Shown here: one piece after another, positions 1 to 64,000 of the stretch
How the letters are laid out: every line of letters starts with the position of its first letter
How positions within the stretch are numbered: position 1 is the stretch's first letter
Assembly (NCBI RefSeq): GCF_006265225.1
Contig: NZ_VDCS01000007.1
Span: forward strand, 124,001-188,000
Direction of reading: 5' to 3'
Origin: Allotamlana fucoidanivorans
GTDB taxonomy: Bacteria > Bacteroidota > Bacteroidia > Flavobacteriales > Flavobacteriaceae
DNA length: 64,000 nucleotides
Position numbers and translations under genes: made by a program
Notes under the pieces: model-generated
The model's input: only the letters and a program-made list of their open reading frames with translations
The model's database searches: none
Told to the model about the DNA's origin: nothing

Positions 1-3
1 CTA

Positions 4-579
4 ATGAAAAAACAAAGAATTTTGGCTTTTATGTTTGCTTTTGGCTTGCTATTCAGTGCTTGCCAATCAAAAAAAGAAGAACAAAAAGCCTATCAACCTG
101 TTAGTGCAAGCGCAATTAATCCTGAAAAAAGAGGTAAATATCTTGTTGACACCAATGGATGCCATGACTGCCACTCACCAAAAAAGTTTACAGAAAGAGG
201 TATGGAAGTAGATACTACTAGAATTTTATCTGGTCATCCTGCTAATGAAGCATTACCGCCATTTGATCCAGAAACTGCAAAATCATATATCCTTTTCTCT
301 ATAGGACTTACGTCGGCAACTGGTCCATGGGGTACTTCTTTTGCGGCTAATTTAACCCCGGATGCTACGGGTATTGGGACATGGTCTGAAGAGCAGTTCT
401 TAACCTGTATTAAAAAGGGACTTTACAAAGGTTTAGAAAACAGCAGGCCTTTATTACCTCCAATGCCGTGGGAACATTATAAAAATTTTACTAACGATGA
501 CTTAAAAGCCATCTTTGCATACCTCAAGAGTATCCCTGCTGTTGAAAATGCTGTTCCTAATAATATACCACCTCAATGA
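4..579 (+). CDS. Single-haem c-type cytochrome lipoprotein
   Basis: A 191-residue protein with a lipoprotein signal peptide (lipobox FSAC, lipid-modified Cys20), so it is probably anchored to a membrane and faces the periplasm. One haem c attachment motif is visible, CHDCH (Cys53, Cys56, His57). The rest reads as a single cytochrome c fold, with prolines and methionines near MPWEH that could include the distal ligand. The family shuttles electrons, but the partner cannot be told from the sequence. The ATG lies three bases from the window edge; the signal peptide starting right there supports it as the true start. The gene converges on nqrF and shares a terminator hairpin with it. A redox partner role for a dehydrogenase encoded upstream, outside the window, is possible but unsupported here. 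Confidence 0.85.
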   Translation: MKKQRILAFMFAFGLLFSACQSKKEEQKAYQPVSASAINPEKRGKYLVDTNGCHDCHSPKKFTERGMEVDTTRILSGHPANEALPPFDPETAKSYILFSIGLTSATGPWGTSFAANLTPDATGIGTWSEEQFLTCIKKGLYKGLENSRPLLPPMPWEHYKNFTNDDLKAIFAYLKSIPAVENAVPNNIPPQ

Positions 580-581
580 TA

Positions 582-617
582 AAAAAATCCCAACTAATTA
601 TTAGCTGGGATTTTTTT
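582..617. terminator. Shared bidirectional terminator, cytochrome / nqrF
   Basis: The arms (A)7 TCCCAACTAAT and ATTAGCTGGGA(T)7 form a stem with one mismatch, which is a G-U wobble when read on the minus strand. The A-run and T-run flanks let it work in both directions. It sits between the convergent stops at 579 and 643. Confidence 0.8.
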
Positions 618-642
618 GTATCTCATAAAATTTCAAAGGGGA

Positions 643-1962
643 TTATCCTCCAAAGTCATCAAATCGGATATTTTCATCTGGTAAACCAAAATCTTCACCC
701 ATTTTTTGAACAGCTTTGTTCATTAATGGTGGTCCACAGAAATATAACTCGATATCCTCGGGCGCATCATGCTTGCTTAGATAGTTGTCAATTACACAGT
801 TGTGAATAAATCCAACAAAACCATCACCTTCTGTATCGTTAATGTCTTTCTTCACTTTCCAGTTATCCTCTGGTAAAGGCTCAGATAGTGCTAAATAAAA
901 TTTAAAGTTAGGGAAACTATCTTCTAATTGTTTAAAGTGATCTAAATAGAATAACTCACGTTTAGAACGTCCTCCATACCAATAGGTCACTGTTCTTCCT
1001 GTTTTTAATGTTTTGAACAGATGGTATAAGTGTGAACGCATTGGTGCCATACCAGCCCCACCTCCTACGTATAACATTTCGGCATCACTCTCGTTAATGA
1101 AGAACTCACCGTAAGGTCCAGAAATGGTTACTTTATCGCCTTGTTTTCTTGAAAAAATATAAGAAGAAGCAACCCCTGGATTAACGTCCATCCAATCGTT
1201 TTTAGCACGATCCCATGGTGGTGTAGCAATACGCACGTTAAGCATAATGTCACGTCCTTCAGCTGGGTAAGAAGCCATAGAGTAGGCTCGCTCAACAGTC
1301 TCATCGTTTTTCATTACTAATGGCCATAAACCAAACTTATCCCACTCGTCCTGAAACTTATCTGGCGTTTCATGTTCTTCAGGGTGTGCCGTAATATCTA
1401 TATCTGAATATTTTACTTCACATGGTGGAATTTCAATTTGAATATAACCACCCGCCTTATAGTTCATATCTTCTGGAATACGCACCACAAATTCTTTAAT
1501 AAAAGAAGCCACGTTATAATTTCTAACTACTTCAGCTTCCCATTTCTTGATTCCAAAAACTTCTTCAGGAATAGAAATATCCATGTCTTGTTTAACTTTT
1601 ACCTGACAAGCTAAACGCGCTCCATGTTGTAATTCTTTACGTGTAAAGTGCGGCGTTTCTGTTGGAAGCGCTTCACCACCTCCTGAATTTACGTGACACT
1701 CACATTGAATACATGTACCACCACCACCACAAGCTGATGGTAAAAATATTTTTTGACTTCCTAACGTTGAAAGCAAACTTCCTCCTGAAGCCACTTCAAT
1801 CTCTTTCTCACCATTAATAGTAATTTTAACTGGCCCTGACGGTGATAATTTTTGCTTAACAAATAAAAGTAAGGCAACCAATAATAGCGTTACTACTAAA
1901 AACGCTATTACCGTTACTACGACCATTCCTGTTGTACTTGCTGCTAATATCATATTATTCAT
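643..1962 (-). CDS. nqrF: Na+-translocating NADH:quinone reductase subunit F
   Basis: NqrF is the NADH-oxidising subunit that passes electrons from NADH through FAD and a 2Fe-2S centre into the sodium pump. The 439 residues show an N-terminal membrane helix (about 9-34), a plant-ferredoxin-type domain with cluster ligands Cys78, Cys84, Cys87 and Cys119, the FAD-binding motif RAYSMASYP (225-233), and a C-terminal NADH-binding ferredoxin reductase fold with [14 protein letters not shown] and a CGPPLM segment. Length is slightly above the 405-410 of well-studied homologues because of insertions in the FAD domain. It is the last gene of nqrABCDEF; its start overlaps the end of nqrE by 8 bases, which indicates translational coupling. 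No oddities in catalytic motifs. Confidence 0.98.
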
Positions 1963-2677
1963 TTACTTTTATGTTGTTAGCCATCTCTTTTTCGTTATCG
2001 TCTACCACTTTTTTTTCAACTTGAGCTGTTTTTTCTTCTTTAGCACCTTCATCATCCCCACCGGTTAACATACCACCAAAACTCATAAATCCTATCGCCA
2101 TTAAGCCTGTAATGATAAATGTAATGCCCAAACCTCTTAATGCAGGTGGTACATTAGAATATCTTATTTTCTCACGAATAGCTGCAATGGCTAAAATGGC
2201 TAAAAACCATCCAATACCAGAACCTATACCGTAAGTAGTTGCTAATCCTAACGTAGGTATCTCACGAGACTGCATAAACAATGATCCACCTAAAATAGCA
2301 CAGTTTACTGCAATAAGCGGTAAGAAAATCCCCAATGAGTTGTATAATGATGGAGAAAATTTCTCCACTACAATCTCTACTAACTGTACCATGGTTGCAA
2401 TAGTTGCAATAAACATGATAAAGGATAAGAAACTTAAATCGTAATCTGCATACTCAGCACCTAACCATTTACCCAAAGCACCAGGTTGTAAAAGATACTG
2501 ATCTAAAAGCCAGTTTAACGGTACTGTAATGGCTAATACAAAGATTACCGCAGCACCAAGACCTACTGCTGTACTTACTTTTTTAGACACCGCCAAGTAT
2601 GAACACATTCCTAAGAACGTGGCAAATACCATGTTGTCTATAAATATTGATTTGAAAAATAATTCTATATGTTCCAT
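1955..2677 (-). CDS. nqrE: Na+-NQR subunit E with charged C-terminal extension
   Basis: A polytopic inner-membrane subunit homologous to RnfA, with about six helices over residues 1-205. Cys25 and Cys126 match the NqrE cysteines that, with those of NqrD, hold the intramembrane iron centre. The family is usually close to 200 residues. Here about 35 extra residues follow the last helix, rich in Glu, Lys and Asp, and probably face one side of the membrane as a disordered tail. I believe such tails occur in other Bacteroidota, but I cannot check this. It overlaps nqrF by 8 bases and lies 75 bases after nqrD, the only sizeable gap in the operon. Confidence 0.97.
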
Positions 2678-2684
2678 TTTATTA

Positions 2685-2705
2685 GTTATTTGTTATGTGT
2701 TATTT
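2685..2705. repeat. Three tandem 7-base units in the nqrD-nqrE gap
   Basis: GTTATTT, GTTATGT and GTTATTT follow each other without spacing in the 75-base gap between nqrD and nqrE. This resembles short heptamer runs in AT-rich flavobacterial intergenic DNA. No function is evident. Confidence 0.6.
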
Positions 2706-2752
2706 GCTCATGGTTTTTATAAACCAAAAACCAATAACTATTAACCAATTTT

Positions 2753-3400
2753 TTAATGATCTTCTACTAATGCTTTATTTTTTGTACGTTGAATCCAAAT
2801 AATAATACCTACAACAATTAATGCCATTGGAGCTAATAACATGAACCCGTTATTCTCATAACCAAAAGCGTATAATCCAGTTTTCTCAATTGGATCTCCT
2901 AATACAGGAAAACCTAATAAGGTTCCAGCTCCTAATAGCTCTCTAAAAAACGCTACAATAATTAAAATAACACCATAACCAGCTGCATTACCTATACCAT
3001 CTAAAAATGACCTCCATGGTCCGTTACCTAAGGCAAACGCTTCAAAACGTCCCATAATAATACAGTTAGTGATAATTAAACCTACAAAAACCGAAAGTGT
3101 TTTACTTAATTCATAAGCAAAAGCTTTAAGTACTTGGTCTACTATAATAACTAAAGCCGCCACTACAATTAACTGTACAATAATTCTAATTTTTGAAGGA
3201 ATGATATTTCTCATTAAAGAAATGACTACGTTTCCTATTCCTAATACAAACAACACTGAAAAAGACATTACTATAGCTGCTTCTAACTGAGCAGTAATGG
3301 CTAAAGCAGAACATATACCTAATACCTGAATGGTAATTGGATTGTTATCTGCTAATGGATCTTTAATTAATGCTGCGTCTTTTTTTGATAAAAGTCCCAT
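2753..3400 (-). CDS. nqrD: Na+-NQR subunit D
   Basis: An integral membrane subunit of the sodium pump, 215 residues with about six transmembrane helices, homologous to RnfE and paralogous to NqrE in inverted topology. Cys30 (GICSALA) and Cys113 (TNCIIMG) correspond to the conserved cysteines that, with the pair in NqrE, bind the intramembrane iron centre on the electron path between NqrF and NqrC. Its stop is followed by the 75-base gap before nqrE; one base separates it from nqrC upstream. Length and motifs are normal for the family. Confidence 0.98.
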   Translation of the reverse strand: MGLLSKKDAALIKDPLADNNPITIQVLGICSALAITAQLEAAIVMSFSVLFVLGIGNVVISLMRNIIPSKIRIIVQLIVVAALVIIVDQVLKAFAYELSKTLSVFVGLIITNCIIMGRFEAFALGNGPWRSFLDGIGNAAGYGVILIIVAFFRELLGAGTLLGFPVLGDPIEKTGLYAFGYENNGFMLLAPMALIVVGIIIWIQRTKNKALVEDH

Positions 3401-3401
3401 A

Positions 3402-4145
3402 TTATTTCAATGTTTTAAAGTAAGGCACATACTTTTTAAGCTCAGATTTAAGCATCGCTGTAACACCGTCTCCAGTAATAGTAGCTCCAGCAATAGCATC
3501 TACCTTGTTATCTGTTTTATTTTCGTTCTTAGGATCGTTATTTCCTTTAGCAACCGTAATTCCTGCAAAGTCACCATTTTCACTTAATAGATGTTCTCCG
3601 ATGAAATCATCCATAAAATAACGTTGCTTAATATTGGCACCCAATCCAGCTGTTTCTCCTTTATGGTCAAAATAAACGCCTTGAACAACCATATCTTTAT
3701 CCATAGCAACATAGCCCCAAATAGCATCCCACAATCCTTTTCCTCTAATGGGCGCTATATAATAAGTTTGTCCATCTTTATTCCCAACAAACAAAGGTAA
3801 GCGTCTTTCTTTACCAGCTTTAGCACTAGCTTGTTCCTTTTTTACATCAATTAAATAGGCGTTTTCATCTTCAGTTACCTTATCGCCTTCTATAACCAAT
3901 TGCTTAGTAATATATTGATTGAACAACTCTGGTGCTTTATCTGTAGAAACAAAAACAGCACTAGTTTCATCATTATCATTTACACCCATAGCATAAAGGA
4001 TATTTTGTTGTTTTTCTAAACGTTGATTATTATCAATCTTTGGTCTTAATGCCGAGGCCGTAAATGCTAACAACCCACCAACAACTACCACCATTGCTAC
4101 TGCAAATAAAATGGTATATACATTTGATTCCGTCTTGTTACTCAT
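3402..4145 (-). CDS. nqrC: Na+-NQR subunit C, covalent FMN carrier
   Basis: A 247-residue subunit with one N-terminal membrane anchor (about 10-31) and a periplasmic FMN-binding domain. The flavinylation motif is DAIAGATIT (216-224); Thr222 is the expected attachment site of FMN through a phosphoester bond made by an ApbE-type flavin transferase. The canonical SGAT appears here as AGAT, which keeps the Asp, Gly, Ala and Thr that matter. GETAGLGA (163-170) is the second conserved flavin-domain motif. The gene sits 2 bases after nqrB and 1 base before nqrD, as expected for a single transcript. No apbE gene is present in the window. Confidence 0.98.
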   Translation of the reverse strand: MSNKTESNVYTILFAVAMVVVVGGLLAFTASALRPKIDNNQRLEKQQNILYAMGVNDNDETSAVFVSTDKAPELFNQYITKQLVIEGDKVTEDENAYLIDVKKEQASAKAGKERRLPLFVGNKDGQTYYIAPIRGKGLWDAIWGYVAMDKDMVVQGVYFDHKGETAGLGANIKQRYFMDDFIGEHLLSENGDFAGITVAKGNNDPKNENKTDNKVDAIAGATITGDGVTAMLKSELKKYVPYFKTLK

Positions 4146-4147
4146 GA

Positions 4148-5374
4148 TTAAGCTGTTTTAACTTTTACACGTTTTAATCTTCGTTTTACATTACCTTGAA
4201 CCACATAGTGATCAATAGTTGGTGCAAATACATTCATCAATAAAATGGCTAACATTACCCCTTCTGGATAAGCTGGATTAAACACACGTATTAGAATAGA
4301 AATAAATCCAACTAAAAACCCGTAAATCCATTTACCTCTTGTAGTTTGTGAAGCTGTAACAGGATCGGTTGCCATAAATACGGTACCAAAAGCAAAACCT
4401 CCAATTATTAAATGTTCCCAGAAAGGTGCACTCATTAAACCGTAAAACTTGCTAGATTCAGTTACAATGCCAGCCGTAGCTATTTGATTAAATATTACTC
4501 CCATGACTACAGCACCAATCACAGAAGACAACATAATTCTCCAACTACCTATTTTAGTAAAAATTAAGAATAACCCTCCTAATAAAATAAGTAATGCTGA
4601 CGTTTCCCCTACAGAACCAGGTATAAACCCTAAGAACATATCAGCAGCACTATAAGCGACATCTTTACCTTGTGCTAATGTGCCTAAAATAGTTTCTCCT
4701 GAAATAGCATCTAAGTTTTGGCCTGCTGCAATAGCTTTATCTCTTGCTACTGCTCCATGTACCCATACTTTATCTCCAGACATCCAAGTTGGATAAGCGA
4801 AGAATAAAAAGGCTCTAATGGTTAAGGCTGGATTCAAAATATTCATTCCAGTTCCACCAAAAACTTCTTTTCCTATAACCACACCAAAGGCAACAGCCAC
4901 CGCTAACATCCATAATGGAATATCTACAGGTACAATTAACGGCACTAACATACCTGTTACTAAGTACCCTTCTTCAACCTCGTGTCCCTTTAAAATGGCA
5001 AACAAAAACTCAATACCTAAACCAACACCATAGGAGATGATCACTAAAGGTAAAATTTTCCATAAACCAACCGTTAGGTTATCTAGGGTCCAAAACTCTG
5101 AACTAAAGAAACCACTAGACGCCGCTTGAATATCACCTAAAGCAAGATGATGTTGGTAACCTGCATTAAACATACCAAAAATTAAACAGGGTATCATAGC
5201 CAAGATTACCGTATTCATGGTACGCTTTAAATCGTCAGCAGCTTTAATATGAGTTCCTCCGTGCGTGGTCTCATCTGGCAAGAATAAAAAAGTGTGAATT
5301 GCCGAAAACGCAGGCAACCACTTTTTATTTTTATTCTTTACTTTAAAATCATGTAATTTATCTTTTAAACCCAT
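4148..5374 (-). CDS. nqrB: Na+-NQR subunit B, riboflavin/FMN membrane subunit
   Basis: The large membrane subunit (408 residues, about ten helices), homologous to RnfD. It carries riboflavin and a covalent FMN and forms the sodium channel and quinone site. The flavinylation motif reads DAISGETIL (222-230), so the predicted FMN threonine is Thr228. The usual Ala before Thr is Glu here. Other conserved segments are GKEVFGGTGMNILNPALT (168-185) and ATDPVTASQTTRGKW near residue 345. The start codon overlaps the nqrA stop by one base (TAATG), which is strong evidence for coupled translation. No truncation is seen. Confidence 0.98.
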   Translation of the reverse strand: MGLKDKLHDFKVKNKNKKWLPAFSAIHTFLFLPDETTHGGTHIKAADDLKRTMNTVILAMIPCLIFGMFNAGYQHHLALGDIQAASSGFFSSEFWTLDNLTVGLWKILPLVIISYGVGLGIEFLFAILKGHEVEEGYLVTGMLVPLIVPVDIPLWMLAVAVAFGVVIGKEVFGGTGMNILNPALTIRAFLFFAYPTWMSGDKVWVHGAVARDKAIAAGQNLDAISGETILGTLAQGKDVAYSAADMFLGFIPGSVGETSALLILLGGLFLIFTKIGSWRIMLSSVIGAVVMGVIFNQIATAGIVTESSKFYGLMSAPFWEHLIIGGFAFGTVFMATDPVTASQTTRGKWIYGFLVGFISILIRVFNPAYPEGVMLAILLMNVFAPTIDHYVVQGNVKRRLKRVKVKTA

Positions 5375-6729
5375 TATCCTATTTCTTTAAGCATTAAGTC
5401 TAAACCTTCTCTTATTATCTTTTGATGTGGTTGTTTAGACACACATACAAACTCTGTTAAAGCAAAATCCTCAGGAGCTACCTCATACATTCCTAAAGCT
5501 TCCATTTCATCTAAATCTTTATACAAACATGCTTTTAAAACCTGCATAGGGTAAATATCTAAAGGAAATACTTCTTCATAAGTTCCTGTAGTTACAAAAG
5601 CTCTATGCTCACCGTTAGTATTCGTATTTAAATCATACTTCTTCTTAGGATTTAACCAAGAAAACGTAAGTGCTCTTGAAACAGATATTTTATCAAAAAC
5701 AGGTTTCGTCCATCCAAAAAACTCATAATCATCACCTTCTGGAATTACAGAAATCACATTACTATAATAATCTAAGGCACCATCAGGTTTGACTTGTTTT
5801 CCTGATAAAACATTTCCAGATATTATTCTGTCATTCGCATCTTTTTCAACACCATTATCATATATCATGGTGGCTACCTCACTCCCTATTAAGGTTTTAA
5901 AGTATCTAGGTTTTTTAACAGATGAGCCTACCAAAGCTACAATACGCTCGGCATTAAACTTACCTGTTAATAGTAACTCTCCAATTATAACTAAGTCTTG
6001 CGCATTTACCGTCCAAACCACTTCACCTTTATTTACAGGATCCACTTTATTAATTAAAGTTCCAACATTTCCTGATGGGTGTGGTCCCGACACTTTGTGT
6101 ACAGTTACTCCAGATAAGCTTGCTAACGGAGAGTTAGAATTCTTACCTACAGACACATGCACCTGACCTTCAGTTAGTTTTCCTAAAGCAGATACCGCAG
6201 CTTGTAATTCAGCTTCTTTACCTTTAAGTGTAAAATCTAAATCTGCTGCTAATGGTGCACTGGCATAACCAGAGATAAAAATAGCTTTTGGCGATTTTTC
6301 TGGTTTTGCAATTACATCATACGGGCGCTGCTTAACAAATGGCCAACACCCTGAATCGAGCAAATGTGCTTTCACCTCTTCAGCATTAGCCTTGCTTACA
6401 TCTAATTTACCGTAATCTTTAAATGCTTGCGCTTTATCGGCTTCAATTTTTATGGCATCAATACGCCTTTTTGGTCCACGAACAATTTCTATCACCTTTC
6501 CTGAAACTGGTGAAACAAATTTTATGTCTTCGTTTGACTTATCATAAAACAAATACCCTCCAGCTTCAACTGAAGATCCTTCTTTTGCAATAAGTTTTGG
6601 AATAACGCCGTGAAAATCTTCTGGCCTTATAGTGATGTAGTTACTAACCACCGCTTGTTCAACAGTTTTGTCAGCTTCGCCTATAAGTTTAATGTCCAGA
6701 CCCTTTTTGATACGAATGTCTTTTGACAT
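5374..6729 (-). CDS. nqrA: Na+-NQR subunit A
   Basis: The cytoplasmic subunit that helps form the ubiquinone/menaquinone site of the sodium pump, 451 residues, usual length for the family. The N-terminal barrel-sandwich (biotinyl/lipoyl-like) region includes GGYLFYDK and FVSPVSGKVIEIVRGPKRR (about 73-90), followed by the central conserved PFVKQRPYDVIAKPEKSPKAIF segment region and the SGPHPSGNVGTLI stretch near 215. As the first gene of nqrABCDEF it has a -33/-7 flavobacterial promoter about 40 bases upstream. The pump couples NADH oxidation to Na+ export, which fits a marine organism. Confidence 0.98.
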   Translation of the reverse strand: MSKDIRIKKGLDIKLIGEADKTVEQAVVSNYITIRPEDFHGVIPKLIAKEGSSVEAGGYLFYDKSNEDIKFVSPVSGKVIEIVRGPKRRIDAIKIEADKAQAFKDYGKLDVSKANAEEVKAHLLDSGCWPFVKQRPYDVIAKPEKSPKAIFISGYASAPLAADLDFTLKGKEAELQAAVSALGKLTEGQVHVSVGKNSNSPLASLSGVTVHKVSGPHPSGNVGTLINKVDPVNKGEVVWTVNAQDLVIIGELLLTGKFNAERIVALVGSSVKKPRYFKTLIGSEVATMIYDNGVEKDANDRIISGNVLSGKQVKPDGALDYYSNVISVIPEGDDYEFFGWTKPVFDKISVSRALTFSWLNPKKKYDLNTNTNGEHRAFVTTGTYEEVFPLDIYPMQVLKACLYKDLDEMEALGMYEVAPEDFALTEFVCVSKQPHQKIIREGLDLMLKEIG

Positions 6730-6767
6730 ATTTATTTTTATTGAATTTATTTATCTAAAAATCGGTG

Positions 6768-6800
6768 CAAAAATACGAATTAAATATACAGTTATCACAA
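6768..6800 (-). promoter_or_regulatory. Probable nqr operon promoter
   Basis: On the minus strand TATTTTTG (6775-6768) matches the Bacteroidota -7 consensus TAnnTTTG, and a TTG lies at 6800-6798 with a 22-base spacer. Transcription would start about 30 bases before the nqrA ATG. This is a consensus match only. Confidence 0.55.
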
Positions 6801-6883
6801 AAAAATACTTAGTTTTTTATGCTAATTATATTTCCTAGTTTTTTAGGCATAAATTTTGTTTACATTTACCAAAACAAATTTTA

Positions 6884-8134
6884 ATGAGCCTTAAACCGTT
6901 ATTTGTTATCATTCTTTTCGCTGTTCCTTTTTCTCTTTTTCCCCAGGTTGAAGAAACAAATCCACCAGAACACATCAAGACTATTAATTTTAGAGGTACC
7001 ACAGCAGAAAATCAGTTACCCATATTAACACTTGGAGATGCAGTGATTCTTGAATTTGATGCCCTGAATGGGGAAGAAAATGATTATTACTATAAAATCA
7101 AACACTTTAATTTTGATTGGACACCGTCTCAATTGGTTCAGTCTGAATACATGGATGGATTTGATAATCAGCGCATACGCACTTATGAAAATTCGTTCAA
7201 CACCTATCAAATATACTCGCATTATATACTGACACTTCCTAACGATCAAACGAGAGGACTTAAAGTATCTGGAAATTATATGCTATATATTTACAATAGC
7301 GACGGTCAACTTGTTTTCTCTCGCAAATTTATGCTTTACGAAAACAAAGCCAACGTAGGCGTGGTTTTAAAAAGAGCTAGAGATTTAGATGTTATTGAAG
7401 AAAAACAGCGGGTTGAATTGACTATAGACTCAAACAACATGCAGCTAAACAACCCCTACCAAACTGTAAAGGCTGCTATTATTCAAAATAACAATCTAAA
7501 CACAGCGATTACCAATGTAAAACCTCAATACACGCTTGGTAATAAACTTGTCTACAAATATGATTCTGAAACCAGTTTTTGGGGAGGCAATGAATATTTC
7601 TTTTTTGAAAACAAAGACATTAGGGCAGCAAACAACAACGTTCAGTTTATTGACCTCAAAGATCTATACTATAACTACTTGTACACAAATATCATTAGAG
7701 CAAACAGACCTTACACATACAATCCTGACATTAACGGAAACTATGTTATAAATAATATAGATGCCTCAAACCCTAGTATTGAAGCAGATTATGCTTGGGT
7801 TTATTTTTCTTTAGAGGCTTCAGATGCTTTAAAAAACAAACAAGTATACATTTATGGTAGTTTTAATAATTATGCCATAGAAGACAGCAACCGTATGACT
7901 TATAATCCAGAAAGCCATAATTTTGAACACACCATGCTACTTAAACAAGGTTTTTACAACTACAAATATGTGGTAGCAGATAATAATGGGGTTATAAACG
8001 ACGGTGTTATAAGTGGTAACTTCTGGCAAACGGAAAACAACTACAAAGTATTAGTTTATTACCGTGATTTGGGAGCGCGTTATGACCGCATTATTGGTTA
8101 TGGAGAAGGCTCTTCTGTCAACATCACGAACTAA
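6884..8134 (+). CDS. Type IX secretion plug protein (DUF5103 family)
   Basis: A 416-residue exported protein with a signal peptide (about 1-22, ending in FSLFPQ). It is beta-rich and I recognise it as the DUF5103 family, described as the plug that closes the SprA translocon channel on its periplasmic side in Flavobacterium. Supporting segments are the N-terminal KTINFRGTTAENQLPI region, YYYKIKHFNFDW (about 66-77) and a C-terminal immunoglobulin/E-set-like segment VYIYGSFNNYAIEDSNRM (about 325-342) followed by LKQGFYNYKYVV. It fits with porT and a large T9SS cargo elsewhere in this window, although it is not in an operon with them. The gene stands alone, divergent from nqrA. Confidence 0.85.
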   Translation: MSLKPLFVIILFAVPFSLFPQVEETNPPEHIKTINFRGTTAENQLPILTLGDAVILEFDALNGEENDYYYKIKHFNFDWTPSQLVQSEYMDGFDNQRIRTYENSFNTYQIYSHYILTLPNDQTRGLKVSGNYMLYIYNSDGQLVFSRKFMLYENKANVGVVLKRARDLDVIEEKQRVELTIDSNNMQLNNPYQTVKAAIIQNNNLNTAITNVKPQYTLGNKLVYKYDSETSFWGGNEYFFFENKDIRAANNNVQFIDLKDLYYNYLYTNIIRANRPYTYNPDINGNYVINNIDASNPSIEADYAWVYFSLEASDALKNKQVYIYGSFNNYAIEDSNRMTYNPESHNFEHTMLLKQGFYNYKYVVADNNGVINDGVISGNFWQTENNYKVLVYYRDLGARYDRIIGYGEGSSVNITN

Positions 8135-8239
8135 AATTACCGTTTAGCTAATTTTTGTTGCATTCTTGTTAAAAATTACGTTAACCATCTAACATTTATT
8201 ATTTTAGCCACCATAAACAAATAACCCCAAAAGTAAAAC

Positions 8240-8626
8240 ATGATTCATCAGGTTACAAAAGGCATAAAAATTTCAGTAGATACAAATTTTGAAGGCTCAT
8301 TTTATAAAAACTATAAAATTCATTATGCCTTTGGTTACACCATTACTATTGAAAACCAAAGTAAAGATGCCGTTCAACTGAATGCGAGGCACTGGGAAAT
8401 ACTAGATGCTTTGAATAATGTTGAATATGTTGATGGTGACGGGGTTATAGGGAAAAAGCCTGTTATAGAACCGGGAGGATCACACACCTACAGTTCAGGA
8501 TGTTTACTAACTTCTCCTTTTGGCGCCATGCGCGGTCACTACAGTATGGTAAATTTTAGCACCACTAAAAACTTTGAAGTAACTATTCCGCTATTTAAGT
8601 TAAGTGCTCCTTTTGCTATTAATTAA
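8240..8626 (+). CDS. apaG: ApaG domain protein
   Basis: A 128-residue cytoplasmic protein covering the full ApaG domain, a fibronectin-III-like beta sandwich. Family motifs are clear: FGYTITIENQS (about 31-41), ARHWEILDA, a Gly-rich VDGDGVIGKKPVIEPGG loop, and the SGCLLTSPFGAMRGHYSM block. ApaG was named from a Co2+/Mg2+ efflux phenotype linked to apaH; its biochemical role is unsettled, and related domains occur in F-box proteins and in plants. No apaH neighbour is present. The start ATG is preceded by an A-rich leader and no Shine-Dalgarno, typical of this group. It converges on the unknown gene ending at 8673. Confidence 0.95.
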   Translation: MIHQVTKGIKISVDTNFEGSFYKNYKIHYAFGYTITIENQSKDAVQLNARHWEILDALNNVEYVDGDGVIGKKPVIEPGGSHTYSSGCLLTSPFGAMRGHYSMVNFSTTKNFEVTIPLFKLSAPFAIN

Positions 8627-8672
8627 ACCTAAACACTCATAATAACCTAGATTAATTTTTGATGATTCAAGG

Positions 8673-9662
8673 TCATTTTCTATTAAATCTAAAGCGTGTT
8701 TCATTTTGCAAAACATGAAAAAATTTACAGTTGGAATAATGCACTATTTCATATGGTGAATCAAAATCAAAATCACGATTTTCAACCATATAAATAGCAT
8801 CAACATCAACATTACCATAAGGCGAAATCCTACGGTATCTATATTCTAATTCATGATTTGTTTTATGTAATTCAAACCAGGCACCAGCAGCAATGCCAGA
8901 TAACCACTGGGCACTTTCAAGAGTTTCATTCACGTTTCTTGGCTGCAAGGTTCCAACAAACGTTGGTTCGTGATCTTTTAAAGAATCTAAAAAACATCGG
9001 ATATTTTCACTTCGTTGCGATCCTTTAAATTTAGAAATTTCTCCACGGTCTGATATTTGATACACATAATTTTCGGTATCAGCCAACAAAACATTGCCCA
9101 CCGTACTTGGGGTAAACCATTTTGATGCCATTAGTTTCTTCTTGATTTTTGCTTCTGTTACCGAAGCTATTAAACTATCGGTTACAAAACGCGCACAATT
9201 ACAAGCTTCTTTAATAAATGCAGCATACCTAATAAAATGTTTACTCTGCATATAGTCAATATGCGCTCTTGCCATTTCATAATTAACTTGACTGCAAACA
9301 GATGCTACTAACTTACCCTCGCCATGAGTAATTTTAGGATGCGTAGCCAAATACACTAAAACATCATCAAGATTTTTAATGCGCCCCGATTCAACCTCCG
9401 CTTTAAACGGAAAATGCAACTCATTGTCAGTATCCCTTCCACGCACGCGCCCTGTAGGTTCTGGTGTAATGTAACGTCCAAAATCATGGTATTCTAAAAT
9501 ACCCGTTTCTTTATTAATAAGAACCAAAGCCGCATGCCCAGCGCGTAGGTAATCTTTTTTACCTATTCCTATATATTTTAAAACAGGTGAAAACCATTCT
9601 TTTGACACCATAACAACGGTTTCAGGATAAGCAAGCGTTAAGATAATCCCAGTACTATCCAT
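8673..9662 (-). CDS. Unknown protein, probable permuted papain-like (NlpC/P60-LRAT type) fold
   Basis: I do not recognise a function for this 329-residue protein; I tentatively associate it with the DUF6695 family. It has no signal peptide, so it is probably cytoplasmic. Residues 40-60 contain RAGHAALVLIN (His43), then YHDFGRY (His59). Residues 152-160 read EACNCARFV (Cys156). A His on an early strand followed by an NCxxFV helix is the arrangement of circularly permuted NlpC/P60 and LRAT-type enzymes, where Cys is the nucleophile. The C-terminal 130 residues contain no motif I know. It overlaps the upstream TANGO2-like gene by 8 bases, so the two are translationally coupled and probably work together. 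Confidence 0.7.
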   Translation of the reverse strand: MDSTGIILTLAYPETVVMVSKEWFSPVLKYIGIGKKDYLRAGHAALVLINKETGILEYHDFGRYITPEPTGRVRGRDTDNELHFPFKAEVESGRIKNLDDVLVYLATHPKITHGEGKLVASVCSQVNYEMARAHIDYMQSKHFIRYAAFIKEACNCARFVTDSLIASVTEAKIKKKLMASKWFTPSTVGNVLLADTENYVYQISDRGEISKFKGSQRSENIRCFLDSLKDHEPTFVGTLQPRNVNETLESAQWLSGIAAGAWFELHKTNHELEYRYRRISPYGNVDVDAIYMVENRDFDFDSPYEIVHYSNCKFFHVLQNETRFRFNRK

Positions 9663-10380
9663 TCACAACCTGTGGAAATTTAAAGGTTTTTAAATCAACT
9701 TTATTAGTACCTAAATACTCATAACTCATTTGAATTTTATTAGCTACCTTTTCCACCTGTGTTATACTAGTTGTTTTTACAAATCCTCTATTCATTATAA
9801 CACCATAGTCATCATTAGTCTCCCCTGCGGTTTTATGAAAATGCAGTAACGTTTTAGCATTTAACGAATGTTGCGCTTTAAACGTATTAAACCATTGTTG
9901 CCGTTCAGCCTTCATAGCATCAGTATACAAGGTGGAAGACGACCACATTCTTGGTTCTAACGGTAATTCTGACACCTGACTATTTTTCTCATCCCAAACC
10001 AACTCAAGTAATTTTAAGCCATCATTCCAATCAACCACCACCATAGTAAAAGGTTCTATACCATCAAAGTTATAGTCATCAATCATTTTTAAAACATCAT
10101 TTGAAACCATAAACTCATAAGTAACCATCCCTCTACTTTTTCTGTAGTTTGGCTTACGTTTATGGTTTTGAAAAGCACCATTAAGCATACACACTACCCG
10201 TTTTTTTTCACTAACACCAATCCATGTTCCTCCAGACAAAACATCTTTAGGAAAAAGCATTTTTGTATTGGCGCCTATATATATATTTGGCAACAGTGAT
10301 TTCCTATCTGGAGACTCGTCCCGATTTTGCGTTATAATAAAATCCTTATTCCCTTTTGGAATGACAGTAAGTGTACACAT
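9655..10380 (-). CDS. NRDE family protein (TANGO2-like)
   Basis: A 241-residue protein beginning MCTLTVIPKG with the signature QNRDESPDRKS (about 18-28) that names the NRDE/TANGO2 family. Other family features are LSGGTWIGVSEKKRVVCMLNG (about 48-68, where Gly-Gly-Thr-Trp-Ile-Gly is conserved) and a C-terminal DDYGVIMN segment. The Cys right after the initiator Met suggests an N-terminal nucleophile-type fold if Met is removed. Eukaryotic TANGO2 has been linked to haem and lipid handling; the bacterial role is not established. It lies upstream of, and overlaps by 8 bases, the papain-fold candidate. The pair stands between convergent apaG and divergent pruA. Confidence 0.88.
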   Translation of the reverse strand: MCTLTVIPKGNKDFIITQNRDESPDRKSLLPNIYIGANTKMLFPKDVLSGGTWIGVSEKKRVVCMLNGAFQNHKRKPNYRKSRGMVTYEFMVSNDVLKMIDDYNFDGIEPFTMVVVDWNDGLKLLELVWDEKNSQVSELPLEPRMWSSSTLYTDAMKAERQQWFNTFKAQHSLNAKTLLHFHKTAGETNDDYGVIMNRGFVKTTSITQVEKVANKIQMSYEYLGTNKVDLKTFKFPQVVNG

Positions 10381-10458
10381 GAACGTTTCGTCTTGTAAAA
10401 AATGGCAACTTACAAAAATTAACGAAATATTAATACATTTTAGACTATTCCATCTTCC

Positions 10459-10487
10459 TTGATTTGTTTTAATTATTCGTAAATTTG
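10459..10487 (+). promoter_or_regulatory. Probable pruA promoter
   Basis: TTG at 10459-10461 and TAAATTTG at 10480-10487 (TAnnTTTG) are separated by 18 bases. The expected start site leaves a leader of about 36 bases before the ATG at 10530. Confidence 0.55.
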
Positions 10488-10529
10488 CAGCGTATTTACT
10501 AAAAATTCAACAACAAAAAACGTCATATT

Positions 10530-12158
10530 ATGGAAAAAGGCTTTTTCAATGTACCAATTGCAGTTAACGAACAAGTAAAATCTTATGCTCCTGGCTCCCC
10601 AGAAAGGGCAGCCGTTCTAGAGACCTATAAAAACATGTTCAATACCCAAGTTGATGTACCTTTATATATAAATGGCGAATATGTAAGCACTGGGAACACT
10701 AGAACCATGTCACCTCCACATGATCATCAACATGTTGTTGGCACTTATCATTTAGCTGAACAGAAACACATAGACGATGCAATTGCTACAGCCTTAGAAG
10801 CTAGAAAAACATGGAGTTTAATTCCTTGGGAACAGCGCGCTGGTATATTTTTAAAAGCAGCAGAATTGATAGCAGGACCTTACCGATCCAAAATAAATGC
10901 GGCTACTATGATAGCGCAATCAAAAACAATTCATCAGGCAGAAATTGATTCAGCCTGCGAACTTGTAGACTTTTTAAGGTTCAATGTCCAGTTTATGACT
11001 GACATTTACATGGAACAACCAGAAAGCACAAATGAGGCATGGAACCGTGTTGAGTATCGCCCTCTAGAAGGGTTTACCTACGCTGTAACGCCTTTTAATT
11101 TTACTGCAATAGCAGGAAATTTACCTGCATGTATGGCTCTAATGGGTAATGTTGTTGTATGGAAGCCAAGTGACAGCCAAGTATTTTCTGCAAAAGTGAT
11201 TATGGATGTTTTTGAAGAAGCTGGTGTGCCTCCAGGAGTGATTAACGTGGTATTTGGCGATCCTGTTATGATTACCAATACCGTTTTATCACACCGTGAA
11301 TTCTCTGGGTTACATTTTACGGGCTCTACATTTATCTTTAAAGAACTTTGGAAACAAATAGGAACTAATATTCACAACTACAAAACCTACCCCAGAATTG
11401 TAGGAGAAACTGGAGGGAAAGATTTTATCGTAGCACATAAATCAGCCAACCCAAAACATGTAGCCACAGCCATTGCTCGTGGTGCTTTTGAGTTTCAGGG
11501 GCAAAAATGTAGTGCTGCTTCAAGAGCCTACATTCCAAAAAGTATTTGGAACGATGTAAAAAACTTGGTTATTAAGGATGTAAAGTCCTTTAAAATGGGA
11601 TCTCCAGAAGACATGCGTAATTTTATTACAGCAGTGATTCACGAAGGATCATTTGATAAACTGGCAAAATATATTGATCAGGCCAAAAATGATACTGATG
11701 CTGAGATTATAGTTGGTGGTGGTTATGATAAAAGTAAAGGGTATTTTATTGAACCAACGGTTATAGTTACCACCAACCCTAAATACACCACCATGTGTAC
11801 TGAATTGTTTGGACCAGTAATTACTATCTACGTATATGAAGACGATGCTTATGCGGAAACTTTAAAGCTCGTTGATGAAACAAGTGAATACGCATTAACT
11901 GGTGCTATCATTTCAAAAGACAGGTACGCTATTACACAAGCAACAGAAGCTTTACAAAATAGCGCAGGCAACTTTTATATTAACGACAAACCTACGGGGG
12001 CCGTTGTAGGTCAACAACCTTTTGGCGGTGCCAGAGCATCAGGAACCAATGATAAGGCTGGAAGTGCTCAAAATCTGCTACGTTGGGTATCTCCTAGATT
12101 GATAAAAGAGACTTTTGTAACACCAACAGATTACAGATATCCTTTTTTAGGAGAGTAA
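10530..12158 (+). CDS. pruA: L-glutamate gamma-semialdehyde (P5C) dehydrogenase
   Basis: An NAD-dependent aldehyde dehydrogenase of 542 residues that oxidises glutamate semialdehyde, the open form of delta-1-pyrroline-5-carboxylate, to glutamate in proline and arginine breakdown. Catalytic Cys327 lies in FQGQKCSAASR and the general base is Glu293 in VGETGGKDF. The coenzyme region contains TPFNFTAIAGNLPA (187-200) and WKPSD. Length matches the stand-alone P5C dehydrogenases of Bacteroidota rather than the fused PutA. No proline dehydrogenase is next to it. The gene has its own promoter and a strong terminator, so it is monocistronic. Confidence 0.95.
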   Translation: MEKGFFNVPIAVNEQVKSYAPGSPERAAVLETYKNMFNTQVDVPLYINGEYVSTGNTRTMSPPHDHQHVVGTYHLAEQKHIDDAIATALEARKTWSLIPWEQRAGIFLKAAELIAGPYRSKINAATMIAQSKTIHQAEIDSACELVDFLRFNVQFMTDIYMEQPESTNEAWNRVEYRPLEGFTYAVTPFNFTAIAGNLPACMALMGNVVVWKPSDSQVFSAKVIMDVFEEAGVPPGVINVVFGDPVMITNTVLSHREFSGLHFTGSTFIFKELWKQIGTNIHNYKTYPRIVGETGGKDFIVAHKSANPKHVATAIARGAFEFQGQKCSAASRAYIPKSIWNDVKNLVIKDVKSFKMGSPEDMRNFITAVIHEGSFDKLAKYIDQAKNDTDAEIIVGGGYDKSKGYFIEPTVIVTTNPKYTTMCTELFGPVITIYVYEDDAYAETLKLVDETSEYALTGAIISKDRYAITQATEALQNSAGNFYINDKPTGAVVGQQPFGGARASGTNDKAGSAQNLLRWVSPRLIKETFVTPTDYRYPFLGE

Positions 12159-12173
12159 GCAAACACTCAAAAT

Positions 12174-12213
12174 AAAAAGGAATCGCGATGCCATGGCATC
12201 GCGATTCCTTTTT
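12174..12213 (+). terminator. Strong terminator after pruA, perfect 20-bp palindrome
   Basis: Positions 12174-12193 and 12194-12213 are exact reverse complements (arm AAAAAGGAATCGCGATGCCA), ending in a T-run. The A-run on the left lets it also stop leftward transcription, but the gene to the right ends 73 bases further on. Confidence 0.85.
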
Positions 12214-12285
12214 TATCTTATATCATCTAAAATTTTAACAGTGGTAATATTAATACAAAATAACACCACACACACTATTGTTACA

Positions 12286-15200
12286 TTAATCGATGATGAT
12301 TCGTTTTGCAACACTACCTTTTTCAGTATTTAGTTTTACAATATATGCTCCCACAGCTATTTCTATAGGGATAACCGCATTATGTCTAGAATCAAGCTTC
12401 ATTGACATTACATGTTGTCCTAAAACATTAAATACACTAACATCTAAAAGTTGAATACTTTCTTTATTTATTATACTAATCACCGAGTTATTGGAATCAA
12501 AGTACGCCAAAATATCATGTTCTGCCCCTAAATTAACCTCATCAATAGCTAACAGATTATCATTTGACACCCGAAAGGTTAATTGAAATCTATCATTATA
12601 ATGTCCTGGTTCTAGATATAATTCAAAAGCCCCATTAGTCAAATTAAACGTCTCTCCAGAAATCTTATCCTCTATATAAACGACCTTATCTGCTTCTAAA
12701 TTTAAAACGCCATCTAATCTAATTTTTACTATACCAGCTTTTTTTACTTTCAAGCCTATTGGGAATTGCTGAAAATCTTCAAAACTATCAACACCTTGAA
12801 TAACGAGCTTAAATTTATTTAAAACCCAATACATATCTTCAACAGCAACATCGGCCATGGGAGCATCATACCCCAAATCAAAATCGGTTGAAGCAAGCGT
12901 ATTCAAGCCTAACACAATTTGCCTATGATATCCCATTGGGGAGTCATACATTAAATTTATCGTTGGTGTTTTATGTTCGAGTCTTGTAGGGCTAATAGGT
13001 CTTTTCCGTTTAGAAGCCTTTAAAAATTGTGAGGTGGTTCCATCTTCAGGTGCAAAAACACGTTGACTATTTTTAAACACGACATTACCTCCCACTACGC
13101 TTGTTATTGGCGAGCCATTATCATTATTAAACCCTTCTAAACTTGTACCAACAAAAAAACCTTGATTTAAAGGAATGTATTGACCAGGAATTTTAGTTCC
13201 CACAGCAGGATTACCACCATTGGAGGTACTGTTTATTCTACTGTCATTTGATATGGCTACCGCACCACCCGTTAAATTTCTGGTGGCATAACCACCTACA
13301 TAATCTTTTAATATGTGTGAATTCTGTTCTCCAAAATGATCCCAAAAATATAAAGCGCCATTAAAAACTGTACCATTCAGGTTGTTTCCACCATCAGCTA
13401 TACTTAAATTATCTAGTATAAACTCGGTAGCATCAATAGCAGACGGATAAGGGTTCCCTATGAGTCGCTCCACATCACCTAAACTTTTATCTAAAGCCAA
13501 GGTAATATCGCCATTATTGGGTAAACCTTCAAACACATAGTTTTGTTGAGTATCTACCGAAACAGCTCCCGAAGTTCCTTTCATAGTATAGCCTTCTCCT
13601 GGAAGTAAAGATGAATTTTCATTGATCTTTGCCCAGGCATAGTAATCATTTGCAGGGCCATAGTATTTATACAACCAATAAGAACTAATAGTTTTAACAA
13701 AACCAGGTGGTGGCGTAGTGCCATCACTAGCATATGGTGACGTTTCAAAATTCAAATTGGTATAGCCCGCAGGAAGACTACCATCATTCAACACAGTATC
13801 AATAGTATAAGCAGCATTAGTTGAAGAAATGCCTGTTCCTCTGGTGGCTGTATTACCTGAAATTGGCCCTACTGATGACGACCAATAATTATAGTTAAAA
13901 GCATTAGCTGTACCTTGTTGATCTCTTTCAATATAACCACCACTATCCGCATCTAACACACTACCTTCTGTTTGAATTAACTGAGATTCTCCAATTAGAT
14001 CTATCACGCCATCTAACTCCAGATAATGAGTAATTGTTAAACCCTGACCTGAATTTGTTTCGTCCTGTGATTCATTAGGGTCTGATATGGTTAAGGTTCC
14101 TCCGCTTTGTATCAAGCCTAATAAAGAAACATCACGATCTCCAGAATTTATGTCGTGTTCAATCTGCACAATATTCCAGTCAATCATTGTGCTTCCATCT
14201 AAACTCAAAGCATTTGGCAATACTTGGTCTGTACTATTACTCCAAGTAGTTGATGCATCCCAATTACCATTTGCTATAGACATATAAGGAACTGGAATAG
14301 TTTGAGCTTCTACAACCTCCTTATCAACCTCTAAATATTTGAGCCTTAAAAAGTTTCTCGCATCGGTTAAACCTTCAACGGTGCTCCCATAAAACGAATT
14401 AAAATCATAATACGCTCTTAAATCACTCCATGGAATAGCAGACACTTCATTACTTGAAGCGGCTTGCGGCAAAACTTTTCCTGACACGACATCACCTGTT
14501 CCCTTTTCAATTTCTTGGTTCATTAAATAGTGAACCTGCTCTTCACTAAGACCCTGATCCCAAACATACACTTCGTCTATTTCGCCTAAAAAGGGATTTG
14601 AAATATTATTTTTATCTATATACAGTGCCCCAACAGAAAATCTATTGAAATTAGGACTTGGTGCCACAACATTTAATTCCGATTTATCTAAAACACCATC
14701 CACATAGAGAAAAATAGTTCCGCTATTATAAACAAATGTAATTTGATGCCATTTACTATCTGTAAGCGCCATAGACGAGGTAAATCTTGGGGTTATAGTA
14801 TCATCTACCATAACTTCTACTTGATGCGAGGCATTTAGTCTGAGTTGAAGTTTATCGCCTTTTGCCATGATAGTTCGGGTGGTTGTTTGAGATGCGTTTG
14901 CTTTTACCCATGACGAAATTGTAAAATCATTGATGTTTAAGTTTAAAGCATACTCCCCAACCAAGTAATCGCCCGAGGCTATCGAAATAGCATGATTTTC
15001 TTGAAGTTGCTCTGCTTTTCCGAAGGTAAAATATTTGGTACCGTCAAAATCATACCAAGTTAAAAGGTTTCCAGCGCCATCAGATTTTAAGGGAATAACA
15101 TCAACAATATCTGTATCTGCAAAACTATCTGATTTGGCCACAATTAAAACATATTCTTCATTTGAAGCTTTGGTCATACCACTAAAAGCCGCTTCTGGAA

Positions 15201-17253
15201 TAGATACATATACATTTTCAACATCGCTTGACACTTCAGTAGACTCTACTATTTTCCACTGTCTAAGAATTCTAGTTAAAGATGTTGTTATCCCCGAACT
15301 AATTGAAACGGTATTTGAACCACTTGTGGTATAAGCCAAATTGTTACTTCCCCAAACCAAAAAATCGCCATCATTATTAAACGCGTTGATATTGGCATTA
15401 TTGGTAGAAAAAATGCCATTTAGCCCTATAGTAACCTCATTGTCTACATTAAGTGTTTTAGACTGTTTCTGATTTAAATCTGAAATGGAATCTCTACCAA
15501 TACCTGCCACATGGTAATTGTAACCTGAATTTGCAGAAACATCCCAAACGGTTGTTCCAAAGGAATTGACATAATTTTTCTGTGCTTGATTAGAGGCCCC
15601 TAATGAAATACCATATTTGATAGCTAAATAAGATTCAATTTTTTGTCGATCGGCATCTGAAACCCGGTCAGCGAACGTAAAAATCTCGGCCACTCTACCG
15701 TTTAGATTTCCCAAGGTTTGATTTGAATTTTTACCGATAGCATAAGGCGTCCCTAAAGTCACATCTGGATCTGGAGCAGTGTCTACAGAGCCTACATTTT
15801 CAAATGTAGTAATGCTTTGCACAGAAGACTCGGCATCATCTACACTATTATACAAAATGCGCATACCATCAGAAACCGTGGTCGTTTTATTTCCTGCATT
15901 GATAATACCTGCCACGCTATACGCACGTGTTGTCGAGGCTGGTAATGCATAGTATGGATTTGAAGCCGAAGACCCTTGATTATACCAAAGGCGTTCCCCT
16001 GATAAATTAGTGGTATAATCACCAAGACCAACCGCCGTTACATCGTTCACATCATCTACATAGTTTTCAGGGGTAATAATATCAGCAATAGACCCTGAAA
16101 AGATGGTCATACCCGAGGAACTAGCCACATCGGTATCCGATTCCATCACGATAAAAATATCTTGACTGTAAAACCCATTATCAGTATTGTATAAATATTG
16201 ACTTATACTACTTCCGTCATTTTCAAATGCTATAACTGGATTAAAGTTAATATTAGACGCTGCATCATCAATATAAATTGGCTGATTGGCTGATACGGGC
16301 TGAATAGCATCTTTTCCATTTGTTCCTATATCTGACCAAACCGATACTTTTGAACTGGTATCTTTAGTAACACCTCGGGTAGATTTTAACCAAAGTCGAA
16401 AGTCAGCCGTAATGCCTCCAGGTCCCGGTATATTAAAATCAAACATTTCGGCACTTACATTAAACGTAAACGTGGTATTATCATTGTTTGAAATGCTGAT
16501 TGTAGCAGATACGGTACCTGTTACAAGTGATGGCGCCACAAAAGTAACGGGCAATATAACGTATGAACCCGCATCAACACTAGCTGTCAAAAAAGCTGGT
16601 GTTGACAAATCTGGTAAAACCACATAAGGCGCCGGACTAGTGGGCACAACAAAATGTGTAGATGAACTTGATATTCCACTTATGGTTAAAGGACAACTAC
16701 CTGTACTGGAAACAACAAAATATCTTGTTATGGTTTCTCCTTCTTCCACAACACCAAAATAGGTTCCGTTTGTAGCCGATGTGGTTATGGTACCATGGAG
16801 AATATCTGCGGAAGGACTTCCGCCTAATAGATTAATTTCAGGTGATCCGCTTATAGAAAAAGTAAACGTAAAATTAGGATCTTGCTTTACCAAAATATCA
16901 ATAGCGGTTGAAGCACTACAATCGCCGCTAACATTCGTTACCACAAAATCAATATATTTTGTATTGCCATTACATACATCACGGTCTATATTTTTGGGTA
17001 TTTTATCGGTAGATAATGAAAAATCGGCAGTGTTAGAAATACTTATATCTTCAATTTTTACTTTTTCACAGTCTGCCCTGGTATTTGTAATTCTAAATGT
17101 TATGGCATTCCCAGCTGTTATAGCCACAGACCCTCCATCAGAGATTGTTGCACCTCCCAAAATATTTACATTAATATCTTGAGCAACCCCTAAAAAAGTT
17201 ATGAGTACAAAAATACCAGACAACCAAAATTTGAGAGAGTAATTAGGTTCCAT
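12286..17253 (-). CDS. Giant T9SS-exported multidomain protein (LamG-containing)
   Basis: A 1655-residue secreted protein. The signal peptide covers about 1-24. Two beta-sandwich repeats of the choice-of-anchor-D type occupy about 25-140 and 141-265. A domain typical of Bacteroidota surface proteins follows at about 275-550, ending in the IESYLAIKYGISL helix. A LamG/concanavalin-A-like domain lies at about 765-925 (NDFTISSWVKAN, WHQITFVYNSG, LYVDG). After a long beta-rich stretch, the last 85 residues (about 1570-1655) form a type A T9SS sorting domain with VSVFNVLGQHV and a Lys/Arg-rich end. It is probably exported through SprA and attached to the surface or released. The LamG domain suggests glycan or protein binding; no catalytic residues are recognisable. 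It is monocistronic. Confidence 0.9.
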   Translation of the reverse strand: MEPNYSLKFWLSGIFVLITFLGVAQDINVNILGGATISDGGSVAITAGNAITFRITNTRADCEKVKIEDISISNTADFSLSTDKIPKNIDRDVCNGNTKYIDFVVTNVSGDCSASTAIDILVKQDPNFTFTFSISGSPEINLLGGSPSADILHGTITTSATNGTYFGVVEEGETITRYFVVSSTGSCPLTISGISSSSTHFVVPTSPAPYVVLPDLSTPAFLTASVDAGSYVILPVTFVAPSLVTGTVSATISISNNDNTTFTFNVSAEMFDFNIPGPGGITADFRLWLKSTRGVTKDTSSKVSVWSDIGTNGKDAIQPVSANQPIYIDDAASNINFNPVIAFENDGSSISQYLYNTDNGFYSQDIFIVMESDTDVASSSGMTIFSGSIADIITPENYVDDVNDVTAVGLGDYTTNLSGERLWYNQGSSASNPYYALPASTTRAYSVAGIINAGNKTTTVSDGMRILYNSVDDAESSVQSITTFENVGSVDTAPDPDVTLGTPYAIGKNSNQTLGNLNGRVAEIFTFADRVSDADRQKIESYLAIKYGISLGASNQAQKNYVNSFGTTVWDVSANSGYNYHVAGIGRDSISDLNQKQSKTLNVDNEVTIGLNGIFSTNNANINAFNNDGDFLVWGSNNLAYTTSGSNTVSISSGITTSLTRILRQWKIVESTEVSSDVENVYVSIPEAAFSGMTKASNEEYVLIVAKSDSFADTDIVDVIPLKSDGAGNLLTWYDFDGTKYFTFGKAEQLQENHAISIASGDYLVGEYALNLNINDFTISSWVKANASQTTTRTIMAKGDKLQLRLNASHQVEVMVDDTITPRFTSSMALTDSKWHQITFVYNSGTIFLYVDGVLDKSELNVVAPSPNFNRFSVGALYIDKNNISNPFLGEIDEVYVWDQGLSEEQVHYLMNQEIEKGTGDVVSGKVLPQAASSNEVSAIPWSDLRAYYDFNSFYGSTVEGLTDARNFLRLKYLEVDKEVVEAQTIPVPYMSIANGNWDASTTWSNSTDQVLPNALSLDGSTMIDWNIVQIEHDINSGDRDVSLLGLIQSGGTLTISDPNESQDETNSGQGLTITHYLELDGVIDLIGESQLIQTEGSVLDADSGGYIERDQQGTANAFNYNYWSSSVGPISGNTATRGTGISSTNAAYTIDTVLNDGSLPAGYTNLNFETSPYASDGTTPPPGFVKTISSYWLYKYYGPANDYYAWAKINENSSLLPGEGYTMKGTSGAVSVDTQQNYVFEGLPNNGDITLALDKSLGDVERLIGNPYPSAIDATEFILDNLSIADGGNNLNGTVFNGALYFWDHFGEQNSHILKDYVGGYATRNLTGGAVAISNDSRINSTSNGGNPAVGTKIPGQYIPLNQGFFVGTSLEGFNNDNGSPITSVVGGNVVFKNSQRVFAPEDGTTSQFLKASKRKRPISPTRLEHKTPTINLMYDSPMGYHRQIVLGLNTLASTDFDLGYDAPMADVAVEDMYWVLNKFKLVIQGVDSFEDFQQFPIGLKVKKAGIVKIRLDGVLNLEADKVVYIEDKISGETFNLTNGAFELYLEPGHYNDRFQLTFRVSNDNLLAIDEVNLGAEHDILAYFDSNNSVISIINKESIQLLDVSVFNVLGQHVMSMKLDSRHNAVIPIEIAVGAYIVKLNTEKGSVAKRIIID

Positions 17254-17290
17254 ATGTTAATAGAGGGTTAATTTTTAACAATTTACTCAG

Positions 17291-17298
17291 CAAACATA
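17291..17298 (-). promoter_or_regulatory. -7 box for the giant T9SS cargo gene
   Basis: On the minus strand the sequence reads TATGTTTG (TAnnTTTG), placing the start site about 30 bases before the ATG at 17253. No TTG is seen at the right distance upstream. Confidence 0.4.
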
Positions 17299-17511
17299 AA
17301 AACAAAAATCGATTAAAAACATTTTTTATCGATAAAAATCAGTAAATGTTAAATTTTTGTAAGAAAAAAAATATTAAATATATTTTCCGCCTCAAATAGA
17401 AATTATTTTTGTAATACAACAACTACACACTTAACTGAATGATTATTTAAAAATATCACTAACTTTAATACCTAAAAAAAACGGCATATTATTTGCTCGC
17501 TATGTTTGCAA

Positions 17512-18471
17512 ATGAAACAACTACTCTTAACCTTATTTATGTGTTCTACGCTACTTAATTATGCTCAGGCTAATAAGCTGTATAGAAAAGCTATGCGAAC
17601 CTCAAACCTTAATGAACGCATTGAACTTTTATCTGAAGTGATAAAAATAGAACCGAAAAACCTGGATGCTTACTTCCAGAGGGGTATTGCAAAAAATGAC
17701 TTAGGCGATTTTGGGGGCGCTATAGTTGATTATTCAAAAGTTATTGTAGAACAGCCTGACGCCGACACATACTACAACCGAGGGAATTCACGCTATAGCA
17801 TACAGGACTTTATTGGCGCAAAAGAAGATTATGCTAAAGCTTACATGCTAGACCATAGCTTTATAGATGCTTTATACAGTTTAGCTTGTGTAAAATTAGA
17901 TCTAGAAGAGTACAATAACGCCATTAAAGATTTTTCAGAAGTCATCAAAGTAGCTCCTTCTCAGCCCAAAACCTACACCTTAAGAGCCTCCGCTTATAGT
18001 GCTATTGAATCATACGAAAACGCAGCTAAAGATTATACAACAGCTATATTAATAGAACCTAACAGTATAAACTTTTACAACAGAGCCGCCTTTTTAATGA
18101 GCATTAAATACTATAAAGAAGCGCAAACGGATTTCACCAAATCGTTGAGATTAAATAGTAACAACGCCTATGCTTATTTTTATAGAGGAACAGCGAGTTT
18201 ACTATTAGGTGCATACCAAGATGCCATTTCTGATTTTACGAAAGCCATCTCTTTTGACGCCACAGATTTTGATGCTTACTTAGGACTAGCGTTATCATAT
18301 TACAAGCTCAATGATCTTGAAAAAGCTAATACTCATTTTAATCGGGCGAACGACATATTATCAATCGGAAAAGAAATCACGAACATCCAGCAATATAACA
18401 ACACCTATTGGTTTCAACATCAATACTATTATTTTAACAATAACGTTGTACATCTTGCTAAATTACAATAG
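17512..18471 (+). CDS. Exported TPR-repeat protein
   Basis: The ATG at 17512 gives 319 residues with a signal peptide (about 1-20, ending LNYAQA). A TTG six bases upstream is possible but less likely. The mature protein is built of about seven tetratricopeptide repeats, for example AYFQRGIAKNDLGDFGGAI (about 50-68), TYYNRGNSRYS and AYFYRGTASLLLGAYQDAI (about 224-242). TPR arrays mediate protein-protein contacts; here they would act in the periplasm or at the outer membrane. No enzymatic domain is present and the partner is unknown. It converges on rsmG with only 3 bases between the stops, and an exact TAnnTTTG box lies immediately before its ATG. Confidence 0.85.
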   Translation: MKQLLLTLFMCSTLLNYAQANKLYRKAMRTSNLNERIELLSEVIKIEPKNLDAYFQRGIAKNDLGDFGGAIVDYSKVIVEQPDADTYYNRGNSRYSIQDFIGAKEDYAKAYMLDHSFIDALYSLACVKLDLEEYNNAIKDFSEVIKVAPSQPKTYTLRASAYSAIESYENAAKDYTTAILIEPNSINFYNRAAFLMSIKYYKEAQTDFTKSLRLNSNNAYAYFYRGTASLLLGAYQDAISDFTKAISFDATDFDAYLGLALSYYKLNDLEKANTHFNRANDILSIGKEITNIQQYNNTYWFQHQYYYFNNNVVHLAKLQ

Positions 18472-18474
18472 TCT

Positions 18475-19104
18475 TTAACCCCGATATTTTAGAGGCAAAT
18501 GCACTACTTGTTTTGTGTCAAAAAAGTCTTCAGCATAATAATTGGACAAATGGTATATTGAAGCTGCTTTATAATCTTTAAGTTCTTCTGATAAATCGCC
18601 ACCTTTAAGATATAAAATACCATTTTTTAGTTCATGCTGTTGCTTTTTAGCTATTTTACCCTTTACCCAATGCACAAAGGTAGGCATAATGGCTACAGCT
18701 CTACTGACTATAAAATCGTAAGTATCATCAATATCTTCTACCCTACTATGTGTTGTTTTTACATTGGTTAATCCTAAACCTTCAACCACTTCATTAACCA
18801 CTTTAAGTTTTTTAGCAATACTATCTACCAAATGAAATGAACATTCTGGATATAAAATAGCCAATGGCACCCCAGGAAAACCACCTCCTGTACCAACATC
18901 TAAAATGTTACTGCCATCTTTAAATGATATAACCTTAGCAATTCCTAAAGAATGTAAAACATGGCGTAAATAAAGCTCATCAATATCTTTTCTTGAAACT
19001 ACATTAATTTTTAAGTTCCAATCTTGATAAAGCGTTTCAAGCTTTTTAAACTTTTCAATTTGATCTGGCGTTAGATCAGGAAAATATTTTAAGATTAAAT
19101 CCAT
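18475..19104 (-). CDS. rsmG: 16S rRNA (guanine-527-N7) methyltransferase
   Basis: A 209-residue class I SAM-dependent methyltransferase (RsmG/GidB) that methylates N7 of G527 in 16S rRNA. The SAM motif I is DVGTGGGFPGVP (69-80), followed by HLVDSIAKKLKV (the acidic residue that holds SAM) and the conserved IVSRAVA motif (about 131-137). N-terminal NVVSRKDIDELYLRH is also typical. Length is normal. It stands alone on this strand between a TPR gene and the divergent desaturase, not beside gidA or parAB as in many other bacteria. Confidence 0.97.
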   Translation of the reverse strand: MDLILKYFPDLTPDQIEKFKKLETLYQDWNLKINVVSRKDIDELYLRHVLHSLGIAKVISFKDGSNILDVGTGGGFPGVPLAILYPECSFHLVDSIAKKLKVVNEVVEGLGLTNVKTTHSRVEDIDDTYDFIVSRAVAIMPTFVHWVKGKIAKKQQHELKNGILYLKGGDLSEELKDYKAASIYHLSNYYAEDFFDTKQVVHLPLKYRG

Positions 19105-19258
19105 AGTTTAAATATTACACAAGGTTACAATTCTAGCTACTCTTAGCAAAAAAAATAGGAATCACAAGCCCATCATGGCTGTTAAATTTTCAACAAAAAT
19201 ATAGTTTTTAAGTACATTTTTTTACAAAAAAACGTTATAACTTATATGCCTTTATACC

Positions 19259-19266
19259 TATCTTTG
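19259..19266 (+). promoter_or_regulatory. -7 box for the desaturase gene
   Basis: TATCTTTG matches TAnnTTTG exactly, about 57 bases before the ATG at 19323. No clear -33 TTG is seen. Confidence 0.4.
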
Positions 19267-19322
19267 CCCAGAATATGGTAGAATGAACTCTATCCGTATG
19301 ATATTAAAATTATTATTACAGT

Positions 19323-20417
19323 ATGACTAAACAAGCACTTTCATTTTCAAGAACTGATTCTGCAAAATTTTTTAAGACACTAAACAAACGCGTTAACGAC
19401 TACTTTAAAGAAAATAATATTAAACGTACAGGAAACTGGACCCTATATACCAAAGCCATTATTATGTTTGCTTTATTGATAGTTCCTGTTGTTTTGGTTT
19501 TGACCGTAAAACTGCCAGGTTGGACTCAAATACTATGCATGATTACGGCTGGCATTGGCATGGCGGGTGTTGGCATGAATGTTATGCATGATGCTAATCA
19601 CGGCTCTTTCTCTAGTAAAAAATGGGTCAATAAACTTATGGGTAGCAGTATTTATATTCTTGCTGGAAATGACTACAACTGGAAAGTACAGCATAATGTA
19701 CTACACCACACTTACACCAACATTCAAGGACATGACGAAGACATTGATGCTGGGCGAATTATTCGTTTTTCAAAACATGCCAAGTGGTTTAAGTTTCACA
19801 AATATCAACGTTTTTATGCCTTCTTCTTATATGGTTTATTAACGGCAAACTGGGCTATTGTTACAGATTTTATTCAAAGCTATAAATACCTTAAGCGAAA
19901 ATTATCTTATGGTAAATTCCCCAATCCAGCTACGCAGTGGACCAAGTTGATAATTGGTAAAATTGTTTATTATTTAATCTGGATTGTTTTACCGTTAAGT
20001 TTAGGATTTCCATGGTGGCAAGTATTAATAGGCTTTTTTGTAATGCACTATACTGCTGGTATTATTTTAAGCGTCATTTTTCAATTAGCACATGTGATGC
20101 CAAATACCGAAATGCCTTTGCCAGACGAAAACGGTAACATGAAAAACACTTGGGCTATTCACCAGTTATTTACTACATCAAACTTTTCACCTAAAAGCTG
20201 GTTGGCTGAGTTTTATACTGGTGGGTTAAACAGACAAGTTGAGCACCATTTATTTGCACATATAAGCCATGTGCATTATAGTAAAATTTCAAACATTGTA
20301 AAAAAGACCGCTAAAGAATTTAGCTTACCCTACAATGAATACAATTCTTTTTGGGGGGCAGTGGCCGAACATTACAACCAATTAAAAGTACTTGGGCAAA
20401 AACCAAGCATGGCATAA
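19323..20417 (+). CDS. Membrane fatty acid desaturase
   Basis: A 364-residue integral membrane di-iron desaturase. The three histidine boxes are complete: HDANH (89-93), HNVLHH (124-129) and QVEHH (305-309). The Gln in the third box is the mark of the front-end/acyl-lipid-CoA group often annotated as linoleoyl-CoA desaturase, although bacterial members may act at delta-9 or other positions. Hydrophobic stretches at about 43-62, 67-90 and 210-255 give the usual four-helix topology. It would add double bonds to membrane lipid acyl chains, which fits cold or marine life. The aminotransferase gene follows after 33 bases on the same strand; co-transcription is possible without a functional link. 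Confidence 0.93.
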   Translation: MTKQALSFSRTDSAKFFKTLNKRVNDYFKENNIKRTGNWTLYTKAIIMFALLIVPVVLVLTVKLPGWTQILCMITAGIGMAGVGMNVMHDANHGSFSSKKWVNKLMGSSIYILAGNDYNWKVQHNVLHHTYTNIQGHDEDIDAGRIIRFSKHAKWFKFHKYQRFYAFFLYGLLTANWAIVTDFIQSYKYLKRKLSYGKFPNPATQWTKLIIGKIVYYLIWIVLPLSLGFPWWQVLIGFFVMHYTAGIILSVIFQLAHVMPNTEMPLPDENGNMKNTWAIHQLFTTSNFSPKSWLAEFYTGGLNRQVEHHLFAHISHVHYSKISNIVKKTAKEFSLPYNEYNSFWGAVAEHYNQLKVLGQKPSMA

Positions 20418-20450
20418 ATAATTTTAAACACTATTTAAATTAAATAACGA

Positions 20451-21635
20451 ATGCAATTACTATCTGATAGAATTTTAAACATGGCTACGTCTGCAACTTT
20501 GGCCATGGCTGCAAAAGCTAGAGAGCTTAGAGGTGAAGGAAAAGATATTATCGGTTTGAGTTTGGGAGAACCAGATTTCAATACGCCTGATTTTATCAAG
20601 GATGCAGCAATTCAAGCTATAAATGACAATTATAATTCCTATACACCTGTTGATGGTTATGCTGAATTAAAAGATGCCATTATTACCAAATTTAAGCGTG
20701 ATAATAATTTAACATATACACCAAATCAAATTGTAGTTTCTACAGGGGCTAAACAGGCATTATTTAATATTGCAGGGGTTATGCTTAATGATGGCGATGA
20801 AGTTATTTTGCCTTGTCCGTATTGGGTAAGTTATTCTGACATTGTTAAGTTATTTGGAGGTGTTCCTGTAGAAGTAAAAACATCTATTGATACAGATTTT
20901 AAAATGACACCAGAACAACTGGAAGCTGCTATCACACCAAAAACTAAAATGATGTGGTTTAGCTCGCCTTGTAACCCCAGTGGTTCTGTTTACAGTAAAG
21001 AAGAATTACAAGCTTTGGTAAATGTTTTTGAAAAACACCCTGATATTTATGTGGTTTCTGACGAGATTTATGAACACATTAATTATGGAAAAGGCCATAC
21101 TAGTATTGCTGAATTTGAATCTATGTATGATAGAACCATAACGGTAAACGGTGTATCAAAGGCTTTTGCAATGACTGGGTGGCGTATTGGTTACATTGGT
21201 GCTCCTGAAAAAATTGCACGGGCTTGCAATAAACTTCAAGGACAAGCAACTAGTGGAGCTAACTGTATTGCACAGCGTGCTGTAATTACCGCATGTAATG
21301 AATCTCCTGAAAAAGTTAAATACATGATTGATGAGTTTAAAGGGCGTCGTGATTTAATTTTAGGACTACTAAGCGATATTGAAGGATTTAAATGCAATGT
21401 TCCTGATGGTGCATTTTATGTATTTCCTAATGTGTCTTACTTCTTCGGAAAAACATTAAAAGGTACTAAAATTAATAACGCTTCCGATTTTTCACTATTC
21501 TTATTGGAAGAAGCTCTTGTTGCCACGGTTACTGGTGAAGCCTTTGGAAACCCTGATTGCATCAGAATTTCTTATGCTGCTTCAACTGAACAAATCATAG
21601 AGGCTATTAAACGTATTAAAGAAGCTGTGAGTTAA
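20451..21635 (+). CDS. PLP-dependent class I aminotransferase (aspartate aminotransferase type)
   Basis: A 394-residue fold-type I aminotransferase of the AspB/AspAT 1b group. PLP Lys237 lies in NGVSKAFAMTGWRIGY, Asn175-Pro176 and Asp204-x-x-Tyr207 contact the cofactor, and the substrate-carboxylate Arg is in CIRISYAAS (about 371-379). The N-terminal SLGEPDFNTPDFI (37-49) is the hallmark of this subgroup. The likely reaction is transfer of the amino group from aspartate to 2-oxoglutarate; related enzymes also accept aromatic or prephenate substrates, so specificity is not certain. It ends at a strong bidirectional hairpin terminator. Confidence 0.93.
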   Translation: MQLLSDRILNMATSATLAMAAKARELRGEGKDIIGLSLGEPDFNTPDFIKDAAIQAINDNYNSYTPVDGYAELKDAIITKFKRDNNLTYTPNQIVVSTGAKQALFNIAGVMLNDGDEVILPCPYWVSYSDIVKLFGGVPVEVKTSIDTDFKMTPEQLEAAITPKTKMMWFSSPCNPSGSVYSKEELQALVNVFEKHPDIYVVSDEIYEHINYGKGHTSIAEFESMYDRTITVNGVSKAFAMTGWRIGYIGAPEKIARACNKLQGQATSGANCIAQRAVITACNESPEKVKYMIDEFKGRRDLILGLLSDIEGFKCNVPDGAFYVFPNVSYFFGKTLKGTKINNASDFSLFLLEEALVATVTGEAFGNPDCIRISYAASTEQIIEAIKRIKEAVS

Positions 21636-21656
21636 TTAATTTCACATGACGATAAT

Positions 21657-21686
21657 AGAAAGCCACTAAATATTTAGTGGCTTTCT
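21657..21686. terminator. Bidirectional terminator, perfect 15-bp stem
   Basis: AGAAAGCCACTAAAT is followed directly by its exact complement, ending in TTTCTTATTTT. It serves the aminotransferase on the plus strand and probably the small gene ending at 21686 on the minus strand. Confidence 0.8.
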
Positions 21687-21952
21687 TATTTTAAAAGCAC
21701 ATATAGAAAAGAGATAAACCCTAAAAGGAAAAGAATAAAACCAACAACTTGCTTTTGTCTTATTGTTTTATTTTCGCGATGTATTCTTTCTTTAATTTTT
21801 AATAATTCTTCTGAAGTCAACTCAGGAAATTTTTTCAGCTTTATTTTAGCATAACTTCCGGATAAGACTTTCTTTTCTTTTCTTTTATACAACAGATTTC
21901 TGTTGTTCTTTAATGAATTATTGGCAGCAGCCATTGAACCTTCTCCTTCCAT
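21686..21952 (-). CDS. Small membrane-anchored protein, unknown
   Basis: I do not recognise this 88-residue protein. It has a basic, lysine-rich N-terminal half, an amphipathic charged helix (about 46-66, ELTSEELLKIKERIHRE) and one C-terminal transmembrane helix (about 68-87), so it is a tail-anchored-like inner-membrane protein with its N-terminus in the cytoplasm. A second ATG at 21934 is preceded at 6 bases by the purine run AAGGAGAAGG, a good Shine-Dalgarno; the true start may be there, giving 82 residues. It ends inside the aminotransferase terminator. Base usage resembles its neighbours. Coding status rests on the intact frame, TM design and ribosome-binding site. Confidence 0.7.
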   Translation of the reverse strand: MEGEGSMAAANNSLKNNRNLLYKRKEKKVLSGSYAKIKLKKFPELTSEELLKIKERIHRENKTIRQKQVVGFILFLLGFISFLYVLLK

Positions 21953-22150
21953 GGTTTGTTAATTTTTAAATATGAAACAATCGATAATAACTTTCAATGG
22001 AACCAAATGAAAGTCTATTTAACAAAAAGTAGCTGCTTTTACTTATAAGTAGCAAACATCACCCAAATGTTACATTTTAATTTTAACACAAGGAATTAAG
22101 GGATATCAAGAAAGTATGGTAAATACAACTAAACAAAAAAACTTTACGTT

Positions 22151-23644
22151 TTACCTATTGCGCCAAAAGAATGGGGTAAACAAAATAAGCACTGTAAAGA
22201 GCTCTAAACGCCCAATAAGCATTAAAAACGAAGCCCACCATTTCCCTATACCTGGTAATGCCGCATAATTATTTACTGGACCAAAATCTCCCAAAGCCGG
22301 CCCAACATTGCCCAATGTAGAAGCGGCCAGACCAATGGACGATTTAAAGTCTAAATCCATCAATGAAAACCCTAAACTACCAATAATAAAGGATAACATA
22401 TAAAGTATAAAAAAGGCTAGCACATTAAATACAATAAATCGGTTTATTGCTTTTTTATTATAGCGCACGGGCACTATGGCACTAGGGTGAAGTGTTCGCT
22501 TAAACTCTAAAAATCCATTCTTAATTAAAATTAAATGACGTACTACTTTTACACCACCAGAGGTACTTCCTGCAGAGCCCCCTAAAAACATAAGTCCGAA
22601 AAAGAAAACCACTAAAAATGGTGTCCATAAGGTATAATCAGCCGAAATAAAACCCGTAGTTGTAATCACCGTAAGCACCTGAAATAACCCATGCCTAAAC
22701 GCACTTTCTCCTTCTCCCCAAACCATAGGGTGTGATATAGAGGACATACTAACATCTGCCCGAAAATAAATTACAAGAGATGCAATTGCCGTAAATACCG
22801 CAATAAACTTAAAGTAAAGTTTAAACTCTTCATCATGGATAATTTTCTGAAATTTCCCTTTGAATGCAAAATAACTCAAAACAAAATTGGTTCCTGCTAA
22901 AAACATAAACAGTATAATAATATATTGAATCATTGGTTGATCATTCCAATACGCTACACTCGCATTTTTTGTTGAAAACCCACCTGTCGACAATGTACAT
23001 AACGCATGATTTATAGCGTCAAAAAATGACATACCAGCTACATTAAGTAATATTGTTTCTGCTGCCGTATACCCAAAATAGATAAGCCAAAGACGTTTTG
23101 CCGTATCAGTAATTCGAGGATGTAATTTATCTGTGCTAGGGCCTGGAGCTTCGGCTGCAAATAGCTGCATACCTCCAATTCCTAAAAGTGGTAAAATGGC
23201 TATAGCTAAAACAATGATACCCATGCCCCCAATCCAATGCGTCAAGCTACGCCAAAACAAAACCCCTTTGGGCACAATTTCAATATCATTGAGAATAGAT
23301 GCGCCTGTTGTAGTATAACCAGACATGGTCTCAAAAAAGGCATTGGTAAAACTAGGTATACTATCTGTAATCATATAGGGCAAGGCCCCTGATAAAGACA
23401 TAATTATCCAACCAAAAGTTACAACAATATACCCTTCGCGTTTACTAATTTCTTTCTGATGATTTCTAGTAAAAAACATAATCAGCCCACCTATAATAAG
23501 TGTAATGATTCCTGCGGATACTATTTGCTGGGTAACACCATCATCATAAATTAGACTTACCAAAGCAGCCAGCAACATAAATCCTCCATTAAAAAGGAGC
23601 ATTAATCCTAAAAAATGACTTATAATTTTAAAATTGAGTTTCAA
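22151..23644 (-). CDS. trkH: Trk-type K+ uptake channel subunit TrkH
   Basis: A 497-residue polytopic membrane protein of the TrkH/KtrB superfamily, the ion-conducting subunit of a K+ uptake system. Four pore-loop motifs are visible: TTTGASIL (about 111-118), TLSTGGFS (about 217-224), TTTGFIS (about 323-329) and the final TLGNVGPALGDFGPV block. The intramembrane gating loop contains GGSAGSTSGGVKVVR (about 355-369). About ten helices are present. It follows trkA by 27 bases, forming a trkA-trkH operon, so that channel and nucleotide-binding regulator are made together. Confidence 0.95.
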   Translation of the reverse strand: MKLNFKIISHFLGLMLLFNGGFMLLAALVSLIYDDGVTQQIVSAGIITLIIGGLIMFFTRNHQKEISKREGYIVVTFGWIIMSLSGALPYMITDSIPSFTNAFFETMSGYTTTGASILNDIEIVPKGVLFWRSLTHWIGGMGIIVLAIAILPLLGIGGMQLFAAEAPGPSTDKLHPRITDTAKRLWLIYFGYTAAETILLNVAGMSFFDAINHALCTLSTGGFSTKNASVAYWNDQPMIQYIIILFMFLAGTNFVLSYFAFKGKFQKIIHDEEFKLYFKFIAVFTAIASLVIYFRADVSMSSISHPMVWGEGESAFRHGLFQVLTVITTTGFISADYTLWTPFLVVFFFGLMFLGGSAGSTSGGVKVVRHLILIKNGFLEFKRTLHPSAIVPVRYNKKAINRFIVFNVLAFFILYMLSFIIGSLGFSLMDLDFKSSIGLAASTLGNVGPALGDFGPVNNYAALPGIGKWWASFLMLIGRLELFTVLILFTPFFWRNR

Positions 23645-23671
23645 TACTTTTCGCTATTTATTAGAAGAGTT

Positions 23672-25021
23672 TTAAATAAAAAGTTTTTCAACACGCTTTA
23701 TCGACTTCAGCAAACAACATACTACCACACGATCTCCTTCCTGAATTTTAAAACTTCCTAAGGCAATCATACCAACCCCATTTCTTATGACACCCCCAAT
23801 AATGGCTGTTCTAGGAAAGTCAATAGACTTAATGGTTTTATTGCATACTGCTGATGTTGATTTTACCTCAAACTCTAAAAGTTCGGCATTAAGATTACTT
23901 AATTTGGTCATGGCGACCACCTCACCTCTACGTATGTATCTAAAAATATTATTGGCTGCTAAAAGCTTTTTATTAATTAAAGTATCAATACCAATAGAAT
24001 GTGACAAATCAAAATAATCCATGTTTTCAACCAAAGCTATGGTTTTGTTTACCCCTTTTGATTTTGCGACTAAACATGACATGATATTAGTTTCAGAATT
24101 AGGCCCTACTGCTATAAAAGCCTCCATGTCTGATATGTTTTCTTCTTCAAGCACATCTACATTTCGTCCATCGCTATTAATCACTAAAACTTTAGTTAGC
24201 TCATCTGCAATATCAAAAGCTCGGTCTCTGTCTCCTTCTAAGAGTTTTACATTAAATCCTTTTTCACTTAAATCTCTGGCCGTTTTATAACCAATTTGAT
24301 CGCCCCCCAAAATCATAACATCTTTAATCTCTTTGTTCTCTTTTCCTGTGAGTTTACAAAGCTCTTCTGCTCCGCCTTCAGACGTCACAAAAACTACATT
24401 ATCACCTCTTTTAAACTCTGTATCTCCACGGGGAATAATGGTATATTGTGTACCAAAACGCTGAATAGCAATGGGTACAAAATGAATTTCTGGAAAAATC
24501 GCAGCTGCTTCTTTTACCGTTTTTCCAACAAAGGATGCCGACCTTGACAATGTTAGTCCAGCCATTGTTAAAGCTCCGTTTTCAAACTCATAATTTTCAT
24601 TGAATGAAGATTGTTTTAACGATAGCTCAATTTCTGAAGCAGCTAATGCTTCTGGAGATATTAGCTCATCAATACCAAACTTGGTAAAACCAACTTCATC
24701 TTTATAATTGATAAACTCAGTATTAGATATTCTGGCAATGGTTCTTTGTGCGCCCAATTGTTTTGCCAAAACACAAACAGTAATATTTGTGGTTTCACTT
24801 GAAGTTACAGCAATAAGCAACTCACATGATTCTACACGAGCCTCCTTTAGAATAGCTATAGATGTAGAATCACCTTTTACTACTTTAATATCTAAATGGT
24901 TATTCGCGTAAGCTAAACTTTTTTTGTTTGTATCAATTAAAGTAATCTCTTGAGATTCGTAAGATAGCAGTTTTGCCAAATGAAATCCAACTTCACCTGC
25001 ACCAGCAATAATAATTTTCAT
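23672..25021 (-). CDS. trkA: Trk K+ uptake regulator TrkA
   Basis: A 449-residue peripheral membrane protein that gates TrkH in response to nucleotides. It contains two RCK modules in tandem. The first Rossmann motif is GAGEVGFHLA (7-16), with TLIDTNKKSLAY after it, and the second is ILGGDQIGYKTA (about 234-245) with LLEGDRDRAF. Each is followed by a TrkA-C domain (about 140-225 and 370-449). This duplicated architecture is the usual form of proteobacterial and Bacteroidota TrkA. It is the first gene of trkA-trkH, and an exact -7 promoter box lies just upstream. Confidence 0.96.
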   Translation of the reverse strand: MKIIIAGAGEVGFHLAKLLSYESQEITLIDTNKKSLAYANNHLDIKVVKGDSTSIAILKEARVESCELLIAVTSSETTNITVCVLAKQLGAQRTIARISNTEFINYKDEVGFTKFGIDELISPEALAASEIELSLKQSSFNENYEFENGALTMAGLTLSRSASFVGKTVKEAAAIFPEIHFVPIAIQRFGTQYTIIPRGDTEFKRGDNVVFVTSEGGAEELCKLTGKENKEIKDVMILGGDQIGYKTARDLSEKGFNVKLLEGDRDRAFDIADELTKVLVINSDGRNVDVLEEENISDMEAFIAVGPNSETNIMSCLVAKSKGVNKTIALVENMDYFDLSHSIGIDTLINKKLLAANNIFRYIRRGEVVAMTKLSNLNAELLEFEVKSTSAVCNKTIKSIDFPRTAIIGGVIRNGVGMIALGSFKIQEGDRVVVCCLLKSIKRVEKLFI

Positions 25022-25046
25022 TTTTTAGTTTTCATAAAAATGTACG

Positions 25047-25054
25047 CAAATATA
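25047..25054 (-). promoter_or_regulatory. -7 box for trkA-trkH
   Basis: Minus-strand TATATTTG matches TAnnTTTG and lies about 26 bases before the trkA ATG, with a TTG at 25072-25070 spaced slightly short (15 bases). Confidence 0.45.
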
Positions 25055-25234
25055 GTACAAAATAGATATCAAGCATCTTAATACACTAATATAATTGGAA
25101 CTGTGGGCTCAGACTAAAATCAAGTTACACCTTTTTGTTTACCATAAAAGATTGGTTAAAGATTGTTTCATACAAAATAGCATGATGTACTAATTTGGCA
25201 TGAATCAATGTATAAAAGTTTTAAATAAATTATG

Positions 25235-25242
25235 TAGGTTTG
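25235..25242 (+). promoter_or_regulatory. -7 box for the ubiE/menG-porT transcript
   Basis: TAGGTTTG matches TAnnTTTG and lies 16 bases before the TTG start codon. If used, the mRNA leader would be very short (about 10 bases). Confidence 0.35.
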
Positions 25243-25258
25243 CCTAAAATTCAAGAAT

Positions 25259-25984
25259 TTGACAAAAGTAAAACCATATAAGGACAGCACTTTAGGTAAA
25301 AAAGAGCAGGTGACTCAAATGTTTGATACTATTTCTAGAGATTACGATGGTTTAAATCGGGTGATTTCTTTTGGCATTGATATCAAATGGAGAAAAAAGG
25401 TGGTAGAGATGGTTAAAAAAACGGCTCCTAGCACCATTCTTGATATTGCTACTGGAACAGGTGATTTGGCTATTAACCTTGCTGAAACTCAAGCATCAAA
25501 AATTATTGGGTTAGACATAAGTAGTGGTATGCTTGAAATAGGCAAAGAAAAGGTTAAAAACAAAAACTTAGAATCAAAAATAGACATGGTTCTTGGTGAT
25601 AGTGAAAATATGCCTTTTGAAGACAATACCTTTGACGCCATTACTGTAGCTTTTGGCGTACGAAATTTTGAAAATTTAGAAAACGGATTAAAAGAAATTT
25701 ATCGTGTTTTAAAACCAACGGGGACTTTTGTTATTCTAGAAACCTCAATACCTACAAAAACACCTTATAAACAAGGGTATAATTTTTATTCAAAACATAT
25801 CTTGCCACTTATTGGTAAAATATTTTCAAAAGACAGAAGCGCGTATAAATATTTAAGTGAATCGGCCTCGGTTTTTCCTTATGGAGAAGCTTTGAACAAT
25901 ATTTTGCGTAAAATTGGGTTTATTAATGTTGAAGATTTTCCGCAAACTTTTGGTGTGGCTACAATTTACAAATCATCTAAATAA
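25259..25984 (+). CDS. ubiE: Demethylmenaquinone methyltransferase
   Basis: A 241-residue SAM-dependent methyltransferase (MenG/UbiE) that performs the last C-methylation in menaquinone synthesis; menaquinone is the quinone expected to receive electrons from the Na+-NQR. SAM motif I is [12 protein letters not shown] (61-72). The UbiE signatures are [16 protein letters not shown] (22-37) and [15 protein letters not shown] (about 134-148). The start codon is TTG; no in-frame ATG precedes the conserved region, so TTG is well supported. porT follows after 4 bases, and the ubiE-porT order is conserved in flavobacteria as far as I know. Confidence 0.96.
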
Positions 25985-25988
25985 ACAT

Positions 25989-26717
25989 ATGAAGCATCTT
26001 TTTGCCCTAATTTTATGCACCCTAGTATTTCAATCAGTACATGCTCAACTTTTTAGTAAAGAAAAAGTAACCTATGATGCTAACCAAGGACGAGGCTCTA
26101 CAGATAACGATTTATTACGATGGGGTTATTATTTGGGTATAAATAATTACGATTTCAATTTTGATTACAACCAGGACAAGCGCGATATTTATGTAAAAAG
26201 AACTCCTGGGTTTAATGTAGGATTAATTGGTAATTTAAGAGTAAACAGCTTTATTGATTTAAGATTTGAACCTGGTCTATGCATTACTACCAGAGAATTG
26301 TACTACAGCAGAACCTACTTTGAAGGGATAGAGGTAAGAGAATCTGATTTAATTAGAGAGGTTAAGTCTACTTACATTCATTTTCCGTTATTGGTAAAAC
26401 TTTCAGCTAAACGCATTAACAACTTTAAACCCTTTGTAGTTGGTGGAATTTCTACAGCCATTAACTTATCTAGCAACGAAAATAACCCTGAAGACAACAG
26501 CAACGGGCAATTTAGAACAACCACATATCCCCTCTTTTATGAATTAGGATTTGGGATTGATTTATACTTTTACAATTTTAAATTCACCCCCTCTATACGT
26601 GGTATTTTTGGAATCAATGATGAACTGGTTAGAGATAAAGACCCCAATAGCCCTTGGACTAGCAATGTTGCAAGCATGAAAACCAGAGGCTTGTTTATTA
26701 ATTTCACGTTTCAATAG
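25989..26717 (+). CDS. porT: Type IX secretion / gliding protein PorT
   Basis: From the ATG at 25989 the product has 242 residues with a signal peptide ending SVHAQ (about 1-20). It is an outer-membrane beta-barrel protein of the PorT family (outer membrane protein beta-barrel domain), recognised by NQGRGSTDNDLLRWGYYLGIN (in two segments, about 33-53), FDLRFEPGLCIT-like strands, and a terminal aromatic residue preceded by FINFTF. PorT is needed for T9SS function in Porphyromonas and Flavobacterium. It sits 4 bases after ubiE and converges on the rRNA methyltransferase with a 4-base gap. An upstream extension inside ubiE is possible in frame but lacks a signal peptide logic. Confidence 0.9.
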   Translation: MKHLFALILCTLVFQSVHAQLFSKEKVTYDANQGRGSTDNDLLRWGYYLGINNYDFNFDYNQDKRDIYVKRTPGFNVGLIGNLRVNSFIDLRFEPGLCITTRELYYSRTYFEGIEVRESDLIREVKSTYIHFPLLVKLSAKRINNFKPFVVGGISTAINLSSNENNPEDNSNGQFRTTTYPLFYELGFGIDLYFYNFKFTPSIRGIFGINDELVRDKDPNSPWTSNVASMKTRGLFINFTFQ

Positions 26718-26721
26718 CACT

Positions 26722-27438
26722 TTAACGTCTAAACTCACTGAGCAAAATAGCCGCTGCAGTGGCTACGTTTAAACTTTCTGTTGCTTTTAATTTTCCAAAT
26801 CTAGGAATGCTAATCTTTTCGGTAATTAGTTCTTCAACATCACTTGAAATACCATTAGCTTCATTACCCATAACCAATACACCGTTCTTGGGTACCATTT
26901 TATTGTAGATATTTTCCCCATCCATAAAAGCACCAAAAACAGGCATATCAACACCATATAAAAATTTTGGTAAATCAACATAACTAATATTTACTCTTGC
27001 AATAGAACCCATTGTAGCTTGAACCACCTTAGGGTTATAACAATCAACCGTTTCATGGCTACAAATTAATTCTTCAATACCAAACCAATCACAAAGTCTA
27101 ATTATGGTTCCTAAATTACCTGGATCTCTTACATCGTCAAGCGCTACTATAAGGCCTTCCTTTTTTATTTCACGAGGTTTTGGAATTTTAAAAACACCTA
27201 AAGCTTTATTAGGATTTTTTAAAGCACTTATACGTTTTAAATCAGATTGCGAAATAACAACTTCATTTTTGGCATCAATATTGAAGCTTTCTACCGTATA
27301 CAAGGTATCCATTTCTATGCTAGACCCTAAAAGTTCTACAATCCCTTTAACGCCTTCAACAACAAACAGACCGTATTGTTGACGGTATTTTTTTTGCTTT
27401 ATTTGGGTTATTAATTTTATTTGACTCTTTGAAAGCAT
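26722..27438 (-). CDS. TrmH/SpoU family RNA 2'-O-methyltransferase
   Basis: A 238-residue SPOUT-class methyltransferase. The N-terminal substrate-binding domain (about 1-85) is followed by the knotted catalytic domain with motif 1 PGNLGTIIRLCDWFGI (about 106-121), motif 2 VLVMGNEANGIS (about 187-198) and motif 3 SLNVATAAAILLSEFRR (about 221-237). These include the Asn, Glu and Asn-Ser residues used for ribose 2'-O methylation. Substrate is rRNA or tRNA; the sequence alone does not say which. It is divergent from tamL and convergent with porT, and this porT-methyltransferase-tamL order appears to be a conserved flavobacterial neighbourhood. Confidence 0.93.
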   Translation of the reverse strand: MLSKSQIKLITQIKQKKYRQQYGLFVVEGVKGIVELLGSSIEMDTLYTVESFNIDAKNEVVISQSDLKRISALKNPNKALGVFKIPKPREIKKEGLIVALDDVRDPGNLGTIIRLCDWFGIEELICSHETVDCYNPKVVQATMGSIARVNISYVDLPKFLYGVDMPVFGAFMDGENIYNKMVPKNGVLVMGNEANGISSDVEELITEKISIPRFGKLKATESLNVATAAAILLSEFRR

Positions 27439-27529
27439 CTCCCCTTTTAAAATTTCAATAAAGAAAAGAAAATATTAATAAGTAAAATAACGCCTTGATA
27501 TATTTAAGTATTTTTTATCCTAAATAACG

Positions 27530-27537
27530 TATTTTTG
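27530..27537 (+). promoter_or_regulatory. -7 box for tamL
   Basis: TATTTTTG matches TAnnTTTG and lies about 80 bases before the TTG start of tamL. No correctly spaced TTG is seen. Confidence 0.4.
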
Positions 27538-27617
27538 AACTCAAATTACCGTTATACACTTATGGTAAATTGGTAAAGCGAAAAACAAATCATTGAATGA
27601 ATTAACCTTAATTCCGT

Positions 27618-30143
27618 TTGAAAAAACACATCTCAAATAAATTTTTAATTGCCCTTTGTTTAGGTTTGCTCATATCATGCAACGCTGTAAAACGTGTAGA
27701 AGATGATGAATATTTGCTTACCAAAACATCCATTAAAATCAATGATAAGGTTGATAAAAGAGAAACTATTGAGAAATTAGTCATTCAACACCCAAACAGA
27801 AAAATAGTTGGTATTCCGTTGCGTTTACATATTTATAATTCAGCCAGACCAAATAAAGACTCTATTTTTGACGCTTGGTTACACAAAAACCCTAAACGCC
27901 CAGAACGCTTAAAAAATGCTTTTTCACAAAAACAAGTAGACAAATTAAGAGCTTCATCTATTGGGTTTAACAATTGGCTTAAAAAAACAGGAGAAGCGCC
28001 AATTATTATTGATGACAAGAAAACAAAAAAGTCTTTAAAACTACTGGAGGCTTACCATATTAATAATGGTTGGTTTGATGCCGAAGCATCTTATGAGTTG
28101 CAACCTACAAAGAATAAAAGGGCAGAAATCGATTACTCTGTTAAAACAGGATCTGCTTATATGTTAGACTCTATTACAACCAACATTAAGTCTCCCGTTA
28201 TTAAAGACATCTACAAAACCATTAAAAACGAGTCTATTATAAAACCTAGTCAGCAATATCGTACATCCAATTTTGATGCTGAGAGAGAACGGATTTCTAA
28301 TAGTCTTAGAAATAATGGTATTTATCATTTCAACCAAGATTATGTCTCCTTTCAAATTGACACCATAGGAACCAATAAAAATGTAAATGTTAAGTTATCA
28401 ATTCAAGATAGAGCAATAAGAACACCGGATTCTATAAGAAGAGAACCTTTTGAAGTTTACAATGTAAAAAATGTAAGTATCATCACAGATTACAATTATG
28501 AGAACAGAAACAAACCGTTTCAGGATTCTATATCTCACAACGGATATAATTTGTTTAGTTATGGTAAAATGAGGTATACCCCCAGAACCATAACAGATGC
28601 TATTTTTATTACACCTGGTGATGTTTATCGAGATAAGGATGTTACCCGAACATACAGACACCTTAAAGAGTTAAAAACCTTTAAATACCCTAATATTGAA
28701 GTAACCGAACACCTTGACAATACCCTATCAGACACAATACTTTTAACACCGCTTAAAAAGTTTAGTTTGGGTTTTGCTGCTGATGTGTCTCAAAGTAACA
28801 TTCAAGCCATTGGTTTAGGGGTAAGCCCTAGTCTTCAAATACGTAATGTTTTCAGAGGAGCCGAAACCCTTGAAATTGCAGGAAAAGGCTCTATAGGTGC
28901 TTCAAAAGAGGGAAATAGAGAAAGTGATGCCTTTTTTGATATTATTGAATATGGGGTTGATTTGAGATTATCCATCCCTCGGTTTTTCTCGCCATTTTAC
29001 ACTAAACACCTCATCCCTAAACATATGTCACCTACAACCAATATTAGTTTATCAACTACCAGCCAAACGAATATTGGATTAGACAAACAAACCTTTAGCG
29101 GTATTTTTAACTACAACTGGTATCCTAATGACAAGGTAAGTAATAGGCTCGATTTATTTAATATTCAATACGTTAGAAATCTTAATATTGACAGGTATTT
29201 TTTAGTCTACAATAACTCTTACCAAACACTTAATAATATTGCTAAAGACATTAATTACATTCCTTCTGAAGATGACCTATCTATTCCTGATGGTGCTGAT
29301 GAATTTATAAAATTTGCATTAGGCCCTCCTCCGTCAGAAGATTTATCACAAGAGCAATTACTCACCGTAAATGGTATTAATGAAAGAAAAACAAGACTAA
29401 CAGAAAACAACCTTATTCTCTCCACAAGTTTCGGAATTACCATAGATGAAAGAAAAAATCTATTTGATGAAGACTTTTCTATTTTCAGGGCAAGATTAGA
29501 ACCCGCAGGAAACATCCTAAGAGCAGCATCTAATCTACTAAATCTCCCTAAAGATTCTAGTGGCCGATACACTCTTTTCAATGTAGCCTATTCACAGTTT
29601 GTAAAAACAGAACTTGATTATATTAAACACTGGGATTTAGGTAAAAAGAACGTACTCGCTATGAGAAGCTTTTTTGGTATAGCCATCCCATACGGCAACT
29701 CAAATAGCATACCATTTGCAAAAAGTTTTTTCGCTGGAGGACCTAATGATAACCGAGCTTGGTCCGCCTATAGCCTAGGGCCTGGTAGTTCAAAATCAAA
29801 TAATGAATTTAACGAGGCGAATATGAAAATTGCGCTTAGTGTAGAACAACGTTTTAATATTTTCGATAAATTTTATGGCGCTGTATTTGTTGATGCTGGA
29901 AATATTTGGAATGTTCTTGATAGTGCAACCGATGACAAAGCTATTTTTAACGGTTTCAGTGATTTAAAGGATATTGCCGTAGGCTCTGGTATTGGCTTTA
30001 GATATGACTTTAGATTTTTTGTATTTAGGCTTGATATAGGTTTTAAAACCTACGATCCGTCATATGGTGAAGATAATCGTTGGTTTAATGACTATAATTT
30101 TAGAAACGCTGTTTACAATATTGGAATAAACTACCCCTTTTAA
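27618..30143 (+). CDS. tamL: BamA-family outer-membrane lipoprotein (TamL-type)
   Basis: An 841-residue protein with a TTG start and a lipoprotein signal peptide (LISC, Cys21). POTRA-like repeats occupy roughly 30-400, and a BamA/TamA-type Omp85 barrel the C-terminal half, closing with FRNAVYNIGINYPF and a terminal Phe. The conserved loop-6 region appears as FFAGGPNDNRAWSAYSLGPG (about 709-728), equivalent to the VRGF/Y motif. Lipid-modified BamA homologues in Bacteroidota are called TamL and work with TamB in outer-membrane assembly or lipid transfer. No tamB lies beside it in the window. Being a lipoprotein separates it from BamA itself. Confidence 0.87.
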   Translation: MKKHISNKFLIALCLGLLISCNAVKRVEDDEYLLTKTSIKINDKVDKRETIEKLVIQHPNRKIVGIPLRLHIYNSARPNKDSIFDAWLHKNPKRPERLKNAFSQKQVDKLRASSIGFNNWLKKTGEAPIIIDDKKTKKSLKLLEAYHINNGWFDAEASYELQPTKNKRAEIDYSVKTGSAYMLDSITTNIKSPVIKDIYKTIKNESIIKPSQQYRTSNFDAERERISNSLRNNGIYHFNQDYVSFQIDTIGTNKNVNVKLSIQDRAIRTPDSIRREPFEVYNVKNVSIITDYNYENRNKPFQDSISHNGYNLFSYGKMRYTPRTITDAIFITPGDVYRDKDVTRTYRHLKELKTFKYPNIEVTEHLDNTLSDTILLTPLKKFSLGFAADVSQSNIQAIGLGVSPSLQIRNVFRGAETLEIAGKGSIGASKEGNRESDAFFDIIEYGVDLRLSIPRFFSPFYTKHLIPKHMSPTTNISLSTTSQTNIGLDKQTFSGIFNYNWYPNDKVSNRLDLFNIQYVRNLNIDRYFLVYNNSYQTLNNIAKDINYIPSEDDLSIPDGADEFIKFALGPPPSEDLSQEQLLTVNGINERKTRLTENNLILSTSFGITIDERKNLFDEDFSIFRARLEPAGNILRAASNLLNLPKDSSGRYTLFNVAYSQFVKTELDYIKHWDLGKKNVLAMRSFFGIAIPYGNSNSIPFAKSFFAGGPNDNRAWSAYSLGPGSSKSNNEFNEANMKIALSVEQRFNIFDKFYGAVFVDAGNIWNVLDSATDDKAIFNGFSDLKDIAVGSGIGFRYDFRFFVFRLDIGFKTYDPSYGEDNRWFNDYNFRNAVYNIGINYPF

Positions 30144-30235
30144 GTTATTTATTTTTCAACCTTACACTATAACGTTTTAGTAGTATTTTAACCATTTCAA
30201 GACTTAAAAGCCAAAAAACTTAGTTAAAAAATTCT

Positions 30236-30243
30236 TATTTTTG
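30236..30243 (+). promoter_or_regulatory. -7 box for fbaA
   Basis: TATTTTTG (TAnnTTTG) lies 34 bases before the fbaA ATG, the usual distance in this window. The -33 TTG is not obvious. Confidence 0.45.
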
Positions 30244-30277
30244 TGCCTCAATAATTTAGAAATCTTTTAATTAGAAC

Positions 30278-31345
30278 ATGGGACACAATATAAAACCAGG
30301 TGTAGCTACAGGACAAGAGGTTCAAGCTATATTCAACCACGCTAAAGCTAATAATTATGCGCTTCCTGCAGTAAACGTTATCGGATCTGATACTATCAAC
30401 GGTGTTTTAGAAACTGCTAGAGACCTAAATGCTCCAGTAATCATTCAATTTTCAAACGGTGGTGCGCAGTTCAACGCTGGAAAAGGATTGAGTAATGACG
30501 GACAAAAAGCGGCTATTGCTGGTGCTGTAGCTGGAGCAAAACACGTACATACTTTAGCGGAAGCTTATGGTGTTCCTGTTATTTTACATACTGACCATTG
30601 TGCAAAAAAATTACTACCTTGGATTGATGGTTTATTAGATGCCAGTGAAAAACATTTTGCTGAAACAGGTAAATCATTATTCAGTTCTCACATGATTGAT
30701 TTATCGGAAGAACCAATTGAAGAAAACATCGAAATTTGCAAACAATACTTAGAGCGCATGTCAAAAATGGGCATGACTTTAGAGATTGAACTAGGAATTA
30801 CTGGAGGTGAAGAAGATGGTGTAGACAATACCGATGTTGATGATTCAAAATTATACACCCAACCAGAAGAAGTTGCTTATGCTTATGAAGAATTAAGCAA
30901 AGTGAGTTCGCAATTTACTATCGCTGCAGCCTTTGGTAACGTTCATGGGGTTTACAAACCAGGAAACGTAAAATTAACTCCGAAAATCTTAAAAAATTCT
31001 CAAGAATATATTTCTGAAAAATATGGTGTAGGTCATAACCACATTGATTTTGTATTCCATGGCGGATCTGGATCAACCGTTGAAGAAATTCGTGAGGGCA
31101 TCAGCTACGGTGTTATTAAAATGAATATTGATACTGATTTACAATATGCATTTATGAGTGGTATACGTGATTATATGGCAGACAAATCAGACTATTTACA
31201 ATCGCAAATTGGTAACCCTGAAGGCGATGATTCACCTAACAAAAAATATTACGATCCTAGAGTTTGGTTACGTGAAGGTGAAAAAACTTTTGTTGCTAGA
31301 TTGAAAAAAGCGTTTGAAGACCTAAACAATGTTAACACTTTGTAA
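30278..31345 (+). CDS. fbaA: Class II fructose-1,6-bisphosphate aldolase
   Basis: A 355-residue zinc aldolase of glycolysis and gluconeogenesis that splits fructose-1,6-bisphosphate into dihydroxyacetone phosphate and glyceraldehyde-3-phosphate. It belongs to class IIA (E. coli FbaA type). Asp106 and the Zn ligand His107 lie in HTDHCAKKLLPW, further Zn ligands in FGNVHGVYKPGN (about 221-232) and FVFHGGSGS (about 260-268), and Glu in LEIELGITGGEEDGVDN (about 171-187). Length and motifs are normal. The gene is monocistronic between a -7 box and a hairpin terminator. Confidence 0.98.
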   Translation: MGHNIKPGVATGQEVQAIFNHAKANNYALPAVNVIGSDTINGVLETARDLNAPVIIQFSNGGAQFNAGKGLSNDGQKAAIAGAVAGAKHVHTLAEAYGVPVILHTDHCAKKLLPWIDGLLDASEKHFAETGKSLFSSHMIDLSEEPIEENIEICKQYLERMSKMGMTLEIELGITGGEEDGVDNTDVDDSKLYTQPEEVAYAYEELSKVSSQFTIAAAFGNVHGVYKPGNVKLTPKILKNSQEYISEKYGVGHNHIDFVFHGGSGSTVEEIREGISYGVIKMNIDTDLQYAFMSGIRDYMADKSDYLQSQIGNPEGDDSPNKKYYDPRVWLREGEKTFVARLKKAFEDLNNVNTL

Positions 31346-31368
31346 TCAGGTTTTCCTTAAAACATGAT

Positions 31369-31401
31369 AAAAACGACCTTTTTTAAAGGTCGTTTTTTTT
31401 A
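31369..31401 (+). terminator. Terminator after fbaA
   Basis: AAAAACGACCTTT and AAAGGTCGTTTTT form a 13-bp stem with a 3-base loop followed by a run of T. Confidence 0.85.
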
Positions 31402-31457
31402 TTTATAGCTCTATAAAAGAGTCATTTACACCCACTATAATAATAATAATGTTTATG

Positions 31458-31581
31458 GCGTTACCACAAAATTAAAAAAAGGCTTAATTTTGTGGTCAGG
31501 CTTTCGGCGGTCGCTTTTTGGGAAAAACTAAAAGAGCTTCAACAAATGCCTCAATCCTTAACGCTCAAACAAAACGTTAAG
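31458..31581. repeat. Composite inverted-repeat element upstream of accD
   Basis: Nested palindromes fill the space between the fbaA terminator and accD. GCGTTA (31458-31463) pairs with TAACGC (31559-31564). Inside is a perfect 13-bp hairpin (31463-31475 with 31484-31496) and an imperfect one, GCTTTTT with AAAAGAGC, flanked by AGGC and GCCT. CTTAACG (31557-31563) also pairs with CGTTAAG (31575-31581). The tract CGGCGGTCGC is GC-richer than its surroundings. It looks like a dispersed intergenic repeat of flavobacteria; that identification is from memory. Confidence 0.55.
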
Positions 31582-31625
31582 ATGAGTTAATCATAAACCT
31601 AAAAAGGAAAAAACTATACAGCATT

Positions 31626-32483
31626 ATGTCTTGGTTTAAAAGAAAAACAAAAGGGATAACAACAACAACCGAAGAAAAGAAAGACACACCTAAAGGATTG
31701 TGGTACAAATCTCCAACAGGAAAAATTGTTGATACCGAAGAGTTAGAAAAAAACTTTTATGTAAGTCCTGAAGATGGATATCACGTAAGAATTGGTAGTA
31801 AAGAATATTTTGAAATATTATTTGATGATAACAAGTTTAAAGAGCTAGACAAAAACTTAGAGTCTAAAGACCCTTTAAAATTTGAAGACACCAAAAAATA
31901 CCCAGAACGCCTTAAAGCGGCTCAAGAAAAAACAGCGCTTAAAGATGCCGTAAGAACCGCCGTTGGAAAATCGAAAGGAAAAGATTTAGTTGTGGCTTGT
32001 ATGGATTTTGCTTTTATTGGAGGCTCTATGGGAAGTGTTGTTGGTGAGAAAATAGCCAGAGCGGCAGATTATTCATTAAAACACAATATACCTTTAATGG
32101 TAATCTCAAAGTCTGGTGGTGCCAGAATGATGGAAGCCGCATTATCCTTAATGCAGTTAGCCAAAACCTCAGTAAAACTAGCACAATTAGCAGATGCAAA
32201 AATACCGTACATTTCATTATGTACAGATCCTACTACGGGAGGAACCACAGCCTCTTTTGCTATGTTAGGAGATATCAATATTAGTGAGCCAGGAGCCTTA
32301 ATTGGTTTTGCAGGCCCTCGTATTGTAAGAGACACTACGGGTAAAGAATTACCAGAAGGCTTTCAAACCTCAGAGTTTTTATTAGAACATGGTTTTCTTG
32401 ATTTCATTACATTAAGAAAAGATTTAAAAAATAAAGTTAATCAATATTTAGATTTAATTTTAAATCAACCATTAAGAGCATAA
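31626..32483 (+). CDS. accD: Acetyl-CoA carboxylase carboxyltransferase subunit beta, zinc-less
   Basis: A 285-residue AccD, the beta half of the carboxyltransferase that makes malonyl-CoA for fatty acid synthesis. The crotonase-fold core is complete: [15 protein letters not shown] (about 127-141), [12 protein letters not shown] (about 160-171), [18 protein letters not shown] (about 198-215) and GFAGPRIV. Odd point: the four N-terminal zinc cysteines of E. coli AccD (in KCDSCG and VCPKCD) are replaced, reading KSPTGK and VSPEDG at aligned positions (about 28-33 and 46-51), so no zinc ribbon can form. I recall the same in other Flavobacteriaceae. accA is not in the window. A terminator follows at once. 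Confidence 0.96.
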
Positions 32484-32513
32484 AAAAAGCGAGCCGTTTG
32501 GCTCGCTTTTTTT
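32482..32513. terminator. Bidirectional terminator, accD / PAS kinase
   Basis: AAAAAAAGCGAGCC, loop GTTT, GGCTCGCTTTTTTT form a perfect 14-bp stem flanked by A and T runs, directly between the convergent stops of accD and the PAS histidine kinase. Confidence 0.88.
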
Positions 32514-33621
32514 ATGCCTTCTTCAAATAGATTGAAAATTCAGTTCCTACATCAACTTCACTAACTACTTCTACTTTACCTCCCATAGATTCAATATGGT
32601 TTTTAGTAATAAACAACCCAACACCAATAGCATCCTTATGTAAATGAAATGTTTTATACATTTGAAATAGGCTTTTTCCGTATTTTTCTAAATCAATACC
32701 CAAACCATTATCGGCTATAATCAAAACAATATATTGATCTTCTACTCTAAAAGACAATTTGATTGTAGGGCTTCTTTCCTCTGAACGGTACTTGATGGCA
32801 TTACTTAAAAAATTTAATATAATACTATCTAAGTATGCCGGAATGCCCTTTACCTCAATATCATCTTCAATAGTATTCTCAATACTAATATTATAATTTT
32901 GAGCTAATGCCCTCACATTATAAATACCTCTCTCAACATAATCATAAAGGTTTAAAACATCTAATTGATCATTACCAACTTGATTAATTTTAGCCACCTC
33001 AGATAAGTGTGATACAGTCTCTTCAAGGTTATCTATTGCTTTAACCAATAAATTGTAATTCTCATTATCTTTTAACCATTCAAATTCCTCAAGTAAAAAA
33101 TCTTTAATTGTAGAAAGATTACCAGAATGAGATCGTAAATTATGTGTTATAATATCAGCAAACGTATTTAGCCGCTCATTTTGTTCTCTAACCACTTTTA
33201 ACATGAGTTTCAACTTATCCTGATTAAGCTTTCTACTTGTGATGTCAGAAAACTGCCAAATCATTTGAGCTGGAGACTGGTCTTTATTCAATATTAAAGA
33301 GACCGAGATTAACACCCAGATGATTGAACCATCTTTATGAAAATAACGCTGACGCACTCTATAACGGTTAATTTTTCCCGCCATTAAACGTTCGTACTTT
33401 TTTTCATGCACGCCCAAATCTTCACGAAAAACAATATTTTGAATATCCATATTAAACAACTCGTTTCTGGTGTACCCAAAGAGTTCACAAACACTGTCAT
33501 TTACTTTTATCCAATCACCGTCTAGCGTTAATATAACAATGCCATCATACGTATTATTGAAAATCTTCTCAAACGAATCATAAGTATCTGGAAAATTATT
33601 TTGAGGAAATAGTGACTTCAT
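32512..33621 (-). CDS. PAS-domain sensor histidine kinase
   Basis: A 369-residue cytoplasmic sensor kinase with no membrane segment. The PAS domain with PAC extension covers about 14-128 (FNNTYDGIVILTLDGDWI, then IWQFSDITSRK). A short coiled stretch leads to the dimerisation/phosphoacceptor helix FADIITHNLRSHSGNL, with phosphoacceptor His160, of the THNLR type common in Bacteroidota. The HATPase domain (about 255-369) has N box NFLSNAIKY, G1 DNGLGI and G2 GVGLFI. No response regulator gene is adjacent, so it is an orphan kinase. The signal sensed by the PAS domain is unknown; no haem or flavin-specific motif is recognisable. Confidence 0.93.
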   Translation of the reverse strand: MKSLFPQNNFPDTYDSFEKIFNNTYDGIVILTLDGDWIKVNDSVCELFGYTRNELFNMDIQNIVFREDLGVHEKKYERLMAGKINRYRVRQRYFHKDGSIIWVLISVSLILNKDQSPAQMIWQFSDITSRKLNQDKLKLMLKVVREQNERLNTFADIITHNLRSHSGNLSTIKDFLLEEFEWLKDNENYNLLVKAIDNLEETVSHLSEVAKINQVGNDQLDVLNLYDYVERGIYNVRALAQNYNISIENTIEDDIEVKGIPAYLDSIILNFLSNAIKYRSEERSPTIKLSFRVEDQYIVLIIADNGLGIDLEKYGKSLFQMYKTFHLHKDAIGVGLFITKNHIESMGGKVEVVSEVDVGTEFSIYLKKA

Positions 33622-33729
33622 ACTCTGAATGTTAGTTTAAGTATCTTTTTTAAAAACGGTTGGCACTATTAACCTTTAGGAATATGTTTAAAAGTTACAT
33701 AAAAAACTCAATAAACCCAAAAAAGTTTC

Positions 33730-33737
33730 TATATTTG
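33730..33737 (+). promoter_or_regulatory. -7 box for rpsO
   Basis: TATATTTG matches TAnnTTTG exactly, 55 bases before the rpsO ATG. The predicted leader contains a small hairpin. Confidence 0.5.
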
Positions 33738-33742
33738 CCGCT

Positions 33743-33759
33743 CGAAAGAAAGACTTTCG
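33743..33759 (+). promoter_or_regulatory. Hairpin in the rpsO leader
   Basis: CGAAAG (33743-33748), loop AAAGA, CTTTCG (33754-33759) form a 6-bp stem in the short predicted leader of rpsO. S15 represses its own mRNA through leader structures in several bacteria, so this is a candidate site; the fold does not match any known S15 leader class that I can identify. Confidence 0.3.
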
Positions 33760-33791
33760 TGTACATAACAATTATTTACAACAATATTAGC

Positions 33792-34061
33792 ATGTATTTA
33801 ACCAAAGAAGTAAAAGAAGAAATCTTCGCAAAACACGGAAAAGGAAAAAACGATTCAGGTTCTGCAGAAGGTCAAATTGCGTTATTTACGCACAGAATTA
33901 ATCATTTAACTGAGCACTTAAAAAAGAATCGTAAAGATTATAATACAGAGCGTTCATTAGTAAAGCTAGTGGGTAAGCGTCGTGCATTACTAGATTACTT
34001 AATTAAGAAAGATATCTTAAGATATCGTGCCATAGTAAAAGAATTAGGATTAAGAAAATAA
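33792..34061 (+). CDS. rpsO: 30S ribosomal protein S15
   Basis: An 89-residue ribosomal protein that binds 16S rRNA early in assembly of the 30S platform. The ATG at 33792 gives the normal S15 length; longer in-frame upstream sequence is leader, not protein. Signatures are AKHGKGKNDSGSAEGQIAL (18-36), including the rRNA-binding Gly-Ser region, FTHRINHLTEHLKKNRKD and LVKLVGKRRALLDYL. It lies upstream of pnp, the widespread rpsO-pnp order, but here a strong terminator separates the two. Confidence 0.98.
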   Translation: MYLTKEVKEEIFAKHGKGKNDSGSAEGQIALFTHRINHLTEHLKKNRKDYNTERSLVKLVGKRRALLDYLIKKDILRYRAIVKELGLRK

Positions 34062-34062
34062 T

Positions 34063-34091
34063 AAAAAGAGGCTCCTTTGAGCCTCTTTTTT
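34063..34091 (+). terminator. Terminator between rpsO and pnp
   Basis: AAAAAGAGGCTC, loop CTTT, GAGCCTCTTTTTT: 12-bp stem plus T-run, two bases after the rpsO stop. It suggests that pnp is mainly transcribed from its own promoter in the following 235 bases, where I find no exact TAnnTTTG box. Confidence 0.85.
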
Positions 34092-34325
34092 GTTTTTGCG
34101 TAAAAGGTTTAAGACATCAAATACCGCTAAACTTTTACAAAAAAGTAACGCAAAATAAATTAACTCAAACGTAAGAGTTTAAACTACGTATTTATAGAAG
34201 AAGCTTTTTATAGTTTTTCATTGGTCATGACATAACTGTCACAACACACAACAACTACACACAACACAACGACCATTGTTTAACAATTTTGAGCGCATAT
34301 GTGCTTGAATTACAAGAAAAAATTT

Positions 34326-36593
34326 ATGATTCCACAAGTTTTTAAAGAGGTTATTGACCTTGGTGACGGTAGAGAAATTTCTATTGAAACCGGAAAATTA
34401 GCAAAACAAGCGCATGGTAGCGTTGTTGTGCAATCTGGAAACTGTATGTTATTATGTACGGTTGTTTCCAATTACAAACAAGCAGATGTTGATTTTTTAC
34501 CTTTAACAGTAGATTACCGTGAGAAATTCGCCGCTGCTGGTAGATACCCTGGCGGTTTCTTTAAGAGAGAAGCCAGACCTAGTGACGGGGAAGTATTAAC
34601 CATGCGTTTAGTAGACCGCGTTTTACGTCCGTTATTCCCAAAAGATTACCATTCTGAAACTCAGGTAATGATTCAGTTAATGTCTCATGACCCTGAAGTT
34701 ATGCCAGATGCTATGGCAGGTTTAGCGGCTTCAGCGGCTATTCAATTATCAGATTTCCCATTTGAATGCCCTATCTCTGAAGTAAGAGTTGGTCGTATTA
34801 ATGGTGAGTTTATTATTAACCCTTCTTTTTCTCAATTAGAAGAATCTGACATCGATATGATTATTGGTGCATCGGCTGATTCTGTTATGATGGTTGAAGG
34901 TGAAATGGACGAGATTTCTGAAGAAGAAATGACCGAAGCTATCAAGTTTGCCCATGAAGCTATTAAAGTACAATGTGCTGCTCAAGTAAAATTAGCAGAG
35001 GCATTTGGTAAAAAAGAAACACGCGAATATGAGCCAGAGAGAGAAGATGAGGCTTTAGCTCAAAAAATTCACGATATGGCGTATGATAAAGTATATGCTG
35101 TTGCCAAAGCGGGGTCTTCAAAACATGAAAGAAGTGCTGCTTTTGCTGAAATTAAAGAAGAGATTATTGCTAGTTTCTCTGAAGAAGACATAGAAGATTT
35201 TGGAGATTTAATTTCAAAATATTACTCTAAAGCTGAAAAAACAGCGGTTAGAGATTTAACTTTAAATGAAGGTTTACGTTTAGATGGACGTAAAACTACA
35301 GACATCAGACCAATTTGGTGTGAGATTGATTATTTGCCATCAACGCATGGTTCATCAATCTTTACTCGTGGGGAAACTCAAGCTCTAGCTACCGTGACCT
35401 TAGGTACAAGTAGAGAGGCTAACCAAATTGATATGCCATCTTTTGAAGGTGAAGAGCGCTTTTATTTACATTATAACTTCCCTCCTTTTTCAACGGGTGA
35501 GGCAAGACCAATTCGTGGTACATCACGACGTGAAGTAGGACATGGTAATTTGGCGCAACGTGCTTTAAAAGGTATGGTTCCTGAAGATTGTCCATACACT
35601 GTGCGTGTTGTTTCTGAGATTTTAGAATCTAATGGTTCTTCATCTATGGCAACGGTTTGTGCGGGTACAATGGCCATGATGGATGCTGGCGTACAACTAA
35701 AAAAACCCGTTTCTGGTATTGCCATGGGATTAATCACAGATACTGAATCTGGAAAATACGCAGTATTGTCTGATATTTTAGGTGATGAAGATCACTTAGG
35801 AGATATGGACTTTAAAGTTACTGGTACGGCAGATGGCATTACAGCTTGCCAAATGGATATTAAGGTAAAAGGATTATCCTATGAAATTCTTGTAAATGCT
35901 TTAAAACAAGCGCGTGATGGTCGTTTACACATTTTAGAAAGAATAACTGATACAATTGCTACTCCAAATGCAGATGTAAAAGCACATGCGCCAAAAATGG
36001 TTACTGCAATTTTACCTAACGATTTAATTGGCGCCTTTATTGGTCCTGGCGGAAAAGTGATTCAAGAATTACAGAAAGAAACAGGAACTACTATTGTTAT
36101 CAATGAAGACCCTATTACAGAAGAAGGTATTGTTGAAATATTAGGAACTGACCAAGCTGGAATTGATGCTGTATTAGCTAAAATTGATTCTTTAATGTTT
36201 AAACCTGAAGTTGGTAGCGTTTATGAGGTAAAAGTTATTAAGATGCTTGACTTTGGTGCTGTAGTAGAATATACTGAGGCTCCAGGAAACGAGGTACTTT
36301 TACATGTAAGTGAATTAGCTTGGGAACGTACCGAAAATGTATCTGATGTTGTAAATATGGGTGATGTGTTTGATGTAAAATACTTTGGAGTTGACCCTAA
36401 AACACGTAAAGAAAAAGTATCTAGAAAAGCTATTTTACCAAAACCAGAAGGTTGGCAACCAAGACCTCCAAGAGATAATAATCGTGGTGGTGGTCGTGAC
36501 AATAGAGGTAGAGATAATCGTGGACGCGATAACCGTAACAGGGATAATCGTAGAGACGATAGAAAACCAAGAGAAGACAAAAATGAGGATTAA
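34326..36593 (+). CDS. pnp: Polyribonucleotide nucleotidyltransferase (PNPase)
   Basis: A 755-residue 3'-5' phosphorolytic exoribonuclease of mRNA decay. The ATG at 34326 begins the conserved [16 protein letters not shown]; an ATG 27 bases upstream adds nine residues with no conservation. Two RNase PH domains carry [16 protein letters not shown]-type and [18 protein letters not shown] (about 402-419) motifs, and [18 protein letters not shown] (about 496-513) holds the catalytic Asp residues. A KH domain ([14 protein letters not shown]) and an S1 domain ([11 protein letters not shown]) follow. The last 45 residues form a tail of Arg, Gly, Asp and Asn repeats ([11 protein letters not shown]), absent from E. 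coli PNPase and likely disordered and RNA-binding. Confidence 0.97.
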
Positions 36594-36616
36594 TTAAACC
36601 TCTCTTAGTATTAAAC

Positions 36617-36650
36617 AAAGTCCATCAAATCGTATTTTGATGGACTTTTT
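36617..36650. terminator. Terminator after pnp
   Basis: AAAGTCCATCAAA and TTTGATGGACTTT form a 13-bp stem with a 6-base loop, followed by more T. It lies between the convergent stops of pnp and the TPR lipoprotein gene. Confidence 0.82.
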
Positions 36651-36674
36651 TATAATTCAGATTTTTAAAAAAAA

Positions 36675-38486
36675 TCAACCATTCATCTCACTAGAAAACT
36701 GTTCCGCCAAATTTTTTAAACCATTAACATAGTTCTCATCTATATTATATTTCAATGCTAAACCAATGGTTTGATTAATATACTGTAAAGCCATTTCCTT
36801 ATTTTTTAATTGATAATAGCCTACAGCAATATTCCGCCCTGCCGAAACCCGATTATTTGTTTTATACCGACTATTATAAAAGGCCCGTTCAGAAAACTCA
36901 ATGCCTTCTTTTAAATCTGCAACCCTATCTTGAGGATATGATACCAAAACCCAACCTAAATACATTTGCAATTCACTGTCATTGGGATAAAAGCTTAGCG
37001 CTCTTCTAAAAAAATCTTCGGCATCCTCCCACATCCCATTTGTCATAAAAAGGTCTGTTAAATGTTTTATTAAATATTTATTTTTTGGTTCTGCATTAAA
37101 AGCCTGCATAAACAATGAAATGGCTTTAAAAACATTATCTTTTTTTTCTTCGTTAATACCTTCATAAATTTTTACACTGGCATCATTAGGACTCAACATT
37201 CTTAATCGAGCGTAATATGCCTTGGCTATATCTGTGAAACCCGTTTGAATCATTAAAAACAAAGCATCTCCCAAAATATGAACATCAGAAAAATTACTAG
37301 TTGCAACTTCTTTCATGATTTCAACAGCTCTTTCTTTATTATTAGCTTTTTCATAAAACAAACCAGCCAAAGTTGATTTCTGATTTGGTGTATTACTTTC
37401 AAAACTTAACCCTTCTTCAAAATACCGAGAAGATTCCTTTTTAAAACCAGCATCTCCTAAAGCAATACCTATTTGTAGTATTTCCTTATAGTTATCTTTA
37501 AAAAGCAAAATATGCCTATCTAAAAGCGAAAGAATTTGTTCTCCTGTTCCTTGTGCTAAATTTTGTCGAATAACCTTAGATAACACATATTTACTATCAG
37601 GTATATTTTTCCTAGCATGCTGCAAAAGTATATTGGTCCATTTACTATCTGAACCACTCATAGCATCATCAATTTGCTTTAAAACAAAAGCCTCTGATTT
37701 TGACATTAGAGATAAATTATCTTTTAGCGTATCAATGGGAAGACTAAATACTCTTAAATCATTTGCTCTTTCTTTATATTTTTCTGCCTTAATACGATCT
37801 CCTTTCAACGCATACAAATTCCCTAGTTCTCTATATGCTGGTCCAAATGATTTATAGGTTCTGGTAAGCTCTTGAAGCTCTCGCTCTGCTTTATCATTTG
37901 CTTTTTCCATCATATAAACTTTACTCAATGATAACTTAGAAAAAACTTGAAGCGGTAGATATGAGCCGTGATTAGAACTTCTTACATAAGTATATTTAGC
38001 ATCAAGAGATGTAATACGCTTAAAAACATCCGTTGCTTGTTCTGTGGAATCCATTTGCCTGTAAATTTCCCCCAGTTGATACCAAGCATTCCAGACTTTT
38101 GGTTGGATATCGACAACACTTTTCATAGCTTTAAGCCCAAGTGCCGACTCACCCAATTCGATATGCAATAAACCTTTGTAATATAACCATTGCCAAGATT
38201 TAGGGTTTATTATATTGGCTAATTCAAAACATTTAGCCGCAGGTATATAATAATTAGACGCATAATATACCATTCCTAAATTTCCTAAATTTTCATCAGT
38301 TGTTTTTTTTCTTGCTAAATCATCAGCATGTATTACTTGATTTTTTAACGACTCAGGTATATTATTAAGATCTGGTACTACAGGAATTTGCTCTTTATAA
38401 TTTCCCTGACAACTTATAAATAACACAACTAAAAGAGCTGATAAACTATTTTTAAAGTATAAAACCAGGCTATTCCTAGTAATCAT
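36675..38486 (-). CDS. TPR-repeat lipoprotein
   Basis: Starting at the ATG at 38486, 603 residues with a lipoprotein signal peptide (LFISC, Cys26); a start 12 codons upstream (38522) is possible but makes the signal long. The mature part is nearly all tetratricopeptide repeats, for example YNAWYQLGEIYRQMD-like (WNAWYQLGEIYRQMD), AYRELGNLYALKGDRIKAE and ELQMYLGWVLV. Such proteins act as scaffolds on the periplasmic face of a membrane. It is divergent from a c-type cytochrome lipoprotein followed by an FG-GAP protein; TPR and FG-GAP proteins are often found together near SusCD loci in marine Bacteroidota, so a shared function is plausible. No catalytic domain. Confidence 0.85.
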   Translation of the reverse strand: MITRNSLVLYFKNSLSALLVVLFISCQGNYKEQIPVVPDLNNIPESLKNQVIHADDLARKKTTDENLGNLGMVYYASNYYIPAAKCFELANIINPKSWQWLYYKGLLHIELGESALGLKAMKSVVDIQPKVWNAWYQLGEIYRQMDSTEQATDVFKRITSLDAKYTYVRSSNHGSYLPLQVFSKLSLSKVYMMEKANDKAERELQELTRTYKSFGPAYRELGNLYALKGDRIKAEKYKERANDLRVFSLPIDTLKDNLSLMSKSEAFVLKQIDDAMSGSDSKWTNILLQHARKNIPDSKYVLSKVIRQNLAQGTGEQILSLLDRHILLFKDNYKEILQIGIALGDAGFKKESSRYFEEGLSFESNTPNQKSTLAGLFYEKANNKERAVEIMKEVATSNFSDVHILGDALFLMIQTGFTDIAKAYYARLRMLSPNDASVKIYEGINEEKKDNVFKAISLFMQAFNAEPKNKYLIKHLTDLFMTNGMWEDAEDFFRRALSFYPNDSELQMYLGWVLVSYPQDRVADLKEGIEFSERAFYNSRYKTNNRVSAGRNIAVGYYQLKNKEMALQYINQTIGLALKYNIDENYVNGLKNLAEQFSSEMNG

Positions 38487-38611
38487 CCGAAGTAACTTTG
38501 AACCACAATTCTTATTGAACATGTTTTATTAAATAAATAATGAGATTATATGTAATTTTCATATTTTTATCTTGCAATATAAATAATCCCTCATTATGGC
38601 CTAATAAATAT

Positions 38612-39001
38612 ATGGTACAATATTTAAAACTCTTTTTTTTCTGCTTTTTTTGTGTATTATTTATCGCTTGCACACAGAAAAAGAAACAAAACCAAACAGA
38701 TTTTATGGCTGAAGGCAAATTAATATTTGAACAATCTGGTTGTGCCATTTGCCACTCTTTAAATGGAGAAACCATGTATGGTCCTGCATTAAATTCTATT
38801 TTAGGCAAATCCATTCACGTATTAAGAGATAGTATTCAACATTCAATTACAGTGGATGAGGACTATATTTATAGAGCAATAAAAGATCCCGATTTTGAAA
38901 AAAATGAAGCTTACTTGTCAAAAAAAATGCCTTTACCAATTTTAACCGACAAACAAATTGAAATATTAAGCACATACATTATTCAATTAAACAAGCATTA
39001 A
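38612..39001 (+). CDS. Small single-haem c-type cytochrome lipoprotein
   Basis: From the ATG at 38612 the product has 129 residues, with a lipoprotein signal (LFIAC, Cys20) and one cytochrome c domain. The haem motif is CAICH (Cys44, Cys47, His48), and KKMPLPILTDKQIEIL supplies the probable distal Met and the C-terminal helix. The sequence GETMYGPALNSILGK after the haem site is typical of class I cytochromes of the sort fused to or paired with PQQ or FG-GAP dehydrogenase-like proteins. In-frame sequence upstream to 38540 gives a longer but less sensible N-terminus. The FG-GAP gene follows after 71 bases. Confidence 0.85.
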   Translation: MVQYLKLFFFCFFCVLFIACTQKKKQNQTDFMAEGKLIFEQSGCAICHSLNGETMYGPALNSILGKSIHVLRDSIQHSITVDEDYIYRAIKDPDFEKNEAYLSKKMPLPILTDKQIEILSTYIIQLNKH

Positions 39002-39072
39002 ACAAAAAATGCAGCATTAACCTAACAATAAATTACCCAAAGCAAAAAAACTTAATAAGTCAAAATTAACAA

Positions 39073-40380
39073 ATGACTCAAAAAAAAAACAAAATCACAA
39101 TTCTGGTAGTTCTTACAGTTATTCTAGGAATACTTAGTTCATTTTTCATTTATCAATCAATAGATAAATCTACTATTGAAACAGATGATGATATGGATAA
39201 GGAAAAAAAAGAGGTTGCAAATAATGCAATAGAATATTTCACAATATCTGCCATTGGAAACGATTTTACAGAAAACCCACGGATTTCTCATATTATAGCT
39301 AACGACCTTGACAACGATAAACTACTTGATGTTGTTGTGTGTGATATGCTTTCTAATTCTGTTTCATGGATTAGGCAGCATCCTATAGGTGTTTTTCAAG
39401 AAATACGCCTAGCTGACAACTTAATTGCTCCCGCTCATGTTGAAGCCATAGATTTTGATGAAGATGGAGATAAAGATATTATGGTTGCTGTTCTGGGTAT
39501 GCTTTTTCCTAATAATGACAAAATAGGTTCTGTTGTAATACTAGAAAATGATGGTAACAACAAATTTAAGAAGCATGTTATTGTTGATAAAATTGCACGT
39601 GTAACCGATGTTAGAGCTGGAGACTTAGATGGTGATGGAGATAAAGATTTAGCAGTAGCACAATTTGGTTATGACGACGGTGAAACCAGATGGATTGAAA
39701 ACTTAGGCAATTGGGAATTCAACAGTCATATTATTCAAAGAATTTCTGGCCCCCTTAATGTTGAAATTATTGATATAGATAATGACTCTGACCTTGATAT
39801 TATTTCATTAGTAACCCAAGAATGGGAAGACATATATTGTTTTATAAATGATGGCAAAGGTCATTTTGAAGCCAAACTTATTTGGGGATCAAATAATCAG
39901 GATTTTGGTTCTAGCGGAATTAGTTTAGCCGATATCAACCAAGATGGTGCTATGGATATTTTATATACCAATGGTGATGCTTTTGATTATGTACCACCAA
40001 TGCCTAGACCATGGCATGGTGTTCAATGGTTAGAAAATATGGGGAATTTATCCTTTAAATCGCATAGAATCTGTGATTTCCCAGGAGCTTTTAGTGCGCG
40101 AAGTTGTGATTTTGATAAAGATAACGACATGGATATTTTAGTGGTAAGTGGTTTCAATCTTTGGGATAAACCATTTGCAGAAAGCTTTATATGGTTAGAG
40201 AATGATGGAAGTCATAATTTTACAAAGCACACTATAGCAACCTCTCCAACTCATCTAATTACCATGGATCTAGGAGATTTTGACAATAATGGGAGCATGG
40301 ATGCAGTAACAGGTGGTATGTATGTTTACCCCCCTTATAACCATATGAAACGACTCTCCTTATGGAAAAACAATAAATAG
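39073..40380 (+). CDS. Membrane-anchored FG-GAP/VCBS repeat protein
   Basis: A 435-residue protein with an uncleaved-type N-terminal membrane helix (about 9-27) and an exported body made of FG-GAP/VCBS blades that should form a seven-bladed propeller. Ca2+-binding loops with alternating Asp are clear: DFDEDGDKD (127-135), DLDGDGDKDLAV, DIDNDSDLDII, DINQDGAMDI and DFDKDNDMDI. Such propellers bind ligands or partner proteins and rarely catalyse. No ASPIC/UnbV or enzyme domain is attached. It follows the small cytochrome c gene and precedes a long regulatory gap before the susC operon, suggesting a role in the same uptake module. Confidence 0.87.
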   Translation: MTQKKNKITILVVLTVILGILSSFFIYQSIDKSTIETDDDMDKEKKEVANNAIEYFTISAIGNDFTENPRISHIIANDLDNDKLLDVVVCDMLSNSVSWIRQHPIGVFQEIRLADNLIAPAHVEAIDFDEDGDKDIMVAVLGMLFPNNDKIGSVVILENDGNNKFKKHVIVDKIARVTDVRAGDLDGDGDKDLAVAQFGYDDGETRWIENLGNWEFNSHIIQRISGPLNVEIIDIDNDSDLDIISLVTQEWEDIYCFINDGKGHFEAKLIWGSNNQDFGSSGISLADINQDGAMDILYTNGDAFDYVPPMPRPWHGVQWLENMGNLSFKSHRICDFPGAFSARSCDFDKDNDMDILVVSGFNLWDKPFAESFIWLENDGSHNFTKHTIATSPTHLITMDLGDFDNNGSMDAVTGGMYVYPPYNHMKRLSLWKNNK

Positions 40381-40507
40381 TTACCTCTCACTTCCAGCTT
40401 ATAAACAGAAAAAAATAGTTACCTAGTTTTCAATTTATAATTACATTCTTATTTACAAGAACAAGGATATTATTTGTAAAAAACACCTGTTTTTTACCTC
40501 CTGAAAT

Positions 40508-40535
40508 ACAAGTTATTTTTAACAAAATAACTTGT
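40508..40535. terminator. Possible terminator hairpin after the FG-GAP gene
   Basis: Perfect 12-bp stem (40508-40519 with 40524-40535) and a TAAC loop. The T-run after it is poor, so termination is uncertain; a weaker 10-bp hairpin lies just upstream at 40477-40498. Confidence 0.45.
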
Positions 40536-40634
40536 TCTACTCCTTAGTAAGTGGTAATCATTTCATCCTTATCACAAAAGAGGCTTTAAAAAACACTGAT
40601 ATAAAGCCTAAAACAGCGCATATCTTTAATCAAA

Positions 40635-40642
40635 TACATTTG
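40635..40642 (+). promoter_or_regulatory. Candidate -7 box for the sus operon
   Basis: TACATTTG matches TAnnTTTG. No TTG is found at the expected -33 distance and the distance to susC is long, so this is a weak call. Confidence 0.3.
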
Positions 40643-40995
40643 TGATAGCATTTAAACCATATGATACAATCCAAACTATTTTGATTTACAATATTTACAC
40701 AAAGTTTTTAACTGTTTTTAACATACTTGCATTTTAACTATTTGTTTTAAACAAAATATAGTTTATGCTTTAAGAGTCAAATATGTTATAAAACAAGATG
40801 AAGCTCAAAAACAAACTATAAACAAATTCTAACTAATTAAACTAAAAACGAACTATGACTTAAAACTATCTTCTTTTCTTACCTATTGATTACACCCTAC
40901 CCATATTTAATAGTAAAAAAAGTATGCTAACCTAATAACCTGGTAGAGTTGTAATTGAATTATTTAACTATAACTAACAATAGAATTAAAACTTA

Positions 40996-43900
40996 ATGAA
41001 AAAACTAGTTATTCAGACGGATAATTTTAGAATTCCGTTGCATTGCAATTTACAAATGAAACTTACGGCGCTTTTTTTAATTGTATCCTTGTTTCAAATT
41101 CATGCAAACCCTTTGCGAAACGAAAACTCGGTTTCCTTACAAGACAAGTTTCAAGTAAGCGGAACTGTTTTAGATGAAAACAATCAACCTTTACCAGGAG
41201 CTACAATTATTGAAAAAGGCACAACTAATGGTACTACTGTAGATTTTGATGGAAACTATACTATAATGGTTTCCAATAAAAACGCCATAATAGAAGTATC
41301 CTTTCTTGGTTTTATAGATCAAGACATACAGATTAACGGACGGTCGCAAATTTCAATAGTCCTAAAAGAAAACCTATCAGAACTTGATGAAGTTGTGGTT
41401 GTAGGTTATGGTAGTCAAAGAAAGGAAACTGTTGTAGGTTCAGTAGTTCAGGCTAAAGGAGAACAATTACTTAGAGCCGGTGCTGTTGCAACCGTTTCGG
41501 AGGCGCTAACAGGACTTATGCCCGGGGTATCTACGCAACAAGCTGCTGGACAACCAGGCTCAACAGCTTCAAGAATATTAATACGTGGTCAATCTACCTT
41601 TAGTGGAAACAATAATCCATTATATATTGTTGATGGCGTTGAAAGAGACTTTAACGACCTAGACCCTAACGAAATAGAATCTATATCTGTTTTAAAGGAT
41701 GCTTCAGCCACAGCTGTATTTGGAGTTAAGGCAGCAAATGGTGTTGTTGTAGTTACAACCAAACGCGGTAAATCGGGTGATACTAAAGTGACCTTTACAA
41801 GCAGTTGGGGGTTAAAAGAACCAACAATGAACACCAATTATTATGCAGATTACCCTACTACCCTAGAAAAATTTAATGAGGCAGCACTTAATGATCGTGC
41901 GTATGACCAATTGCATCCACAAAGCCTTATTGATACTTGGAGAGACCCTAATCGCGATAAAACCTTCTACACCTATACTACCTGGATAAATGAATTATTA
42001 ACCACGGGAACCAACTCTCAGTACAACCTAAATGTTTCTGGTGGTAATGATTTTGTTAAATATTTTACATCTTTAGGATATCAATATGATGGTGATATTT
42101 TTGACATTGAAAAACAAAAAGATTTTGACCCAAGAACTTATCAAAGAAAATTCACTTGGCGGTCAAATTTAGATTTTAATTTTAGCAAATCTACCCAATT
42201 TAAAGTTGGTTTATCTGGTAACTTTAAAAACCTTAACCAAAATATTATTACTCAAGGTACTAATAATGGAATTGCCAGAGGAAACGGAGATAGTTTTACG
42301 CGTATTTGGCAAACTCCTCTTATTGGACCTACTCCAATATTACCTGATGGTCGCTTAACCACTGTACTTGGTGCGGTTGTAAACCCAAACTTCTATGTAA
42401 TGGAAAGAGAAGGACAATGGAGAACGCGTAGCAATACCTTATACACAGATTTTACCTTAGTACAAAACCTTACTAAAGATTTAAAAGTTCAAGGACGATT
42501 ATCTTATAATTTTTCTCAATCCTATAGAGGTAATGGTCAACAACAAGCTCTAATAAAGCAACCTATCTTACAGTACTACCCTAACGAAGATAATACGGAC
42601 TTTATTCAGGAAGGTGATCCTAATGCCATTGTTGGACCTCCGGTGGTTGGTGCAGAAGTAATAAATGGTTCCAACAATAGTTTGTATTATGAATTTCGTG
42701 CCAATTACGATAAAACATTAAATGACCACCAAATTGGTGTTATGGGGCTATTTAGTAGAAGACGTGCCCAAAATGGAACTAGTTTTCCAAGTTTTGAAGA
42801 GAGTTGGGTAGGTCGAGCCACTTACGGGTATCAATCAAAATATCTAGTTGAATTCAATGGTGCATATAATGGTAGTGAAAACTGGGAGCCTGGTTTACGC
42901 TACGGATTTTTCCCGTCAGCAGCCGTTGGATGGGTCGTATCGAGAGAAAAGTTCTTTAAAAACAATGTAGGCTTTTTTAATTTCTTAAAGTTTAGATATT
43001 CTTATGGTGAGGTTGGAGATGACAACATTAGAATAAATAACCAAGAACAGCGATTTCTTTATGCCTCACCATATGGTACGCGTGCAGGTGGTTCGTCTCA
43101 GTTCTTTTACGGAAACCCTTTAATTAATTATGGCCCCCTTTACTTAGAAGGCAGACCTGGAGTTACAGGAAACACCTGGGAGCGGGCCATAAAACAAGAT
43201 TTAGCCGTAGAGTTTAGCATATTTGATAGTCAACTTAGAACCACTGTTGAACTTTTTGATGAACAACGTTCAGAGATTTTAACACAAAGACGTACTGTTG
43301 CTCCTTGGTTTGGTAATACCGCACCTATTGCTAATATTGGTCAAACCAAAAATCATGGTATTGATTTAGAGCTAAAATGGAATTCTAACATTGGAGAAAA
43401 TTTCCAATATTTCCTTACAGCTAACATGTCCATTAGTGAAAGTAGAATTATAGAACGTGATGATCCTGTAAGTACAGCACCTTATCAAGCTGATGCGGGT
43501 AAGCCAATTGGATGGCAAAATGGTCTTCTAAGTGATGGACTTTATCAGTCATGGGATGACCTATATAATAGTACACCATCCTCCTTTTCCAATAATTTAA
43601 TTCCTGGCTCCCTGAGTTTTGTTGATTATGATGCTGATGGAGTAATCACTGTTCAAGATAGAGTGCCTATTAATAATCCGCAATTCGCAACTAAAACATA
43701 CGCTTTTAGTCTTGGTATTTCTTATAAAAACTTTTCTGCACACGCTTTGTTTAATGGTATGTGGGACATTTCAAAAAACCTTGCCGACGTGTATTTATTT
43801 GAATATGCCTCTGCTGCAACAACCAATTGGCAACTCTTAAATAATGAACAATTTGATGCTTGGTCTTTTGATAACCCTAATGGTGTACATCCTGCTTTAC

Positions 43901-44172
43901 GAACAACATCTAATGGTCATGATAATCAACAAAGCACCTACACGAATAGATCAAGTGACTTTTTAAGATTTAAAACTTTAGAACTAAGATATAGAATTGG
44001 TAAAAAGCTACTTAATAAGTTAAATTTATTTGATACGTTTGAAGTATTTGTAAATGGAAATAACTTAGCTACTTGGTCTGCTTTACCAGATGAATTTGAC
44101 CCTGAATCACAACAGTTACTTGTGTATCCAATCACAAAACGCTATAATTTTGGAGTTAAATTATCATTCTAA
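40996..44172 (+). CDS. SusC-family TonB-dependent transporter (first pair)
   Basis: A 1058-residue outer-membrane transporter. After a long N-terminus and signal peptide (cleavage near 38, after QIHAN), a carboxypeptidase-regulatory-like domain spans about 50-125 (VSGTVLDENNQPLPGATI). The TonB box is DEVVVVGYG (131-139). The plug (about 140-265) includes ILIRGQSTFSGNNNPLYIVDG (in two segments) and the SusC hallmark GVKAANGVVVVTTKRG region. The rest is the 22-strand barrel ending KRYNFGVKLSF. With its SusD it forms a pedal-bin complex that imports oligosaccharides or peptides. It is the first gene of a susCDCD operon. The substrate is unknown because no hydrolase lies nearby. Confidence 0.97.
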   Translation: MKKLVIQTDNFRIPLHCNLQMKLTALFLIVSLFQIHANPLRNENSVSLQDKFQVSGTVLDENNQPLPGATIIEKGTTNGTTVDFDGNYTIMVSNKNAIIEVSFLGFIDQDIQINGRSQISIVLKENLSELDEVVVVGYGSQRKETVVGSVVQAKGEQLLRAGAVATVSEALTGLMPGVSTQQAAGQPGSTASRILIRGQSTFSGNNNPLYIVDGVERDFNDLDPNEIESISVLKDASATAVFGVKAANGVVVVTTKRGKSGDTKVTFTSSWGLKEPTMNTNYYADYPTTLEKFNEAALNDRAYDQLHPQSLIDTWRDPNRDKTFYTYTTWINELLTTGTNSQYNLNVSGGNDFVKYFTSLGYQYDGDIFDIEKQKDFDPRTYQRKFTWRSNLDFNFSKSTQFKVGLSGNFKNLNQNIITQGTNNGIARGNGDSFTRIWQTPLIGPTPILPDGRLTTVLGAVVNPNFYVMEREGQWRTRSNTLYTDFTLVQNLTKDLKVQGRLSYNFSQSYRGNGQQQALIKQPILQYYPNEDNTDFIQEGDPNAIVGPPVVGAEVINGSNNSLYYEFRANYDKTLNDHQIGVMGLFSRRRAQNGTSFPSFEESWVGRATYGYQSKYLVEFNGAYNGSENWEPGLRYGFFPSAAVGWVVSREKFFKNNVGFFNFLKFRYSYGEVGDDNIRINNQEQRFLYASPYGTRAGGSSQFFYGNPLINYGPLYLEGRPGVTGNTWERAIKQDLAVEFSIFDSQLRTTVELFDEQRSEILTQRRTVAPWFGNTAPIANIGQTKNHGIDLELKWNSNIGENFQYFLTANMSISESRIIERDDPVSTAPYQADAGKPIGWQNGLLSDGLYQSWDDLYNSTPSSFSNNLIPGSLSFVDYDADGVITVQDRVPINNPQFATKTYAFSLGISYKNFSAHALFNGMWDISKNLADVYLFEYASAATTNWQLLNNEQFDAWSFDNPNGVHPALRTTSNGHDNQQSTYTNRSSDFLRFKTLELRYRIGKKLLNKLNLFDTFEVFVNGNNLATWSALPDEFDPESQQLLVYPITKRYNFGVKLSF

Positions 44173-44180
44173 TAAAAAAA

Positions 44181-46040
44181 ATGAAAAAGTATAACATTAT
44201 GAAAAGATATTTTAATATATTACTACTTTTGGTAGTCCTAGCAAGCACATACTCTTGTGAAGACTATCTTGATCAAAGCCCAGAAGATGGGTTAACTTCA
44301 GAGCAAGTTTTTTCCGATTATTTTTCTACGCGAGGTACACTAGATAGAGCCAATCGATTAATACATAATTACGTCTTTAATGATTCCGACTGGTCTAGTG
44401 AATTAAACGGCATGGCTGATGACTGTCAGGTGTCTGCCACTAGATTTCCAGTTCATACAGTTTTAAATTCAGGAAACTGGATGGACAGCAACTTTAGAGA
44501 AATTGGTGGTATGAGAAGCTTTAATGTAAATCAAGAATTTAATGGGAATGATATTCCTATTGAGATAGTTGGCAAAGCATTTATAGCCATTAGAGCCGTA
44601 AATCAAGTAATGAAGAATATTGACTTAATTACGGAATATCCAGAGGGTTTAGGCTATACTAAGGTACAGCTGAAAAACCAATTAATTGGGCAGGCCTATT
44701 TTTTAAGAGCTTTCCACTATTTTCAAATTATTAGAAGATATGGTGGTTTTCCAATTATGGACAAAGTATATGATACTACTCATGACTTTAATGAAACCAG
44801 ACCAACTTACTTAGAGTCAACAGAGTTTATGGTTTCTGATTTGGATAAAGCTATAGAATTACTTCCTGAGCAATGGAATTCACAAAATCTTGGTAGAGCA
44901 ACTAAAACTTCAGCAAGAGCTTTAAAAGCCATGTCACTCTTATATGCAGCAAGTCCTTTGATGAACCCTCAATTAAACCCTTATGGTTCAAACTCTAAAA
45001 CATACAATATAGATTTAGCAAAAAGAGCCGCTCAAGCTGGTGCTGAAGCTATTAATGGACTTACAGCCGGGGGTTATGAAATGTTTAGCATGGAAGACTA
45101 TACCGAAAACTGGTATAGCAGAAACTCTGGCTTCCCTAAAGAAGCTATTATTCAAGCACCTCTATCTCCAAATACTGATCCTAATGGATCTGGAAGAGCT
45201 GGCCAAGGATGGTTTTTAGCTCAATTTGAAGGCGGTTGGGCTGTTGAAGGACAACCTACGCAAAATGCAGTTGATAAATTTGAAACTATTTCTGGTTATG
45301 ACATTAATGACCCAGAAGCTCAAACTATGGGAGGATATGACCCTAACAACCCTTATGAAAATAGAGATCCTCGTTTTAGAAGATTAATATGGGTACATGG
45401 TGATGATATGTATCCGGATTTACCTAACCCTAACCCAGGTGCAGCCAGAACTTTAAATGCGCTTCCTGGAGGTTGGCATTATAACTTTGAAAATAGTAGA
45501 AGCAAAATGTTTACAGGTTACTATCACAGAGGTAAATTCAAATGGCCCGGATGCAATAAATGGCACAGGTCAAGAGGTTGGTTCCGTATGTTTCCTCATA
45601 TTAGAGTGCCTCAAGTTTATCTTGATTTTGCAGAAGCTGCCAATGAAGCCTATGGTCCAAATGGTGCTGTTCCTGGCACATCGTTAACAGCAGTTCAAGC
45701 TATAAACGTTGTTCGTAACAGGGCTGAAATGCCTAATGTTATTGCCAAATATACTGCAGATAAGGAGACGTTTAAAAAACGTATTTATAATGAAAGAGCT
45801 GTAGAACTTTTTCATGAATTCCATAGATGGCATGATTTAAGACGCTGGAAATTGGCACAAGACGTCTTTGCCGAAGGTATATGGGGTGCAGATATTAAAG
45901 ACGTAAATGGTAACATTGTTTATGACAAAAAGATAATTCAAGGAGCACAACGTATTTTTGAACATAAGCATTATTGGTACCCGTTCCCAACAGATGTTAT
46001 GAATATTATGACCAAGTTTGAACAAAACCCTGGGTGGTAA
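44181..46040 (+). CDS. SusD/RagB-family surface lipoprotein (first pair)
   Basis: A 619-residue lipoprotein (TYSC, Cys26 from the first ATG; a start six codons later is equally possible) that caps the adjacent SusC and binds substrate. The N-terminal SusD-like region starts EDYLDQSPEDGLTSEQVF, and helical TPR-type pairs carry QLIGQAYFLRAFHYFQIIRRYGGFPI (in two segments, about 169-194). The C-terminal RagB/SusD domain contains VPQVYLDFAEAANEAYGPNG, a NVVRNRAEMP segment, and ERAVELFHEFHRWHDLRRW, ending in NPGW. It is 8 bases after susC. The domain layout is standard; the length is at the upper end. Confidence 0.96.
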   Translation: MKKYNIMKRYFNILLLLVVLASTYSCEDYLDQSPEDGLTSEQVFSDYFSTRGTLDRANRLIHNYVFNDSDWSSELNGMADDCQVSATRFPVHTVLNSGNWMDSNFREIGGMRSFNVNQEFNGNDIPIEIVGKAFIAIRAVNQVMKNIDLITEYPEGLGYTKVQLKNQLIGQAYFLRAFHYFQIIRRYGGFPIMDKVYDTTHDFNETRPTYLESTEFMVSDLDKAIELLPEQWNSQNLGRATKTSARALKAMSLLYAASPLMNPQLNPYGSNSKTYNIDLAKRAAQAGAEAINGLTAGGYEMFSMEDYTENWYSRNSGFPKEAIIQAPLSPNTDPNGSGRAGQGWFLAQFEGGWAVEGQPTQNAVDKFETISGYDINDPEAQTMGGYDPNNPYENRDPRFRRLIWVHGDDMYPDLPNPNPGAARTLNALPGGWHYNFENSRSKMFTGYYHRGKFKWPGCNKWHRSRGWFRMFPHIRVPQVYLDFAEAANEAYGPNGAVPGTSLTAVQAINVVRNRAEMPNVIAKYTADKETFKKRIYNERAVELFHEFHRWHDLRRWKLAQDVFAEGIWGADIKDVNGNIVYDKKIIQGAQRIFEHKHYWYPFPTDVMNIMTKFEQNPGW

Positions 46041-46057
46041 ATTATAAAATTATAAAC

Positions 46058-48835
46058 ATGAAATATTATATATTACTAGTTTTAACAACCATTACTATGG
46101 GGGTTGTTTCTGCACAGCAGAAGAATATTGATACCATAACAAAAATAAAAGTAGAAGAAAAAGTTAAACTCCCATTTGGAGAACTTAACCAAGACAAACT
46201 GGTGGGTGCCGTTGATGTCATCAAGGCAGACGCATTGTCACATACTTCTGACTATAATGTTGAATCTGCACTAGCAGGACAAGCACCAGGACTCATAATT
46301 AGTAAAGGTAATGGTGCTCCAGGTTTTGATACAACATGGATGAAAGTTAGGGGCTTATCAAGAGGAGGTAATAGCGATTCTCCATTAATTGTGATTGATG
46401 GTATTGCTAACAGATCGCTTTCTAGTATTGCCTTAGATGAAGTAGAAAGTATTCAAGTTTTAAAAGACGTAACAGCCAAAATGCTTTATGGTAGTAAAGC
46501 TGCCAATGGTGTATTAATGGTTACCACAAAACGTGGGTATAATGGAACAAAGAAGGTTTCTTTCTTTGTTGAATCTGGATTTAAATCCGCTACCGTTTTA
46601 CCTGAATATCTTAATTCGGCAGATTATGCTACACTCTACAATCAAGCAAGGATTAATGATGGGCTAGATCCTGTATATACTGACCAACAAATAAGTGATT
46701 ACAGAAACAACCCTTCTCCACTAAATCCAGATGTTGATTATAACAGTGAGTTCCTAAAAAACAATGCTTCTTTTACAAGGTTCAATGCTGAATTAATTGG
46801 AGGTGACGACAAAACCAAATACTTCTTAAACCTTGGTTATATTAGGGAAGATGGATTAGAAAAATTAAGAAGTCAAGATTTTAATCGTCTTAACATTCGA
46901 AGTAATCTTGATTATCAGGTTAACAAATCTGTATCTATGTTTTTAGATATAGCTGGTAGGATGGATATATGGGACAGAGCAAACATTAACAACAATGAAT
47001 TCTTTAACTCTTTATCATCACACAGACCTAATGATTATGCGCTGTATGTGGGTGATTATGGAGACACGGATAATTTAGGTTGGAGCCCAAGGGTTGCAAC
47101 AAACTTAGTTGGTGAATTGACCAGATCAGGCTATGTTAAAACAAATAATTACTATGCGCAAACAAACTTAGGATTAAACATTGATCTTAGTAGCATTACG
47201 AGTGGTTTATCCATAGGAGGGTATGTAACCTTTGATTTTTATAACAATGTTGGCTTAGGTAAGAGTTTACAATACTCAAGAGTTGACCCCATTACTGAAA
47301 CTAGAATTGGTACAGATGTGCTAACGGGTTCTGAAAGCCGTATGGGAGATGATACAAGACAGAATTTAGGTATTGTTGGTACACTTGATTATAATAAATC
47401 TTGGGGTAAAAATGATTTACAAATCAATTTTTCGGCGCTACAACAAACACTTATTAGAAAATCGACACTTGATGGCCCAACAACCCAGCAAGATGATAAA
47501 AACATGAACTTTGGTGGACGTGTTAATTACACCTTCAATAATAAATACACTGTTGAAGGAACCGCATCGTACATGGGGTCTGATAAATTTACCAAGGCTA
47601 ACCGTTGGGGCTTATTTGGTGCTGGTGGATTGGGTTGGATTATCTCTAATGAAAACTTCCTAAAAAACAGTTCTGCTGTAAATTTCCTTAAATTGAAAGG
47701 TTCTTTCGGGGTTATGGGTTATGATAATTCCTTTGACTACTTATTATATCGTGACTTCTATGTGGCTAATGGAAATTTAAGAACAGGTCCTAAAAATGCG
47801 GTTCAAGAATTTGGTTGGCGTGCGGGTCAAATTGGAAACACAAATCTTACCTTTGAAAAATCGAGAGAATTTAATATTGGCGTTGAAGCTAGTTTATTCA
47901 ATAATAAGGTGGCTATTGAGGCCAATTATTTTAACGAATATCGATATGATATGCCCGCGGTACTAAATAATGCACTTCCCGATTTTACTGGAGAACTAAA
48001 ACCTATTGGAAACTTTAATGAAGTTTCAAACACAGGTGTCGATTTCTTTGTAAGATATAAAGAACATATTGGCGATTTTAATTTTTCCATTGGCACAAAC
48101 GTAATTTTTTCTAAGGCAGTCAATGAAGTTTTTGATGAATTGAATGAGTATGCTCATTTAAATAGAACGGGACAAGCTACAGATGCCATTTTTGGATGGC
48201 AAGCAGATGGCTTATATCAAAATGAGGCCGAAATAATTGCTGATAATGTTACGTCATCTTATGGTGAAATCATCCCTGGTGACGTCAGATTACTAAATAT
48301 TGTTAATGACAAAGGAGATAATGTTATAGACCAATTTGATAGAAAAATAATTGGTAATAGTTTCCCTAGAACGCATTATGCCCTAAACCTTGATTTAGAG
48401 TATAAAGGCTTTCAATTATTTGTAATAGGGCAAGGTGTATCGGGAGTAGATAGATTTCTTAACACCAGTTATTATTGGAATGTAGGAGAAAACAAGTATT
48501 CAAATTATGCAAGTGGTGCGGCAGTTCCAGGCTCCGTAGCTGGGGCTAGCTCACCGCGTTTAACTTCTTTATCACAATCTCACAGCTACCGCAACTCGTC
48601 ATATTGGCTCACTAATGGAGCATTCTTTAAAATTAGAACCATGGAGCTTTCATATAATTTTGATGAAAACGTTAGTAGCAAAATTGGAGCAAATAACTTA
48701 AAACTATTTGTTAGAGGTAACGATTTAATAACAATTTCTGATATTAAAGACTCTGATCCAGAGAATATGAATGCGGGCATCAATGCATATCCTATGTATA
48801 AAACCATTTCATTGGGTTTAAAGTTAACTTACTAA
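46058..48835 (+). CDS. SusC-family transporter without N-terminal regulatory domain (second pair)
   Basis: From the ATG at 46058, 925 residues with a signal peptide ending VVSAQ (about 1-20). The plug begins almost at once (DKLVGAVDVIKADAL) and includes WMKVRGLSRGGNSDSPLIVIDG (in two parts) and YGSKAANGVLMVTTKRG (about 147-163). There is no carboxypeptidase-regulatory-like domain and no DEVVVVGYG-type TonB box; the short segment TKIKVEEKVKLPFGEL (about 28-43) would have to serve for TonB contact. The barrel ends KTISLGLKLTY. An ATG 24 bases upstream overlaps the previous susD end. The pair partner is the SusD gene 13 bases downstream. Confidence 0.94.
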   Translation: MKYYILLVLTTITMGVVSAQQKNIDTITKIKVEEKVKLPFGELNQDKLVGAVDVIKADALSHTSDYNVESALAGQAPGLIISKGNGAPGFDTTWMKVRGLSRGGNSDSPLIVIDGIANRSLSSIALDEVESIQVLKDVTAKMLYGSKAANGVLMVTTKRGYNGTKKVSFFVESGFKSATVLPEYLNSADYATLYNQARINDGLDPVYTDQQISDYRNNPSPLNPDVDYNSEFLKNNASFTRFNAELIGGDDKTKYFLNLGYIREDGLEKLRSQDFNRLNIRSNLDYQVNKSVSMFLDIAGRMDIWDRANINNNEFFNSLSSHRPNDYALYVGDYGDTDNLGWSPRVATNLVGELTRSGYVKTNNYYAQTNLGLNIDLSSITSGLSIGGYVTFDFYNNVGLGKSLQYSRVDPITETRIGTDVLTGSESRMGDDTRQNLGIVGTLDYNKSWGKNDLQINFSALQQTLIRKSTLDGPTTQQDDKNMNFGGRVNYTFNNKYTVEGTASYMGSDKFTKANRWGLFGAGGLGWIISNENFLKNSSAVNFLKLKGSFGVMGYDNSFDYLLYRDFYVANGNLRTGPKNAVQEFGWRAGQIGNTNLTFEKSREFNIGVEASLFNNKVAIEANYFNEYRYDMPAVLNNALPDFTGELKPIGNFNEVSNTGVDFFVRYKEHIGDFNFSIGTNVIFSKAVNEVFDELNEYAHLNRTGQATDAIFGWQADGLYQNEAEIIADNVTSSYGEIIPGDVRLLNIVNDKGDNVIDQFDRKIIGNSFPRTHYALNLDLEYKGFQLFVIGQGVSGVDRFLNTSYYWNVGENKYSNYASGAAVPGSVAGASSPRLTSLSQSHSYRNSSYWLTNGAFFKIRTMELSYNFDENVSSKIGANNLKLFVRGNDLITISDIKDSDPENMNAGINAYPMYKTISLGLKLTY

Positions 48836-48848
48836 ATACAGAATAGTT

Positions 48849-50639
48849 ATGCAAAAGACAGATAATAAAGAAACTTTAAGTACTATGAAGACTAAAGATT
48901 CCATAAAAAAATATACAATGAGAAATATTTTAATTGCTTTCGGTATTTTAATTGCGTTTTCATCATGCGATGATTATTTTGATCCAAAGCTTACTAACGA
49001 AAGAAGTGAAGAGCAATTTTTGGCAAACGCAGACTATGTTCGAGGTTTACTTACCTATGCATACCGTGCTATACCGTCATCATTTGACACCTATGGTGGA
49101 GATTTTTTAGATGCGGCAACAGACAATGCTTTATCAAATGTACCTGCAGGTGGGATTAACAGAATGGTAGAAACGGATGGCTTTTGGTCTGCAGTTAGCA
49201 ATCCAATTAACAACTGGCAAGGTAGATATGACGATTTGAAGAATGTTAATCAATTTATAGAAATTGGTTTAGATGGTACAGTTGTTTATTTTAAAGCTGA
49301 TGAGGAAAGAGATGAAGCTTATCGCCAACGTTTAAAAGGAGAAGCTTATTTTTTAAGAGCTTGGATTCATTTTGATCTACTTAGACGTTATGGAGGAATC
49401 GATACTAGTGGAAACTTAATGGGAATCCCTTTAATCACCTCCTTTATAGACATTAATGTTGACGACTTAAATCTTTCAAGAAATACCTATGATGAATGTG
49501 TGCAACAAATAGTTGAAGATTTAAACGTCGCTATTACTAATTTGCCTTCAGAATACACAGGTAGCAATGATGATTTTGGCATTAATAACCTAGGTAGACC
49601 AACCAGTATTGCATCAAAAGCTCTTAAATCTAGAGTTTTATTGTATGCTGCTAGTCCTTCATTTGGAACATCATCTTACACCGATGCTGCTCAAGCAGCC
49701 AATGATGTTATTGATGATATAGGAACTACTTTGCCAAATGTCTATGATATTGATAACATTTCTAAAGATTACTTTAATAATGACACTAATGATGAACTAA
49801 TCATGCGTCGTGTTAATGGCGGAACCAACGGAGATAATGGGCTTGAGCAAAGTAATTTCCCTCCTAGTTTATTAGGAAATGGCAGATGTAATCCATCACA
49901 AAATCTAGTGGATGCTTTTCCTATGGCCAATGGCTACCCCATTAACAACCCCTCTAGTGGTTATGACGAAAACATGATGTACAACAATCGTGATCCTAGA
50001 TTTGAAATGACGGTTATTTATAACAATAGAATTTTTAAAGGACAAGCTATTGAAACTTTTCAAGGAGGAAACAATGTGCCACCTGCCCCAGGCGTAACTG
50101 TAGAAAATTCAACACGAACAGGATACTATTTACGTAAATGGATTAGCAATTCATCTAATTTAGTTCCGGGTAACATATCTTCTGATTATCACTACAATGC
50201 TTTATTACGCAAAGCAGAAGTGTTTTTAAATTTAGCAGAAGCGGCAAATGAAGCTTATGGTCCTGATGGTGGAAATCTAAATTTAACTGCAAGACAAGCG
50301 ATTGCAGAAGTTAGAAGAAGAGCCGGTATAGCTTCTGGAGGTAATGATGATTATTTAGCATCAATAACAACAAAAGAGGCGATGAGAGAATTGATTAAAA
50401 ACGAACGCAGAATAGAATTATGTTTTGAAGGCCACTACTTTTTCGATTTAAGACGTTGGAAAGACAATTTGAATATGCCAATTGAAGGGGTTACTATAAC
50501 AAAAAACCCAGATGACTCTTTTAACTATGACAGACAAACTATTGTTGTCCCTAGCTATAAAGACTTTATGATTTATGGGCCACTTCCGTTCAATGAAATA
50601 TTGAAAACTCAAAATATAACTCAAAACCAAGGATGGTAG
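48849..50639 (+). CDS. SusD/RagB-family surface lipoprotein (second pair)
   Basis: A lipoprotein of up to 596 residues (FSSC). ATGs at 48885 and 48918 give more compact signal peptides (28 and 17 residues), so the true start may be internal. Family features are the EEQFLANADYVRGLLTYAYR N-terminal segment, LKGEAYFLRAWIHFDLLRRYGG (in two parts), SKALKSRVLLYAASP, and the C-terminal LNLAEAANEAYGPDGG, EVRRRAGI and ERRIELCFEGHYFFDLRRW blocks, ending NQGW. It should cap the second SusC. The two SusD proteins differ enough in length and loops to suggest different ligands or different parts of one ligand. Confidence 0.95.
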   Translation: MQKTDNKETLSTMKTKDSIKKYTMRNILIAFGILIAFSSCDDYFDPKLTNERSEEQFLANADYVRGLLTYAYRAIPSSFDTYGGDFLDAATDNALSNVPAGGINRMVETDGFWSAVSNPINNWQGRYDDLKNVNQFIEIGLDGTVVYFKADEERDEAYRQRLKGEAYFLRAWIHFDLLRRYGGIDTSGNLMGIPLITSFIDINVDDLNLSRNTYDECVQQIVEDLNVAITNLPSEYTGSNDDFGINNLGRPTSIASKALKSRVLLYAASPSFGTSSYTDAAQAANDVIDDIGTTLPNVYDIDNISKDYFNNDTNDELIMRRVNGGTNGDNGLEQSNFPPSLLGNGRCNPSQNLVDAFPMANGYPINNPSSGYDENMMYNNRDPRFEMTVIYNNRIFKGQAIETFQGGNNVPPAPGVTVENSTRTGYYLRKWISNSSNLVPGNISSDYHYNALLRKAEVFLNLAEAANEAYGPDGGNLNLTARQAIAEVRRRAGIASGGNDDYLASITTKEAMRELIKNERRIELCFEGHYFFDLRRWKDNLNMPIEGVTITKNPDDSFNYDRQTIVVPSYKDFMIYGPLPFNEILKTQNITQNQGW

Positions 50640-50666
50640 TCAAATCAAATATATTAAACTAGAAAA

Positions 50667-51542
50667 ATGAAGATTATGAAAAAAGTAGTATTATTAATAT
50701 GCATAGGATCCCTGTTTTTACTTCAGGCTTGCTATGAAGACTATAAAGAAGATTACATATATTCTGCTACCTATTTTGCCCGTCAGTATCCAATACGTAC
50801 GTTGGTAGATGAAGCAGACAAAGATATGACTCTTGAAATTGGTGCCGTTTTAGGTGGAAAATATTCAAATGATGTTAATGAACGTGCATCTTTTATTATT
50901 CAAGACACCTTATTGAATGCTGATAATTATCCGCAGTTCACAAAGCTTCCTGATAATTACTATACACTTAAAAGCAACGATATTGTTATTCCAAGTGGAC
51001 AGTTCAAGGGAAGTACAACCATGACCATTAATAAAGATTTATTTTTAAATGATCCTTTAGCTATAGGTAATAACTACGCCCTTCCAATTGAAATGACGGA
51101 GTCTACAGCTGACACCATTTTGCACAGCAAACGTTACTCTGTTGTTGTGATTAAGTATTTCAACCAATACCACGGCTGGTATTATGTTAAGGGGGTAGAC
51201 ACGAATACTTCAGATAACACTAGTGTAACGTATTCAAACGATGACCTTGTACTAAATGAAGATGTTCTATTACAAACAACATCTAAAAATGAGCTTACTG
51301 TACCTTATGTAGGCAACCCAGATGTTTCAGGAAGAAACATGAACTTTTCTATAGATACTGATGGCTCAGTAATCATTTCTGAAGACAATGTAACAGGTAC
51401 ATCTGGAACTGGTTCTTATGATTCAAACACTAGAAATTTCACTCTTGATTATTCCTATACAGATGGAGATGGAGCGGTACATACGGTAAAAGACACACTT
51501 ATTTACAGAAATACTGAACTTATTCTAGAAGAATGGAATTAA
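50667..51542 (+). CDS. Surface glycan-binding-type lipoprotein (DUF1735 + DUF4361-like)
   Basis: A 291-residue lipoprotein (LLQAC, Cys22 from the first ATG; an ATG three codons later is also possible). The N-terminal domain (about 40-155) matches the BT_3987-like DUF1735 fold, with LPDNYYTLKSNDIVIPSG and YALPIEMT as typical strands. The C-terminal half (about 165-291), ending with SYTDGDGAVHTVKDTLIYR, resembles the BT_3044-like DUF4361 domain. In Bacteroidota such proteins follow SusD genes and bind ligand at the cell surface. It closes the susCDCD operon, 27 bases after the second susD, and is followed by a hairpin. Confidence 0.85.
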   Translation: MKIMKKVVLLICIGSLFLLQACYEDYKEDYIYSATYFARQYPIRTLVDEADKDMTLEIGAVLGGKYSNDVNERASFIIQDTLLNADNYPQFTKLPDNYYTLKSNDIVIPSGQFKGSTTMTINKDLFLNDPLAIGNNYALPIEMTESTADTILHSKRYSVVVIKYFNQYHGWYYVKGVDTNTSDNTSVTYSNDDLVLNEDVLLQTTSKNELTVPYVGNPDVSGRNMNFSIDTDGSVIISEDNVTGTSGTGSYDSNTRNFTLDYSYTDGDGAVHTVKDTLIYRNTELILEEWN

Positions 51543-51628
51543 AACTTGAGCATTTTTAATCAATCTAATTACTAATAAAAAAGATTAATAGTAAAATTTC
51601 AGAATTAGTTTAGTTTTATTTTGTTTAG

Positions 51629-51654
51629 AGGCCCTGTTGTTAATGACAGGGCCT
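51629..51654 (+). terminator. Hairpin after the sus operon
   Basis: AGGCCCTGT, loop TGTTAATG, ACAGGGCCT: a GC-rich 9-bp stem followed by TGCCTTTAAAA. The T-run is short, but the position after the last operon gene fits a terminator. Confidence 0.7.
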
Positions 51655-51785
51655 TGCCTTTAAAATCTAATTTATAGGCTTCATAATGTTAAATAATTTT
51701 TAAATCCTTATAAGGTTTTCATAATAAAAATCTGAAATGTCAATTAGTACGTAAAAGAGTAAAACTAATTGTGATTAACAGAACT

Positions 51786-53225
51786 ATGAAAATCAGAAAA
51801 CAGGACTTTAACCAGTCTAATATTTCCATAACAGCTAATTTAAACTTATTCGTACATCTATTTCAAACCAAGCTTAAAAGGTTTAAAAAAGAAAATCTTT
51901 GGGGAATTTTAGTCCTATCAGCTACTTTTTTATTAATTATTGACGCTGTTTATTTAGGTGTTATTTTACGGAAAGATATTGCTATTTATAATGCACAACG
52001 ATTAAGTACTACCTTTGGGGTTGCTCTTATGATCTTTTCGATTGCTTTACTTCTTTTTAAAGGTAGTTTCTTTATTTACACACTATTCCGTTACTTTAAA
52101 TACAAGCCCATTACATCTGTAAGCGATACAGAATTGCCCTCGTGTACTGTCATAGTACCAGCCTATAACGAAGGTAAACAAGTTTATGATACTTTAATGA
52201 GTCTCGCTCAAAGTGAGTATCCTGAAGAAAAATTTGAGTTGCTTTCTATTGATGACGGCAGTCAAGATGACACATGGCCATGGATGATTGAAGCAAAAAA
52301 AGTACTGGGTGACCGTTTAAAAATTCATCAGCAACCTGAAAACAAAGGAAAGCGCCATGCTTTATATTACGGTTTTAATAATGGCACTGGTGACGTTTTT
52401 GTTACCGTTGATAGTGATTCAATAGTTAATCCTGATACTCTAAGAAATTTAATAGGTCCTTTAGTGACAGATGAAACTTGTGGAGCTGTTGCTGGCAATA
52501 TTCGCGTATTAAACAAAGACAAAGGGCTGTTACCTAAAATGCTAGATGTAAGCTTTGTTTTAAGTTTTGAATTTGTACGTTCTGCTGAAAGCACACTAAA
52601 ATCAGTACTATGTACACCAGGCGCTTTGGCAGCATACCGTAGAGCCGCTGTTTTTAATTGCCTTCAAGAATGGATGAATCAAACCTTTATGGGAAACCCT
52701 TCAGATATTGGAGAAGATCGTGCATTGACCAATATGATTTTAAAACAAGGCTATCATGTTTTATTTCAAAGAAATGCTTATGCATATACCAATGTTCCTG
52801 AAAAATACCGCGGCCTTTACAAGATGTTTATTCGTTGGGGGCGTAGTAATGTGCGTGAAAACATTGAAATGTCTAAATATGTTTTCAAAAATTTTAGGAA
52901 GGGTTCTAAACTGGGAACACGATTACTGTTTCTGAGTCAGTCCGTTGAAATCATCATGACCTACCCTTTTTTAATTCTGATGATATTATTTATTTTCACC
53001 CACCCTATATTATTTTTAAGTTCAACCTTTTTAAGTATTTTGGTAGTTTCAACATTCCCAGTGTTATTTTATGCAAAAAGATATGATATAAAAGCGTCTT
53101 TTTGGGCGTATACCTATAGCATTTTATACACCTTTGGTTTGTTTTGGATTACCCCCTATGCCATAGCCACGGCTAGCAAAAGTGGTTGGTTAACTAGAGA
53201 ATTACCAAAGTCTAATACCGTTTAA
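51786..53225 (+). CDS. Processive family 2 glycosyltransferase (hyaluronan/chitin synthase-like)
   Basis: From the ATG at 51786, 479 residues (a GTG five codons upstream is also in frame). Two N-terminal helices (about 40-62 and 78-100) precede a cytosolic GT2 domain, and three to four helices follow (about 385-470). Catalytic motifs are CTVIVPAYNEG, SIDDGSQDD, the Mn2+-binding DSDS, the base motif GEDR and a final RWGRS in place of the usual QxxRW. This is the architecture of enzymes that make and extrude beta-linked polysaccharides such as hyaluronan, chitin or poly-N-acetylglucosamine. The product is not predictable. It stands alone after the sus operon terminator and may build an exopolysaccharide. 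Confidence 0.88.
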   Translation: MKIRKQDFNQSNISITANLNLFVHLFQTKLKRFKKENLWGILVLSATFLLIIDAVYLGVILRKDIAIYNAQRLSTTFGVALMIFSIALLLFKGSFFIYTLFRYFKYKPITSVSDTELPSCTVIVPAYNEGKQVYDTLMSLAQSEYPEEKFELLSIDDGSQDDTWPWMIEAKKVLGDRLKIHQQPENKGKRHALYYGFNNGTGDVFVTVDSDSIVNPDTLRNLIGPLVTDETCGAVAGNIRVLNKDKGLLPKMLDVSFVLSFEFVRSAESTLKSVLCTPGALAAYRRAAVFNCLQEWMNQTFMGNPSDIGEDRALTNMILKQGYHVLFQRNAYAYTNVPEKYRGLYKMFIRWGRSNVRENIEMSKYVFKNFRKGSKLGTRLLFLSQSVEIIMTYPFLILMILFIFTHPILFLSSTFLSILVVSTFPVLFYAKRYDIKASFWAYTYSILYTFGLFWITPYAIATASKSGWLTRELPKSNTV

Positions 53226-53260
53226 ATCGAGAAGAAAAATTATTTTTGCATTGAATCTTT

Positions 53261-54187
53261 CTACTCGCTTTCATTTAGCCAATCAAAATGCTTATCGATA
53301 ATAACTTGTTTATTTTCTTTTACATAGTTGATTAAAGATTTAGCTATAGTTGACATATTCTTGGAACTTAACCAAATCAAATTCCAATTAGTAACAATGG
53401 GCAATCCCTTCACTGGGATAATTTGCAAATCGCCAATGGTAAGCGCATTTTTAATACCAATAAGAGGCATGATTGAATAGCCTAAACCAGAAATAACAGC
53501 TTGTTTTAAGGCCTCATTTGAGGTAAGCTCCATTTTTTTATAGGTTGAAATTTTCTTAGAGTCTATAAACTTTTCCATAGCTAATCTAGTTGCTGAACCT
53601 TGTTCTCTGTATATCAAAGGAAGTTTTTGGAATTCAGACTTTGACAAGTATTTGCCTTTATGCTGGTACTCTTTACCCCCTACCATATAAAGTTCATTAG
53701 GCATAAGTTGAATTCTATTAATTTTTAACTTTTTAGGGATTGTGGAAACCATAGCAAAATCAACTTCATTATTCTCAAGAGCTTTAATTACGGAAGCCTT
53801 ATTAGTTACATCCATAACAAGGTCAATACCTCGGTGTTGATTTATAAAATCAGATATAAAATAAGGCATAACGTATTTTGCCGTAGAAACAATGGCAATT
53901 TTTAATTTACCTGCTAACTCACCCTGATAAGACAATGCTTTATAATCAATAGCCTTAACCTCATCCATAATTTTTTGAGTAGCTTGGGCTACTTCCTCAC
54001 CAAACTCGGTGATATAAATACGCCTCCCTACAACTTCAAAAAGTGGTATTTTAAATTGATCTTGAAAGTTTTTTAACTGAATGGAAACTGCTGGCTGTGT
54101 TAAATACAAAGCTTCTGATGCCTTTGTTACGCTTTGTAATTCGGCTATTTTTAAAAATACTTCTAGCTGGTGCAATGTATAATTCAT
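53261..54187 (-). CDS. LysR-family regulator of the divergent SbtA cluster
   Basis: A 308-residue LysR-type regulator: N-terminal winged helix (about 1-60, LEVFLKIAELQSVTKASEAL, then LTQPAVSIQLKNFQDQF) and a C-terminal periplasmic-binding-like effector domain (about 90-295). Its resemblance to the CbbR/CmpR group, which controls carbon fixation and bicarbonate uptake, is inferred from the start FLKIAELQSVTKASEALYLTQ region and from context, not measured. It is divergent from the small membrane protein and sbtA, sharing an 83-base control region with an inverted repeat. Autoregulation and control of the cluster are expected for this arrangement. Confidence 0.92.
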   Translation of the reverse strand: MNYTLHQLEVFLKIAELQSVTKASEALYLTQPAVSIQLKNFQDQFKIPLFEVVGRRIYITEFGEEVAQATQKIMDEVKAIDYKALSYQGELAGKLKIAIVSTAKYVMPYFISDFINQHRGIDLVMDVTNKASVIKALENNEVDFAMVSTIPKKLKINRIQLMPNELYMVGGKEYQHKGKYLSKSEFQKLPLIYREQGSATRLAMEKFIDSKKISTYKKMELTSNEALKQAVISGLGYSIMPLIGIKNALTIGDLQIIPVKGLPIVTNWNLIWLSSKNMSTIAKSLINYVKENKQVIIDKHFDWLNESE

Positions 54188-54236
54188 AATTATTTTTTAT
54201 GTATTTCATAATAAATATAAATAAAAATTTATGAAA
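54183..54236. promoter_or_regulatory. Candidate LysR operator between lysR and the sbtA cluster
   Basis: TTTCATAA (54204-54211) and its exact complement TTATGAAA (54229-54236) are 17 bases apart. A further TTCATAAT copy lies at 54183-54190 at the lysR start codon. Dyads in the gap between a LysR gene and its divergent target are the usual binding sites. Confidence 0.45.
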
Positions 54237-54270
54237 AATATATCTAAACTTTGCATCAAAATTTAAAAAC

Positions 54271-54480
54271 ATGAAGAAAAGACTATTTAACCTCCTCATT
54301 AAATTCCACAACAAAATTGTACAGATTAATGATATTATTATAACTGCTATGTTTTTGTTTTTTGTAAGTCTATCGTTGAAAAACAACGGCTTATTTACGC
54401 AAGAACTGACTTTGTGTGGTTTGATTGTATTTCTAGCTGTCACCAACAAAAACCTAAATATGTTAACCAAAACCAAATAA
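54271..54480 (+). CDS. Small two-helix membrane protein in the SbtA cluster
   Basis: I do not recognise this 69-residue protein. A basic N-terminus (MKKRLFNLLIKFHNKIVQ) is followed by two hydrophobic segments (about 21-36 and 44-60), suggesting a small inner-membrane hairpin. It is the first gene after the divergent LysR promoter region and lies 9 bases before sbtA, so it should be co-expressed with it. It may be an accessory or regulatory subunit of the transporter, similar in logic to other small membrane proteins that modulate carriers, but this is inference from position only. Confidence 0.65.
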   Translation: MKKRLFNLLIKFHNKIVQINDIIITAMFLFFVSLSLKNNGLFTQELTLCGLIVFLAVTNKNLNMLTKTK

Positions 54481-54489
54481 TATAACTAC

Positions 54490-55455
54490 ATGGATTTACA
54501 TTTACTAATTGACAACCTAACCAACCCTGCATTACTTTTCTTTTTTTTAGGAATTATTGCGGTTCAATTAAAGAGTGATCTACAAATACCTGAAAACTCA
54601 TCAAAATTCATCTCTTTGTACTTACTTCTCGCCATTGGTTTTAAAGGCGGACAGGAATTATCTCATAGCACATTTAGCTTAGAAATACTTTGGGCTTTAA
54701 TTTTCGGCATCCTATTAGCTATATCTGTACCGATTTATACTTATTACATCTTGCGTAAAAAATTTAGTGTAGAAAATGCCGGAGCCATAGCTGCATCATA
54801 CGGATCTGTAAGCGCCGTCACTTTTGTAACAGCCATATCCTATCTTGAAATTATGCAAATTCCATTTAGCGGCCACATGGTTGCTGTAATGGCGCTTATG
54901 GAGGCTCCTTCTATCATGGTTGGACTCTTACTTATCATGATTTCAAAGGGAGGCAAAAAGAAATCAGGCATACCCATGTCAACCGTTTTACGTCACGCAC
55001 TTTTCAATGGAAGTGTATTATTAATAATAGGAAGCCTTATAATTGGGTTTCTTGCTAGCGATGCTCAAGCTGAAGGTATTAAACCATTCACCACAGATAT
55101 TTTTAAAGGATTCCTTGCCGTATTCCTATTAGACATGGGAATTACCAGTGGAAGAAAACTCTCAGATTTTATAAAGAAAGGTTGGTTTGCTCTAATCTTT
55201 GCAATTTTAATTCCAATCCTCAACGGTTGCTTGGTATCTATTATTACGGCAGGCTTTGTCACTGGAATAGGCAACAGATTATTATTCGCAATCCTAGCCG
55301 CCAGTGCTTCCTATATTGCCGTACCTGCTGCCATGAAAATTGCTGTTCCAAAGGCTAGTCCGAGTTTATATATTCCAATGGCTCTTGCTATTACCTTTCC
55401 ATTCAATATCACACTGGGCATGCCCTTGTACTTATGCATAATTCAAAACTTTTAA
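54490..55455 (+). CDS. sbtA: Sodium-dependent bicarbonate transporter, SbtA family
   Basis: A 321-residue permease with about ten transmembrane helices in two inverted halves. I recognise the SbtA (formerly DUF897) family from NPALLFFFLGIIAVQLKSDL (12-31), LAIGFKGGQEL, AAS-YGSVSAVTF (AASYGSVSAVTFV, about 99-111), the second-half repeat AILAASASYIAVPAAMKIAVP (in two parts, about 269-289) and the end ITFPFNITLGMPLY. SbtA imports HCO3- with Na+ in cyanobacteria. In a heterotroph it would feed anaplerotic carboxylases, consistent with the Na+ gradient made by the NQR pump. It lies between two small unknown genes in one operon. Confidence 0.9.
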   Translation: MDLHLLIDNLTNPALLFFFLGIIAVQLKSDLQIPENSSKFISLYLLLAIGFKGGQELSHSTFSLEILWALIFGILLAISVPIYTYYILRKKFSVENAGAIAASYGSVSAVTFVTAISYLEIMQIPFSGHMVAVMALMEAPSIMVGLLLIMISKGGKKKSGIPMSTVLRHALFNGSVLLIIGSLIIGFLASDAQAEGIKPFTTDIFKGFLAVFLLDMGITSGRKLSDFIKKGWFALIFAILIPILNGCLVSIITAGFVTGIGNRLLFAILAASASYIAVPAAMKIAVPKASPSLYIPMALAITFPFNITLGMPLYLCIIQNF

Positions 55456-55478
55456 TAGAACCTAAATATTTAATTACT

Positions 55479-55796
55479 ATGAAAACATCATTGAAATCAA
55501 AAAGTAAAACCCAAAAAACATTACAACACTCCGTCAAGTTAATTGATGGTTGTTTCACCAATGCTGAGGCCAGAGATATCTTGAGTGAGATATTAGATGT
55601 TAAAATTAATTTTCACAAACTTCAACGATTGTCTAAAACTGAAGGCAACATCAATGATGCTTGCGAATTTGACAATAGCAGAATCATTGAACTTATTGAT
55701 TCTAAACAGGATACTAAGACTTTTTTATCCGATCCGAAATGGAATGGTAAAACTCTAAAAATAGAAAGTACCGTTACCATTACGGTTACCGACTAA
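55479..55796 (+). CDS. Small soluble protein of unknown function downstream of sbtA
   Basis: From the ATG at 55479 (an earlier in-frame start lies inside sbtA), 105 residues, no signal peptide or membrane helix. The body reads as mixed alpha/beta: KLIDGCFTNAEARDILSEIL (about 20-39), then DVKINFHKLQRLSK and a C-terminal strand pair KTLKIESTVTITVTD. Similar DGxFxxxEAxxIL proteins seem to occur in other Bacteroidota, but I know no function. It occupies the place where cyanobacteria encode the PII-like SbtB, yet it shows no PII T-loop or fold signature. It is 23 bases after sbtA and followed by a terminator. Confidence 0.75.
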   Translation: MKTSLKSKSKTQKTLQHSVKLIDGCFTNAEARDILSEILDVKINFHKLQRLSKTEGNINDACEFDNSRIIELIDSKQDTKTFLSDPKWNGKTLKIESTVTITVTD

Positions 55797-55824
55797 TTGA
55801 ATCACATTTGTATTTGTAAAATAG

Positions 55825-55860
55825 GTCCAACAATTTCAAAATTGTTGGACTTTTCTTTGC
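55825..55860 (+). terminator. Terminator after the sbtA cluster
   Basis: GTCCAACAATTT and AAATTGTTGGAC form a perfect 12-bp stem with a 2-base loop followed by TTTTCTTT. Confidence 0.85.
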
Positions 55861-56006
55861 TTTAAACTGTAATATATATGCTATTTTCCTAATCACATTT
55901 TCTAATTGAGCCGTTTTGATTTAGACTTGGTTCCAACAAAGACTAAAGTTCTTCTAACTATTAAACGGTTGTAGAATTTCCTTTGCGAACAAAATATTTT
56001 AATCTA

Positions 56007-56549
56007 CTAAAACCTAAAATTTAAACCTATGTTTAGAGCAGCTGAATTATAGTTGTCCTCTGCTATTGATGTATACGATAGTACTAGTGCTAGCTTCTCT
56101 TTTAACCGATACGCCATTGATGGACGCATATAAAATCCGCCATTGCTATCATTAAAAAAACCACCGTCATTATCTCCAATATAATTTGCATTTAAAGCAT
56201 ACCCCAGATCAATTCCTGCGTAAATAGATTTGGAAATATTAAAATTGGAAGCTACTGCTAGTGGCATAAAAACATCTGGAATTGAGCTAAACCATCCTTT
56301 TGACCCATCTCCATTACTGCCTTCTCCTAAAAAAGTAACAACACCTGTTGACGCACCTAAATTAACAACATCTGATAATGACCATAAGTAACAAACATGT
56401 CCCTGAAGGGTATACGAAAAAAGCTCCTTTGAATCTGCTAATGTAGGCCCTACACTAATTTCCACCCTAAAACCTTTTTGAGCATTTGCAACACAACAAA
56501 AAAAACAAATAGCAATTACCATTAAGTAAATTGATATTGCTTTTATCAT
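56007..56549 (-). CDS. Small outer-membrane beta-barrel protein
   Basis: A 180-residue exported protein with signal peptide ending CVANAQ (about 1-23). The mature part alternates polar and hydrophobic residues in about eight strands and ends with AALNIGLNFRF, the aromatic C-terminus used by outer-membrane barrels. Strands such as FRVEISVGPTLAD and SIYAGIDLGYALNANYIG support an eight-stranded OmpA-like porin-type fold. No peptidoglycan-binding domain follows. It is the last of five leftward genes and lies 3 bases after the lipocalin-like lipoprotein gene. Its role in that operon is unknown; it might move or bind a hydrophobic product. Confidence 0.8.
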   Translation of the reverse strand: MIKAISIYLMVIAICFFCCVANAQKGFRVEISVGPTLADSKELFSYTLQGHVCYLWSLSDVVNLGASTGVVTFLGEGSNGDGSKGWFSSIPDVFMPLAVASNFNISKSIYAGIDLGYALNANYIGDNDGGFFNDSNGGFYMRPSMAYRLKEKLALVLSYTSIAEDNYNSAALNIGLNFRF

Positions 56550-56552
56550 TGT

Positions 56553-57026
56553 TTACAGTTTAATATATTCTTTATAAAAGTAAGACGACGCGTCATCACC
56601 GCAATAAAAAATTGGATTATACTGCCCAACTTTAACGGAATTTTTGCTGACTTTAAAATAAGTAGCCTCCTCTTCCTCCTGTCCTTCATATTTCACAAAT
56701 AAAGCACCATCCATAATTTTCCATGTCCCTTTTTCCAAGACATCTTCTGTACATTTATCATCGATATACTCATAAAAATACGTTTCAACCCAAGTGCCAT
56801 CGGCGTTTATAGTCAACCGCCCCTTTTGTTCACAGGATGTATAGTTTTCAACATCTTGGTCTTCACCAGAACAAACTATGACAAACCTTACGGGCTTCCA
56901 AACACCAACAAATTGACTCTCTATATTTTGCTGTGGGGTTTCTTTTTCATCGTCATTTGAAGAACATGATGAAGCAAAAAACAAAAAAAATACAGCTACA
57001 TAAACTATTAAACTTTGTGTTTTCAT
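56553..57026 (-). CDS. Lipocalin-like lipoprotein
   Basis: A 157-residue lipoprotein with a clear signal (FASSC, Cys21) and an acidic serine-rich linker (SSNDDEKE). The body has the Bacteroidota lipocalin-like layout: FVGVWKPVRF (about 39-48), an RLTINADGTWVETYFYEY strand pair (about 69-86), EKGTWKIMDGALFVKYEG and a terminal YKEYIKL. Four cysteines (in VCSGE, SCEQK, KCTED and FYCGDD) could form disulphides. Such domains bind small hydrophobic molecules in some families, but most bacterial members are uncharacterised. It shares the operon with an outer-membrane barrel (3 bases downstream) and lies 67 bases after the fatty acid hydroxylase gene. Confidence 0.82.
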   Translation of the reverse strand: MKTQSLIVYVAVFFLFFASSCSSNDDEKETPQQNIESQFVGVWKPVRFVIVCSGEDQDVENYTSCEQKGRLTINADGTWVETYFYEYIDDKCTEDVLEKGTWKIMDGALFVKYEGQEEEEATYFKVSKNSVKVGQYNPIFYCGDDASSYFYKEYIKL

Positions 57027-57093
57027 GACTGTTTGAATTAAATTAATATATCCTATTTGATGTCACTACGCTAAAAATTTGCATTTTAAAAAT

Positions 57094-57822
57094 TCAATCT
57101 AATTTATATTTATAAGTACCCATTAAGCGATCCCAAAATGTAAAATACAACCCGAAATTATACTTTGAATTCCTATGGTGAACATCATGATCTAATGGCG
57201 TATTTTGGAACTTAAACAATTTAAGTTGTTTTATATCATATCCTAAATGCACAAAAGTATCATAAAAAATCATCCAAGTAATAAACACCACTAAAGCCCA
57301 ATTATGCCATGGTACTGTAAAAATAATTATTGGAATAATACCCATAGTTAAAATCGATTCTAAAGGGTGAAACGCAAAAGCACCCCACGTTGATGGGTTT
57401 TTAAATTTATGGTGTAATAAATGTGTGTACTTAAAAATTATTTTATGGTGCATGAGCCTATGAACCCAATAGGAATATGTATCATGTAACACCACCATAA
57501 GTAGAATACTAACCACAAAATAAACCAATCCATATTCATTGATATCCGCATAGTTTCTTGTATAACCATTTTTTAACCAATACACAAATAGCCAAATTCC
57601 TGAACTATAAATACAAAAAGTAACCAAAGAATATTTTATTTCTTGAAAGATTTGCTTCCTGTTGGGATGTGCCTTTTGAATTTTAAGCGATTGATACTCT
57701 TCTTTTTTTATAATGTACAGCCAAAAATACGGCAATCCAGCAACTACCATGTATCTAGCAACTAATATTACCATCAACAGAAACCATAATTTAAACACCG
57801 ATAACTCTAACAACGTTTCCAT
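57094..57822 (-). CDS. Membrane fatty acid hydroxylase / sterol desaturase family enzyme
   Basis: A 242-residue integral membrane di-iron enzyme. The histidine clusters of the family are all there: HDTYSYWVHRLMHH (113-126), HLLHH (134-138), His152 and HDVHH (212-216). Helices lie at about 8-37, 63-85, 98-115 and 160-195. The family hydroxylates or desaturates lipids, sterols or carotenoids using O2 and an electron donor; bacterial members often modify fatty acyl chains. Here the gene lies 14 bases after a radical SAM enzyme, an unusual partnership of an O2-dependent and an iron-sulphur enzyme. Its substrate is unknown; a lipid or lipidated product of the same operon is a reasonable guess. Confidence 0.9.
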   Translation of the reverse strand: METLLELSVFKLWFLLMVILVARYMVVAGLPYFWLYIIKKEEYQSLKIQKAHPNRKQIFQEIKYSLVTFCIYSSGIWLFVYWLKNGYTRNYADINEYGLVYFVVSILLMVVLHDTYSYWVHRLMHHKIIFKYTHLLHHKFKNPSTWGAFAFHPLESILTMGIIPIIIFTVPWHNWALVVFITWMIFYDTFVHLGYDIKQLKLFKFQNTPLDHDVHHRNSKYNFGLYFTFWDRLMGTYKYKLD

Positions 57823-57836
57823 AATACATTACTTGA

Positions 57837-59066
57837 TTAATAGATTGAACATCCTTTTTTTGACAAATTAGCTAAGGCTAGATTAAAATCCTTACTTAAA
57901 ATATTCCCTGAATTAGTATGACAAAAATTGCAGGCATTTAAATTTCCTTTTGCGTCAATATAAACACTCCTGTTTCCACCTGCAAAACACCCTTGTCTTC
58001 GTTGATAATACCCATGATAACTAATTATAGGGAAATCTAGAAAGTCATTAGAATAATTCATTTTAACAAAGAAGGATTCTAAGATTTTAAGATTATCATC
58101 TGATAGTTTTACATCTCTACCTTCAAAGTGTCCAACTGGTTTTGGCTCTAAATACTGTACAAAATGCACCCCAATGTTTTTAGCCAGCAACATATACTTC
58201 ATCAAATTTTCTTCACTAACAAAGTCATTGGTTATACATACAGAAAAGGCTACAACCATATTATTTGCAATAGCATTTTTGGCACCTTCTAGCGCCCAAT
58301 GATAAGCATGCTTAAACCCTCTAAAACTGTTATGCATTTCCTCATCAAAATGATCTAAGCTTATGAATATTCCAGTTAAACCAGCTTTTTTCAATTGTTT
58401 TGCCTTGCTAAAAGTAAGTCGATACCCCGATGTATTAATCCAAATATTTGAATTCTTATTGGCCTTGTTCAATAGGTTAATTAGTAAATTAATTTTTAGC
58501 AAAGGTTCACCTCCTGTTAAATGAATCTGGCCTGTCCCCATATTTTGTAATCTAGAAATCACCTTCAACAAATCTTCTTCATCTAGTTGATCTTTCTGGT
58601 TTAGCGTATCCCATGTATAACAATGATCACATTGTAGGGCACATTTATGGGTTATGGCCAAGTGCACATGGTTAAATCTTAATCCTGCACCCTTTATTGG
58701 TTTAAAATAATTTAATTCAGAAGTGATAAAACGACGGTAATTGTCATCAAAATATCCAGGCGTATATAAGCCAATATAGTACTTGCCGTCTACCTTAACC
58801 ATTTTCTTTAACTTAAAATTACCGAGAAACTTTTTTCTCAACTGAATAAGGTATCTAAGTCCTAAATACCAGTTTAAAGGACTCTTGTATGCTTTTAACA
58901 AGATACCGAAAAGCGAACATCTAATGACAAACAACCACAAGGTTTTCTGTAACCCAGATATGGTTTTACATTGAGCGCTATGATTTTTATAACTTACATT
59001 CTTAAATGTAGTTGACTCCATCATAAACGTTTGTTTACTTACAGAAATTGTGGTTACTTCATTCAT
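57837..59066 (-). CDS. Radical SAM protein with SPASM-like C-terminus
   Basis: A 409-residue enzyme. The radical SAM cluster motif is CALQCDHC (Cys142, Cys146, Cys149) in HLAITHKCALQCDHCY, followed by HLTGGEPLL (the GGE motif). A barrel-like core continues to about 345. The C-terminal region has Cys360, Cys379, Cys382 and Cys406, a spacing that fits a reduced SPASM auxiliary cluster as found in peptide-modifying and some lipid or sugar-modifying radical SAM enzymes. An unusual N-terminal extension of about 130 residues has no motif I know, with a hydrophobic stretch at about 42-58. The start overlaps the upstream unknown gene by 8 bases. No short precursor peptide is evident beside it. Confidence 0.9.
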   Translation of the reverse strand: MNEVTTISVSKQTFMMESTTFKNVSYKNHSAQCKTISGLQKTLWLFVIRCSLFGILLKAYKSPLNWYLGLRYLIQLRKKFLGNFKLKKMVKVDGKYYIGLYTPGYFDDNYRRFITSELNYFKPIKGAGLRFNHVHLAITHKCALQCDHCYTWDTLNQKDQLDEEDLLKVISRLQNMGTGQIHLTGGEPLLKINLLINLLNKANKNSNIWINTSGYRLTFSKAKQLKKAGLTGIFISLDHFDEEMHNSFRGFKHAYHWALEGAKNAIANNMVVAFSVCITNDFVSEENLMKYMLLAKNIGVHFVQYLEPKPVGHFEGRDVKLSDDNLKILESFFVKMNYSNDFLDFPIISYHGYYQRRQGCFAGGNRSVYIDAKGNLNACNFCHTNSGNILSKDFNLALANLSKKGCSIY

Positions 59067-60855
59067 GATACGCCACTTTTTTTGAATTAAAATTCACAAT
59101 ATCAAAATAGTATTGTTCTGAATACTTGGTAAAAACATTATCCTTTCTAAATTCTTTCAATCGTTCAAAATCTGGAACACCTTTATAATCCCGTATATAA
59201 TTATAATAGCCTCTACTTAGTAAAAACAAGGATTCCTTAGCTTCCTTATTATGTCTATGGGTTTGAAATGAAACCGTAACCTCATCGCCAATATTAGGTT
59301 GTACCAAATAATTTGCGTCTTTATATTTTAAAAGTTCTGTAATGTCCTTACCTTTTTGATTAATAGCCGAGTTAGGCTTTAAATATTCTGAAATTAACCT
59401 CTCGTTTTCCGAATAATCTATTGCTACATAGTCTACTTCCCAGAACATAAATCCTGTTTCTAATTTAATTTGAATAGTTTCTTTATAAACATCATCCAGT
59501 GGTATTGACACAACAATATCTCTAGTTGCCATTGGTCCTACAGTATTGATATTTTGTACCAATTGCCACCCTTTATCTGTTTTTAGATAAACTGAAAGGG
59601 GAATATTTTGGGCTTTTACCCAATTTTCTATAGATACCTTAGAAACTTCTTGTTGTCTTTTTTGAAACGTATTGTAGTATGAACCAAACTGCTCATTAAA
59701 CTTCCCGTACATATAATCTAACCAAACAGAATTTTTGGCTGTTACATATAACTTGGCGTTTTTACAATGGCTTGGTTTTTCAAAATCAAAAACCACTTGT
59801 CTAGTACTATTTTGGTTATTTAAAGCTGTATTAAAGGCATAAAAATCATTATCCTTATGCAATGCAGGCTGTATCTGTTCATATCCATCATCCATTGTAA
59901 CTCGTTTAGGCGCTATCAAATTCTTAAAAGTATGAGGTTTACCTTGATGGTCTATCAAGACTTCTATATCCTCGTTATGCGTAAACCGAATCAATTGTAC
60001 AACATCCGTATATTGCACTTCCTTTAGATGGTTGGCTATTTTTATATTATACTCCCCGTTGTCACCTAGAATATTAGGAAGCGCCAGGTAATCATCTCGT
60101 TGCATGTTTGAAGTAATGGTTCCAGGGTAAAGCTCTCCAGTAAAATAATAGCCTTCATTATGCTTTACATAAACAAAAGGACAAGAGCTTTTAAGCGCAG
60201 CCACCAACAAGGTTACAAAGGCAATAGTACCAAATGTACCTGCCAATACATTTGCTATTGACCGCCCCGTATTCTTATCATTAATAGAAACCCGTTCTAC
60301 ATCTGAAAAAGGGATACTTACATTTTGGTAGTCATTGAAGTTTGAACTATTGTTCAAATAAAAATGCACCTCATTAAGTGGTGTTTGCTTTGATGGTTTA
60401 TAGCGATGAACTCGCTTAGTATCTCGAGTAGCAGTATATGTTTGAACAGAATCTTTTACCTCATCTGTGCTTTCGCTACGATTCTTATTCGATTTATTTT
60501 TTAATCCTTTATTGGGATTTTTTTTTGAAACCTTTTTTTCAAACTGATGTTTTGATGAAACAGGAGCCAAAACACCACTAATTGTTTGCTCATCTTCATT
60601 AACTACAATCTCATTTAAATGCCATTCTAAATCCTTTTGATGTAGAATAGCATACTTATCTTGCTCATTAAAATTCTTGATAGTGCCTGAAATAGTTTCT
60701 TTAGTGGTTGCAACATCCTTAACAGTGTAATAGGAACATGATATAGAAAGATTTATAGTAGCGAATGAAAAAAGTACTGCTATTTCTCTTGTATATTTTT
60801 TACATAATTTAAGAGGAACCCAACCATACATACAATTGTTATTTTTTATATTCAT
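59059..60855 (-). CDS. Large envelope protein of unknown function (SCPFVYV motif)
   Basis: I do not recognise a function. The 598-residue product (an ATG eight codons in is an alternative start) begins with a hydrophobic signal-like segment (about 24-40) ending at Cys40, a weak lipobox. A beta-rich region is followed by a Lys/Ser-rich linker (about 101-130), then a predicted transmembrane helix (about 200-221) directly before SCPFVYV (224-230) and YYFTGELYPGTI (236-247). The rest is probably an extracytoplasmic beta domain with EGFMFWEVDY-like strands. I believe SCPF(V/L)Y proteins occur elsewhere in Bacteroidota without known role. It heads the five-gene operon and overlaps the radical SAM gene by 8 bases, so the two are likely partners. 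Confidence 0.8.
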   Translation of the reverse strand: MNIKNNNCMYGWVPLKLCKKYTREIAVLFSFATINLSISCSYYTVKDVATTKETISGTIKNFNEQDKYAILHQKDLEWHLNEIVVNEDEQTISGVLAPVSSKHQFEKKVSKKNPNKGLKNKSNKNRSESTDEVKDSVQTYTATRDTKRVHRYKPSKQTPLNEVHFYLNNSSNFNDYQNVSIPFSDVERVSINDKNTGRSIANVLAGTFGTIAFVTLLVAALKSSCPFVYVKHNEGYYFTGELYPGTITSNMQRDDYLALPNILGDNGEYNIKIANHLKEVQYTDVVQLIRFTHNEDIEVLIDHQGKPHTFKNLIAPKRVTMDDGYEQIQPALHKDNDFYAFNTALNNQNSTRQVVFDFEKPSHCKNAKLYVTAKNSVWLDYMYGKFNEQFGSYYNTFQKRQQEVSKVSIENWVKAQNIPLSVYLKTDKGWQLVQNINTVGPMATRDIVVSIPLDDVYKETIQIKLETGFMFWEVDYVAIDYSENERLISEYLKPNSAINQKGKDITELLKYKDANYLVQPNIGDEVTVSFQTHRHNKEAKESLFLLSRGYYNYIRDYKGVPDFERLKEFRKDNVFTKYSEQYYFDIVNFNSKKVAYHE

Positions 60856-60911
60856 GATAGAAGCTTTTAGTATAGGTTGACATGTTTAATTCAATTTGAC
60901 CATTTATATTG

Positions 60912-60929
60912 ATACTTGCCAACAAGTAT
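60912..60929. repeat. Inverted repeat near the radical SAM operon start
   Basis: ATACTTG, spacer CCAA, CAAGTAT: a 7-bp dyad about 57 bases before the operon start codon. Could be an operator or a leader hairpin. Confidence 0.45.
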
Positions 60930-61010
60930 TTTGGCCATACTTACATAAGTAAGAACGGGCTTTAGGTTTTAATGCAAAGACCTAAGTACTTGTAACCTTT
61001 GTACCATAAT

Positions 61011-61033
61011 AATCTGAAAATACTTTTCAGATT
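61011..61033. repeat. 10-bp perfect inverted repeat, hybrid regulator to operon gap
   Basis: AATCTGAAAA, spacer TAC, TTTTCAGATT. It lacks a proper T-run on the minus strand, so it is a poor intrinsic terminator and could instead be a protein-binding dyad. Confidence 0.4.
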
Positions 61034-61207
61034 TAAAATTTTATAATTCAACAGGAAATGGCTACTATTAATATTCTAAAAAGGAGATAGAGTAAAATTA
61101 AAACATACAATAAGAAACTGCATTAACTATTTTGTCAAAGCATAGGAGTATTTATGCATACCCAATAAACGCAAGAATTATTATTGCATTATACAAAATA
61201 AATTGCA

Positions 61208-64000
61208 CTATTCGTTTAGTTCACTTGGAGCTATTCCAAACTCTTTTTTGAAAGCACGACTAAACCATGAAGGATCGTTAAAACCGACTTCATAAGCGAT
61301 TTCTGATATACTTTTATTTGAAGTTTGAATGAGGGCTTTAGCCTTATTTAGTCTGATAGATCGAATGAATACTGCCGTAGAACGGTTGGTGGTTGCCTTG
61401 ATTTTTCTATATAACTGCGATTCGCTTAAATGTAATTTTTCAGCGAGCTGAACCGATCCAAACCCAGAGTCATCTAACGCTTCATTTACAAACTTAACAA
61501 CCGCTTTAATAAATACCGTTTGAGGCTCTTTATCTCTACGTGCAATAAAAGTCTTAAAATCCTCCTGACTGAATTTTTCAATCATGGTTTTTCTAAGGCT
61601 TGTCAATTGATTTATTCTTGCAAATAATTCGTTTTTATTAAATGGTTTTATTAAATAGGCGTCTGCACCATGTATTAACCCCGTTATGCGGTCTTTATCA
61701 CTGGCCCTCGCTGTTAATAGTATTATAGGAATATGATTGGTCATTAATTCCGATTTCAGTGTATTACAAACCTCAAAACCGTTCTTTTTTGGCATCATCA
61801 CATCACTTATTATAATATCGGGAATATATGTCTTTGCTAATTCTATGCCCTTTTCCCCGTCTTCTGCTAGAAGGATTTTATAATTAGCTTCAAGACAAGT
61901 CTTTAAATAATAAGCAACGTCTTTGTTATCTTCAATAATTAAGGCTATAGATGATGTTTCATCTAAGTCGGTATGAAAACATTGCTCCACATCCGTTTCA
62001 TCACGGTGCACAGTTTTGGGAGGGTCTAAGTGATCCTCCAACTTCGATTTAATTATCGCTGCACGATTGGTTATAGGTAGTGTTATAGAAAACTCACTGC
62101 CTTTTTGCCTCTCACTTTTTACATCAATAGTGCCGCCCAAAAGTTTTGTAAGTTCTTTTGTTAAGGCTAACCCTATCCCTGTTCCTTTAAACTGTGGTGT
62201 TGCCAAGTTTTTTGCCTGATAAAATTTTTCAAAAACATTGGGAAGATCTTCTCTAGCTATACCAATACCATTATCGATAATTTTAAGCACCAAATTATTA
62301 TTAAACGTTTTTATATGACAAATTATCTTTCCCCGTTCCTGGGTAAACTTAATAGCATTAATAATTAGGTTTTTAACTATGGTAGAAAGTTTTTCAGCGT
62401 CTGTATCCATATACAAAGTATCCACTTCTGAATAGAACACATAATCTATATGCTTTTCTTTAGCCATAGATTCAAAACTTTCAAAAAGGTATTTAACGTA
62501 ATTTACTATTTCAACCTGACTCCAATTAACCTCTAGTTCAGCACTTTCAAGCTTGGTTAGATCAAGCATATCATTTACCATTTTAAGCAAGCTGGCACTA
62601 TTTTCTTTTATAAGCTTTAACGATTTTATAGTTTTAGGGTTTTTAGAATTCTCCTGATTTTCTAAGGTTTCTATCATGCCTTGTATAACCGTTATAGGAG
62701 TTCTAAACTCATGAGTAATATTGGTATACAAAGAATTTTTAAGTTCATCTATTTCCTTTAATTTTTTCGATTCTGCAAGGGCCAATTTTCTGGACAACTG
62801 AAAATTATACAACCAGTAGGATAACACTAAAAGCAACATAATATAACCTATAATGGCAATGGTTGTAGACCACCAAGGCGGATTTACTTTAATCTTTAAT
62901 TGGAGAGGGGCTTGTTTCCATGCTATTCCTCTTGAAAAACCATTGACTTCTAAATTATATTCCCCTCGTGGTAAGTTTAAAAACTGAATTCTGTTTTCAC
63001 TAAGAAAGCTCCACTTGCTATCAAGTGGCTTAAGTCGATAAGCATACTGGATGTTTTTATCCATCCTGAAATCTAAAGCAGAAAATTTCAAATAGAAAGG
63101 AAACTGATCGCTTTGAATAGTTATGTTCTCAGCAGTTTCTATAGAAGATTTTATAACCTCTTTTTGATTTAAAGGGGTTATGTTTTGATTCTTTATTTGT
63201 AATTGTGAAAAATAAAGTTGCTGGGGCGCATCTAAGACGTGTATTTCATTGGGATTAAAAAAAGTAAGACCCTCAACACCGCCCATATAAACCATACCAT
63301 CCGCATCACGAAACCGTGCATGGGTATCAAATTCTCTTCCCTGTATATTATCTAAAACTGAAAAATGAGAAAATTGCTGTGTAGACGTATTGAACCTTAC
63401 CAAACCATCATTGGTGCCCATCCAAAGATTACCTTGCAAATCATCTTGCAGGCTATAAATTAACGTATTGGGAAACTGATCCTGCTTTGTCCAAGTGGTA
63501 TATGTTTTATCATCATTTAACAAACTCAACCCATTTCTTGTACCCAGCCAAATTCGATTACTGCTATCTACCGAAATATCATTAACAGCATTATGCGCTA
63601 GTGTTTTATCTATTCTATCTTCCTTTATAAAATTCTCAAATTCAATCTGAATATAATTAATCCCTTTTAAAGTAATTTTAGAAACACCATTTTGTGTGCC
63701 TACCCAAATATTGCCGGCCTTGTCAACCTCTAAGCAATTGGTTTCGTTATTTACTAGTGAATTAGAGCGCCCTTCTTTATGTACATATCTTGTTATTTGA
63801 TAGTTGCCATCAGAAGCATATGCCATTTTAAATATACCATGTTCATGCGTAGCCCCCCAAAGGTTATTATTGACATCAAGCACTAAATCTTTTAAAAAAT
63901 TAGAGTTTATAGAATTAATATTTTTAGGGTTGTGGTAGAAATTTTTAAAAACAAGGTGCTCAGGATCAAAATTATTTAAACCTAGTAGACTAAGCCCTCT
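61208..64000 (-). CDS. Hybrid two-component system regulator (HTCS), 5' end beyond the window
   Basis: The frame stays open through the right edge; residues such as GLNNFDPEHLVF precede the first possible internal start, so at least 930 residues are encoded here and the gene continues outside. In order: two-component-regulator propeller repeats (NIWVGTQNGVSKI, NRIWLGTRNGLSLL, NLWMGTNDGLVRF), a Y_Y_Y-type domain, one transmembrane helix (IAIIGYIMLLLVLSYWLY), a kinase (phosphoacceptor His in NITHEFRTPITVI, ATPase DNGIGI), a receiver domain (phosphoacceptor Asp in IISDVMMPKKNG) and an AraC-type DNA-binding domain (HLSESQLYRKIK, IAYEVGFNDPSWFSRAFKKEF). HTCS proteins sense glycans in the periplasm and activate sus-type loci. 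Its target could lie in the unseen DNA to the right or be the operon to the left. Confidence 0.95.
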   Translation of the reverse strand, partial: RGLSLLGLNNFDPEHLVFKNFYHNPKNINSINSNFLKDLVLDVNNNLWGATHEHGIFKMAYASDGNYQITRYVHKEGRSNSLVNNETNCLEVDKAGNIWVGTQNGVSKITLKGINYIQIEFENFIKEDRIDKTLAHNAVNDISVDSSNRIWLGTRNGLSLLNDDKTYTTWTKQDQFPNTLIYSLQDDLQGNLWMGTNDGLVRFNTSTQQFSHFSVLDNIQGREFDTHARFRDADGMVYMGGVEGLTFFNPNEIHVLDAPQQLYFSQLQIKNQNITPLNQKEVIKSSIETAENITIQSDQFPFYLKFSALDFRMDKNIQYAYRLKPLDSKWSFLSENRIQFLNLPRGEYNLEVNGFSRGIAWKQAPLQLKIKVNPPWWSTTIAIIGYIMLLLVLSYWLYNFQLSRKLALAESKKLKEIDELKNSLYTNITHEFRTPITVIQGMIETLENQENSKNPKTIKSLKLIKENSASLLKMVNDMLDLTKLESAELEVNWSQVEIVNYVKYLFESFESMAKEKHIDYVFYSEVDTLYMDTDAEKLSTIVKNLIINAIKFTQERGKIICHIKTFNNNLVLKIIDNGIGIAREDLPNVFEKFYQAKNLATPQFKGTGIGLALTKELTKLLGGTIDVKSERQKGSEFSITLPITNRAAIIKSKLEDHLDPPKTVHRDETDVEQCFHTDLDETSSIALIIEDNKDVAYYLKTCLEANYKILLAEDGEKGIELAKTYIPDIIISDVMMPKKNGFEVCNTLKSELMTNHIPIILLTARASDKDRITGLIHGADAYLIKPFNKNELFARINQLTSLRKTMIEKFSQEDFKTFIARRDKEPQTVFIKAVVKFVNEALDDSGFGSVQLAEKLHLSESQLYRKIKATTNRSTAVFIRSIRLNKAKALIQTSNKSISEIAYEVGFNDPSWFSRAFKKEFGIAPSELNE

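Follow-up and report, generated by a model that had tools for sequence, protein, structure and literature searches.

A conserved gene pair encoding a predicted Twitch-type radical SAM enzyme and a putative lipoprotein in Bacteroidota

Radical SAM enzymes carry out chemistry that is within reach of few other enzymes. Some of them, such as anaerobic sulfatase maturases and RiPP maturases, have polypeptide substrates, and to our knowledge few work on membrane lipids. The best structural match of the radical SAM enzyme described here, termed rSAM, is SkfB, the sporulation killing factor maturase and a Twitch enzyme (Z 26.0; rmsd 2.9 over 287 residues with 20% identity, covering residues 105-409 of the rSAM model). 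Both proteins have one auxiliary cluster site. However, the auxiliary cysteines of SkfB include a CXC that rSAM lacks, and the order of elements before the rSAM barrel is not that of the RRE in SkfB, as far as the available part of PMC6231123 describes them. The fold is also matched by BlsE (Z 23.0), SuiB (22.8) and viperins (about 22). Lower still is GDGT-MAS/Tes, the tetraether lipid synthase (Z 18.4), which is a radical SAM enzyme that acts on lipid chains and has lipid pockets. This match covers only residues 130-388 of the rSAM model at 16% identity, and GDGT-MAS differs in its auxiliary domains and its archaeal substrate, according to the part of PMC9433317 available.

By sequence, rSAM is closest to MoaA, the GTP 3',8-cyclase (PDB 1tv7, E 3.5e-11). 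Its top NCBIfam score, to the MoaA model TIGR02666, is 84 bits, far under the 284.05-bit cut-off, and MoaA has Val where rSAM carries the cysteine C277. A further model, TIGR04133, has a short name (rSAM_w_lipo) that denotes a lipoprotein-associated radical SAM enzyme; rSAM scores 63.6 bits, but the cut-off is 425 bits. Among the best 25 of 84 NCBIfam families, every score is below cut-off, so by these models rSAM does not appear to belong to MoaA, NirJ, PqqE or another of those families.

The locus lies in a 64,000-nucleotide stretch of Allotamlana fucoidanivorans DNA, hereafter "the window." The initial annotation had described five leftward genes with one 8-base overlap, one 14-base gap and otherwise small gaps, and a check of the window's open reading frames confirmed this arrangement and all coordinates of the five minus-strand genes within 56007-60855. 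The features are as follows.

59059-60855, minus strand: P598 (598 aa), lipoprotein-like, the first of the five genes
57837-59066, minus strand: rSAM, radical SAM enzyme (409 aa), overlapping the P598 gene by 8 bases
57094-57822, minus strand: FAH, membrane hydroxylase (242 aa), 14 bases after rSAM
56553-57026, minus strand: lipocalin-like lipoprotein (157 aa), 67 bases after FAH
56007-56549, minus strand: small outer-membrane beta-barrel (180 aa), 3 bases after the lipocalin gene
61208-64000, minus strand: hybrid two-component sensor/regulator, named from its sequence, upstream of P598 and continuing beyond the window
55823-55852, both strands: terminator-like stem (13 pairs on the plus strand, 11 on the minus strand), behind the last gene

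Pfam finds Radical_SAM in rSAM (7e-25), FA_hydroxylase (PF04116) in FAH (9e-29; 101 bits versus a 31-bit cut-off), Lipocalin_4 in the lipocalin (5e-11, with NlpE also barely passing at 22.3 versus 22 bits) and OMP_b-brl in the barrel (9e-9). P598 of the window matches no Pfam family and no NCBIfam model above cut-off, and among 74 relatives only two match PH_8 (best E 3.5e-4) and one DUF6922.

The conserved unit is the P598-rSAM pair, not the set of five genes. P598 lies within 2.3 kb of rSAM in all 76 assessable named loci, and in 72 of the 76 it is upstream of rSAM in the same direction. The two genes overlap in 35 of these 72 loci, and in 62 the distance between them does not exceed 30 bases. 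In the window's own family, 12 of 12 loci have P598. Three loci that stop before the expected start of P598 (L091, L121 and L153) are not assessable, and one named locus (L136) has no rSAM frame in its list of open reading frames. The pair is scattered over Bacteroidota, and rSAM itself is patchy, being present in 12 of 199 genomes of the family. Cultivated carriers include Maribacter arenosus, Flavobacterium saliperosum and Hymenobacter roseosalivarius. Only more distant rSAM relatives occur without P598.

The same survey bears on the possibility that all five genes adjoin by chance, which is very improbable. The association of the first two genes is far above chance, and the presence of P598 in 76 of 76 loci refutes a chance run for them. 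That of the hydroxylase is clearly above chance: it lies behind rSAM in 24 of 73 named loci and in 8 of 12 loci of the family, its close subfamily is restricted to rSAM genomes (8 of 8 in the family sample), and its presence requires 7 changes on the rSAM tree versus 19.8 in shuffles, although near-copies alone can produce such clustering. What would fit an accidental run is that the remaining 49 of the 73 loci, two thirds, have no hydroxylase within 2 kb downstream of rSAM, and that the last two genes show little sign of conservation. Relatives of the lipocalin were found by phmmer (E 1e-5) only in two other loci (L087 and L088), and none of the barrel in any other locus. Judged by these searches, the lipocalin and barrel genes were added locally. 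Barrels and small lipoproteins of other kinds do occur close to the pair.

The operon proposed at the outset thus holds for P598 and rSAM, and for the hydroxylase beyond chance, but not as a five-gene unit. It had also been argued that the association would be accidental if rSAM relatives usually lacked the hydroxylase or the P598 gene (then known for its SCPFVYV sequence). Most loci do lack the hydroxylase, but its close subfamily keeps to rSAM genomes; absence of P598 is a property of distant relatives and not of the clade itself.

Sequence and model both place rSAM in the radical SAM superfamily. The cysteines of the CxxxCxxC motif (C142, C146 and C149) are kept in 78 of 78 aligned rows, all 78 members contain the Pfam Radical_SAM domain, and the structural model (pLDDT 92) has radical SAM folds as its best matches. 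The rSAM of L023 is omitted from alignment A2, and alignments A4 and A5 omit P598 and rSAM frames of unusual length, which include broken or truncated copies, for example rSAM of L128 and P598 of L158, L109 and L122.

After the barrel, the protein carries four conserved cysteines, C360 (77 of 78 rows), C379 and C382 (78 of 78 each) and C406 (77 of 78), spaced C-x13-G-x4-C-x2-C-x23-C. In divergent P598-linked copies, Met replaces C382 (L073 and L074) or a gap falls at C406 (L071). The initial annotation had called this a SPASM enzyme. The available part of PMC6231123 gives the SPASM motif as seven cysteines, CX9-15GX4C-gap-CX2CX5CX3C-gap-C; four versus the required seven rules the label out, and Pfam SPASM is found in only 8 of 78 members at E 0.01. 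The pattern is that of a Twitch-type enzyme, in which a truncated SPASM domain would provide the site for one predicted auxiliary cluster, and the fold match to SkfB agrees with this assignment.

Before the barrel, residues 35-121 read within the full model as helix, helix, strand, strand, helix. An RRE comprises three strands and three helices. The two N-terminal helices (38-59 and 63-81) have net charges of +3 and +4. Among 648 open reading frames of 20-100 aa within 1.5 kb of the pair, no cluster of related small frames occurs in at least three loci, which speaks against a precursor peptide from such a conserved small-gene family. SkfB differs from rSAM here also, as no small precursor gene was found near rSAM.

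A family-specific, invariant cysteine outside the cluster sites, C277, lies at the end of strand beta5. It is present in nine of nine relatives that adjoin P598 and in 2 of 21 relatives without P598 within 1.5 kb. It is not an exclusive mark of the partnership with P598, because the two exceptions, L186 and L187 (with wider flanks, L207 and L208), carry C277 without P598. Two relatives (G235 and G447) have Val at this position, and both adjoin a GMC oxidoreductase. In an alternative reading, rSAM would resemble MoaA or the mycofactocin system: it would produce a small redox cofactor, or else a modified nucleotide or sugar, that serves a GMC-type oxidoreductase or some other enzyme, and P598 would act as sensor or receptor. 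MoaA being the best known sequence match agrees with this, as do GMC oxidoreductases near rSAM in L139, L140 (which shares its contig with L024), L083 and L209, the last of which weakly resembles MftG (50 of 400 bits). However, GMC genes occur in few loci, the cut-off of no MoaA or mycofactocin model is reached, and the small-frame search found no conserved peptide gene. We consider this alternative improbable.

Members of the P598 family are 550-600 residues long. Of 74 rows, 72 have a cysteine at the place of C40, the lipobox position, as do all 11 relatives that have no neighboring rSAM. In only 54 of the 74 rows is the preceding segment hydrophobic enough to reach a mean Kyte-Doolittle value of 1.6, and residues -3 to -1 vary. 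P598 is thus a putative bacterial lipoprotein with a signal sequence and lipobox cysteine. A second hydrophobic helix at about 200-221 is followed directly by an invariant Cys225-Pro226. Of 74 rows, 42 have fewer Lys and Arg behind this helix than in front of it, 7 have more and 25 have equal numbers. These flank charges lend no support to a cytoplasmic C-terminal domain, and rSAM and P598 may therefore face opposite sides of the membrane. The initial annotation had called for structure prediction of the 598-residue protein. This yielded, by VIA-align, a jelly roll of the CBM35/Eph-receptor type at about 310-486 (Z up to 11.6), but Foldseek gave weak matches, with E values no better than 7e-5 and TM scores under 0.2 when scaled by query length. 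Because the jelly-roll fold is common, it gives no hint of function.

Could P598 itself be the substrate? In this close rival to the reading that we favor, rSAM would modify P598 before export, with the surroundings of Cys225 or Trp378 as possible sites; once mature, the lipoprotein would work in the envelope alongside lipid enzymes. The strict adjacency and overlap of the genes speak for this, the nearest fold is that of a RiPP maturase, and no conserved small frame offers another peptide substrate. Trp378 is present in 74 of 74 rSAM-linked rows versus 1 of 11 relatives without a neighboring rSAM. However, Cys225-Pro226, N275, E279 and G549 are invariant in those 11 relatives also. The nearest candidate for an rSAM-specific substrate residue, Trp378, is rejected as such because it is Leu in the rSAM-linked P598 of L071, and its contrast may reflect mere relatedness since the contrast set consists of 11 distant sequences. 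The element order at the rSAM N-terminus, unlike that of the SkfB RRE in the available part of PMC6231123, and the C277-bearing loci L207 and L208, which have no P598 nearby, also speak against this rival. We regard it as rather doubtful.

Genes for acyl-chain enzymes recur around the pair. Among the 150 of 235 near neighbors covered, FA_hydroxylase (9) and KAS III (6) occur most often of all Pfam families; for the far genes of these loci, of which 150 of 338 were covered, the list of 25 families contains neither. The far genes include two FA_desaturase_2, so lipid genes are not limited to the near set. The gene order is rSAM-KAS III-FAH in L118 and L127, and KAS III and FAH occur together in L131. 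These KAS III proteins retain a Cys-His-Asn set. A search for KAS III subfamily A6 in 395 phylum genomes at E 1e-45 gave no match; it is uninformative, as no genome was known to match. In FAH, the histidine boxes HxxxxxxxHRxxHH, HxxHH and HDxHH are invariant in eight of eight rows, and these di-iron boxes together with PF04116 assign it to the fatty acid hydroxylase superfamily. Its NCBIfam match to OlsE, the ornithine lipid hydroxylase, is weak (24 bits versus a 475-bit cut-off).

The best reading of these observations, which we hold tentatively, is that rSAM is associated with the membrane and acts on an acyl lipid, and that P598 is its partner. The two would form a single functional module at the membrane, with rSAM held on the inner face by its two N-terminal helices. 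A 5'-deoxyadenosyl radical would abstract hydrogen from an acyl substrate, or one of acyl origin; C277, near SAM, might donate hydrogen or contact the substrate, and the auxiliary cluster could accept or donate an electron. P598, as a dedicated partner, would keep the product at the membrane or pass it on. The hydroxylase would often oxygenate the same product in Flavobacteriaceae, and the variable small barrels and lipoproteins may help to place it.

Acyl chemistry is favored over P598 as substrate because L207 and L208, which have no P598, keep C277 and have a KAS-III-like gene directly behind rSAM. We also count in its favor the P598 pairing, the FAH and KAS III neighbors, the Val277 relatives beside a GMC oxidoreductase, the N-terminal helices of rSAM and the extended cluster described below. 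Against it, the constant partner is P598 and not a lipid enzyme, two thirds of loci lack FAH behind rSAM, KAS III of this type occurs in only 6 of 79 loci, and the best fold match is to peptide-modifying SkfB, with the lipid enzyme GDGT-MAS lower. The P598 flank charges and the far FA_desaturase_2 genes count against it as well, and so does the lack, in the KAS-like genes from L207 and L208, of the Asn-Cys-Gly motif of the others. It had been proposed that the operon makes, modifies and carries a lipid-like or lipid-anchored product to the outer membrane; of this, the neighbors (FA_hydroxylase and KAS III) and the extended cluster support the membrane and lipid context alone.

A broader form of the acyl-lipid reading is possible, in which a two-gene system scattered across the phylum, consisting of a membrane-bound Twitch rSAM with a catalytic C277 and a dedicated bitopic lipoprotein, carries out C-H chemistry whose target is an acyl lipid or a lipoprotein carrying lipid, with a hydroxylase or KAS III added by lineage. 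If so, Bacteroidota would have a further, novel way of modifying their envelope lipids. A pair so rarely split across the phylum, and repeatedly accompanied by acyl-chain enzymes, gives concrete reason to look for a membrane component, or a change made to a lipoprotein, that has yet to be described. Among the matches listed from the open-licence PMC literature (titles and starts of abstracts), no paper on the pair was found, and the earlier statement that no described pathway with this gene set was known stands in this scope.

In the window's genome the cluster extends to a desaturase, an SDR, two epimerase-type (OleD/HpnA-like) reductases and an AraC regulator. The epimerase-type genes score highest on HpnA and SdmB, below cut-off. 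No squalene-hopene cyclase match was found in this genome, which makes a hopanoid substrate, or a hopanoid or sterol product, unlikely. The AraC gene has strong matches in six other loci (E 2e-169 to 5e-86). Upstream of P598, the hybrid sensor/regulator is 1341 aa at full length in L026, and relatives lie close to the pair in L015 and L025 (by BLAST) and in L088 (by eye). The terminator-like stem is a consensus match only, one of seven in the region versus 2.7 in shuffles. A repeat with 10-base arms at 61011-61033 has no similar counterpart upstream of P598 in seven relatives, and inverted repeats with arms of at least 8 bases occur there in three of the seven.

All five genes that the initial annotation placed in a single run are present in the window (contig positions 124001-188000), in the layout it described. 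From the 5' end, they are:

59059-60855 (-), P598, a lipoprotein-like protein of 598 residues
57837-59066 (-), rSAM, a radical SAM enzyme of 409 aa
57094-57822 (-), a fatty acid hydroxylase
56553-57026 (-), a lipocalin-like lipoprotein
56007-56549 (-), a small outer-membrane beta-barrel

The P598 and rSAM genes overlap by 8 bases; gaps of 14, 67, and 3 bases separate rSAM from the hydroxylase, the hydroxylase from the lipocalin-like lipoprotein, and that lipoprotein from the barrel. 3' of the run, a terminator-like stem can be read on either strand. Pfam matches above cut-off are Radical_SAM, FA_hydroxylase, Lipocalin_4, and OMP_b-brl; P598 matches no Pfam family above cut-off. The gap upstream of P598 holds a perfect inverted repeat with 10-base arms (61011-61033), for which no counterpart was found upstream of P598 in seven relatives examined. 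At 53261-55455, a gene of the Na+-dependent bicarbonate transporter superfamily (Sbt_1) and a LysR regulator gene point away from each other; the regulator's best score is to the CbbR model (180.8 versus 450 bits needed).

The conserved unit is the pair formed by P598 and rSAM. Among 199 genomes of the same family, 12 carry rSAM (E 1e-30), and it is adjoined by P598 in all 12 and by the hydroxylase in 8. In a sample of 395 genomes from the phylum, rSAM is found in 10 (E 1e-40), two of which are already in the family sample, and P598 lies beside it in 9; the sole exception (genome G235) has a distant rSAM relative. Thus, the occurrence of the pair is patchy. Named genomes were also scanned with the rSAM alignment, and the best 80 of 100 relatives were taken. 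Judged by title, these come from Bacteroidota, except for a Cloacimonadota assembly and a record labeled 'uncultured bacterium'; this set overlaps the family sample, with seven genomes apparently in common. Seventy-six loci are assessable, because three contigs end before the P598 start and one locus (L136) lacks an rSAM frame in the ORF list, P598 being present there. The proposed association of rSAM with P598 is borne out: in 76/76 assessable loci, P598 starts no more than 2.3 kb from the start of rSAM, counting copies truncated by the end of a contig. In 72 of the 76 it is upstream in the same direction, overlapping rSAM in 35/72 and lying within 30 bases in 62/72. Other arrangements are:

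L139, P598 directly downstream of rSAM
L144, P598 downstream of rSAM, opposite strand
L151, P598 upstream of rSAM, opposite strand
L147, P598 downstream of rSAM, one gene between

Two pairs occur on one contig of Lutibacter oceani (L124 and L125) and in the assembly SS_bin_6 (L104 and L119). In genome G061, a stop codon interrupts the rSAM gene (L023:9737-10956), and the adjoining P598 is whole.

A cysteine stands at the lipobox place in 72/74 P598 rows, and a second hydrophobic segment (mean best 19-residue score 2.5) is present in every one of the 74; the charges on either side of it do not settle the topology. This segment ends ~4 residues before Cys225-Pro226, which is invariant in the alignment. 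The structure model has a mean pLDDT of 86, lower around residues 200-220, and residues ~310-486 resemble a jelly roll of the CBM35 or Eph-receptor type. More distant P598 forms exist without a neighboring rSAM; the same Cys-Pro is kept in all 11 such loci examined, and the best rSAM match in their genomes is no better than 2.2e-30. The SCPF region of P598 recurs in proteins of ~1150 residues. At L084:8463-11906, a 1147-residue protein combines it with TPR, FG-GAP, and UnbV_ASPIC domains, and many matches to the P598 region sit in open frames of ~1100-1200 residues.

The AlphaFold2 model of rSAM (mean pLDDT 92) has its best fold matches in SkfB (Z 26.0), BlsE (23.0), and SuiB (22.8). The C-terminal cysteines (C360-x13-G-x4-C379-x2-C382, plus C406) are kept in 77, 78, 78, and 77 of 78 rows, respectively. 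Measured against the SPASM domain as defined in PMC6231123, these four conserved cysteines point to a Twitch domain instead. By the features tested, rSAM is a Twitch-type enzyme and not a SPASM one, contrary to the label initially given to it. The barrel holds one more cysteine, C277, where strand beta5 ends; it is invariant in 78/78 rows and is present in all 18 other P598-linked rows, some from genomes already in that alignment. In MoaA, valine occupies the aligned position. Among 30 rSAM relatives of decreasing similarity, residue 277 is cysteine in 9/9 with P598 nearby and in 2/21 without. Two helices ahead of the barrel (residues 38-59 and 63-81) have net charges of +3 and +4, and the first is hydrophobic (mean 1.22).

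The two P598-less relatives with cysteine at 277 belong to one genus. No P598 lies within ~9 kb of their rSAM genes, and their genomes are absent from the 52 with a P598-type match. The relatives in genomes G235 and G447 have valine at 277 and a GMC oxidoreductase gene a few genes behind; such a gene is weakly MftG-like in L209 and has Fer4 matches in L083.

L207:8871-11045 and L208:8030-10381, C277-type rSAM with a KAS-III-like gene directly behind
L209:9152-12643 and L083:9137-12612, rSAM relative, then one or two small genes, then a GMC oxidoreductase

The pairing, the coupling of the two genes, their membrane features, and the acyl-enzyme genes nearby are observed; the substrate of rSAM, and every step of its chemistry, we infer. 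Strict pairing and a fold resembling peptide enzymes would fit P598 itself as substrate; two things count against this reading: rSAM-less P598 relatives keep the same invariant core, and rSAM relatives without P598 carry a KAS-like gene. We rank it a close second. Our first-ranked, still tentative, reading is that rSAM would act on a lipid or acyl substrate. None of the NCBIfam matches listed for rSAM reaches its family cut-off; TIGR04133, by name a radical SAM enzyme with lipoprotein, scores 63.6 of 425 bits needed. No description of the pair appears among the papers listed from an open-licence library. For both reasons we call the P598-rSAM pair a new variant; Twitch-type radical SAM enzymes and the TIGR04133 family name are already known.

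The suggested tie between hydroxylase and rSAM holds in part: the hydroxylase lies within 2 kb downstream in 24/73 loci and is absent there in the rest. Mapped onto a quick tree built from 78 rSAM proteins, this label changes 7 times versus 19.8 in shuffles, with at least 3 changes supported by starred branches; the count leaves out 4 rows and scores L131, whose hydroxylase is upstream on the other strand, as lacking it. The hydroxylase beside rSAM was thus gained or lost several times. A closely matching hydroxylase is found in 8/199 family genomes, and rSAM is present in 8/8; the bound (E 1e-120) was set post hoc, the next match, in a family genome without rSAM, being at 3.6e-73. The 4 rSAM family genomes without a hydroxylase beside the pair have no match anywhere at E 1e-25. 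In total, three FA_hydroxylase genes occur in the window's 4.0-Mb genome.

A random draw of 150 from the 235 near neighbors (within 1.5 kb, at most two genes of ≥120 aa per side) was set against a control of 150 from the 338 genes of these loci that lie more than 3 kb off; proteins >1200 aa were excluded. Near counts are FA_hydroxylase 9, ACP_syn_III_C 6, Por_Secre_tail 5, OMP_b-brl 4, OMP_b-brl_2 3, and adh_short 3. FA_hydroxylase, KAS III, and OMP barrels are not among the 25 far-gene families listed (smallest listed count 2); FA_desaturase_2 is in the control (count 2). One KAS III subfamily, with Cys-His-Asn retained, occurs in six loci, and in L118 and L127 KAS III lies between rSAM and the hydroxylase.

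In the window's genome, the cluster extends past the window edge, with a hybrid two-component sensor/regulator upstream of P598, followed by a protein of 141 residues, a reductase of the epimerase type, an FA_desaturase, an SDR whose top NCBIfam score is to mycolate reductase (142.5 versus 380 bits), another epimerase-type reductase that stays below cut-off on the HpnA, SdmB, and OleD models, a membrane protein resembling Rce1, a DUF6134 protein, and a regulator of the AraC type. This set recurs in part in L015, L087, and L089, and six loci carry a strong match to the AraC gene. Two further loci carry related genes:

L161:818-7906, ahead of P598-rSAM: sulfotransferase, canonical KAS III, weakly AMP-ligase-like gene (AMP-binding match below cut-off), metallo-hydrolase-like gene (by eye), and a gene related to the epimerase-type one
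L153:2021-3845, behind rSAM: epimerase-type gene and Lactamase_B gene
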